Shown piece by piece: positions 1-51,556 of a stretch of 51,556 nt of DNA. Each line of letters starts with the position of its first letter. The first letter of the stretch is position 1. Position numbers and translations under genes: made by a program. The notes below the pieces were generated by a model. It was not told the DNA's origin. It was given only the letters and a program-made list of their open reading frames with translations, and ran no database searches. This DNA comes from Cochliopodium minus (taxonomy: Eukaryota; Discosea; Himatismenida; Cochliopodiidae): positions 1-51,556 of the forward strand of contig JAMYWO010000207.1 in assembly GCA_024220525.1 (NCBI GenBank). The letters run 5' to 3'.

Positions 1-14
1 TTTATCGTGTTAAA

Positions 15-44
15 AATATGTGTCTGGAGGTCCAGACACATATT
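15..44. repeat. 14-bp perfect inverted repeat with 2-bp spacer
   Basis: The arm aatatgtgtctgga (15-28) is followed by gg and then its exact reverse complement (31-44). It stands out as more G+C-rich than the flanking A/T runs and lies downstream of the Cys-rich gene, which ends at 328. It could fold as a hairpin in a transcript, or be a binding palindrome or the end of a repeat cut by the window edge. The sequence does not show which. Confidence 0.9.
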
Positions 45-327
45 AAAAAAGAAAAAAAAATTTCCCCTTATGTAAATAAGAAAAAATAATAAAAATTATC
101 AAACAAAAAAAATAAAAATTTTATAAATAAAAATGAATAAACTTGAATAACAAGGACCACAAAGGATATCATTTTTGTTGCTTTGACTATAATCGAATTT
201 ATAATGCCAAAACAAATTATTTATCTTTCAATTTCAATGGCTGTAGTTATTTGTTGTCTAACAAAATCAAATTGCAAAGAAATCTTTTCTAAATTTTTTT
301 TTTGATAAACTTTTATTCAAAGATTGT
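45..327. other. A/T-rich 3' flank without recognisable gene
   Basis: The stretch holds A/T runs and short broken reading frames. It is the 3' flank of the minus-strand gene ending at 328 and probably includes its 3' UTR. I see no conserved coding segment or RNA gene. Confidence 0.6.
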
Positions 328-2190
328 TTATTTGGTCAAAGTCAAGACAGCGATGGAACTCTCGCCATTATTAGTAGCATCTTGAGCATCAAGACCAGCC
401 CTACACTTTCTTTGAAAAGTTCTTTTGCATCTAAGATCATGAGAAGGGCAATGAATTAAAGAACGAGCTCTACACTCTTTGCGAACACCTTTCTTTTTGA
501 TGAGAGAACGTCTACAACGTCTAGTCAAACGAACACGGCAGTTTTTAGCACGCTTGTGGTTTTCTACACCACAAACCTTGTTGGCGTAAGCAAACTTGCA
601 AGCGTGGAACTTGCTTCTTCTGACGCAACCTCTCTTGAATCTTCTGGTGCATCTTTTCTTGTCTCCGCTCTTGGTACATTGAGCCTTTGCTTGTTTTCCA
701 CATTGTGCTTTTTTTACTTCAGCTAAGCATGGATCGAATTAAAAACAAATAAAAAATTAAATAAAAATTAAAATTTAAAAAAGTTACGCTCAACGAAAGT
801 GGAAGGTTTGGCAGTGGTAGGTTTGTTGCTTCTCTTAGAAGGCTTGATAGCTTTGTTCTTCTTGGAAGGAGAAGCTCCTTCAGGATCGTATTGAGTAACA
901 GTGTAGACGGTTTGAACAGCGATGTCAACTTCCAAAAGGGAAGGATTGGAGGCGTCATGGGACTTGGAGCACTTTTTGATGAAAATCTTTCTACATTTCT
1001 TGTCTCCAAGTTTGCAGTTTTTATGAGCTCTAGCTTCACACTCTTTCTGTGATAATAACGAAATGTTTAATACAAATTTTTTTAAATTTTTAAATTTTCT
1101 TTGATTACACGATGAGAGCGACGAGTGAGGTAAATTCCTCTACATTGGCGAGTAACATTAATACGGCAAGCTTTAGCATGATTAGCAACGCCACATTCGA
1201 GGATACCTGCATCTCTGCAGCCCTCGAAGAAGGCGCTATTTTTGCATTTCTTCAAAACTCTTTTTTTGCAGTTTTGATCTCCCTTGCATCCTGCTTTGGC
1301 AATGTCATCACAGTTTGCTATTTTCAGAAAGAAAATAAAATTTGTTAAATTAAACTTTTGACTAATTTAGTTTACCTTTTCTAATGATTTCAGTATTCCA
1401 GTCTTCGGATGGTGGAAGAAACTTTCTTGTGACATCTTTTTTCTCATGCTTGATGACGAAGACGATCGCAAGGAGATCCAATTCTCCTCTTTTTTCTGAA
1501 TCAGATGCTGCATCCCTTGCTTTGTTGCATTTTTTAGTAAAAAGTTTGGCACAACCTTTGTTTTTCTTTTAAAAGCAGATTGATTATTTATGAATTTATA
1601 AATAAATTAATTATGTTGAGATATAAAAAAGATAGTCAATTTCATCATGAATAAAATTTAATGGTTGTGGCAATATCAGGGTCATTTTATAAGCCAACAA
1701 GCCCAATATTATTAATATTCGTATATTTAAGAAATATATTAATTTTTAAATAAATTTTTAAATTCAATTTATTGAACGGAGGAAGAATTTAGAATATTTT
1801 TACCTTGCAATGAAATTTTGCACGGCGCTTGCATTCACTATTAATACGTTTTTTTCCCAAAGTTTGTATTCTGCATTTGAGAGTGCTGCGAACTCTGCAT
1901 TTTCTCAATTTCTCTTTGGACACCTCTTTTTTACCATTATGCTTCAATTTATTGCATTTGCTGAATGATCTGCTTCTGCATCCTTCGAACAATGCCTTTC
2001 TTTTGCACAGTTTGGAGAATCCCTTCCTGCAATTCTTCTTGTCTGCTGCTTTGCTACATGCTTGGAGAGCCTTGCCCTTGCAATTCTCTTTTTCTAATGT
2101 CTGTTTTTTGAATTTGGTGATGCTATTTGCGCTCGCAGTGGAGATGAGCAACAAAATAGAAACCAAAATGACAAATACGATTATTTTCAT
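328..2190 (-). CDS. Secreted basic cysteine-rich protein with three modules of Cx7C pairs
   Basis: Family not recognised. Five exons rebuild a 479-residue protein: 1804-2190, 1376-1565, 1109-1317, 788-1046 and 328-722. All phases fit and the introns are 58-238 nt. The start is the ATG at 2190, just before a hydrophobic signal peptide (MKIIVFVILVSILLLISTASA) and behind a 12-nt A-tract. The mature protein is Lys/Arg-rich and built of cysteine pairs spaced Cx7C. There are six pairs in each of three modules, such as CKGKALQAC, CDDIAKAGC and CGKQAKAQC; 17 of the 18 pairs are exactly Cx7C and one is Cx8C. Each module ends in a cysteine-free tail with a DA...S-rich piece followed by an aliphatic stretch (ELDLLAIVFV, LEVDIAVQTVYTV, SSIAVLTLTK), so the whole unit was triplicated. 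Role unknown; a disulfide-bonded helical extracellular, cyst-wall or antimicrobial-like protein is conceivable but is inference. Confidence 0.85.
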
Positions 2191-2380
2191 TTTTTTTTTT
2201 TTCAATTTAAATCTTTCAACACATAATTGTTTATACTTTATTTTATGCTGCAAATCCTTTTGACAAAAGAGATTGATTTAATGAGAAATTCTTTTAATCT
2301 CAATTTATTGTTCAGCTCCAATAACAAAATTGTTTTTATTTATTGTATCACTGAAAAATAAATTTTTAAAATAAAAAAAA
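2191..2380. promoter_or_regulatory. Divergent intergenic promoter region
   Basis: This 190-bp A/T-rich spacer separates the start of the secreted Cys-rich gene (minus, 2190) from the CH-RhoGEF gene (plus, 2381), so both promoters must lie here or in the first exons. Both starts abut A-tracts on their coding strands. No clear TATA box or factor site is visible. Confidence 0.5.
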
Positions 2381-5300
2381 ATGCGAGGAGATTGGGAAAG
2401 AATATCAGTTGAAGAAGAGGTATAATTTCTTTTTTGAATTAATCAACCCTATAAAATTCTTTTATTTTAAACAAAGGAATTGTTGAAATTATCAAATATC
2501 ATTCTTCAAAACGATAGAATCAAAACAATCCAAGATTTTTCAGATGGAATAATTTTATGTGAAATATATGAAAAGATTTCAGGAAAAACAATCAAATATT
2601 TCAAAAATCCAAAGGTTGCATTCCAAAAAATGGACAATTTCAATGTATTTTTTCAATCAGTTCAAAATATTGGAATCAATCTTGATGGTCTGAATCTTCA
2701 AGGTACCCTTTTTAATTTTTATTTTAATATCCGATTTGGATTTAAAAATAAGATACCTTTCAACTTTGAGATTCGAATCTCAAATATTAATTTTATATTA
2801 TTTTTTTTGCAGCAATCATTCAAGGATATCCATCACAACTATTTACACTCTTGCATAATTTGATTAGATACGTTCTATCTTCCCAATATCAAGGTCCGCT
2901 TAATTTAATGAAGCCAGAAACACCAACAAAGAAAGAGAAGTTGAATGAAAAGATTAATGAGATAGAATCATTAAATAATAACACCAATACAACAAATCAT
3001 GGAAATAATGAGTCAATAAGACCTTTATTGAGGAAAACTTTCAACAAAAGGAGATCAATGGAGATTAACGAACCACCTTCTCCACCCATCAAATCAGAAA
3101 TTAAAGCTAAACTACCCAAGAAAGTATTCAAAAAGAATGTTCCTGCAAAATCACCCAATAAATTTGGAATTAATAATTCTTTTAATCCAGTGAAGGCAAA
3201 AATAATGAGCATAGAGCAAAATAATTTGATAAAAAATAATAATAATAATCAGTTTGTAAAGCCAAATCTGAATATTATAAAGAATGGAGAAAATAATAGT
3301 GTTGAAAATCAAAAAATTAACAATGAAGAGCAAGAAAATTCGAATAATCTTTCAATCACACAGAATATTGAAGATTTAAATGATACAGAGAAAAATTTGC
3401 TTTCTGAATTGGAGGGAGTGGCCGAACAAAAAGATTCATCAGATGATAATAAATTGGAGATTGAGAATAATGGATCAAATGATTTCAAAATTGAAGATCA
3501 AATAGAACAAAAGATTATAGAAGAAAATATTGATCTCCATCCAAAAGAATTAGAATTTCAAGTTGAACAATATCATTCCATTACGGATCAATCAGAGGAG
3601 AGCCATCTTCAGGAAAGCAAAGATGAAAAAATAGAATATTCCCAAGACAAACCACAAGAGGAAGATCATACAGAAAAGAATGGAGATGATAATCCTTTTA
3701 TCCAAAATGATGATGAAGAAGCAAAGCCCTTGAATGAACCACACAAAGTATATTCGGAGGGAGATCTTTATGAAACAGATAATGCCACTATTGTTGATTC
3801 AGAAACATCATCATCAGTTGAAGTTCAAAGTAATGAAACCGAAATTGATCAACATCAGTTCATCAAGTTGGAAGTATACGAGAATTCTCCCTCTACTTCT
3901 CCTTTGGTCAACAAAAACTTGATAGTGCCTAAGCTTGGGTTGGGAACAAGGACGGGCGTTCAATTTATGAGTAACCCTGAGGCTTTTGGCGCTTCTTCAG
4001 ATAGAGTATACAGTTCTTCAAAATTGATTTCCCCACCAAGAAAATTTGTTCCAAAACTAGGTATTTTAGTTCCCTTTCATTTAATTTTACTAGTAAATTG
4101 ATTGATCAATTTCTTTTTAAAAATAGGGTTAAACAAAATATTGACAACAAATGATCTTAAGAGTACAATTGAATCTAACGAGAGGAACACCAATCCAATT
4201 CCTTCTTTCGCAAGAAAAAAGCTTTCTATCGAACATCAACTCTCCGAGCCACTCCTTCGCACACGCGTCACAAAGGATGAAGTGACTGTCATTATGGATA
4301 AGGTTACCAAAGAAAGAAAGTTTGAGCTCGAGTTCGTTTTCACTCACAATGAAAAAGCATTGACTTCTCTTATCAAAATACAAGCAGTGAGCAGAAAATT
4401 GAAAGCCAAAAAAATTTTAAAGCAGCTCAGCGAAAACAAAAAGAAGAGAGGATACATTTTAAAGGAAATCCTCAGTTCCGAAAAGATTTACATAGATAAC
4501 CTCAAGCTTTGTCTTCAAGAGTTTGGTGAGCCTCTCAAGCAGTTTATCGACTCTAAGAACTGGAAGACGATCTTTGCTAAAGTGGAGATCATCATGAACG
4601 TCAATATCCAACTTTACACCAAAATCAATGAGAGGATAGAAGAACAAGGTGGAGAAAACATTGGTGACATATTTGTTGAGATGGGAGTATATTTGAAAGT
4701 GTAAGAATTCTGTGAATCCAAAATATTAATTACTTTAATTTTTTTTATTTTTATTTTTTATTTTTTTTTTTTATTTTTTTTTTTTATTTTTTTTTGAAAA
4801 ATTATTAAAACAGATATACCACTTATGTCAACCATTATAACACCATTCTTGATTTGTTGAACGAGCTGACAACATCCCATCCCCAATTCAAGGAGTTCCT
4901 CTTGAAGATGAAAGAGCAGCCAGTCCTCAAAGGAATCGAATTGCCTGCATTTCTCATCATGCCCATTCAACGTCTCCCTCGCTACGTTTTGTTGATCCAG
5001 GACTTGATAAAGGTGACTGATTGTCAACACAAAGACTCTTTCAACCTTTCCCAGGCTCTCAAAACTTTGCAGGAAATTACAGATTACGTCAATGAGCAGA
5101 AGAGGAATTTTGAGAACACCCAACTCATGTCGAAAATCCAGAAAAAGATCTTGAACTGTCCCAATATCATGGAGCCTTCGAGGCGTTTTTTGACAGAGGG
5201 ATACTTGTATAATTTGGACAAAAAGATGTAAAAATTTTTTTTCAATTTTTTCATCATAAATATTTTGATTGTATTAACAAATTAAAATTTTGTGAAAATG

Positions 5301-7260
5301 TTAATACTTACATTTTCTTCGTTATTCATTTTTCTTTGATTAAAAATTTTTTGCTGTAACAATATTATTTAATAGTTGAAACACTTTTCATTTAATTAAT
5401 ATCATTTTAATAATTTTTTCAACAAAGGTTCTTTTATTACTTCCTTTTCAGCGATTGTTTGGTCTGTGCCCGCGTAAACAAAGCGTTCATCAAAAAGAAA
5501 AAGAAAAGAGGAGAAAAGGAGAAGGACAGCGCAATCGAAGACATTAATTTGTCTTTCAAGTTCAAAGAGTTCATCCCCATTTCTGGCTGCGAGCTCAAGG
5601 ATTTGTCTCCTGAGGAGTTCAAGCCAGAATCCCTCTCTCGTAGAATGTCTACTGACGATATGAACATTGATGTTACTTTATCTACATGTAAAATTTATTT
5701 CCCCAATTTAATTTTTTTTTATTTCATAATTTTTTAAATTTTGATGTTTTTTATTTTTTGCTGTGTAATATAATATTTTTTTTATCATTATTTATATTAC
5801 TTTTTTAAATTAATTTTTTAATAGCAATGTTTTTCATTCACAATTTTTTTTTATTTTTCATTTCTTATTTTTTCTATTGTTATTAGTGATGTTTTTTTTT
5901 TGCTAAAATTGTTTAATTTATATTACTTTTTTAACAAAAAAAAAAAAGCAATTTCAATCACAAAGGAAAAAAGGAAAGTGAGATACCACCCACAAGGAAT
6001 GATGGAAATCATCACACCCCAACAAATTCTCCGCTTGGCCGCCACTTCTCCCGAAGAAAAGGTCTTGTGGCTCCGAAACATCGACAACAACTGGTCCAAA
6101 ATCATCGACAACGAACGTACTCGTAAGCTTAACATAAAGCCTGAAAAAGACGAAGTTGACTTGAGTGCTGAAGTTATGTATGGAGTTTTTTATTCGAATT
6201 TTTTTATATTTTCTTTTTCAAATCATTTTTTTAAATTTATTCTAATTTTTGTTTAATTCTAGAGTTATTTACTCATTTTCATGTTTTCATTTTTCATTTT
6301 TTAAACTTTCTTTTCAATTAATATCATTTTAATCTGATTTTTTAAAAAGTAATCCCATTCTCACTGGACAGCTTTGGTTGAAGGTTGGTGGATCTTGGAA
6401 AAGAGCATGGTGTAAAATAACACACCAATATTTATATTTTTACTCCGGCCCCCAAGCCACCGTTGCTTCATCTGTAATACAAAATTTTTTTTAATTTTAT
6501 TTTGATTATTTTCCTTTTTATTTATTTTTAAATTTCATTACAATATTTTTCATTTTTTTTTTTTTGAACAGGCAATTTACATTTTGACCACCACATTGGA
6601 ATTGGCCAAGAAAAAAAAGTTTGGATACTCTTTTTATATCAGAAACAAGGATAACACCTTCCATCAATTAGGTGCAACCGATCTTAATACCATTTTCACC
6701 TGGTTTAAGTGTATTAGGGCACTTGTCAGAAGGTATATTTTAAAAAAAGAATAATTTTTTTTTTCAATTTTTATTTTTTTAATTAAATATTTTTTTATTA
6801 ATTATTTTAAAATTAAGTGCTTTTGAAATTGTCAAAAAGACCAATATACAGGAGAAAATTTTGGAAGATGACAGCAACAAACAATGTGCGGACTGTGAAA
6901 TGAACGCGCCACAATACGTCAACCTTCACTTTGTAAAACAAAACATCCACTTTTATTTAATTTCTATTATTATTTCATTTTATTTATTATTTTATTTTTT
7001 CCTTTTATATAAAGGGAATTTGCTTATGTACAAGTTGTGCTCTCATCCATAAAACTTTCCCCAACAAAGATCACTCACAAATCTTTGGAATTAGAGAAGA
7101 GCTCCCTCTCAAGGTGATCAACAGCGTAGAAATCAAAAATAAAAAAGCTAATGACATTTATCTTTTGAAGGCACTTTTGAAGATGCCCAAGCTTCTTCCT
7201 CACGACAACTTTGAGAGGAGAAAAGAATTTATTTATGAAAAATATTTTCCAAGAAATTGA
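2381..7260 (+). CDS. CH-IQ-RhoGEF(DH)-PH-PH-ArfGAP signalling protein
   Basis: Eleven exons join in phase to 1203 residues: 2381-2419, 2477-2702, 2813-4060, 4127-4700, 4814-5227, 5452-5687, 5949-6177, 6350-6473, 6572-6732, 6818-6932 and 7015-7260. Domains in order: a calponin-homology domain (about 10-115), a long acidic Asn/Glu linker, an IQ-like helix (about 590-620), a DH domain spanning exons 4-5 (YILKEILSSEKIYIDNL; LPRYVLLIQDLIK), a PH domain with a basic insert, a second PH (GQLWLKVGGSWKRAWCKIT) and a C-terminal ArfGAP zinc finger with the exact Cx2C-x16-Cx2C spacing. The DH domain should activate Rho/Rac GTPases, while the ArfGAP end points to Arf. The usual ArfGAP arginine finger after the last cysteines (IHR) reads IHK here, so GAP activity may be weak or lost. 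Likely acts at membranes and the actin cortex. Exon 6-7 has an A-rich, weak acceptor. Confidence 0.88.
2765..2784. repeat. 20-bp perfect palindrome in an intron
   Basis: TTTGAGATTCGAATCTCAAA is its own reverse complement. It lies in intron 2 of the CH-RhoGEF gene, 28 bp before the acceptor. It could be an intronic hairpin or a protein-binding site; no function is evident. Confidence 0.9.
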
Positions 7261-7366
7261 ATTCAAATGAAATCCGCCTTTTTCAGTTACATATTAAATT
7301 GTATTTGTTCAATAATCACAATCCCATAATTGAATTTTTTCTATCCAACTTTTCAAAAAAAAAAAA

Positions 7367-7744
7367 ATGACAACCACTATAAAATTTATATTGGGAGATG
7401 GAACGAATATAAAGAAAGAATTCAACATAAACGATAAATTGGAGATTATTTTCGAATTTCTTTCAAATCTCGATAAATTCGATAAAGATGAAGATTTATT
7501 TCTTCAGGTGGCACATCCCAAGATCCTATTATCCATCAAAGATAAAGAAAAGACAATCTCTGAAACAGATATTCAATCCTCTTCCATTATTGTGAATACA
7601 CAGAAATATAATACCCAGAGAAAAGAAGAAATCAAAAAGGTGAAGAAGAAAGAAGCGAAAAAAAATCCTCCCATAAAGAATGCAGAAAAAAAGACACAAA
7701 AAGTAGTAACAACCAAAAGGAAATATGTATATTGTTATAATTAA
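7367..7744 (+). CDS. Small UBX-domain-like protein
   Basis: Single exon, 125 residues, with the ATG directly behind an A-tract. Residues 1-80 look like a UBX (ubiquitin-fold) domain: a beta strand TIKFILGDGTNIKKEFN, a helix DKLEIIFEFLSN, then LQVAHPKILLSI and ISETDIQSSSIIVN, matching the UBX order of strand, helix, 'FP'-like loop and late hydrophobic strand. The usual FP of the p97-binding loop is HP here, so p97/Cdc48 binding is uncertain. The rest is a Lys-rich tail (KKVKKKEAKKN) that could be a nuclear signal. It lacks the UBA and SEP domains of larger UBX adaptors. Family assignment is by pattern only. Confidence 0.6.
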   Translation: MTTTIKFILGDGTNIKKEFNINDKLEIIFEFLSNLDKFDKDEDLFLQVAHPKILLSIKDKEKTISETDIQSSSIIVNTQKYNTQRKEEIKKVKKKEAKKNPPIKNAEKKTQKVVTTKRKYVYCYN

Positions 7745-7868
7745 ACTAAAATTTGATGAATGTAATTCAATTGATTAAATATTCAATAAATCTGGAATAT
7801 ACTTTTATAATTGTACATTATCAACTCATTAAATTGTCAAATAATCATAAACGGTAAAATAAAATAAA

Positions 7869-10547
7869 ATGCAAGAGATAAAAAAATTGAGCGAAAATGA
7901 GATCAAATCAAGCGCTAAAATAGTTGGAATTACGTTAGATGGAGAGGAATTGAAAGAGTATACAGACTTAATCAAATCCACACTTAGTGATTTCGAATTC
8001 CTCGAGAAGGAGGATGAGCAATTTCCCTCCAATAAGTACGAGGAGGGAAGAGATACTGCATATGAGCCCGCATTGAGCGAAAACAAACATAATGCTTGGT
8101 ATATCAAGACCAATATTAGAGGTACCAATGAGAAAGGGAAATTATATGGCAAGAAAATTGCATTAAAGGATACCATCTTCTTGAAGGATGTCAAAATGAT
8201 GAATGGAGGTAAATTTTAAAATGAATAGGAAACGAATAAATCAAATATAATTATTGAATTCAACATACAAAAATGATTTTATGATAATTTTGGGTACCTT
8301 TGATCAATAATATAGCATCTTATGTTGAGATAAATAAAAATTGATCTAAATTATGGCGCAAATTAAATTCTTACAAAAAAATTTTAAATAGCGCAGTATT
8401 TGGAGGGATTCGTTTGCGATCATGATGCTCCTATCGTCACTAGAATTTTGGATGAAGGAGGGATCATCGCAGGGAAGGCCCATTGGTAAAAATAATCACA
8501 AAAAATAAGATTATTATAATATCCTTCTAAAAATTGGTTTAGTGAGTATCTTTGTTTCTCGGGTAAAAACAAAAATTATGAAAAAGTTTTCTGTCAATTA
8601 ATTTTTATTTTTTATTTTTTTATTTTTATTTTTATATTTTTATATTTTTTTATTTTTTTTTTTTATTTTTTTATTTTTTCATTTTTTCATTTTTTTATTT
8701 TTTATTTTATTTTTTCATTTCATTTTTTTATTTTTTTTATTTTTTTTTTTCTCTAGGAGGGTCTTTGGAGAACAGCAAAGGCTACGTTTTAAATCCTCAT
8801 AACGTGGAACACCAAGCAGGGGGGTCTTCATCTGGTTGTGCAGTGTTAGTAAGTTTAGGGGAGGTGGGTAAGAAAAAAGTTTTTTTTTTTGTTGAAAATA
8901 AAATAAAATAAAATAAATGAAAAAAAAAATAAAAAAAAAAAAAAAATAGATTATGCGATTGGAGGGGATCAAGGTTTAAAATTTTAATTCTTTAAATAAA
9001 ATAAAATTAAATAAAATTAATTTAGGAGGATCAGTGAGGTAATTTTTTTTATTTATTATTTTTTTTTTGAATTTATCCACTCCAAGATTGCCTTCTTCTT
9101 GGTCTGGTACAGTTGGTTTTTATTTTTTTTATTCTTTTTTTTTTTACAAAATTTAATAAAAATTTATTTGCGTTCTAATATTTAAAAAGGAATGAAACCA
9201 ACATTTGGATTGGTACCTTACACCTCTGTTTTTAGCGCCGAATTTACAATAGGTAGTATTATTAAAAACAATTATTTATTTTTCCATTTAATTATTTTTT
9301 AATATTTAAGTAATTTTAAATAATTTTAAATAATATTTTCATTTTGAAAATAGATCACGTTGGGCCAATCACTAGAGATGTTCACAACAACGCACTTTTG
9401 TTGGAAGTTCTCGCAGGAAAGGACGGATTTGATGGAAGACAGGTGTTTTGCCCCACCAATATTCCTTTCGACTACACCTCTAACATCAAAAATGGGTAAA
9501 ACAAAATTTTTTTAAAAATCAAATTGGAAATTTTTTTAATATCTAAAATATTGATGAAAAAATTTTACAAAAGAAAAAAACTATTTAAAAATATTAAAAA
9601 TTTTGAAACAAAAATAATGAAGTATATTTAAAAAAATTTTCATGAAACAAAAAAAGAATTAAGGGAATGAGGATCGGAGTTTTGAAAGAGGGATTCGACA
9701 AAAAGAGCTCGGAAAAAGAAGTCGACGAGAAAGTACGCAAAACCATCGATCTTTTCCACAAACTTGGTGCTGCTGTAAGCGAAATAAGCATTCCTTGGCA
9801 TAGTAAAGAAGTAAAAAAAAAAAAAAAGGAATTATTATAAATAAATGTAATAAAAAAAATATTTTCTTTTAGGCTCATACGATTTGGAAGGGTATTGCTT
9901 TCGAGGGGATAGTCTCACAAATGATGAATTATCCGACGGGACAAATTGGGGTTTATCCTGTGAGAATTTTTACACATGATTTTTTCCAAATTTGCAATTT
10001 TTTTATATTAAATTTAATTTTATTTTTTTTTAGACTTCTTTGTTAGAAAAACAAACAAGGAATAAGGAGCATGGAAACAACTTTAGTGAAAGTGCCAAAA
10101 TGTCGGTGATATTGGGAGAATACCTTCGTACCTCCTTCAATGGAAAGTTTTATTCAAAGGCTCAAAATCTTCGCCGAAAACTGCGTGAAAAATACGATTA
10201 TTTCCTAAACAACCAAGTTGATGTAATTGTGATGTAAAAAGTTTTTTTTTAAAGGGGCTGTGTTTTTATCAATAATTCTTTTTAGGCCCACTACACCAAT
10301 GACCGCCACCAAATTTCCTTCATCAAGTTCGAGCATCACGGAAAGAATTCTCAAAACTACGGAAAATGATGAAAACACAGCCCCTTTTGATGTGACAGGT
10401 CATCCTGCATTAAGTTTGCCTTGTGGTTTGAATAAGGAGGGACTTCCTATTGCCATTCAAATTGTTGGAAGACATTTTGACGAATCTACCATTTATAAAG
10501 TTGCTTATTCATTGGAAAAAGAGATCAGTGATTGGAAAACTTTTTGA
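7869..10547 (+). CDS. Amidase-signature family hydrolase (GatA/FAAH-like)
   Basis: Thirteen exons give 512 residues: 7869-8208, 8392-8485, 8543-8562, 8757-8867, 8950-8973, 9026-9038, 9087-9115, 9190-9252, 9354-9495, 9657-9810, 9873-9959, 10034-10233 and 10286-10547. The Ser-cisSer-Lys triad is visible: Lys100 in ALKD, the cis-Ser in GGSSSG (about 175-177) and the nucleophile Ser199 in GGDQGGSVR. The later motif GHPALSLPCG also fits. The fold hydrolyses amide bonds; the substrate could be a free amide, a fatty-acid amide or an indole amide and cannot be read from sequence. There is no signal peptide, so it is probably cytosolic. Exons 3, 5, 6 and 7 are only 20, 24, 13 and 29 nt, and the 13-nt exon carries the nucleophile. 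Lengths and phases close exactly, so the gene looks intact. Confidence 0.88.
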
Positions 10548-10797
10548 AATAAAAATAAACAAAAAAAAAAAAGTCAAAGAACAATTAGTCAGAGAAATCT
10601 GCTTGATAATCATCATCAATGAGGTTTTTCCCCATTTGAGAAAATCGTCCAATTTTTTTCATCATTGATATTGCTCTAAAATTTTTAATTTTGATTTTGA
10701 GAAAAACATAAGATATTATAAAAATTAATTTAGAATATAACAAGGGAAATAAGATTAAAAAAATTTTTTTAATTTTTATTTAAATATCATAAAAGAT
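10548..10797. other. Convergent 3' spacer
   Basis: This 250-bp A/T-rich spacer lies between the stops of the amidase (plus) and the glucosaminidase (minus) and presumably holds both 3' UTRs. One 26-codon minus-strand frame (10585-10665) is present but unsupported. Nothing else is recognised. Confidence 0.6.
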
Positions 10798-12653
10798 TTA
10801 TTTTTCAATCTGATTGTTATAAACTTCAACTACTAAAGTTGGTAACCATCTGGAAGAGGGGAAAGTGGTATGATAAGTCGCAGTAACAGTGATTCTTTCA
10901 TTAGGCAAAAGAGAGAAGTAATTATCGGACCATATAATAGGAAGAACCTCATCACCTGTTTCCACGTCATTGAAAACGAGACGAGTGAAAAAGGCGATGT
11001 GAGGAGAATAGTTATTGACTTCTACTTCTACTCTCACTTCTGTGGATCCAGGGTATAGAGGGGATGGTCTGGATCCCAACACCTTGGAGGTGGTGTTAAG
11101 GGAGACAGGTGAAAGGTTTTGGAGATAGGTGTAATCCGCAAATGACTTGCAAGGTGTGTCATACCACTTTTAAAAAAAATGTAAGAATTTTAAGTTATCA
11201 AAAAATCAAAGGAGTTTTCCATTTTTTTTTTTTTACAGTTGAGTTAGACCAATCCAAGACATCAGGAGTTGTGGAAAGCCAATAGAAATTTTCTGCGACC
11301 ACTTCGTTGCCGTCGGACATCAATAACTTGAGAAAGTATGTCGAAGTAGTGTTATAGAGGTCTGGTATTTGGAACAATTGTATAGTCGAATCCTATTAAA
11401 AAATATTAAAATAAGAATTAAAATGATTAACACGACAAAGAAAGAAGTGAATCAAAAAATTTATTTAACAGGAAGAATTGGAGTGTCATAAACTAGGGAA
11501 CGATGAATGATGGGTTGGATACCATTAGTAACGTTGAAAACAAAGGCTTGAATGAGAAACTTGGAGCGAATTTCCTTGTAAAGAGAGTTTACAAGCCACA
11601 CGCTTTTTTTGTCATCGTAAGAGTATACCAACGATAGTGGTGCACAAGCTTTCTTGGTTGCGAAGTATCTTTTATTTTAATAAATGATCTTGAAAATATT
11701 TTTTTTTTTATTTTTTTCCTATTTTACCCTGAATCAGGTACAAAAAAGAAATCGTATAAACGCCAAATAAACTGGGGTCTAGCGTTATTTAACTAACAAA
11801 TTTTTAGTTAAATTAAAAATTAAAAATTAAAATTAAAAAAAAAAAATTAAATATTAAATATTAAAATTAAAAATTAAGATTATATATAGTTAACGAGCTT
11901 GGAAAAAATAAATAAAATTTTCTGTTTACCATCCATTGAATGACACCAGTACTATCATATTTGTTTCTCGAGTATCCCTCGAACATGGCTTTGTGGGACT
12001 CATATGTTTGGAGAGCTGCTTTGGCACTATAATCCTTAGCATTTTTGGCAGTTCCATATCTTGAATAAGTATAATTAAATAATATTTAATAAATAATATT
12101 TAAAAAATAAATAGTTATTAAAAAATAATTAATAAAAAATAAATTTTAGTTTTTTAAAATAAAACCTTGCATTAAGAGGATTGGTGAAGAGAGTCAATGA
12201 TCCAAAGTTCCCTTTAGGATTTCCACAATGGTAGTCCCAACTATTTTAATTAAAACATTTTAAAAAAATGAAAAAAAAAAAAATTTAAATTTGAAAAAAA
12301 TTTAAAAAAAAAATAAAAATTAAAAAAAAATAAAATTAAAAAATATTTTTTTAAAAAACGAATCAAAGAAAAATTACTAGCTGTCGATAGGCCATAAATG
12401 ATCTTCTGGAATGGATCTGAGTAGAGAACGATAAGTCAAAGGATTTTGTCCAGGACCTCCTTCTGTAAGAAAACTAAAGGCTCCTCCCATTTGATTTGGC
12501 TTGTTTTCTGGGTTTAGCCAATAGTTAGGAGGGACCCAACTATAAGGCCCAGACATTTTAACTCCTTGAATTAAGGTGAATAAAAATAAACAAAAATAAA
12601 TTCAAATTTAAAATAAAATAAATAAAAAAAAAAATTAAAAAAAATAAAAAATA

Positions 12654-12685
<32 letters not shown>

Positions 12686-15551
12686 TAAAAAAAAAATAAA
12701 AATTAAAAAATAAAAAATAAAAATAAAAAAAAATTAAAAAATTAAAAATAAAAAAATAAAAAATAAACAAAAAAAAAATAAAAATAAGATAAAAAAATTA
12801 ATTTAAAACAAAAAATGAAAATTTAAAAACTGGCCTGTTTAAAAAATGAAATATATTCATATAATAATGAAAAATGAAAATAAAAAATGATAAATAAAAT
12901 AAAATAAAATAAATGAAAATTGATTTTTTTTACCAGAAGGACCTGTGATTTTGGAGGTCCAGTTAGCAGCAGTGGAGAGAACAGGGTTAGGCCAGAATTC
13001 CTCTTTGAAAGCTTTGAGATAGCCTTGTTCAACATCCTGAGGAGGAAGCAAGTCGCTGCTGTAAAGAAAAACCAGCATGCTTGGATGAATTCTCATGTTC
13101 TTCACTTGCCAGCGGGTGCTGTCCTCTGAGATGAAGTGTTGTTCTTGTTGCCAAAATGGCCAGTGCTGGACAGAAAATAAAAATTGAAAAAAAAATTGAA
13201 AAAAATATATTTTAAAAATAAAAAATAATTTTAAAAATAAAAAATAATTTTAAAAATAAAAAATAATTTTAAAAATAAAAAATAATTTTAAATATAAAAA
13301 ATAATTTTAAAATATAAAAATAATTATAAAAATAAAATTTATCAAAAAAATAAATAAAAATAAAAAAATTTAAAAATAAAGTTTTAAAAATGAAATCGAA
13401 AAAAAAATAATTACTTGCCAACTATCACAACAGCACCACCCTGGTAGCACTAAATAACAATTTAAAACATCAATGTTATAAAAAAAAGGAGATGAAATAA
13501 ATTAAAACCTAACATCCCGAATTCATCGGCTATGTCATAGTACGTATCATCCTCCAATTTTCCTTCTTGTCTGACGGCATTGAGGCCCATTTCTCTCATA
13601 TAAAGAAAGTGAGTGACTTGTACTGTTCTGTTAGTTCTTTTTTTTTATGTGTTAAAAAAAAAATCAAAAATTTAAAAAAATTTAAAAAAATTTAAAAAAT
13701 TAGAAATGAATTTTTTAAAAAAAATAACAAATAACAAATAGAAATATTTTAAAATAAAAAAATTAATTTAAAAAACCTTTGGAACAAATCAGGTGCCCAT
13801 CCCCCGCCTCTTTTAAAAAAATAAGAAAAAGTGTAAAGACAATGTGAAAAATAAAAGGGAAACCTGATGAGAATGTTTTTCCCGTTGACGCTGTAGAGTC
13901 TAGAACCAAAACTGTTAATGCTGGATTTTATCTCACGAATTCCAAATCGAGTTTCTAAAGTGTCACTCAACTGTCCGTTTACTGATACTGTGAATTTGAT
14001 TCTGTGTAAGGTTGGTTCTCCCATTTGCCAAGGCCACCACAAACCTCCAAAAATGAAAATTATAAAAAATGAAAGTCTTAAAAAATAAAAAACAAAAAAT
14101 CCTAAAAATAATAAAAATAAAAATAAAAGTAAAAAAAGTTATAAATATAAAATTCCTGATCTACTTTAAAGTAAAAATAAACATTTTTCTTCTTTTTTTT
14201 TTTAAAGATTAATCTTTACTAGGGTTTCTGATGTTAAGAGAATCATAAGAAGCATTAGTGAACCAAATTTTATCGAGTCTTTGACCTGAAGGAATATTAA
14301 TATTTTGAGAAAGGGAGATAGAAGGAGAGTTATCGCCTTGAAAGAATATGTTCACATCCAAAGTAGCAGAAACACTTTGAGATGCCCAGTTAGAAATTTC
14401 AATCAAAACGTTTAGATTAGCTAGGGTATTATCGCTGTTCAAGGTGGTTTGGACCATGGGATATCCTAAAGATACTTCGCTCGTTTTTGAAAGAATGACA
14501 TCCCTATACAGCCTATTTATATTTTTTTTTTTTATTAATTAAAACTTTGTTTGAATAGATTTGATACTTGTATAAAAAGTAAATTTGTTTCACCCCGAAG
14601 TACCGTCCTGTGGAGTTGGTGACCAATCTAATTATTGATGAAAAAAAAATAATTTTTACCAAAAAAATTGAAACAAACAACTGAAAAGAATTAAGAATTA
14701 TATTGTACTGTATATTTAAAAATAAAAAAGTTCATTCATCTAAGAAAGTTGATATCCATTTCATCAAAGAAGATTCTCACCTACATATGTGATAGCTAGA
14801 TCAGTGGAGTTAGAATCAGNNNNNNNNNNNNNNNNNNNNNNNNNNNNNNNNNNNNNNNNNNNNNNNNNNNNNNNNNNNNNNNNNNNNNNNNNNNNNNNNN
14901 NNNNNNNNNNNNNNNNNNNGAATGATCATAGGGTCTGAAAACTTGGATAGCAATAACATTTTCCCCATTTTGCACAGGTGCCCCTATCTCGTAATTTCTG
15001 AATGTTCCTATCACAGTACTTTCATTCGCAATCTGTTTTCCATTCAAGAATATGTTTGCCTTGTAGCTGATCCCTTTGAAAATCAACCTGTAGTATTCGT
15101 TACTTTGTTTGTTACTTACTTGGAAGGTTGTACGATACCACCAGGGTGGACTTTTTGTTAAACAATATTTTTAAACATTATATCAATTCAATTTAAAATT
15201 TTATTTTCTAATTTCCTATTTGCAATTTAAGATAAAGGTTTTATATAATTGATATTCCTGGGGTCCAAAAGCAATATTATTTAATAAAATTTTTTACGTG
15301 AATTGTGTTTCATTTATGCTTTCAATGTTTTTGGAGAAATAAATATCTTTATACAGCCCATTTTGTAATAAACCAGCCACCAATGTAGAAGGTACAGTAA
15401 CTTTGAGCCAATTTGAATCATTGTAATTGTATTGGGAGATGATTTGTCCATCATTGGATGTATATTCACTATTCATTAATGTCCAATCTGTTAACAGCCC
15501 ACAATGAACGCATGAAAAAATCAACAAAAAAAATAAAATTTTTATCCTCAT
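10798..15551 (-). CDS. Secreted glycoside hydrolase family 2, exo-beta-D-glucosaminidase-like
   Basis: Sixteen exons: 15298-15551, 14781-15150 (contains the N gap), 14594-14627, 14220-14512, 13864-14044, 13777-13809, 13509-13627, 13415-13449, 12934-13165, 12378-12564, 12166-12240, 11930-12059, 11728-11792, 11470-11668, 11237-11392 and 10798-11166. The protein is about 880-910 residues, normal for this family. It opens with a signal peptide (MRIKILFFLLIFSCVHC). Matches to the CsxA type are strong through sugar-binding, sandwich and barrel domains: WWYRTTF, NPSLWWPWQMGEP, ILIRGGGWAPD, EMGLNAVRQEGKLE and PGWCCCDSW. The catalytic Asp lies in LYSSD (HPSMLVFLYSSD) and the nucleophile Glu in FLTEGGPGQNPLTYRSLLR. 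It should remove terminal glucosamine from chitosan-type oligomers outside the cell or in a digestive vacuole. The start lies only 32 bp after the stop of the AIG1-like gene on the same strand. Confidence 0.9.
13209..13325. repeat. Intronic ~19-bp A/T minisatellite
   Basis: About six tandem copies of a unit close to ttttaaaaataaaaaataa lie in the intron between exons 8 and 9 of the glucosaminidase gene; the last copies diverge. It looks like replication-slippage sequence with no coding content. Confidence 0.8.
14820..14919. other. Assembly gap (100 N) inside a glucosaminidase exon
   Basis: Exactly 100 N, the usual placeholder for a gap of unknown size. It interrupts exon 2 of the GH2 gene. 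The flanks read VFRPYDHS on one side and DSNSTDLAITYVDW on the other. The family normally has only a few residues between the Pro-x-Asp and the DL...VDW motifs, so little sequence may be missing. Confidence 0.95.
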
Positions 15552-15583
15552 TTTTTTATTAAATTATAAATAGTAAATTTCAA

Positions 15584-16499
15584 TTATTTAAAGAAACTGT
15601 AAACAAATTCTGTTGCCCAAGTTTTTAATCTTTTCAAATTTTGTCTAAAACAAATTGAGATGTTTTCCCTATTCGGTACATGCCTGAATGCTCGTTCAAT
15701 ACTCTCAGGTAATAAATTCCAATTAATTATGAAGAATTTGAAAATGACTTGCCCAATAAAAAGGAGAATGGTGCAAAGATGTTCAAGGCTGTCATAAATA
15801 TATATATTTTCCTCCAAACTATTCTTCTCAATCAATTCAAAGAGTTTTTGAACAGACCATTTGATTTCTTCTCGATAATTACTTATTCCCTTTTTTTGGG
15901 TTGCAAAACAAGCGCCCATTCCATCTTCAAAGTATAAATTTGCTTCCAAATATGAAGAAAGATTATCTTTGTAATAGGTTTCCAAATTATTTTGTAACTC
16001 ACATCCATTAACAACTATCAATTTCTTCATTTTCTTTTGACAGATAATATTGATGATTGAATAATTGAATTTATCGCTTTCAAGAATAGCTCCATTTTTC
16101 CTAACATAAATGATGAGACTAAAAGGAAGAGTAGTCACTGTTTGGACCAAATTCTCAAGAGCTACCTCATGAGATACTTTTCCTTTATCTGTTTCATGCA
16201 ATCCAGGAGTATCAAAGAAAACAATCTTTTCTTGATGATTAATATAAGCTCTTGTTAAATCTGTACAACCCTTCTCAAGGTGAGTAATTTTGATTTCTCC
16301 TTCTTTCAAACCACAACAATGTTGGATTATTGAACTTTTTCCTTGTTGAGAAGCTCCAAACAAAATAACATTTTTGTAATTTCTTATGTTTGAATCTTTT
16401 TTGTATCTTTTAAAGAGTAAATAATTAAATCAAAGGAACAAAAATAATTTACAATTCATTAAATTCATCAATCCTCATTCCCACTTCTTTAACCTCCAT
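15584..16499 (-). CDS. AIG1/GIMAP-like GTPase
   Basis: Two exons (16453-16499 and 15584-16406) give 289 residues from the ATG at 16499. The G1 P-loop is GASQQGKSS, G3 is DTPG in FFDTPGL, and G4 is NGCE where AIG1 proteins usually have TxxD, so guanine specificity may differ. A helical tail follows the G domain, with a hydrophobic stretch (CTILLFIGQVIFKFFII) that could bind membrane. AIG1-type proteins are septin- and dynamin-related GTPases of membranes. It is divergent from a paralogue at 16703, and its stop lies 32 bp before the glucosaminidase start. Confidence 0.8.
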
Positions 16500-16702
16500 T
16501 TTAGAGACCTTGATTTTAGTTTTTTTTTTTTTTCTTAATTGCAAGTGAAATAGTTTCATTTCTTTATACTGAGCACATTTTCACCGAAAGATGTAACATA
16601 AAATTTAAATAATTTAAAATTTAATTAATTTAATTTTATGAAATTTTTCTTCAACAAAATTCAACCTTTGAAATCTAAACCAAAAAAAAAAAAAAACTCT
16701 CA
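16500..16702. promoter_or_regulatory. Divergent promoter of the two AIG1-like genes
   Basis: A 203-bp A/T-rich spacer between the two divergent start codons. It contains several ATTTAATTAATTT-like runs and a 14-nt A-tract before the plus-strand start. No named factor site was identified; co-expression of the pair is inference from the arrangement. Confidence 0.5.
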
Positions 16703-17365
16703 ATGAATAAACAAACAAACAAAAATGATTCAGATTCAAAAAATATTTTAATTGTTGGACCAGTATCTTCTGGCAAGACATCAATTATTGAGCTTGTGAA
16801 AAATGAAAAATATTCATTTCATGAACTCCCCAATATATTTGCCTTTGTAGATCTTGAAACGTTAGAAGAACAAGTTTCCCTGCTTAAAAAAAAGAAATTC
16901 AATATTATCATCTATGCTAAAGCAAAAAGAGCTATCACCAATCAAGATGAAACTTATTTTAAAATTTTGAAAACCATTTCGGAACATATTCCAAAAATAA
17001 TTATATTCACAAATTGTGAATTATGTGATTCAATGGAAGAGTATTATTCTTATAATATCAAATTTTTTGGAAAAAACATCTTTCAAGGAGGTTTTGCTGG
17101 TTGCTTCATAAATACAATTAAGGGTCAACAACTTTTTAAAGGAGAAATTCTTCAATCTTGCGAAAATGTTAAAAAAGCAATTGATAATTTCTCTTTAAAT
17201 TCACCAACAATCTTGAGACATTTGGATAATGTAGAAATTATGATACAACTGGAGGAGATCCAACAAAATCAACTGAATCTTAAATCTTTCAGCTTTTTTC
17301 CAAATTTTCTTTCCAAATTAGATCTCTTCTCCTCTTGCAGAAAGCCAAGGTCATCAAAGAAATAG
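16703..17365 (+). CDS. Degenerate AIG1-like GTPase, paralogue of the gene at 15584
   Basis: Read as one exon of 220 residues. The P-loop GPVSSGKTS is intact and the G4-like segment IIIFTNCELCDSMEEYY parallels the neighbour's LIVVNGCELQNNLETYY, which supports a duplication. Where the neighbour has FFDTPGL this protein has FVDL with no DxPG, and the region carrying switch I is shortened. It may therefore bind nucleotide without hydrolysing it. The 3' end is uncertain. A strong pyrimidine tract ending in CTTGCAG at 17340 would give a different short tail, and a GTC donor at 17350 would extend the frame to 17483. The simple stop at 17363-17365 is the default. Confidence 0.65.
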   Translation: MNKQTNKNDSDSKNILIVGPVSSGKTSIIELVKNEKYSFHELPNIFAFVDLETLEEQVSLLKKKKFNIIIYAKAKRAITNQDETYFKILKTISEHIPKIIIFTNCELCDSMEEYYSYNIKFFGKNIFQGGFAGCFINTIKGQQLFKGEILQSCENVKKAIDNFSLNSPTILRHLDNVEIMIQLEEIQQNQLNLKSFSFFPNFLSKLDLFSSCRKPRSSKK

Positions 17366-17568
17366 ATCAACAAGTTTATGAAAATATTAATATTGAAGGG
17401 AGCTTGAAACAGTTACATTGACATCTGCTAGCAATGATGAGATAAAACCACAAAAATCAAGCTTGGACAGTGAAAAAACTTAAAGTATTTATTTGAAACT
17501 TTTTTCAATATAAAAATATCCAATTAAATCCCATTTTTTAAAATTTCAAAGATGTTTTATTTGTTTTT

Positions 17569-17790
17569 TCAAAAAATAACATGTAAAAGTTTTTCTTCAT
17601 GTTGGTCAAGGTAACTCCCAACAGTTTTTTCATTTTCACTCATGCTTTTTCCTTTACATACAAGTCTGAATTCATTAGGTTGTTTCTTAGTCCAATCAGA
17701 TAGTTTTTGTTTGACTTGAAGGACTGTCTCTGAGCTATCTATTTCAAGTTCCAAGGATTTACCGAGCAAGTTTTTGAACAAAATCTTCAT
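17569..17790 (-). CDS. Ubiquitin-like protein without C-terminal Gly-Gly
   Basis: Single exon, 73 residues, the size of ubiquitin. The fold pattern is clear: MKILFKNLLGKSLELEID, a helix ETVLQVKQKLSDW, then FRLVCKGKSMSENEKTVGSYL and a last strand KLLHVIF. It stops at HVIF with no RGG tail, so it is unlikely to be conjugated. It may be a stand-alone ubiquitin-like domain. A 21-nt A-tract lies directly upstream of its ATG. It sits between a convergent AIG1-like gene and the reductase gene on the same strand, 65 bp downstream of the latter's stop. Confidence 0.7.
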   Translation of the reverse strand: MKILFKNLLGKSLELEIDSSETVLQVKQKLSDWTKKQPNEFRLVCKGKSMSENEKTVGSYLDQHEEKLLHVIF

Positions 17791-17855
17791 TTTTTTTTTT
17801 TTTTTTTTTTTGATAAATTTTTTATTAATTTATAATTCAACCAAGCTTTTTTCGT

Positions 17856-20800
17856 TCAAAGATGGAGAAACTTATGCTCGCAAAAATATTTCAGAAAGTG
17901 ATGGATCAGTTTTTCATCGAAAGAAGGGCAAGAAATTGGACAAAGCTTGTAAATATTGGAGCATTCTAATTTGACATTACCCATGTTGGGAAAGGAAACA
18001 GAGAAATTTTGTTTCAAAGGGAAAAAGGGGTTATCTTTTTCTATCTTTTTAAGCTCAGAAGCGAACAGGTTGTAATCCACCATTTTGATTTCTTTGAAGC
18101 CAAAAGATTTTATATGAGGGAAAATACAAGAAAGATTGGTCCTTGCGTTGGGGTTGACAAGGTGAAAGGCTCTCATTGTTGACCAGTCTTCGTATTTGAG
18201 ATTGAGTGTGATGTGGGAGACTACTTGGGAAAGGTAATCTGCACAAGTCCAGTCTATGGAGTGTAAATTAGGTCTCAAAATAGGAAACATTTTAATTAGT
18301 ATCGCTCCAGTAATAAATCTATTGACCCAATCCTCGAGGTTCTAATTAATTTAATTCAAATTAAAATTTTTTTAAAAAAAGAAATATTTATTTTTACTGA
18401 TATTCCGTACTTGGAATCTCCTGCTATCATTCCAGGTCTCCAGATGGTTGTTCTAAGACCAAAACTTCTAGATCTTTCGACAAGAACTTCTGCAACCCAC
18501 TTGGATTGTGTATATCCATTCATATTACAAATAGAAGTATTATTAATTGAAAGTAAAGAAGTATCTTCACTACTATTGTCGGAAACAACCGAACCTAATT
18601 ACAAATTTTTTAATATTTATTTTTTTTTATTTTTTTTTTTACTTGTGGAAATAAAGTGAAAATACTTCATTTTTTTAGATGCGCAGAGTTTCATCAGTTC
18701 TATTGTCCCATTCACATTTTCTGATTTCAGATTCTCGAATGACAAAAAGGAATGAACTCGTGCAGCAACTTTTGAAAAACAGAAATTTTAATTAAAATTA
18801 AAACAGAAATTTTAATTAAAATTTTATTTAAAAAAAAAATTTAAGATTACCATGATAAATAACATCTATTTCCTCACATAGATTATCCCATATTTTTTCA
18901 TTAATACCTAAATGAGGTTTAGTACAATCTCCTTTCACAATTTTGATTCTATTATGATCTCCATTCTCCAAAATTTCCTCCCACATATCCTCCATCCTGT
19001 TTTTGATTTTGGAAAATCCCTCTTCTTCATCCTTACCTCTCACCAGACAGTGGAAAGTTGTTTTGTTACTCCTCGTAGATTTTAAAAGCTCGAACAATAA
19101 ATGTGATCCAAAAAATCCACTAGATCCTTACAATTTAAAAAAAAATAAATAAAATTCAAAGAAAAAAAACGTATTTCTTTACCAGTTATGAGTATGGAAG
19201 ATGGAAGTTTTTGTTTTTCGTATTCTTTGCTATCAATTTGTGTATGAAGGAAAAAACATTCTTTTTTCCAAATGTCCTCTGCAACTTCACTCTGTTAAAA
19301 ATAAAGTATTTTTTAAAATAAAAACCTATTAAAAATCTTTCATACCCAATTAGTTTTGAATTTTTCCAGATCACTCTCTCCATTAATGTATTTTTCCAAG
19401 TCTAAGAAGGTGCAGTTTTTCATTAAAAAATTCATTGGGATCTGCATACCAAAATAGTGTAGGCATTCCTTGGAAAAAGTGACAGATAAAAGAGAATCCT
19501 TTCATTTTTTTTTTAAATTTAAATAAAAGGATTTAACTTTAATTATTGATTACCAAACCATGATCTAATAGGCCATTGTCTATACTCACATCATTATCTT
19601 CAATATTAATCAAATAACAAAACAAACTTTTGAGTCTCTCTGACAAACGAACCTCAATGTTTGTGAGTTTTTCTTTGAGTTGTTGGAATTTTTCTTCCTC
19701 AGAAACTCTCGAAATTTTATTGTCTTGATTTTCTCCATATAACTCTGAAATTTCTTTTTTGAAGTGCTCTAATATTTTTCCTCTACAAAGTTTATATGTT
19801 CCAGTCAACAAGCCATTAGAAACTTTGAACTTTTCGAAAGTAATGAATCTGTTTTCAAGAATAATGATCCAAATGTTTTTTTTTTTTTGAATTTAAATTA
19901 ATATTACAAGTTTGAAGGTATCTCCCAAGTTTTAAATTGTTTGTTTTTTGCGACCACAGATATTTTTTGTTGAAGAGCATTTTTAAATTGTAAAGACTTA
20001 GAAAGGACTCTTTGCTTATTCTTTTCATCTAAATTTGAGAAATTTTGAATATTTTCATTTCCCCAGATGAAAGAAACATCCTCAGAAGGCACTATTAAAT
20101 AAAATTAGTGAAATTTGATTATTTAAAAATCAATCATACCAATGATTGCAACAATGGAGTCTCTTTTTGAATCTTTTTTAAATTTTAATTACAGAAAAAG
20201 CATTAAAAAAAAAATTAAATTACCTCCAACAATTATGATTTGGGAAATTAAAGAAATTGTGTTATATTCAATTTCCCTTTTAAAAAAACAAATTCATTAA
20301 ATTTGATGAGGATGAGTATTTCTTACAAAGATTCTGCTGATACAAATTCTCCTTGTGAAAGTTTAAAAACATTTTTCTTTCTATCAATAATAGAAAACAA
20401 CCTGTTTCCTAATAATTTATTTATAATATGTTTTCACAAAATTTTGAAATAATAAATTATTAACCTTTTTCTTCGCAAATATCTCCCGTTTTGTACCAAC
20501 CATTTTCATCTAAAACTTCATTAGTTTTTTCTTGGTCTTTATAGTATCCTTTCATCACTTTAAATTTATAAAAAATATTTAAAGAAGTTAATAAAATTTT
20601 ATAAAATTTTTTGACTTGTGGTAGTTTTCACACATAATTCTCCTCTTGGAAAAGGTTTGTCATCAATAAAATAGCCCAACTAATAAAATTTTTAGTAAAA
20701 GTGAATAAAACAAACAAAAATTTAAACCTCAGGACAATCAATCAACTTTGCTTCGACGGTGTCGGACAATTTTCCATCAAAAAAGACACTCCCAACTTCC

Positions 20801-22588
20801 GTAGCTCTAAAAATTGTTATAAAGTTACATTTATGAACTAAAAGATTGATTTTACCCATATCCATTCACTACAGTTACACCAAAGCAATTCTTGAGCCAG
20901 TCGGAAACTTCGGTACTCGTTGGAGCTCCTCCTGGAAATAATTTAAAAGTTTGTTTTTTCTTTTATCAAATTTGAAAAATATAATATTTTGATATAAACT
21001 CTTTCAATGAAATCTTACCAGTAACAAAAGCCCTAATTCTCCCTCCAAAAACTTGTTTGTATTGTTTCAACAAATTCTCTTCTGTATCTAATTTTGACAG
21101 CAGATCTCTTTGATAATTGTTATAAACAGTGTTGAAAAGGCGAGGAGGAGATGTGAGATAAGTAGGTCTCACTGTATTGAATTCTTTCATCAGATTTTCC
21201 ATGTCTCCTTGATGTATTGCCACTCTACCTCCGTTCGTCCACAACTTATACATAAGTTGTCTTCCTAACAAAAAAATGTAAAAAAAAGAAAAAATTTAAA
21301 CGAATCTATTTTTAAATTATACCTGTCATATGAGACCACGGAAGAAAAGATAGTATAACTGCAGGTTTCCAATTCCAAAAACCTGTTACATATTTGCTCC
21401 AATAGCTATCATCAATAATCGCCCCTTTGGGAGTTCCTTTTAAAATTAATAAAATAATAAAAAATCTCATTATAAAAAATATGAGTACCTGTCGATCCAC
21501 TTGTGTATACTAAATAAAAATTGAAATAATTGATTTTGGTGGAATTTATTTAAAATCTTACCTATGGTTATAATATCTTCCTTTTTAGAAGGAAATAGCT
21601 TGTATTTATCGAATGTCTTTCTCCCTTCCTCTTCTATTTGAGCTAATTCAAATATTGAAAATTTAAATTCTTTCACTAGCTGTTTTTCTTTCTCATTTAA
21701 AACAACAGGGTCCATAGATATGATTGTCTTCAAATTAGGAACTCTCTCTTTCATCCCTATGAACAGAGGAAGGTATTTTTGTTCGCATATTATCACTTCC
21801 AGTTCAGAGTGTTTTACTATAAACTCTATGGTTTCATCAGACTGAGTTTCTTGAATTGGTACTGTAGTGGCATTTCTAGATGTAATAAGAAATTTGTTTG
21901 GTTAATTTGTTTTTTATTAATAAATCTTTTAAATTTACCCCATTAAGCATGCTAAGTCAGATAACACCCACTCTATCCTTTGTTCGCTACACAACCCCAC
22001 AAATTTTCTATTTCCGTCTGTGTGGTCCAAAATTTTCTTTTTGATGAGACCTTTACGGAGATTGTAGACTCTCTTCTTTACTTCTTTATATTTTATCCAT
22101 TCGAAATTTGCATCTTTTTTAGGCGATACTCCTATCATGAATCTGTTTTTGAATGTATTGAAGCAATTTTCCATTGTATTTACAAAATTATCCGTCAATA
22201 CTTTTTTTCGTTAAAATTTAATTTTTTTTTTTTCTTGAGAGGAACATTAAATATTATACCCTTTTTGGAATTTGCATGATCATCACTATCCTCAGAATTG
22301 AACCATACTTTATCATGTATATGATATATTTTTTTAGGTGTAGAATTTTGGGCATCACCTTTCTCTAATTTGGAATAACATGATGAGCATAAATCAAAAG
22401 ATTCACATTCAAAACAATGGTAATGAGTAGATTCCATCCTCTTTCCACATCCTAATTAGTTGTTTTTAAAAGGAAATTCAAATTTCAAATTTTTTTATAA
22501 TCTACCATCACAACCCCATCTGTAAGAATTAAGAAACATCAAACTCAATTTAATAAAAATTTTACATTGTAAGAGAAGAACTTTTCAT
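17856..22588 (-). CDS. ZZ finger-adenylation-carrier-thioester reductase protein (carboxylic acid reductase type)
   Basis: Twenty-three exons join to 1163 residues: 22566-22588, 22506-22519, 22260-22451, 21939-22200, 21562-21875, 21489-21509, 21323-21436, 21019-21264, 20856-20931, 20728-20806, 20616-20679, 20465-20557, 20327-20408, 20224-20276, 20140-20172, 19908-20091, 19554-19848, 19346-19498, 19183-19291, 18851-19126, 18643-18768, 18398-18594 and 17856-18341. Every phase closes. Domains: ZZ zinc finger (about 11-58; CDGC, CFEC, CSSC, HIH); long-chain acyl-CoA-synthetase-like adenylation domain (A3 VYTSGSTGTPKG about 270, A5 NGYGATE about 420, A7 GWYKTGD about 485, late Lys in TGTYKLCR); carrier protein with phosphopantetheine Ser717 in DHGLDSLLS; Rossmann thioester reductase (GSSGFFG about 803, YTQSK about 964). 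Expected reaction: ATP-dependent acid activation, thioester loading and NADPH release as aldehyde or alcohol. The ZZ finger is unexpected for such enzymes. Confidence 0.9.
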
Positions 22589-22641
22589 TTTTTTTATTTT
22601 GAAAATATTTTATTCAAAAGTGAATTTCCAATTAAAAAAAT

Positions 22642-25600
22642 TCAATTTTTATTCTTTCTCTTCTTGACGTTCTTGTCCTCTCTTTCAGTACGTGTTACAG
22701 AACTGGCACCATCAGTGAGGGTGGTCTGGAAGAGGACGTTGGCGTTTTTGAACATACCAGGCTTCAAAGAAACGATGATGAACTGACTGTTAGAAAAGTG
22801 ATTCTTAAGCATGGTACCAATGTTTTCAGTATGAGAAAGATCAAGAGCAGAATCGATTTCATCCAAGATATACCTTTATAAAAAAAAAAACCAATTAAAT
22901 TAAACAAACTAAATTTCTTTTAAAACTTACATGGGTGCTGGTTTGAACAAACAAAGAGCGAGGATGAGAGACAAAGCCAATAAAGAACGTTGTCCACCAC
23001 TCAACTCTGACAAAGAGTCCTTCCAAACATCACCAAAACCTACTCGGATCTCAAGACCATCCAAAATTGACTCACCTACAATGTCCATCTTTGCTTTGGC
23101 ACCAGGCAGCAAAGTGGAAAAAATGGATCCAAAATCTTTGTTTACTTTCTTGAAGGTGTTGTCAAGGGCAACCATCTTCTTCTGATCGAGTTCGTCAATA
23201 GTCTCTTTGATTTTTCTCCTATCCTTTTCGACGATCGCTTTTTTCTCTTGTAATTCTTTGTATCTTCTATCAGCCCTAAAGTTTTTGAAAGAATTAAATT
23301 TATTCAAATTTGAACGAAAAGTTTCTTACTCTGAAATCATGGAGACCACTTTTTTGTTAATGGTTTTTTCCAATTCAGATTGTTGCTTGATGAGGTTTGA
23401 CAATTTCTTCTCCACCTTCTTGATATCCTTCTCGGAGAAATCGTAATCAGTCTTAGGCTTACCGAAAAACTGCTTCTCAGTCTCGATCCAAGTGTACTTG
23501 TTCTCCAACTGCTCGACAATCCTCTTTGCAGAGTCTCTGTCTTGATGGAAGCGACTGACTTGAAACTGCAATTGCTTGATCTTCAAATTGTTCTCTTCCA
23601 AAGATGAATTAAAAGTGTTCAACTTGGATTTCAAGTGAGAGATCTTTTTGTCGGTCTCCAAAAGACTGTTTTTCTTTTGTTGCAAAATTGTACTGGCTTG
23701 CTCGTAGTTCACCTTTGCTTGTTGGAAAACTTTCAAGAGATTCTCGAGTACCAACTCTTGATTCTTGAGTGCTTCTTGCAAAGATAAAATTTGGTTGGAA
23801 AGATTCTTGTGTTCTTCTTGCAATTCAATGAATTCAGCATTTGCGATACCGGACTTTTCTTGTGCCTTTCTAGTTTCGTTTTTGAGTTGGTTCTCCCTTT
23901 TTTTTGCAGAATTAATTTCCTCTTCTATCATCTTCAATTGTTTATCCTTGCTGCTTTCAAAGTTTTTCTGTCAAAGAAAATATTAATGTGATTTATTAAA
24001 AAGTATTGAAAAAGTTTTTACAATTCTTTCTTCGATTTGTTGGATCTTCAGTTCGAGGGAAGAAATGTTTTCATTCACAACACCAAGTCTCTGTTTTGCT
24101 TCAGGAATAGAGATTTCAAGTTGGGAGACTGTCTCTATAAGTTGATGAGCAGAGGTGGATTCGATTTTTCTGATCAACAGTTGCATAGCATGCTTTGAAA
24201 GCTCTAACTTTTGGCTGCAGGTATAGTAAGTGTTGGAAATATTTTGGTATTGTTGGAGTTGATCTTCGATTTGAGAAAGTTCTTGTTCAAGTTTTTGCAA
24301 GAACGATGCACTTTCGTCCAACTTGTGTAAATCATTCAAAATTGATCTCATTTCTTCGGTAGAACCTCCAGTCAATGTACCACTTGGGTCAAAGACATCT
24401 CCGTTATATGTGACAGTTCTTGATCTGATGGATCTATCAAAGGTTACCTTTTTGGCGTTTTCGATATCTTTACAAACCAAGACTTTTCCGAAAATGTACT
24501 GCATTGCAGGTTCAAGTTGTTCTGATGAAAATAATAGGTTAAAAAAATTAAAAATCTTTGTTATTTTCTTCATTACCATCATATCCAACCAAACTGAGAG
24601 CTAATTCTACATTTTTTGGCCCTACGAGTTTCTTTGCGTTAGAAATTATGTTCCCACTCAAAACTTTGCTGCTGATTTTGTTGAGGGGAATGAAAGTGAC
24701 TCTCTTTTTCAACTTTCCGTTTTTAAGAAGCTGACTACCAGTAGTTTCAGTATCAACAATGACGTTGTAAAGTTTGTTTCCTGCGGTGATCTCAAGAGCA
24801 GTGATGGTTTCAGTATCCTTTATTTTGATCAACTTTGCAACAAGACCTTTGACTCTATCTTTGTCCCAATTCTTTTCGGGTGGACTGTATGTAAAGTTGA
24901 AGTTTGAAAACTTTGCAGACAAAATCTCAACTTTTTCGCTCATTTCGTCAAAGTGTTCCCTCTTCTTTCTAAGTTCATCTTTTAAAGAATTTTGGTGGTT
25001 TGGGTCAAAAACAATCTTGGAGAGTTCCTTTTCCAAGTTCTCTATCTTGACTTGTTGTTCTTTTTCCTCTTTCTTCAAGTTTTCCAGAGATTTCTGTGCT
25101 CCTTTGATCAATTTTTTCTTTTCTTCAAGATCTTCTTCCAAATGTGAAATTTTGAGTTCAAGTTGCTTCTTCTCAGTTTTGGAGAGGGTGTACTCTTTCT
25201 TTGTATCCAAAAGTTGATCGGTGAAAGATTTGGAATCGTTAACATCAGAAGAAACACCAGCAGAAATAGATTGTACTTTGTGTTGCAACATGATGATCTG
25301 TTCTTTGGTTTTGGACATTTCTTCGCAAAGATCGTTGTACTCCTTGGTAGCACTTTCGGACAAATTTTTCTTTTTTTCTATTTCTCTTTCTATTTTCTCA
25401 AGTTTCTTTTGGGAGCTCTCGAGTTGATCTTTATCGCTTTGATAAGTTTTTTGTTTGTTAGTGTATCCACTGTTTGCTTTTACTAGCTCTTTGGATAGTT
25501 CTACTTCTTTAGTTTCGAGGTCTTTAAGTTCATTTCCTAATTCCTTTTCTTTTTTGTTGGACAAAGAAGAAGCTTTCTTTTGATATCTCTTGATGTTTAC

Positions 25601-26603
25601 TTGGAGCTCATTATTTTGAAGAGTAAGTTTCTTTATATCTTCCTCCATAACATCCACATCACCAGATTGTTTTAATAATATCTGAAGAAAGTTTTTTAAT
25701 TGTATTTGAAATTAAATTTTTTTTGAAATTGATTTACGAGATGAGTGTGATAATTGTGAGCGGTTACGAATCTTTGCAATCTATCAACTTCTGTTTGATT
25801 TGCAACCCATTTATGATATTGAGTAGCTTCTTGTCTTCTCTTTTCGAGTGTTGGGGTAATTTCTTCGGCTAAAATCTTTAAAAATGAAAAAATAAATAAA
25901 AATGAAGATAATCAAAAAAGGAATTAATTTACCTTATCAATTTCATCAACTTTGACTTGTTTATTATTGAGTGTTTTTAATGCAAGCTCCTTTTTCTTTT
26001 CATACATTCTTGTTCCTGCGGTTTCTTCAAGCATGGATAAGATCTCAGGAGGCTTCATATTGATTACTTTTGTGATTCTTCCTTGCATAATCAAGAAATG
26101 AGGATTATTGACGTTCAATTGAACGGAATGGAAGAGATTTTGGACTCTATTCAATTGGGCATTGTGTCCATTAATCAAATATTTATTTCTTCCTCCAATT
26201 ATTACTTGTCTTGTTACTGTAATTTCATCAAAATTTTCATATCCAACAGGACTTTGTGATTTGTTCTTATTATTGAACACAATGGTTACACTGGCTTTAT
26301 TAATTCCAGCTTGACCAACTTTATATACCAATTCTTGCAAATTTCCCACACGAACCTTTTTGAAATAAAAAATATGAGGAAAATTTATTCCAATAAAATA
26401 TTTCTGATAAATTTGTTCAACTAAATTTTGTTTACATGAGATAATGAAGTAATTCCAAGAACGAAACAAATTGCATCCAAAATATTACTCTTTCCTGATC
26501 CATTTAATCCTGTAATTGCATTGAATGATGGATCAAATGCTGATAATACTGTTCGATGTGCATAGGTTTTGAATCCTTCTATTATAATTTCTTCTATAAA
26601 CAT
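22642..26603 (-). CDS. SMC2: Condensin subunit SMC2
   Basis: Eight exons: 26436-26603, 25933-26355, 25738-25875, 24577-25681, 24022-24521, 23330-23967, 22931-23275 and 22642-22873; 1182 residues, typical of SMC2. The N-terminus shows Walker A in [21 protein letters not shown], followed by the SMC2-type segment [20 protein letters not shown]. Two long coiled-coil arms flank a hinge in the middle ([14 protein letters not shown]-like [14 protein letters not shown] closes it). The C-terminal lobe has the ABC signature [14 protein letters not shown] and Walker B ending [11 protein letters not shown]. It forms the condensin core ATPase with SMC4 and compacts chromosomes in mitosis. Two E2F-type sites lie 35 and 88 bp upstream of the start. 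Its stop is 53 bp before the reductase start on the same strand. Confidence 0.96.
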
Positions 26604-26637
26604 CCTATTTGATTTTTTTTTTTATTTATTAATTTCT

Positions 26638-26649
26638 TTTGGCGCCAAA
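26638..26649. promoter_or_regulatory. E2F/DP-type palindrome
   Basis: TTTGGCGCCAAA is a perfect match to the palindromic E2F consensus (TTTSGCGCSAAA). It is placed 35 bp upstream of the SMC2 start codon in an otherwise nearly pure A/T spacer. E2F control of condensin and replication genes is well known in animals and plants; its action here is inferred. Confidence 0.75.
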
Positions 26650-26690
26650 TGAAAAATTTACCAAACAAATTTATATTCCAGTAAATTTTT

Positions 26691-26698
26691 TTTGGCGC
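26691..26698. promoter_or_regulatory. Second E2F-type half site
   Basis: TTTGGCGC lies 53 bp from the first site and 92 bp before the transporter start. Two G+C-rich matches in one A/T-rich spacer of 186 bp support a real regulatory pair, probably for SMC2. Confidence 0.6.
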
Positions 26699-26789
26699 AT
26701 AATTTGATAAAATAATAAGATGAATGCATTTGAATTTTGTAAATAATGAAGATGAAATAAAAAGTATTGGCTGAAAAATAATAAAAAAG

Positions 26790-28651
26790 ATGAAATCTTG
26801 GATAGCAATAGTCTATTCAATATTATTATGCAAAGTAGAATATATTCTCATAATACCATCTTGTTACGAATATCTTCTGAGTTTGGATAGCAAAGCAAAC
26901 AAATTGTTATTTGGTAAAATAATTAAGAATTTGACCCACTAAAATTAAATATTCATATGATAAAGGAATCATATTGAGCTGTTTTTCGATATCAAGGTTG
27001 TTTGTATCTCCATTATTTGGTAAAAGAAGAATTAAATTTTTTAATATAGAATTAATTTTGATAAATATAGGATTTTGGGCCGATAAAAGACCCCTCAAAG
27101 AAATATTTCTGACGTTAAACTATCTCTTTATTTTATTATTTGGATCATTAAATAATTAATGATATCAGGTGTATCGTTTTCTCAGCATTGGGAAATGTAA
27201 TATACTTTTTATCTACAAACGCAACAATGTTGATCATCTCAAGGTAGAGAAAAAAGTTACAAAGTAAATAAAAGATAATTTTCAACTAAATAAAAAGACT
27301 AGTCAATGGTGTTGGAGGTAAAGAGTTTTTTTTTGTTAGCTCTTTCATTAGAAAATTTTATAGGAAATATTTACACATGTTCCAGCACGTAAACAAAATA
27401 AAAGTACTTGAATATTCATCACTTTAAACTCTTTATAAAAGGTATGTTGTCAGGCAGTTTTCACTGGAACAAAGAACAAGTTATTTTAGCAAACTTTCAA
27501 CATTCAGTTTCATTGGGATGGCAATAGGGCCAGGTGAAAAAATATTTTTGATTTTTTAACTTTTTTCACAAATTTTTTTTAGCTCTGAATTATCCTATTT
27601 CATTGATTCCTTCTTTCAAATTTTTGGGATTGAAAATTAATCATCTCAATTCACCCGGTTTTGTAATGTTTTCTTTTAATAACTCAAATTTCTTAATTTT
27701 CTTGTGTTACAAAGATAATGGCTTCATTTCTCCTGACTTCTTTCTTGGGTAAAAAAAAGGATTTTTTTTTTTTTTGAATCATTTAATAAAATCTAGCAAT
27801 TTTGATTTTTTATAAAGAACCAGAAAATAAATATGAGAAAATAAATAACCAAGAAGTGGAAGAAGAATCACTAAATAAACATAAAGTATGCAAAGCTCTG
27901 ATAGAATATAAATCTGTTGCAAATAAAGCGGTTGTGTCTCTACTTTTCATAAGATTTCTCGCAACTTTTAACATGGCGGCTTTTGAAACTTTACTAACTC
28001 CCTTGACAAAAATGTACTACCAATATGGTCAATTCAAAAACTCTCTTTTGTTCTTTGGAATGACAATTATCATGATCGTATTCTTTATTCTTTTGAATTT
28101 TCTCAGCAAAAAGTTTCAAGATAGGACATTACTCTTTATTGGGCATTTTGAACAGGGAATTGGTTAGAAATAATTAAATTTCCCTGTTCTTATTCTAAAT
28201 TAATAAACCTTTTTTTAAAAGGTTTTTTGGCTATTGTACTCAGTTATTCCCTTCATTCACAAGAATGGATTCCTCCTCTATATGTTTTTTTGATCATGCT
28301 CTTTCTCGTAATGTGTTCTCTCCCTTTTCTGTTGTCCCTACCTACCTCTCTCATGTCCAAAAAAGTTGATAACAACAAAGTTGGATTCGCAATATCTATG
28401 ATGAGGTATGAACACCTTCTTTAGTTTTTAATTCATCTTTTTTTTCTTCAATCAAAAAAAAAAAAAAAAGCGTTTTCAATTCTTTAGCGGCTATTTTTGC
28501 TCCTCTTGTATCTACTGCTGCTTTGGAGTATTTGGGTGTTCGTTACACTTTTGATCTGATGTCTCTTTTGTATATTTTATTAACATTTTTACTCGCCTTT
28601 AGTTTTTCTAGTTTAAAGTTAGAAGTCCCAGTCGATTTGACAATGAATTGA
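26790..28651 (+). CDS. Major facilitator superfamily transporter, MFSD8/SPX-MFS-like
   Basis: Twelve exons in phase give 425 residues: 26790-26913, 26966-27019, 27071-27113, 27169-27243, 27298-27317, 27364-27388, 27442-27533, 27583-27662, 27715-27748, 27797-28162, 28222-28405 and 28471-28651. The chain aligns with MFSD8 (CLN7) and vacuolar SPX-MFS carriers through SRLFVSPLFGFWADKRPLKE, the RLVNGVGGN segment and a QRTSYFSKLS loop that matches the family's QERT. The PGFIM...FYKEP segment closes the sixth helix, and a second six-helix half follows. It is probably a lysosomal or vacuolar carrier; the substrate is unknown. Exons 5 and 6 are only 20 and 25 nt. The last residues, VPVDLTMN, give no clear sorting signal. 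It shares a 186-bp promoter with SMC2. Confidence 0.85.
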
Positions 28652-28750
28652 TTCCAAATTAAAAAGAAATCTTTTGAAATTATTTTTACTTTTTGTTGAT
28701 TCTCATTTTTGATTTTCAAATATCTCAGCGAAAATATATAAAAAAAAAAA

Positions 28751-29080
28751 ATGAGTAATTCAAATGGAGGGAAGAAAAATTGGAAAAGGGCCACCAAAAG
28801 AAAATTTGATTTAACAAATAATGAAGATCCTCAAGCTTCTTCATCCAACAACAAATTCTCCATCTTGCCCTATCTAAGAATTTCTATTTACGAAATAATC
28901 ATACTTCTCTTATTTTTGATGCTCATACTCTACAATTTCTACGACATAAACAATAAAATCATCTCAGTGGAAAAGGATATAACAAATTTTCAAAAGGAGA
29001 AGAATACAACCACTATGGAAAGATCTATTGAATATTTCCAAAATTTTATAGTCTCAATGTTCAATGGAAGGAAAGAATGA
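28751..29080 (+). CDS. Small single-pass membrane protein, unknown
   Basis: Single exon, 109 residues, not recognised. A basic N-terminal region (KKNWKRATKRK) precedes one strong transmembrane helix (EIIILLLFLMLILYNFY, about 50-66) and a short Lys/Glu-rich, possibly coiled-coil tail. By the positive-inside rule the N-terminus is cytosolic. The ATG follows an A-tract, and a TATA-like aatatataaa lies about 10 bp upstream of it. It begins 99 bp after the transporter stop on the same strand. It could be a small organelle or ER membrane component; no function is proposed. Confidence 0.6.
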   Translation: MSNSNGGKKNWKRATKRKFDLTNNEDPQASSSNNKFSILPYLRISIYEIIILLLFLMLILYNFYDINNKIISVEKDITNFQKEKNTTTMERSIEYFQNFIVSMFNGRKE

Positions 29081-29417
29081 TAAAATATAATTTGTAAAAT
29101 TAGAGATTTTTATCTGTACAAAAGATCTATTTATTGAAAATTAAAAAAATTAATTTCAAAAAATTGAATCAAATATGAAATATTCAAGAAAAAAATAAAA
29201 AATTCATTTCATTTATGAGGTTGTTTTCATTTCTGGATATCAAATTCTAATTGTTTTAAAAAATTATTCAATAATTCTTGTGAAATCACATGATTGAATT
29301 TTATATTTTAAAATTCCAATCAAAAAACCTCATTTTTGAACATTTCCTTTTGGATTCCCAAAAAAGAATATTATAACTTTATAAATTAATTTTTTAATTT
29401 TTGAACAAAAATGAAAA
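29081..29417. other. Convergent 3' spacer
   Basis: This 337-bp A/T-rich region lies between the ends of the small membrane protein gene and the Prp22 gene and presumably carries their 3' UTRs. No reading frame, RNA gene or repeat stands out. Confidence 0.6.
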
Positions 29418-32400
29418 TTATTTTTTTTTGGTACGCTTGCTCAATCTCCAAGCATTCTTGTCTCTGTACTTGTCCTCTAGAGGCTCAATCTTCTCCCTCT
29501 TCTTACGCTTAGAAATTTTGTTGGCCTCAGCAAACTTGTAATACTTTGGAGCGAAATCGACAAGCCACTTAGGATCAATAGCGAGAACCTGTCTCATATA
29601 CTCCTTTGTAGTCAAAACTAACTCGTGATAAATGACCCAATCAGGGTTCTTTTGAAAGAGAGAACTAGAAGGGTGAATGTGGACGAGTTGACCATCGACC
29701 AAAGTCTTGTAACCTTCGGTAGGATCTCTACGAGCGGCATGTTGGAAAAAACCGGAGAGAATGGCTTTACGAACAAGATCAAAGTTTTTCCCACAAGAGA
29801 CTATACGGAGTTTGTATCTGTCCATGATACCCATGATCTGTTTACGGATATCTTGAGCTCTCTTCATGGAACGGGCTTGAATGAAGTTCTCGTAACACCA
29901 AGGATTGGAAAATCTGTTTCTGCTCCAAGCTTGGTAGACAGACAAAAGAGTGAGATGATCACCCTCAGGTTGATGGAACTGCGATTTTTTTTGATCAGAC
30001 AGAGATTGTTTTTCTTTGGGACGATAAAAAATCTCCTCCACAGAAAGCATGGAGACAATGGTTACAATCTCATCAGAACAACCTAATTCTGTCGAAGTCA
30101 AAAGCATTTTGGAAAGCTGAGGTTCTAGAGGAAACTCTGCCATTTTTCTTCCCAGCTTGGTCAAAAGACCTTCGTCATCCAAAGCACCCAAAGCATATAA
30201 TTGTTCGAGCGCAGAGAGAAGGGTTTGAATAGGAGGAGGGTCCATAAAGTCGAATCCAACCAAATCATTGATACCCAAAGCCTTTAAAGTCAAAACAGTA
30301 TTTGCAAGATTGGTTCTTTGAATTTCGGGGATACTGTTGGGATGCATTTCGTTACGGTAAGCATTTTCAGTGTAGAGACGGTAACATTTTCCAGGACCTG
30401 TTCTTCCTGCTCTACCAGCTCTTTGATCAGAGGCAGCCTGACTGATGGGAACAACCATCAATGAGTCCATACCCATCTTGGGATTGTAAACTTTTTGTTT
30501 TACGAACCCAGGATCAACCACGTAATAGATTCCGTCGATGGTGACACTGGTTTCTGCAATGTTGGTGGAGATGACACACTTTCTTTTGCCAGGAGGAGCT
30601 GGATCGAAAATTCTTGCTTGCATTTCGGAAGGAAGTGCTGCATAAATGGGCAAAATGAGCAACTCTGGAACAGAACTGCCTAAAGACTTGATTCTTTCAA
30701 ATAATATTTGGGCTGCTGTGTCAATTTCTTCTTGACCTGTCAAGAAGACCAGAATGTCGCCAGGAGGCTCAGAAAGATGGATTTGCATGACAGTAATCAA
30801 AGCTGCATCCAAGTAATCTGTCTCGGGAGCTTTGGCATACAATTTTTCTACAGGAAAAGTAAGACCAGGAACAAAGAAAATGTTACTGTTGAAAAAGTAA
30901 GAACTAAACTTATCTGCGTCAAGTGTAGCTGAAGTTACAATCAATTTCAAGTCTTTTCTTTTCTGTATAGTCTGTTTGAGAAGCCCAAAAAGGACATCTG
31001 TGTGGATTGTTCTTTCATGCGCTTCATCCAAGATAATGCAAGAATATTTTGTAAGATCAGGATCTACCAGACACTCTCTCAAAAGCATTCCATCTGTCAT
31101 ATATTTGATTTTTGTTTGTGGGGAAGTGCAATCCTCAAAACGGATGGAATAACCTACTTCCTCTCCTAACCTACATCCATACTCTTCTGCAACTCTCTTA
31201 GACACGGACATAGCTGCAACTCTTCTTGGCTGGGTGCAACCAATCACCCCATCTTTTGCCATACCAACCTCGGCAAGGTATTGGGTCATTTGTGTTGTTT
31301 TTCCTGAACCTGTGTGACCAATAACGATGAGAATTTGGTTTTGGTGAATGGCATTGAGAAGTTCATCTCTCAATTTGAAAATAGGCAACGATTCTCTTTG
31401 TTCTCTGATTGTTCTGGTGTTTAACTTTCCGATACCAGAACTCTTTGCAAAATTTTGTTTCTTCCATTCTTCCATTTGGAACTCTGAATTTGTTTCCAGC
31501 TCTGAATAAAGCTTTTTGTCTTCTTGTTTGGATGTTGGATCTTGCCACTTCAAGTTCATTTCGCGAGGATCTTCAGATTGTTGTTTAGCTCTAGTTTGTT
31601 GTTGCCTGACCTCTCTTCTTTCCTTTGAAAGAGCAGATTGGGTGGTGGCAGCTCTATTAAGGGTACCTTCAGGATTCTTGACGACCTTGATGGGAGATAA
31701 AGCAACTGTTTTCCTAGTTTGGCCTCTCAAGAATCTAGGTTCCTCTGGATTGATTTCTATTTCAATATCTTCCTCTAATTCATCTTCCTCTTCATCATCC
31801 TCATCTGATTCCTCTTGTAACTCTGATCTTGACATCACACCAGAAGATATCAGCTGTTTCAACTCAAAAAGTTCTTGTTCAGTCATTTTCTTCTTTCTTT
31901 TGGTCTTGGTGGGTCTCTTCTTTTGAATTTCGTCTTGTTGTTGATGTGTAGGACCAGAAGGATTATACAAATTCATCCTCTCTTCATCTTCGTCATCATT
32001 CTCCACAATTCTAGGATAAAGATCTCTGCCGCTCACTTGATCTACCTCTTTCATTGATAATTCAATTCTGTTCCCTGCTATTGTTTTCACCTTTACTTTT
32101 ACCCTTTGATCTCTTTTTACCACATCTGCAACATTCTTTACATTCCCCTCTGCAAGTTGAGAAACATGAACCAGCCCATCTGGTCTTCCTTTAATACCTT
32201 CCAATTTTACGAATGCTCCAAACTCCTTTATATTTACAACTCTCCCCTCATATATCTTGTATGGCACTGGAGCATCATCGATTTGGTTTCTTCTATTATC
32301 ATTCCTCTCATCATTTCTATCATATCTGTTGTGAGATCTTTCAGGTGATCTTGATCTTCTTCTTCTATTATCATCATTCGATCTCGATCTTCTTCTATTA

Positions 32401-32933
32401 TCATTTCTATCGTTATTTCTATTGTTGTGAGATCTATGGGGAGATTTCGATCTCCTTCTTTCATTTGATCTTGATCTTCTTCTATTATCATTTCTATCGT
32501 ATCTGCTGCTTGATCTCTCGGGTGATTTCGATCTTCTTCTATCTGTAGTTGGATGTGATGGAGAATATCTTCCTTCATTCTGTCTATTTCTATCTCTTTT
32601 TGGCGATTCTCTTTTATTTGAGAAACCAATATCAAATAAATTTTCATCTTCCTTTATTTCTTTCTCTATTTTTTTCTCTTCTTCTTTTACTTTTCCAAAT
32701 TTTTGTGGCATCATTCTCTGCATGATCCTGAGAAGATTGCTTGATAATGTCTCTGGAAATTCAGCTCCATTTTCCTTTAAAGCTGTATGAAATCCTTCAG
32801 GTGTATTATTTTTTTCAGCTATATGGATGATGAATTCTGCCAAAACCTTATCGGCCATTTCCAAGTGATTTTCTAATTCTGTACATATCTTGGAAACAAG
32901 TGAAAGAAATTGTAATTGATCGAGAGAATTCAT
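29418..32933 (-). CDS. DHX8: DEAH-box splicing helicase Prp22/DHX8
   Basis: One uninterrupted 1171-residue frame, the usual size for DHX8. Order: an N-terminal helical domain, an RS-type Arg/Ser/Asp repeat region (about 110-215), an S1 RNA-binding domain ([20 protein letters not shown], about 226-295), an acidic linker, and the helicase core with Walker [15 protein letters not shown], the SAT motif and [12 protein letters not shown]. The winged-helix, ratchet and OB regions follow, with a basic tail. Prp22 uses ATP to release spliced mRNA from the spliceosome in the nucleus. It is one of the few intron-free genes in a window otherwise full of introns. The S1 domain separates it from Prp2, Prp16 and Prp43. 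Confidence 0.95.
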
Positions 32934-33077
32934 TTGTTTATATACACTTTTTTATTATATTTTTTATTCATTCTTCATTCATTTATCACGATAATAAAAA
33001 ATGCAAGAAAAGTAAGTAAAAAATCTCAATTTTGGTAAAATGTTTATTAAAGATTTAAGAAGGATGCAAAGGTTGAT

Positions 33078-36000
33078 TTAAAATTGGAGATATGAAATAG
33101 GAATGTAGCTTTGATTTCCAATCGAATCGTAACAGAATCTCCAATCATCATCTTGGACATCATCAGAAACAAACACACGATCACCAGCTTTGAAGGTAGT
33201 GTTGCCATCTTCAGTAGTGTAATCGTAGAGGAGAGTTGCTTCCTTTTCGGTACCAGTCTCGAAATCGATGCCTTTCAAATGTTCAGCGATGGAATCGAAA
33301 TTGTCATTTGAATCTATTCCCTTCAAAGCATTTGCCAAAGCATTGGTTTGATGGAAAGTATCTTCTTCAGCATAATCGCCATCGATATCTCCCAAGATAG
33401 AAGCCAAAGAATCACCCATGTGGGAGGATTGATCATTCTGAGAAACAAACTTAAGGACACTGGTGAGAGCATTGACATCAATCTCATCACCTCCCTCGGC
33501 ATACTCGCCTTCAGCATATTCACCTTCGGCATACTCACCCTCAGCATAATCATCACCTCCAAGATCAATGCCAGAAAGAACAGAAAGCAATGGATCGTTG
33601 GATGAAATTTCATTGTTTTGATGTACACTTTGATCGTAACCACCTTCAGTGTATTCACCTTCGGCATACTCACCCTCAGCATAATCACCTCCAGAGAGAT
33701 CAATGCCGGAGAGGAGAGAATGCAATGGATCGTTGGATGAGATTTGCTCGGTTGGATTTTGGGTAGGTTGATTGGATGGGGTGGTAGATTGATACTTGAT
33801 TTGGATGTTTCTGATTCTTGTTTTCTCATCTTGCAACAAGAGGATTTGTTGAGCAACACCATCAATCTCCAACTTGGTTTTTTGAACAGCACTAGGATCA
33901 TTGTTATAGAAACTGACCAACTTTTCTAAACCCTTCTTTTTGGAGAATGCCAATTTCAATTGCTCTTTGGTTTCATTCAATTCCTGTTCGATTTTATTCG
34001 CATCTGGTGCATTATTGCCATACTTCAAAAGGTTGATCTGATCAATTATCTCTGCTTTGAGCTTTTTGGATTCCTCCATTGAATTAACGATCACATCAAC
34101 CTGTTGTTGGGATTGTTGAGCAGCTTTTGGATCGCTAGTGTAAAATTGTACCAGCTTTTCTAATCCAGCTTTAGTTTTCTTGTCATTCTCAACCTTCTTG
34201 TTGATGTTCATTATTTGATCTTGCAACTCTGCAACAGTTTTTCCCTTTATTTCAAACTTTGGTGCGCTGCTAACTGCTGTTGGTTTAGGAGTTTCTTTCT
34301 TGGGTTCTTCTTTCTTAGGCTCTTCCTTCTTTGGTTCTTCTTTCTTCTTGGGTTCCTCTTTCTTCTTTGGCTCTTCCTTCTTCTTGGGTTCTTCTTTTTT
34401 TTTTTTGAGCTCTTCTTTCTTTCTTTGTTCCTCAAGTTTTAGCATTTCTTCTTTCTTTCTTTCTTCTTCGATTTTTCTTCTCCTTTCTTCTTGGAGTTGG
34501 ATAGCATCAGGGAATTTGGAAAGAGTGACACAGAGAGTATCAAACCAAGAAGTTTTTTGGTTTTTCTCTTCAAAGAGGTAAACAAATTCTTGATCAGAAG
34601 GAGTGAGCAACTTGAATGCATGAGGCAAGTTTTTAGGATCATTTGTGATATCTTCAAGAATACACCCAGGAAGAGAAATGGCATCCTTGAATTTACTGTT
34701 GTTGTCTCTCTTGTGAGTAGTGATCACCAACATATCATTGAAAAGGTAAGCATAAACAGCACGCTTCTTTTTCTTTTCATATTCAATGACGTAACCTTCT
34801 CTGACAAATCTTCTGTGAGGTTCTGCCAAAACAATCTTGCAATTAGAGATTTTTGTGGAAATATCCTTGACCATCTGCTGATTCTCGTAGTCTTTCTTTT
34901 GTTCATTGAAATTCTCTAAAACATCAGTCATTAAATTTATCGATTCGTTGATGTTATCGTAATCAGTGTGGGAGTTTGGTGTAACTTTCAACAATTCTCT
35001 AAGCAAGAGCTTGTATCTCATGATTCTTTGAAAAGGCATCTTCAAAAAAGCCTCCAATCCCAACTTTGTACCAATTTTTTTCTTGACAGTACCAATAAAG
35101 TTTGAAAAGTTGGGTCTGCTCATGACAATATTAAGAATCTTGTCTGAGCGATCAATGTTTTGAAAATAATCTTCATAAATCTTCATTTTAGGTATCATGT
35201 CAATGAAAACTTTTCCCAAAGTCTCTTTTGGTTGGATATCACTGATGCAATGGCTCAACCTGTTATTTAACTCTGAACTGAATTGGAAAATGTCCTCGAT
35301 ACCCTTGAAGAGGATAGATAATTCATCACCTCCAATCAAAGGTTTTCCAGAAGATATAGAAAAGCGCAAAGGTTTCAAGAATTCATCAATCAGTGTTTTC
35401 AAGAAACTACAGTAATTCTTCTCGGATGTGTATACCTCAAGAAAAGCTTTATGTCTGGTTCTTTGAGGGTTGGCCTCTGGTGAGTCTTTGTATTGCATGA
35501 TTACATTGTAAAATTTGTTTCCCTTTCCTCCTTCTTTCTTAATTTTCATCCAGTCTCTCAACAACTTTTGGGTGGTGACTACTTTATCAAGGTGGATCTG
35601 GAAATAAACCAAGTTTTCGTCATTCTCGATGCTTTTTTTCTTTTTTTGAAGGTTTTCGTGTCTATGTTGAAACCTGTTTTTCATTTCAGCATACAATTTA
35701 AACTCTTCTTCAATTTCTTTTTCTCTATTTTCAATAGATTTTTGCAACTGTTCAAGAAAATAAATTCGATCTTCTGGTGTTATCTCTTGTACTGGAGGTG
35801 GTTTAGGAGGTTCTTGTTGTTTAGGTGGTTCTTGTTGTTTTGGAGGTTGTGATTTTGGAGGCTCTTGTTGTTTTATTGGTTGATTAAGAGGCTCCTGTTT
35901 GGTTTGTTTGGGAGGTTCTTGTTGCTTTGGTTGTTCTTGTTGTTTTGGGGTCTCTTTTTTAGGAGGGTCGTTCTGTTTTGGAGGTTCTTGGATTGGTAGT

Positions 36001-37679
36001 TCTTGCTTGGATGGCTCTTTTTTTACGACTTTAGTGGGCTCTTTTCTCCCATAGCTTGACTTTTTTGGTTCATTACTTTTAGGAGGCTCTTGTTTTGGGG
36101 GTTCTTGTTTTGGAGGTTCTTTGGTTGGTGTTGTTTGTGGATATTGTGTTGTTGTTTGAGGGTATTGAGTTGTTTGAGGATACTGAGTTTGAGTGCTTGT
36201 TTGGGGATATTGGGTAGTTTGTGGGTATTGAGTACTTGTTTGAGGGTATTGAGTTGTTTGAGGATATTGAGTTTGAGTGCTTGTTTGGGGATATTGGGTA
36301 GTTTGTGGATATTGGGTAGTTTGTGGATATTGGGTTGTGGTAGTTTGTGGATATTGAGGGTATTTTGTCGGTTTTTCAGTAGGAAGCACGCTATAAGGAT
36401 TAGGAGTACTAGTTGATCCATAAGGACTTGAAGATATTGGTGTTGTATTTGAAAGCAAATTTGAAGAGCTAGGTGTTGAACCCAATGTTCCGTATGGATT
36501 CGAAGTTGTTGAAGAAGTTGTGTTTGAAGTTACAATCAAATTTGACGAGCTAGGTGTTGAACCCAATGTTCCGTATGGATTTGTGGATGTGCTTGTAGTT
36601 TTAGTGTTGGAGGTTCCAAGAGATCCATAAGGATTTGTGGATGTGCTTGGTGTTGTATTTGAAAGCAAATTTGAAGAGCTAGGTGTTGAACCCAATGTTC
36701 CGTATGGATTCAAAGTAGTTGAAGATGTTGATGTTGTACTTGAGGTTCCAAGGGATCCATAAGGATTTGTGGATGTGCTTGGTGTTGTATTTGAAATCAA
36801 ATTTGAAGAGCTAGGTGTTGAACCCAATGTTCCATACGGATTTGAGGATGTATGTGTTGTATTTGAGGTTCCAAGGGATCCATAAGGATTTGTGGATGTG
36901 CTTGATGTTGGGTTGGATCCATAAGTATTTGTGGATGTTGATGATGTATTTGAAAGCAAATTTGAAGAGCTAGGTGTTGAACCCAATGTTCCATATGGAT
37001 TTGGAGGTATGTTTGAGGTTCCAAGCAAATTTGAAGAGCTTGATGTTGAACCCAATGTTCCATATGGATTTGAGGATGTATTTGTTGTATTTGAAGTTCC
37101 AAGAGATCCATAAGGATTTGTGGATGTGGATGTTGGGTTTGATCCATAAGGATTTGAGGATGTGTTCGAAGTATTTGGGGTTGTCCCATGATAATTTGGA
37201 GTAGAATTTCCAATAGATCCGTATGGATTTGTAGATGTAGTTGTATTAGAGGTTCCAAGAGATCCATAAGGATTTGTGGAATTATTGCTTGTTGTCCCAA
37301 AGTTTGAAGTATTTCCATANNNNNNNNNNNNNNNNNNNNNNNNNNNNNNNNNNNNNNNNNNNNNNNNNNNNNNNNNNNNNNNNNNNNNNNNNNNNNNNNN
37401 NNNNNNNNNNNNNNNNNNNAAAGAACCATAAGGATCAATTGTATTAGATGTGCCAAATGTAGAATTATTTGATCCATAAGATCCATAATTGCTTGTTGTC
37501 CCAAAATTTGAAGTATTTCCATAAGTATTATTAGGAGTATTTCCATAGGTATTTGTGGAATTTAAAGAGCCATAAGGATCAATTGTATTGGATGTTCCAT
37601 ATGTATTGATGGGATTAGGATTGGTGCCATAAGATCCAGTATTACCATAAGGATTATAATTATTATTGTAAGGATTCAT
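33078..37679 (-). CDS. Repeat-rich RhoGEF with PH, two HR1-like and SH3 domains
   Basis: One intron-free frame. I place the start at the ATG at 37679 (MNPYNNNYNPYG); the frame stays open for 20 more codons upstream, but those fall in the shared promoter. Order: about 450 residues of Asn/Ser/Thr-rich PYG repeats, a YPQTTQ repeat block, a PPKQEPPKQ block, a DH domain (HKAFLEVYTSEKNYCSFLKTL ending in FQRIMRYKLLLRELLK), a PH domain (FVREGYVIEYEKKKKRAVYA), a Lys/Glu/Pro repeat, and two HR1-like coiled-coil repeats (each with GLEKLV-FY..DP). Acidic DYAEGEYAEGE repeats and a C-terminal SH3 (ATLLYDYTTEDGNTTFKAGD) follow. The DH-PH pair should load GTP onto Rho or Rac, and HR1 repeats bind active Rho in the PKN family. 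The 100-N gap falls in the first repeat block. Confidence 0.88.
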   Translation of the reverse strand: MNPYNNNYNPYGNTGSYGTNPNPINTYGTSNTIDPYGSLNSTNTYGNTPNNTYGNTSNFGTTSNYGSYGSNNSTFGTSNTIDPYGSXXXXXXXXXXXXXXXXXXXXXXXXXXXXXXXXXXYGNTSNFGTTSNNSTNPYGSLGTSNTTTSTNPYGSIGNSTPNYHGTTPNTSNTSSNPYGSNPTSTSTNPYGSLGTSNTTNTSSNPYGTLGSTSSSSNLLGTSNIPPNPYGTLGSTPSSSNLLSNTSSTSTNTYGSNPTSSTSTNPYGSLGTSNTTHTSSNPYGTLGSTPSSSNLISNTTPSTSTNPYGSLGTSSTTSTSSTTLNPYGTLGSTPSSSNLLSNTTPSTSTNPYGSLGTSNTKTTSTSTNPYGTLGSTPSSSNLIVTSNTTSSTTSNPYGTLGSTPSSSNLLSNTTPISSSPYGSTSTPNPYSVLPTEKPTKYPQYPQTTTTQYPQTTQYPQTTQYPQTSTQTQYPQTTQYPQTSTQYPQTTQYPQTSTQTQYPQTTQYPQTTTQYPQTTPTKEPPKQEPPKQEPPKSNEPKKSSYGRKEPTKVVKKEPSKQELPIQEPPKQNDPPKKETPKQQEQPKQQEPPKQTKQEPLNQPIKQQEPPKSQPPKQQEPPKQQEPPKPPPVQEITPEDRIYFLEQLQKSIENREKEIEEEFKLYAEMKNRFQHRHENLQKKKKSIENDENLVYFQIHLDKVVTTQKLLRDWMKIKKEGGKGNKFYNVIMQYKDSPEANPQRTRHKAFLEVYTSEKNYCSFLKTLIDEFLKPLRFSISSGKPLIGGDELSILFKGIEDIFQFSSELNNRLSHCISDIQPKETLGKVFIDMIPKMKIYEDYFQNIDRSDKILNIVMSRPNFSNFIGTVKKKIGTKLGLEAFLKMPFQRIMRYKLLLRELLKVTPNSHTDYDNINESINLMTDVLENFNEQKKDYENQQMVKDISTKISNCKIVLAEPHRRFVREGYVIEYEKKKKRAVYAYLFNDMLVITTHKRDNNSKFKDAISLPGCILEDITNDPKNLPHAFKLLTPSDQEFVYLFEEKNQKTSWFDTLCVTLSKFPDAIQLQEERRRKIEEERKKEEMLKLEEQRKKEELKKKKEEPKKKEEPKKKEEPKKKEEPKKEEPKKEEPKKETPKPTAVSSAPKFEIKGKTVAELQDQIMNINKKVENDKKTKAGLEKLVQFYTSDPKAAQQSQQQVDVIVNSMEESKKLKAEIIDQINLLKYGNNAPDANKIEQELNETKEQLKLAFSKKKGLEKLVSFYNNDPSAVQKTKLEIDGVAQQILLLQDEKTRIRNIQIKYQSTTPSNQPTQNPTEQISSNDPLHSLLSGIDLSGGDYAEGEYAEGEYTEGGYDQSVHQNNEISSNDPLLSVLSGIDLGGDDYAEGEYAEGEYAEGEYAEGGDEIDVNALTSVLKFVSQNDQSSHMGDSLASILGDIDGDYAEEDTFHQTNALANALKGIDSNDNFDSIAEHLKGIDFETGTEKEATLLYDYTTEDGNTTFKAGDRVFVSDDVQDDDWRFCYDSIGNQSYIPISYLQF
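36121..36370 (-). repeat. Coding YPQT(T/S)Q tandem repeat
   Basis: About a dozen copies of a 5-8 residue YPQTT/YPQTS unit in the RhoGEF, a few of them expanded as YPQTSTQT. The nucleotide copies are nearly identical, which suggests recent slippage. Such tracts often act as flexible or prion-like linkers. Confidence 0.8.
36378..37667 (-). repeat. Coding PYG-repeat block
   Basis: Dozens of imperfect copies of NPYGSLG/NPYGTLGSTxSSSNL encode the N-terminus of the RhoGEF. A higher-order unit of about 45-50 residues beginning TSNTIDPYGS recurs on both sides of the assembly gap. Confidence 0.8.
37320..37419. other. Assembly gap (100 N) in a coding repeat
   Basis: A 100-N placeholder inside the PYG block. 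The flanks are copies of the same long unit, so the gap probably reflects collapse of near-identical tandem copies. The true repeat number is unknown. Confidence 0.95.
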
Positions 37680-37766
37680 ATGAAAACTATCAAAATTTTT
37701 TTTTTTAATTTGATCTTTTTGAATAAAAAATTGAAACAATATATTTCAATTAATATTACTCCAAAA
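37680..37766. promoter_or_regulatory. Short shared promoter of the RhoGEF and PX genes
   Basis: Only 87 bp separate the two divergent start codons chosen here. Both frames stay open through it, but the translations (for example IFFFNLIFLNKK) are what A/T-rich spacer would give, which supports the downstream starts on both sides. Shared regulation of the pair is likely. Confidence 0.55.
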
Positions 37767-39747
37767 ATGATTGTACCACCTTTACCTAACAAAAATCCTC
37801 CACCCCCTATTCTGCCACCAAGAAATTCAACATCGGATTATTCAAACAATGAAAATCACATGCCTCCAATACCCATAAGAAATTATGAAAATTCAAATTA
37901 TTATATGCCAAATGATAACATACCAAGTATCCCTCAAAGAACACCAAGGTCAAATAATTTGGGTAATAACTATAATGTCAATAAAAACAACCCTCAAAAA
38001 ACATCACCAAAATACAATCAAAATCAAAATAATATGAATTCTTCAAATTATCAAATACCTATTCTACCACATAGAACATCCCCTAGAGATAATAACAATC
38101 AAAATAATACTTCCTTTCATCAAAACAATGAACTTGAAATACCTCCTCTACCAATTCTACCACAGAAAACATCTCCCAGAGATAATCAACAACCAAATCA
38201 GCCACCAAGAAATTCAATTGTTCAATCCCCGAAATATGAAAATAATCAAAATAATTTCAATTCTCCAAATCATAATGTTAATGAGCAAACATACAATCAA
38301 AACATATTACTCGTTAAGACACCAAGAACAAATAATCAAAACCAAAAGAACACAACAAATTTTATTCCTCCAAAGAAATTTAAGGAATTACCTACAAGAC
38401 CAATCAAAACTGCTCCTCTTGTAAATGATGCTCCAAAACCAAAAGTGACAGTTCCTCCAATTCTTCCTCAAAGAAATACAAACGATAATGTATCAAATAA
38501 TGAAATCTCCCAAACCAATGGGCATCAAATTTCAATTGAAAGAACCTCACTAAGGGATACTAACAATCTAAATAATTTGAATACTTCCTATCATCAAAAT
38601 AATGAATATCAAATACCTCCTCTTCCACAAAAAAACTCTCCCAGCGATAACAATCAAAATAATCAACAACCAAATCAGCCACAGAGGAATTCAGTTATTC
38701 AATCTCCAAAACATGAAAATAATTTCGAAAACATTCCTCATCAAAATAATTTGAATAATTATCAAATCAACAATCAGATCAATGTAAATAAATCGTATCT
38801 AAATACCAATTATAATAATCAATTACCTAATCCTCCACAAAGAACGACAACTGTTTCTAAGACACCAAGAAAAAACAATCAAAATCAGAATAATCATCAA
38901 ATAAACAACAATCAGAACAATATTTACAATAATCAAAGTGTCAATCCTCCACAAAGAATAACAACAATAGTTAAAACACCAAGAACAAATCAGATCAACA
39001 GTTCTTCTAGTCAATTTAACAATTCATATGATCAAAGTGTTAATCCTCCACAAATAACAACAGTCAAAACACCAAGAATTAATGATAATCCCTACAATCA
39101 AAGCAAAAATTATACGCCAGCTCTTAGCCTGCCACAAAGAGCACCATCAGAAAAACCACTTGATAGAGTAACTGATACACATGTGGGTGAACATGAGACA
39201 ATGGTAGGTGAATCAGATTTGTCCTTATATGCCTCCAAAAGCCAGCACTTAGAAGTGGATCTAGGAAACACCAAAATGAGACAAATGGACGATGACTACT
39301 ATCTAAATTGTGGGTACTTCTTTGCCTATCTCGTTTGTTCAGAAGAAAGATCAGAGAGTTTATCAAACGAGAAAAGAATGTTTGTTGCCTATAGAATTAA
39401 ATGTTTTAAGAAGGGCCAAACTTGGACTATTTTTCGAAGGTATCAGCAGTTCTATGACTTGAACAAAAAACTCAAAAAGCTCAAGATCAAACCTCCTCCC
39501 ATCCCAGACAAAAAAGCCAAGAACTTTGCCAGTGTCTTCAAACTTGAGAAATCTGAAGTAGAAAAAAGATATGACATTTTCATCAACTACATTGACGAAT
39601 TAGTCAAGAATCCCACTGCTTGTGCTACTGAGTGTGTACAGAAGTTTTTCTCCCCCAATCAATTAGGTAAAAAAAGATTTTTATTTGAAATTCAATTATA
39701 AATTCAATTTTTAAATTTGATTTTTAGGTGACATTAAACCCAATTGA
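37767..39747 (+). CDS. Proline/asparagine-rich PX-domain protein
   Basis: Two exons (37767-39666 and 39728-39747) give 639 residues. The start is the ATG before IVPPLPNKNPPPP. Residues 1-470 are low-complexity Asn/Gln with many proline motifs (PPLPILPQK, PPQR, PPILPQR) and repeated KTPR pieces, typical SH3 and profilin ligands. The C-terminal 150 residues form a PX domain: a basic RRYQQFYDLNKKLKK helix, the PPPIPDKK PxxP loop and SEVEKRYDIFINYIDELVK. PX domains bind phosphoinositides, so the protein should sit on endosomes or the plasma membrane. The intron adds only GDIKPN. It is divergent from an SH3-bearing RhoGEF, a possible partner (inference). Confidence 0.85.
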
Positions 39748-39795
39748 TAGGAATGTATTTGTTGTATTTATTTTATAAATTTCAAAAAAAAAAAA

Positions 39796-42049
39796 ATGTA
39801 CGATGAATTTGAATTAACAAAAGGTCCAATTCATTTTTATAAGAATCTTTAATTTATTTATGATTTATTCAAGAAATGGTGAGGTCTATACCTTGTATAT
39901 CATCAATATCTGATTCTTCTTACGGTATATGAAATTTTATATTTTATGATTTAAATCCATCCTCATTTTAATCCATCAAAGGTATTCACAAAGATGGTAA
40001 ATGAATGGTTGGATATTTATGCAAATATAGTTTTAAATTTTAAAAAGGAAAATTGGTATTCTGGGGAAATAATCCCTTATCACTTGAAGAAGGTCCACAA
40101 GAGATGAGAAGCGTACCAAAACCAGTCAAAGGGATAGAGAATGGTACTTTCAAATATTCAAATGATTTATTAAATATCAAGGTGACATAATCTTTTATTG
40201 ATAAAGAGATAATAGTGGCAATGTCTGTTGGGGATACCAGTGCTGCATTTGTTACAAATGATAACAAAGTATTTTTTTCACATAATGATTTTAAAGATAA
40301 AGGGTAAGATAGATTGGATATCCAATTAATAAAACAAAATTATTCATCATAAACAAAGATCTGCAAAATTCTTGTTTCAACCCAAAGAACAAGTAAATCA
40401 CCATTTTATGATTTGAAAAAAATTTAATTAATATTTAATCAAATAAAAAATTAAGATTGTTTGCATTTCCAACACACAATACGAAATTGTGGTGGTGTGT
40501 GAAAAATCATTCATTTATCACCTCTCACAATCCACACATTTCGAAATCCCAATTTTGATAGAAGAACTCAAAGACAAAGACATAGACTTTACATGTGGGA
40601 GTAATAAAACTATTGTGGCCTCATTAAACAATAAAAGTCACAAAGTCTTTATTTTGGAAGGTACTTATCAAGAACTAAAAGTTGAAACAGGTAATCATTC
40701 AATAAATAAAAAATCAATCGAACTATTTTAAAGTAGATTAACTTTCATTTAATCATTTGATTTATAACTAGGTGATCATAAATTAGTAAATATTTTTTCT
40801 GCTGGGTCTGTTTTTTATTTTCACTTGAGTAACCAAATTCCACAATTTATTATTATCAAAATTTTCTTTTATTCTTATTTTACCAGGCAATGGTTCTATT
40901 ATTTCTTATGGAGAGAATCAAAACAGTTCATTGGGAAGATGTAAATATTCATATTTTGATTAAATTTTATTCATATTCTTTTAGCTAGGGATTTCCATAA
41001 TCGTAACATTCAACAAAATTCTCGAATAATCTTGTAATTTTAAAATTTTCTGTAAACAGCATCTTCTTCTGAATTTGGGTTGATTGGTGATGGTTTATTC
41101 AAAATACCTGTAAGTCTTGTTAACATTTTTAATTTTCATTTACAAATTTCCTAAACCAAAATAGGTCTTGAGTGGTTCAGGTATAATTATTATTTATTTC
41201 AAATTATTTTCATTTTATTTCTTCAGGAAACTACTATGGGGCAATCTTAAATTGTCTTAGTGAGGACAAAAATAATTGCCTAATATATGGATTTGGATAC
41301 AACGCTAACGGGTATTTATTTTATCTTTCTAATCAAATTTTTGAAACTAGTTTTTTTAAAAAAAGGGAGATGGTTTATTTTTCAACTATATATTTTCATG
41401 AAAAAATATTCATTAAATTTTTTTTAAAAAAAGGGATCTGGACAAAATCTAGGAAATTTCCACGTTCCTACTTTACTGCAATTCAACCAAAGAAAAGTTG
41501 TTGGAATGTATGGTGGATATTTTCATACACAATTGCTTGTAGAAAACGAGCTTGGAGAAAGGCAAGTTGTTGGTTGGGGGTTACAAAATAAATTTTGTTT
41601 TTTTTCTTTTTTGTTTACTCTTTAAAAGTTATCATTCTTGGTAATAATTTTAAATTACAATTTTTTTTTCCAAATTAATTTTTTCTTCAAAGTGGCCAAA
41701 TTTCTTTAAAAGATAATTCCTCTGGTTGCGCATACGTTCCATTTTTCGTAAAGGATTCATTGTTTCATATTAAAAATATTTTTTATTCAGCTTTTCTTTT
41801 AGGGTACATTTGTTATTTCTTTCAAAAAAAAACAAAATAAAAATTTTTAACTTATTTAAAACAGGAAGTAAAGATATTGCCAAGTTTCTTTCTGGTTGTG
41901 TCCAGTTGTATTGGACTCCTTCTACTCATCGCTCATTCAGTTCGTTACTTAGAACGCGTGTCCATCATTATCTTCTCTGTTTAAAGGCTATCAAAGTTAA
42001 GGTCCCTAAGTTTTTGAATTACGACATTATCAAAAAGATTATTGATTAA
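39796..42049 (+). CDS. RCC1-repeat protein with C-terminal W-H box; reading frame partly unresolved
   Basis: Exons I can support: 39796-39823, 39874-39924, 39982-39996, 40048-40303, 40359-40392, 40456-40690, 40772-40828, 40887-40940, 41060-41109, 41165-41180, 41227-41311, 41366-41372, 41434-41579, 41693-about 41800 and 41875-42049. RCC1 blades are clear: GIHKDGKLVFWGNN, IVAMSVGDTSAAFVTND, NGSIISYGENQNSSLG and YGFGYNANGEMGSGQNLGN. The last needs a 7-nt exon at 41366-41372. The C-terminus carries WTPSTHRSFSSLL...YLLCLK, shared with two neighbours. Two problems remain: an in-frame TAA at 40188-40190 (avoidable only by a 27-nt intron, 40182-40208), and a one-base phase clash between the last two exons. 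It is either a decaying gene or one with sequence errors. The beta-propeller probably mediates protein contacts. Confidence 0.65.
41366..41372 (+). other. 7-nt microexon in the RCC1-like gene
   Basis: The exon GGAGATG sits between AAAAAAAG and GTTTAT. Including it joins a phase-2 exon to a phase-0 exon and restores the RCC1 motif NGEMGSG (consensus NGQLGLG); skipping it breaks the frame. The acceptor region (tttttttaaaaaaaggga) is nearly repeated before the next exon at 41434. Confidence 0.7.
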
Positions 42050-42089
42050 ATTGATTATAAAAATAAATAAAAAAAATTTGGTTCAAATT

Positions 42090-43699
42090 ATGGAGAAAAA
42101 TTTTAATTATTATATGGATTTGGCTAATAAAAATGACTCTGTTGGTCAATTATATGTTTCTTATTTATTGCAATATGGATTCTTTATACAACCAAACGAA
42201 GTAAAAAAAATTCTTTTTATCAATACGAATTTTGACATTAATATTTATTTCTCCATCAGGAATTAAGCAGAAAATTCTTGAATATGAGTTCTAAAAGCGG
42301 AAATATAGTCGCCATAAGCAGAGAATATTATTTAGGTAAAATATATTTTCACAAAAGCAAAATAATCCATCATTTCAACTATCATTTGGTAGGATGGAAT
42401 AATAAGGAGAAAGATCGTAAAAAAGCATTGAATTTATTGACAGATTATTTGAAAGAACAGAGAGTGAAAGAAGAATTAACGATTTCATATCATATGGTAT
42501 CACAATATTTGATGATGAAAAGTTTTTGTGGCAAATTCTAATATTTTATTTTAGTTAGGATACATGTATGCGATGGAAACAGATGGAATAGAAAAAGTAA
42601 AGATTTTTTTTTAAAAAAATATAATGAATTCTTACATTTAATAAAAAGGATCTAAACAAAGCAGTAGAATATTACGAAAAAGCAAGTGATCTTAATAATA
42701 CTCAATGCATGTTAAACTTGTCCATCATGTATCAGGAAGAACAAAATATCCCCAAATCACTTGAGTACCTAGAAAAAGCGAGCAATTTGGGTAACACGCA
42801 AGCTTTATTGACCCTCGGAATTGTTTTTTCTGAGGGTGATGGAGTAGAAAAGAACATTCCTAAATCACTTGAGTATTTGGAAAAGGCCAGTGAGTTAGGA
42901 AACACTCAAGCTATGTTGACATTGGGTTTCATTTCTCTGACTGGTAAATTTTTTTAAAGGAATAATTGAAATTAAATTTGATATTTACATCTAACCTTTA
43001 ATTTAGGAGAATCAGGTGAAATAGATATTCAAAAAAGTATATCTATTTTACAAAAAGCTTCAGATTTGGGCAACGACGAAAGTACACTAACGCTGGCCTT
43101 TTTATTTCTAAATGGCAAAGATCAAAAAGACCAAAACATTGTTTGTATCATGGAATATCTCCAACGAATCGCCTCAGAAGATGACATCAACACTGTTTTC
43201 TATGGGATACTCGAAAACGAAGAAAACGAAATACAAATTGAAAGAGACATCATTAAATCTATCGAATATTTTAAACGCGCTTCAAAGTTGAACAGCCTCA
43301 TTTCTATGTTCTGTTTGGGTACTATTTATAGATTTGGGACTAAAGAAATTCCACCCGATTTATATACTTCAATAGATTATTTTCTTATGGGGATAGAGAT
43401 GAATGACAATGACTGTCTTAATAATTTACGTTTAATTCTATTTGAACCCTCGGTAGAATGGAACACAAAGTAATCAAGTTTTTTTATGATTTGATTTTAT
43501 TTAAATAATTTCCTTTACTAGATATCACTCACACTGGCCCAAGGAAACTAATCTAGATCAAATTATTTTAAATTTATTATTGATTTCCAAGAATAGGTAT
43601 GAATCCAAAAAAAGTTTTGTAAAATTTATTATGATCCGTGGTATAACCTTTAAGATAATCAAATTTTTATGTCATTGTATGCAATCTCCACCTAATTAA
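42090..43699 (+). CDS. SEL1-like repeat protein with C-terminal W-H box
   Basis: Seven exons give 422 residues in phase: 42090-42200, 42260-42335, 42393-42496, 42555-42596, 42649-42943, 43007-43469 and 43522-43699. SEL1 (TPR-like) repeats are visible as KAVEYYEKASDLNNTQCML, KSLEYLEKASNLGNTQALL and KSLEYLEKASELGNTQAML; these bind proteins as an alpha-solenoid. The tail encoded by the last exon pair reads WNTKYHSHWP, then LNLLLISK and an Ile/Phe-rich end, matching the C-terminal box of the RCC1-like gene 40 bp upstream. Stopping at 43473 instead would lose this shared box, which supports the final intron. Possibly an adaptor; see the finding on the shared box. Confidence 0.8.
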
Positions 43700-43964
43700 A
43701 CTCTTTTTTCCTCTTTAATCAGCTTTTAGTTGAAGTTCTTATTTATTCACTCTCTTTTCTTTTTCACAACTTGAAATCAAGACTAACTTTAAAATGTAAA
43801 CGATTTATACATTTTTTTATTTATTTTATTCAAACTCTCATTTTCCGAGAAGATGATAAATTTAAATTGATTAGTGCAAAAATGTGCAACCAAATAAACA
43901 AAATATTGCAAATTTTTGAGTTTATATTCTTGAATATTTAAAATTAAAAAAAAAAAAATCAAAA

Positions 43965-46668
43965 ATGATGTTTAATCGTCTTTATACACAAAGCCAAAAT
44001 GTGAATTTTGATGATATATGGAAAGGATTAAAAGAGGGTATATCTAAAATTATTACCCTAAATGATGTGAAAGGAATGCCAATGATTGAGTAAGATCACT
44101 AATTGTTTTTTGTTTATATTTTTTTATTTTTGGAATAGAGATATTTACAAGCTTTGTACAGCACAACCTGAGCCACATAATGAAAAATTATACGAGAAAT
44201 TACGTCAATTTTTGATCGAGCATGCAAAACAAGTCACAAGAGTAAAATTTTCATTTGATTCATTTAATTGATCTATTTATAATTTTTGGCGTATTGGATA
44301 TTCTTCTAGATTTTTATATATTTTTTTTTTTGTCAGAAATTAGAATTGAATGATAACGATATTTTGAATGAATATGAAAAGGAATGGTATAAATATCACA
44401 TAGGATGTGATTATTGTGACAGAATATTCAGATATTTCAATAATAATTGGATTCAAAAATGTATAGAAGAATCTAGAAATAAATTGGGAGGTTTATATCA
44501 AGGAGTCAATTCCAAAGAGGTTTATCATGTCATTATATTGTGTCTGATCGTTTGGAGGGATCATGTATTCCTTCCATTAAAGGAGAGATTGAATAAAACA
44601 ATGTTGGAAATGATCAAGAGAGAAAGAGATGGGGAATCTATTGAACAAAATAAAATATCCAAAGTGGTTATCAGCTATTGTAAAATTTAAATATACTCTT
44701 ATAAATTTTTTGTTAATCATTCGATTATTTTTGATCATTGAGATATAACTCACTCAAATTACATCTATCCATTCGATAATTGAAAAAGATTTAATCTTAT
44801 TCCTTTTTAACACCAAATTTTTTTCTTATTTAGTAAAACTTGGAATAATCAATAAAAATAAAGTGAAGGAATTATATAATGTTCATTTTGAAGAATATTA
44901 TTTCGATTCTCTCACCGAATATTACATGAGGGAATCCAATACCTTCATCGAACAAAATGGGGTGGCTGAATATCTCAAAAAAGCAAAGGATAGAATCAGC
45001 GAAGAAGAGATCAGAGCCAAAGTGTATTTGGATCCCAGTTCATTGGGTAAATAACTTATTTAAAGCTTAAAATATGGGAATTAAATTAAAATCTAAAAAA
45101 AATAAAAGAAAAATGCAGGAAAAAAGTGGATAATGTATTGATTGAGCAACATAAATCTCGTTTACAACAGGAATGCAGAAACTACTATGAATTAACCATC
45201 GAGAATCCCGATCTCGAGAACTTGAAGAGGATGCATCATCTCTTGTCTCGCATTGATCAAGGTGTTGATCCAATGTTGAGTGAGTTAGAAAGTTTCATCT
45301 TGAGATTTGGAGAGGATCAGGTTGGTGGTTTGAATGATCCATCCCCCAAGGATTTCATAGAGAAGATTTTGCATGTGTATCACCATGTCAGCAGGATCGT
45401 TTCTGATGGTTTTGGCAACGATCAAATTTTCATCAAGACTTTGGATAAATCTTTGAGGGCTACTTTCAACAAATACCCCAAGACTCCTGAGTACTTGGCA
45501 AAGTACAGCGACAGTCTACTCAAAAAGGGGAAAGAGTTGCCCGAAGGTGTTGATATGGAGAAAAAATTGGAACAAATTGTAAATCAATATTGCTTTTAAT
45601 TAATTTTGATTTTTTTTTCATTGTTTCTTTTTTTAAGATCACCATTTTTAAGTATTTGGATCACAGGGATATCTTCCTCAAATTTTATAGCAAATACCTC
45701 GCAACCAGATTGATCACTTCCACTTCCAACTCTGATGACCATGAAGCTACCATCATCTCAGGGATGAAAGAGGTTTCTGGGTTCGAATTCACCAACAAAC
45801 TCCAAAGAATGTTTAACGACATGTCTCTTTGCGAAGAGCTCAACCAAACATTCAACGTCCATTGCAACAACCAAAAGATCACCCTCCCAATTCCTACCAA
45901 AAACTTTTCTATCTATGTTCTCACTCAAGGTTCCTGGCCTTTGCATGTCACCAAAGGAACCTTTAGCGTGCCTGAGCCCCTCCAAAAGATGATTGATGTC
46001 TTTGGTGAATTCTATACTAATATTTACGTTGGTAGAAAACTCAGTTTCCTACATCATCTTTGCAGAGCTAGTGTGAAAACCAACTTCTTGGATAAAAGCT
46101 ATGAGATCTCTGTTCCTGACTATTGCTTGTCTCTTCTCTTGCAATTCAATTATAAAGACTCTTTGACTTTTTCAGAATTGGAGTCTGCTTCTTCTTTGAA
46201 AGAGACAGATCTCTCCAAGACCCTTTCTGTAAAAAAAAATTGTTTTATTTTTAAAAACTTTAATTATTTTTATTTCAATAAATAAAGTCTCTCGTTAGCT
46301 CCAAACTCATAAAGTGTAACGAGAAAAAATTCACAAATACCTCTGTGTTCGATTTAAACAACAAATACAAAAACAAACACATCCGATTTAAAATCTCCGC
46401 CATCCGTGAAGCCAAAAAAGAATCCAAGGATACCTACAAACAACTCGAAGAAGATCGCAAGATCTTTTTGCAGGCTCTTCTCGTTCGTATCATGAAGGCA
46501 AGAAATGTTTTGCATCACAATCAACTCGTGAGCGAAGTCATTAAACAAGCTAGCAATCGATTTAGCCCTTCCATCCAATTGATCAAACAACAAATCGAAT
46601 ATCTCAAAGAGAAGGATTACATTGAGTCTTGTGAAGATGAATCTGGAATGTACAAATACATTGCCTAA
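43965..46668 (+). CDS. CUL1: Cullin-1-like scaffold
   Basis: Seven exons: 43965-44089, 44139-44241, 44337-44679, 44834-45046, 45109-45578, 45638-46228 and 46288-46668; 741 residues, the usual length. N-terminal cullin repeats (WKGLKEGISKIITLNDVKG, DIYKLCTAQPEPHNEKLYEKL, YYMRESNTFIEQNGVAEYL) suit the Skp1/F-box-binding side of CUL1. The cullin-homology region (YLDHRDIFLKFYSKYLATRLI) binds Rbx1. The C-terminal winged helix has the neddylation motif LVRIMKARNVLHHNQL with the acceptor Lys near residue 685. It is the scaffold of an SCF-type ubiquitin ligase. The acceptor at 45108, rather than the nearer CAG, restores the SLEKCRKK family sequence. Orthology to CUL1 rather than CUL2/5 is by pattern only. 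Confidence 0.9.
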
Positions 46669-46755
46669 ATCTCTATTATTTCATTTTTTTTTGGTCCAAA
46701 TAGATTTTCATTTTGATTTAATAAATAAAATATAAAAAAAAATCAATTGTTTATC

Positions 46756-49170
46756 ATGAAATCCTTATGCAAAAAGAATCTCCTCAATTCTTTTAAAAAT
46801 ATCAAATCCCCATTTGAAAAGTCCACTTTCAAATTTAAAAAGTTCTCTTTCCCTTGTAAATTTTCTTTATATTTTTTTATTAAATTTATTAATCCTTCTT
46901 TCATTTATTTCGCTAGCGGCATTCAACAGAAATTATCATGATAAAAAATTTAATGGAACACCATTGGGTAATACTTATATCTGATTTCCAATTTATTTAA
47001 ATATTTTTATTATTTTTAAAGGTTATGATGATAATGGAAAGCCAATGATCAAGAGGATAGGTATATTACTAATATAAGTGTGCAAAATTCGAATTAATCA
47101 TCCTTCTATTCTAGTATTGACTGGAGGTAAAAAAAAAAAAAATAATTGCAAGTTATGATAATAGTTAAATCATCCTCATTCAAACAATTATATAAAAGGT
47201 CCATGTTCAGGAAAGAGCACATCATTGATTGGTAAAAATATATAATAAAAATATATATAAATTATTTTATGATTCACCATATAATTTTATTATCGATTTT
47301 ATTAATCAAATTCACTTTAAAATAATAATTTATTTTAATCATTGATCGAACTTTTGTTTCAAGCAATCCACGATGCTTTGAAGAATTGGGGTTTCGATGT
47401 CTATCTCATCCCAGAAGCAGCAACTTTAATGAGCGTTGCGGGAGCCAGCTGGGCAGACATGACATCCACATCGCAAAGGAAGATAGTCATACAAACACAA
47501 TTGATGAAAATTCAAATGACTTTGGTAATAAGATTAATTTTAAACTTTTTTTTTAATTTCTTTTTTTATTTTATTTTTAATCTTTTATTTTCTAGGAAGA
47601 AACATTTCATAATATCGCCAAAGCCAAGGGTACTCCCTCCGTTTTGATTTGTGACAGAGGTGGAATGGACTCTGCAGCGTACATGTCCAAAGAAGAATGG
47701 GAAGTGCTCTTACAAATTAACGACTGGTAAAAAAAAAATTTAAAATCCTGAAAAGCTTAATTTAATTTAAATTGGAACAATTAAAAGGACTGTTGAAGAA
47801 CATTTAAGAGAGGGTCGTTATGATCATGTATAACAATCTAATGTTTTTTTTTAAACATTTTTTTATTTTAATTTTTTGATATTTTTTTGTTTTTTTTATT
47901 TTTTTGATTTTTTTTATTTTCAAATTAAAAAATGGAGGTTTCTCATCTTGTTACCGCTGCAATTGGAGCTGAAGAGTTTTATACTACTGGAAACAACAGT
48001 GCGAGAACCGAAACGAGAGAAGAGGCAGCTGCAGTTGACATGAAACTCAGAGAAGCTTGGGTAAATTGCTTCTATTAAATTAAAAACTATCATTTTCATT
48101 TTTGTAATTTTAAATTATTTATTAATTTTATTTTTTATTTATTATTCTTAAACTTAATTTACAATGATTTTTTTCTTTTAGGTTGGACACCCTAACGTAG
48201 CAATCATCGACAATTCGACGGACTTCCAAGTGAAGATAGATAGAGTGGTACAAATGATTTCTAGAGCATGTGGAGTGCCAGTTTCTAATTCTGTGCAGAG
48301 GAGATATTTGATCTCCAGGGACTTGGAGATCGAGGACATCGAATTCCCCATCAACAGAAAGATTTTCAACATCGAAAAAATCTATCTTTCCAAAAGCGAA
48401 AATTATCAGGCTCGTATCGAGAAGAGAGGGAACAAACAGAATTCTGTTTACAGGTAAATTTTTTTTTTTTTGGAATTTTAAATATTTTTTATAAATTTTT
48501 TCAAAAAATTTTATTTATTTTTCTTTTACCCATTATTATTTTTTGATTTTTACTTCTTTTCATGTTTTTCTAGATTTTCCGAAAAACAAATCATCGAAAA
48601 AGAATGTATTATAAAACAAAGAAGAATGAGACCAAGAGAGTATGAAGCACTAAGTAAAAAATTTTCAAAAAAGAAATTTAAATATTTTTTATTTGAACAT
48701 TTTTTTTTTCAAATTTTTTTTTTTAATATAGAAGTACAAAGAGACCCTTTCCGCGAGACAATCCAACAATCCATCCACAACTTTATTTGGAAAGATCAGT
48801 CCTTCTCTCTTGTGGAATATATCAACCCCTTGCCCGGATTCAAGTACCTTGAGGTTTTGAACAACTCCAACACTGTAACCCTCCCTCCTTTCCTCCAAAT
48901 TGAGCAGGATATTACTGACAAACTTGAGTATACCTCCTTTGCTATAGCCAAATACTGGGTACCTATTTTTAAATTTTTTTTTAATTCATTTTATTTTTGA
49001 TTTTCTTAAATTTTTTTTAATTTCTTTTTATTCCAAACCAAATTTTTTCGGGCTTTTTGCGGGAATTTTTTTGAATGATTTTCTTTTTTATTTTTTTTTA
49101 TTCTATTTAGAAACAAGACTTGGATAAGCTTTATTACACCAATAAACACTTGAAAGACTTTGACAATTAA
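46756..49170 (+). CDS. TTD14-like P-loop NTPase with CYTH-like domain
   Basis: Thirteen exons give 442 residues: 46756-46855, 46917-46967, 47022-47060, 47115-47126, 47199-47231, 47364-47524, 47596-47726, 47788-47827, 47938-48060, 48182-48453, 48574-48653, 48732-48958 and 49111-49170. The P-loop VLTGGPCSGKST (Lys near 73) is followed by IPEAATLMS, ICDRGGMDSAAYMSKEEW, VTAAIGAEEFYTTGNNSART and GHPNVAIIDNSTDF. This is the pattern of the animal protein Ttd14, which binds GTP and phosphoinositides and aids membrane-protein trafficking. The C-terminal half resembles a CYTH/triphosphate-tunnel fold (EKECIIKQRRMRPREYEAL). The basic N-terminus (MKSLCKKNLLNSFKNIKS) could be an organelle signal. Exon 4 is a 12-nt microexon just before the P-loop. 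Confidence 0.85.
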
Positions 49171-49469
49171 AAACCAAAAATTATTTAACTAAATCTTTAA
49201 ATTATCATTCTCTTTCTTTTTAATGAAATATTTCAAAGTATCGGGGTTAATAGGGAATAAACCAAACAAAATCAAAATCATAACAAATTTATCTTCCAAA
49301 TTTTGACGAATATAATTAATATTTTAAATAATTGAATTGATTTGCAAAATGTTGTTTTTCTAAAACAACATCGGGCTTTTGGGAGTTTCAAATTGAAATA
49401 TAAAAAATTATATAATTCTTTATTGAAAAAATAAAAAAAAAAAAAGAGAAATTTTAAAAAGAAAGAAGA
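49171..49469. other. Intergenic spacer with a perfect hairpin
   Basis: This 299-bp spacer between the TTD14-like gene and the dehydrogenase holds a 10-bp perfect stem, ATGTTGTTTT (49349-49358) with AAAACAACAT (49362-49371) and a 3-nt loop. The stem could be part of the upstream 3' UTR or the downstream promoter. No gene was recognised. Confidence 0.6.
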
Positions 49470-50347
49470 ATGTCATTGAAAGGTACAATATATTTTAACA
49501 ACCAAATTTAAATAAAATTTCTTTAGGTAAAATTGTTGTGATTGTCGGAGCGACAGGTATTGTTGGAAGTGGAATAGCAAGAATCGCATTGAAAGAAGGA
49601 GCTGTTGTGGCAGCTATATCCAGATCAGAAAAAAGCTTGGAGCAATTGAAAGGATATTTCAAGGGGCATGAGGATCAATTGTTTACTTATATCGGTGATT
49701 CAAACAAATTGGATGTATTGGAAAAATTCAAGCAAGAAATTCTTCAAAGTTTGGACATTATGATTCTGTTGTTTCTTCTATTGGGTAAAATAAATAATTA
49801 AAATATAAAATTTTCACTGAAATTAAAAAAAAAAAATTTATTATTTATTAAATTTAATAGTGGTTATGAAGCCAAAGGAAACTTGACAAAAGTCAGTGAA
49901 GAGGATGTCCTTGATGCATTGAACACCTACGCAGTCTCCCATTGGCGTGTCAGTAAAATATTTTTGCCATACTTGAAAGAAAGAGAAAATTCTAGCTATG
50001 TGTTGATTACTGGAGGGTTGGCATACTTTGTTGGTGATGTAAAAAAAAAAAAAAAACTTTTCACCCTTTTTTTCTTATATTTTTTAAAGGTTAATGCGAG
50101 CTTGGTAACATTTGGTGTCGGCGGAGCAGTTTCTCTCTCACTTGGATTGAGAAAAGAGAGTGAAGGAACCAAAACAAGATTCCACGAATTGTGCGTGAAA
50201 CAATTCATTAGACAAGACGAAGATAATAACACTCAAAAGGTTTCCCATCTCAAAGTTGGAGAACTTGTTGTCAAACTCTTGACAACTAATGCTCAAAAGC
50301 ATAAATATGAGTTTACTCAAGAATTGCAAGAGGGACAACAACTTTAA
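49470..50347 (+). CDS. Short-chain dehydrogenase/reductase-like protein with an apparent one-base frame break
   Basis: Four exons: 49470-49482 (13 nt), 49527-49784, 49861-50038 and 50090-50347. The Rossmann start is VVIVGATGIVGSGIARIAL, so it should bind NAD(P). Exon 2 begins in one frame (DVLEKFKQEILQ) and ends in another (KFGHYDSVVSSIG, the family-like strand). The switch lies at the AAA run near 49746-49748, where one more A would make a single frame; the exon length is short by one for the phases on either side. Later parts (YEAKGNLTKVSEEDVLDAL, SSYVLITGGLAYF) fit an SDR fold, but no clear catalytic Y-x3-K is seen, so it may be an atypical, NmrA-like binder. Either a homopolymer error or a genuine recent frameshift. 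Confidence 0.7.
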
Positions 50348-50414
50348 ATTCTTTTTTTAAAAAAAAATATATTTTGTTTTTCGTTTAATAATAAATAAAA
50401 AAGTTGTTTTTCCC

Positions 50415-51556
50415 TTATTTTTTGTTATCTTCATAAATCTTCAAATTTTTTTCCAAAATATCTATTCTTTCTGACATAATTTTCATTTCTAATTCTTTTT
50501 CCTCTAATTCTTTATCTTTTTTTTTAACCAAATTTTCCAAAATTACAAGTTTTTCTTTCAAATCTTCCTTCTCTTCATCAATCAGCTTGATTTTCTTTTT
50601 GCTCATTTCAGTGATGTCTTCTATTTGTTTGTTTTTGATTTTAATAGTTTCTTTGATTATTTTTTCAGAGTATTCGGAATTAGGAGAAGGTAACAAAGTG
50701 AAAGTCACAATATATCCTATAATGATATACCTGACATACTTGGGAATTTTTAAACTAATTTTTTTGGTGATAGAGATGTGGAAAGACAACAAAAAATAAT
50801 AAATCATGTTTTGAATATCCATTGAAAAGTATAAATGATAATTTGGCCTCCAAATGTTTTTGCTGTCATAAGATTCGAAAAAATTTGCAAAAAATTCTCT
50901 CTTACCCAAAAATAGTTTTCGAGGAGATTCTTTTTTGTCATTCAAAATATCAAAATCTGCTCCATAACAAACAAAAAGAGTGAAGATGGGATACAAAAGA
51001 CTGTTGTCAATAGAATTACCAATGGTATAAGCCAAAATATGAAGGGGAGCATTGGTGTTGATGTTTTTGTGGTTAATGTTAGCTTTTTTCTCGAGGAGAT
51101 ATTTTAGTTTGTTGAAATTCAAGTTTTTGCTCAAAAAAGAAAAGTGAAGAGGACTCCAATTGTTTATATTCAGTATATTCACGTCTATTTTCTTCTCATT
51201 AATGAAATAACTCAAAATATCCATGTTGTCAAAATTGTTCATACAAAGCAAGTGCAAAATGCTGTTTCCGTTGTTGTTCAAAGAACTGATCTTCCAGTCC
51301 TTCAAATCAATGAGATATTTGATAGTCTTAATATTATTTCCCGCCAAATTTGCTTTCTCAAAAAGATTAGTTCCCTGGTTATCTTGTATGTTAATATCCA
51401 GCCCCCTTTCTTCCACCAAATACACAATCACTTCATGATTTGAATTCATGCAAGAGAGATGAAAAGGTGTACTTCCATTATCGTTTTTCACGTTCAAATT
51501 GCACTTGACCTCTTCTACAAGATACTTGATTACGTTTATGTTTGGGTTGAAGGACA
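50415..51556 (-). CDS. Ankyrin-repeat protein with W-H box and coiled coil (5' end outside window)
   Basis: The frame is open to the right edge, so the N-terminus is missing; about 380 residues are visible. Ankyrin repeats: NGSTPFHLSCMNSNHEVIVYL, GNSILHLLCMNNF and NWSPLHFSFLSKNLNFNKL, plus more upstream. After them come WRPNYHLYFSMDIQ...FLLSFH and KIPKYVRYIIIGYIV, which match the C-terminal box of the RCC1-like and SEL1 genes. A charged coiled coil ends the protein (IKNKQIEDITEMSKKKIKL onward). Ankyrin repeats bind partner proteins. The hydrophobic YIIIGYIVTFTLL could be a short membrane or buried helix. It converges on the dehydrogenase gene with 67 bp between stops. Confidence 0.8.
   Translation of the reverse strand, partial: SFNPNINVIKYLVEEVKCNLNVKNDNGSTPFHLSCMNSNHEVIVYLVEERGLDINIQDNQGTNLFEKANLAGNNIKTIKYLIDLKDWKISSLNNNGNSILHLLCMNNFDNMDILSYFINEKKIDVNILNINNWSPLHFSFLSKNLNFNKLKYLLEKKANINHKNINTNAPLHILAYTIGNSIDNSLLYPIFTLFVCYGADFDILNDKKESPRKLFLGKREFFANFFESYDSKNIWRPNYHLYFSMDIQNMIYYFLLSFHISITKKISLKIPKYVRYIIIGYIVTFTLLPSPNSEYSEKIIKETIKIKNKQIEDITEMSKKKIKLIDEEKEDLKEKLVILENLVKKKDKELEEKELEMKIMSERIDILEKNLKIYEDNKK

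Follow-up and report, generated by a model that had tools for sequence, protein, structure and literature searches.

Carboxylic acid reductases (CARs; EC 1.2.1.30) are sought-after biocatalysts, whereas the ZZ zinc finger is a module familiar from proteins of autophagy, the ubiquitin system and chromatin. Among CARs, PMC10168641 names bacterial and fungal types. Bacterial type I CARs are represented by the PDB entries 5msc, 5mso and 5msp (SrCAR in PMC10168641, thioester reductase by its PDB name) and by the family model NF041592. Like the type III enzyme of Neurospora crassa (PMC5826065, PMC10168641), they arrange an adenylation (A), a phosphopantetheine carrier (PCP) and a thioester reductase (R) domain in this order. 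In PMC5826065, loss of any of five residues is reported to abolish activity of the Neurospora enzyme: the PxxH histidine, the LSxGE glutamate, the carrier serine, and the tyrosine and lysine of GYxxxK. The ZZ finger of p62 holds an alpha-amino group with D129 and D149, while N132, R139 and D147 are the other ligand residues described in PMC6197226. Our literature searches, which covered few subscription papers, found no paper combining a carboxylic acid reductase with a ZZ-type zinc finger, nor one on domain architecture that mentions a ZZ domain alongside an acyl-CoA synthetase. By title, nothing on eukaryotic CAR families was found either, and matches concerning protists or amoebae were off-topic. 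Here we describe a gene of Cochliopodium minus that joins a ZZ finger to an A-PCP-R enzyme.

Gene model and domain order

The gene lies on the minus strand (22588..17856) of contig JAMYWO010000207.1. The window is the whole stretch of 51,556 nt that was analysed, in which no Rfam families or tRNAs were found. The features of the gene are as follows.

17856..22588, minus strand: whole ZZ-A-PCP-R gene, 23 exons, 1163 aa (hand-placed introns; gene finder at its stronger settings)
22315..22512, minus strand: ZZ zinc finger, residues 11-58, exons 2-3, CDGC / CFEC / CSSC / HIH (PF00569, 29.8 bits over residues 11-44; Sequestosome-1 ZZ in the PDB, 9e-06)
22201..22259, minus strand: intron 3, 59 nt, where the finger is joined to the A domain (gene model; flanking identity to paralogue C19)
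19719..22105, minus strand: adenylation domain including its C-terminal part, residues 109-660 (AMP-binding, PF00501, 190.7 bits over residues 109-474)
19385..19640, minus strand: phosphopantetheine carrier domain, residues 687-753, Ser717 in DHGLDSL (PP-binding, PF00550, 33.7 bits)
17865..19195, minus strand: thioester reductase domain, residues 799-1161, TGSSGFFG and GYTQSK (NAD_binding_4, PF07993, 191.1 bits over residues 801-1042; TIGR01746, 240.6 bits over residues 799-1161, cut-off 213.35)

All 22 introns are GT-AG introns of 46-87 nt, with 6-22% GC versus 34% in the coding sequence, and the stop codon is at 17856. A first automatic model, based on a crude score for splice sites, had 21 exons and 1124 aa; some of the A domain was missing from it, as was the finger's first Cys pair. 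A second gene finder, which was trained on long window frames and on the exons and introns of this same gene and is therefore not independent, recovered the 23-exon model exactly at two stronger settings (one on a cut-out, one on the whole window). The genome is compact, and the stop codon of the upstream gene lies 53 nt from the start codon.

In the spliced model all four Pfam domains score above their cut-offs (21.4 bits for ZZ), and A, PCP and R lie in a single chain. The finger contains four complete ligand pairs, C11/C14 (CDGC, 11-14), C25/C28 (CFEC, 25-28), C34/C37 (CSSC, 34-37) and H56/H58 (HIH, 56-58). The A domain carries YTSGSTGTPKG (270-280), H311 of PxxH, E424 of TE, E520 of LSQGEF and the late lysine K636; DHGLDSL follows at 712-718, ITGSSGFFG at 801-809 and YTQSK at 964-968. 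When the protein is aligned with four bacterial sequences, CARs or CAR-like, the counterparts of the five residues described as essential in PMC5826065 are all seen to be kept (H311, E520, S717, Y964 and K968). These results confirm that the gene and its domain order are real. The 23-exon frame, the complete finger, the carrier serine and the two reductase motifs had all been recognized in the original prediction, and each was borne out. Chance origin is excluded by the E-values and by repetition of the arrangement in paralogues.

Relationship to described reductases and ZZ fingers

The best PDB matches of the protein are CARs (1.7e-98); of the top three, two chains bear the name carboxylic acid reductase and the third is 5msp. 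Among 85 NCBIfam families the best model is also that of CAR (carboxyl_red, NF041592), which spans A, PCP and R over residues 105-1013 with 511.3 bits, a score below the equivalog cut-off of 1300 bits. The protein is collinear with 5msc over residues 142-1018 and shares with bacterial CARs PxxH, TE, LSQGEF, the late lysine, the carrier serine, TGxxGxxG and GYxxxK. Unlike these enzymes it has an N-terminal ZZ finger, and its identity to the listed bacterial CAR-like genes from a plasmid collection is 25-27%. At position 991 the protein has Gly, as does the Streptomyces gene, whereas Asp is found in the genes of Mycolicibacterium and Sphingobium and Asn in that of Tsukamurella. Replacement of the bacterial reductase Asp by Gly is also a feature of the fungal enzyme (PMC5826065, PMC10168641). 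The R-domain chain 8aep, used for the fungal comparison, matches at 1.6e-14. Going by published descriptions, the protein differs from fungal CARs by the ZZ finger, the late lysine and the Phe after GE; the latter two are described as bacterial CAR features in PMC5826065.

In a tree of 16 rows, which held no fungal CAR and no aminoadipate reductase, the CARs and the ZZ family are set apart from seven long-chain acyl-CoA synthetases (ACSLs) by a branch with support of 100/98. The original prediction of an A-PCP-R enzyme of CAR type is supported by the PDB matches, the NCBIfam score and this tree. Its description of the A domain as ACSL-like did not hold, since in the tree this domain sits among those of CARs, apart from the ACSLs of the same genome. 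Identity as a long-chain acyl-CoA synthetase was rejected on the same grounds. A scan of prokaryotic contigs for both peptide patterns in the A domain gave 40 loci, in all of which the match ends by residue 668; those placed in the tree, four in number, group with ACSLs. In viral sequences the patterns matched 79 times, and no relative emerged. In 25 phage records a match was found, five of them among the matches listed, and none covered 80%.

Residues 1-76 find their best PDB matches in the ZZ fingers of p62/Sequestosome-1 (5yp7, 9e-06) and of fission yeast P35G2.11c (7dd9, 1.4e-05), an Nbr1 homologue. Unlike p62-type fingers, this one is joined to a metabolic enzyme. Two of the five residues by which p62 recognizes N-terminal Arg (PMC6197226) are kept: D12 and D32 align with D129 and D149. 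In contrast, N132, R139 and D147 are replaced by G15, H22 and S30, so that Arg selectivity is not expected.

Paralogues and the join between finger and enzyme

The gene belongs to a family in this genome, a point that goes beyond the original prediction. Eight loci in the genome contain a ZZ or ZZ-like finger, an A domain and an R domain in this order on a single strand (C207, which is the window, and C19, C561, C31b, C243, C320, C1 and C349). Pfam detects the PCP domain in six of them (C207, C19, C561, C1, C243 and C31b). The fingers of C243 and C561 score under the Pfam ZZ cut-off, those of C349 and C394 give no Pfam ZZ match, and the finger of C1 requires a GC-AG intron. C19 is 55% identical to the window protein overall (finger core 17/28, linker 4/18, A 317/552, PCP 36/67, R 130/244) and also keeps all five essential CAR residues. 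Intron 2 of the window gene and intron 1 of C19 split the finger at the identical place, CD|GC, in phase 1. By contrast with C19, C561 and C31a have Trp for the PxxH His and Val for the GE Glu, and therefore family membership is no guarantee of activity.

The only place where the fusion depends on splicing is intron 3, which has a purine-rich acceptor and is the one intron crossed by the ZZ-to-A join. If it were unspliced, the locus would consist of two adjacent genes, one for a ZZ protein of 97 aa and the other for an A-PCP-R protein whose first residue is Met86 (22174). The second gene finder produced exactly this cut at its weakest gene-start penalty (97 and 1078 aa), and the 53-nt spacing to the upstream gene in this compact genome is in keeping with it. 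However, the two genes would be only 20 nt apart from stop to start, and the same finder joins them at stronger settings. Residues 77-85, which directly follow intron 3 and precede Met86, are identical to C19 at six of nine positions. The equivalent join lies within one open frame at four loci. Whole finger and enzyme start share a frame in C31a (163 aa), C31b (209 aa) and C320 (112 aa); in C19 a 118-aa frame covers the join from the second Cys of the finger onward. Because the join is inside one open frame in these paralogues, a separate message for the finger is unlikely, and we consider two genes hardly credible. The fusion, as predicted originally and as read here from genomic sequence, looks like a true family trait of this genome and not a gene-reading error.

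Proposed function and its alternatives

We propose, with a probability of about 0.76, that the product of the gene is a carboxylic acid reductase of eukaryotic kind, to whose N-terminus a ZZ finger has been added that would dock it on a partner protein. By homology, the A domain would convert a carboxylic acid and ATP to an acyl-adenylate. The acyl group would then pass to a phosphopantetheine arm on Ser717, attached by the Sfp-like phosphopantetheinyl transferase for which the genome has one locus, on C22. The R domain would reduce the thioester with NADPH to the aldehyde, and perhaps further to the alcohol. The finger would stay outside this chemistry and most likely grip a free N-terminus. 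For the partner and for the acid substrate we can offer guesses.

An A-T-R enzyme of the aminoadipate reductase or NRPS-like kind, acting on an amino acid, would have the identical domain order, and the aminoadipate reductase model TIGR03443 does score 199 bits. This match covers the PCP-R part (661-1111), whereas the CAR model reaches 511 bits across all three domains; together with the CAR-type PxxH and LSQGEF and the position among CARs in the tree that lacked aminoadipate reductases, this makes an amino acid reductase quite improbable. Activation of fatty acids to supply fatty aldehyde or alcohol for a wax or ether-lipid pathway seems rather unlikely to us, given that the A domain is not of ACSL type, even though Neurospora CAR reduces aliphatic acids from C3 to C9 (PMC5826065) and the genome has two separate fatty acyl reductase-like genes, C161 and C244, named by eye. 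A search for the wax synthase family gave no match, and its control likewise matched nowhere. The losses in C561 and C31a would fit a pseudo-enzyme that has retained a ZZ scaffold function, but the window protein and C19 have all five essential residues intact, and we judge loss of catalysis here to be very improbable.

Returning to a ZZ-docked CAR, this would be a protist family in which small-molecule reduction is addressable to a partner, and a natural design for tethering CAR-type enzymes. A bolder version, to which we give little weight, is an expanded family of ZZ-addressed reductases. Their fingers would bind the free N-termini of proteins, the window copy having kept the Asp pair and lost Arg selectivity, and would thereby direct the formation of aldehyde or alcohol to particular partners or compartments. 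The branch without the A-domain His and Glu might then have abandoned acid activation, to serve as a partner-binding regulator or to use a ready-made thioester substrate. Members that keep the fold and have lost these two residues would provide a natural test of their role. As a separate observation, the genome contains one Fe-hydrogenase locus.

One frame for finger and enzyme

The minus-strand gene at window positions 22588..17856 comprises 1163 codons in 23 exons, with 22 GT-AG introns placed by hand. These introns measure 46–87 nt and have a GC content of 6–22%, against 34% in the coding part. Automatic prediction that scored splice sites crudely returned 21 exons and 1124 aa, lacking the first Cys pair of the finger and part of the adenylation (A) domain. 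A second gene finder recovered the same 23 exons in the cut-out and in the whole window; this agreement is a consistency check and not independent, because the training set combined the long frames of the window with the gene's own exons and introns. The original prediction of a single frame holding a ZZ finger, A, carrier (PCP) and reductase (R) domains is borne out by this model, in which all four Pfam domains score over their curated cut-offs:

Residues 11-44, ZZ
Residues 109-474, AMP-binding
Residues 687-753, PP-binding
Residues 801-1042, NAD_binding_4

The sole link between finger and enzyme in this gene is intron 3 (22259-22201). At the weakest gene-start penalty, the finder splits the model here into a ZZ protein of 97 aa and a second protein of 1078 aa that begins at Met86. 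That these are two separate genes is nevertheless very improbable, since six of the nine residues between intron 3 and Met86 are identical to those of the paralogue C19 (loci are named by contig), as coding sequence should be. The modelled C19 gene (1179 aa, 10 exons) is 55% identical to the window protein, and a 118-aa open frame in it runs from the second Cys of the finger into the enzyme start with no intron at the join. Window intron 2 and C19 intron 1 share both position and phase within the finger. At C31a, C31b and C320, the whole finger and the enzyme start share single open frames of 163, 209 and 112 aa. Checked against a separate ZZ gene in this way, the predicted join is supported by four paralogues, and at the level of genomic sequence we hold it as shown that the fusion is real.

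The best explanation is a eukaryotic carboxylic acid reductase (CAR) with an added N-terminal ZZ finger that would dock the enzyme on a protein partner: an enzyme of known kind but new form. We give this reading a probability of about three in four, slightly lowered because the gene finder is not independent and the C1 finger needs an unusual intron.

Enzyme type and active site

The best PDB match is 5msc (1.7e-98 over residues 142-1018). This entry and 5mso, also at the top, are named carboxylic acid reductase; 5msp, likewise among the best, is listed as thioester reductase and is SrCAR according to PMC10168641. Among 85 NCBIfam families, carboxylic acid reductase scores best, but its 511 bits are far under the cut-off of 1300, so the protein falls outside the bacterial CAR equivalog. 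The thioester reductase domain model exceeds its cut-off, and aminoadipate reductase reaches 199 bits. A search of a plasmid collection matched 1050 records, 13 of them covering 80% of the query at a single location. The 12 listed are 25–27% identical to the query; their annotation is CAR in three cases (Mycolicibacterium, Tsukamurella, Streptomyces) and ligase or oxidoreductase in nine, all of these nine from Sphingobium.

Taking the three annotated CARs and a single Sphingobium gene as references, we built a tree of 16 A domains that also included five family members and three own and four bacterial long-chain acyl-CoA synthetases (ACSLs). The fragmentary C31b, C243, C320, C1 and C394 were left out, and the tree holds no fungal CAR. 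The ACSLs split from all others with support of 100/98, which does not support the earlier description of the A domain as ACSL-like. The family itself takes two changes on this tree and came out as a single group in 18% of the 200 bootstrap trees; C349 has a long branch and five rows are of deviant composition. By homology, the prediction that the window protein would catalyze the CAR reaction is well founded.

Residues reported in PMC5826065 as essential in the Neurospora CAR are the PxxH His, the LSxGE Glu, the carrier Ser and the Tyr and Lys of GYxxxK; their aligned counterparts are H311, E520, S717, Y964 and K968. The same paper distinguishes bacterial from fungal CARs by the Phe after GE and a late Lys, and the window protein shares both with the bacterial enzymes (F521, K636). 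It also gives Gly in fungal CARs for a reductase Asp, and Gly991 aligns there. R989/G991 matches the Arg-x-Gly spacing of R870/G872 in the Neurospora enzyme. The Asp is also absent from two of the four bacterial proteins aligned. As general background, replacing this Asp by Gly can let a bacterial CAR over-reduce. Since the Neurospora CAR reduces octanal at >40% of its rate with octanoic acid, an alcohol end product is possible, but Gly991 is no proof of it because the Mycobacterium marinum CAR over-reduces as well (both from PMC10168641). At C561 and C31a, Trp replaces the PxxH His and Val the LSxGE Glu; C349 has Ser and Asn. Part of the family may therefore not activate acids.

One phosphopantetheinyl transferase match in the genome lies on C22, in a model whose start we take from its motifs to be an Sfp-like protein with later frames run on to it. 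Two further loci carry A or carrier domains:

G000:C280:4849-5034, a carrier domain in an open frame of 2058 aa that may encode a polyketide or peptide synthase
L040 1378-6996 (a stretch of C9), by eye a calponin-homology-like start, two A domains and a nucleotide-cyclase-like end; the model may be several genes run together

The zinc finger and its possible ligand

The window finger best matches, in the PDB, the ZZ domain of p62/Sequestosome-1 (9e-06), followed by P35G2.11c (1.4e-05); the C31b finger is closer to P35G2.11c and HERC2. As described in PMC6197226, p62 holds the α-amino group of its ligand through D129 and D149, the Arg side chain through D129 and N132, and the second residue through R139 and D147. 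The window finger keeps D129 and D149 (as D12 and D32), whereas N132, R139 and D147 are replaced by G15, H22 and S30. From these five positions, we infer that it may bind a free N-terminus without preference for Arg. The counterpart of D12 is Asn in C561, Lys in C31a, Arg in C349 and Thr in C394, so partners may differ across the family.

The family and its surroundings

The window gene (C207) is one member of a family in this genome. Our search of the same genome (44.65 Mb, 598 contigs; 44 matches listed) found eight loci at which a finger of ZZ or ZZ-like type is followed on the same strand by A and then R: C207, C19, C561, C31b, C243, C320, C1 and C349. The Pfam carrier model matches all of these except C320, where no carrier was seen, and C349, whose model shows a DLGGTSL stretch. 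Models run through all four parts for C207, C19 and C561; the other loci gave partial models. At C31a, a finger and an A domain were found but no R downstream, and the C394 A-domain model stops before any carrier. Six Cys occur in 10 of 10 finger stretches and a nearby His pair in nine, the exception being C394. Against the Pfam ZZ cut-off of 21.4 bits, C207 (29.8), C19 (29.6), C31a (24.0), C31b (22.8) and C320 (21.7) score over, and C243 (19.9) and C561 (16.2) under; the search listed nothing for C349 and C394. The C1 finger reaches 33.0 bits on a hand-joined stretch, where no GT-AG intron fits and a GC-AG intron is possible from the sequence. Three ACSL models of this genome (two on C77, one on C60) start without a finger.

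Two contigs hold further pieces:

C31, from about 152.8 kb (L033, C31a): ZZ-A gene without detected reductase
C31, about 130-133 kb, plus strand (L034): carrier-reductase piece ~20 kb from L033, preceded by 4.6 kb that show neither A nor finger; possibly the two are halves of a rearranged gene
C19 216114-216647, plus strand (L030 3615-4148): partial duplicate of the C19 gene (late A domain), ~6 kb away on the other strand and nearly identical by eye; the fragment seems to have been duplicated recently

The upstream neighbour, SMC2-like by eye, stops 53 nt short of the window gene's start codon. Beyond the stop lie:

17569-17790, minus strand (that of the gene): 73-aa frame, ubiquitin-like by eye, 65 nt past the stop
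16703-17483, plus strand, and 15584-16559, minus strand: two divergent GTPase-like models, AIG1-like by eye
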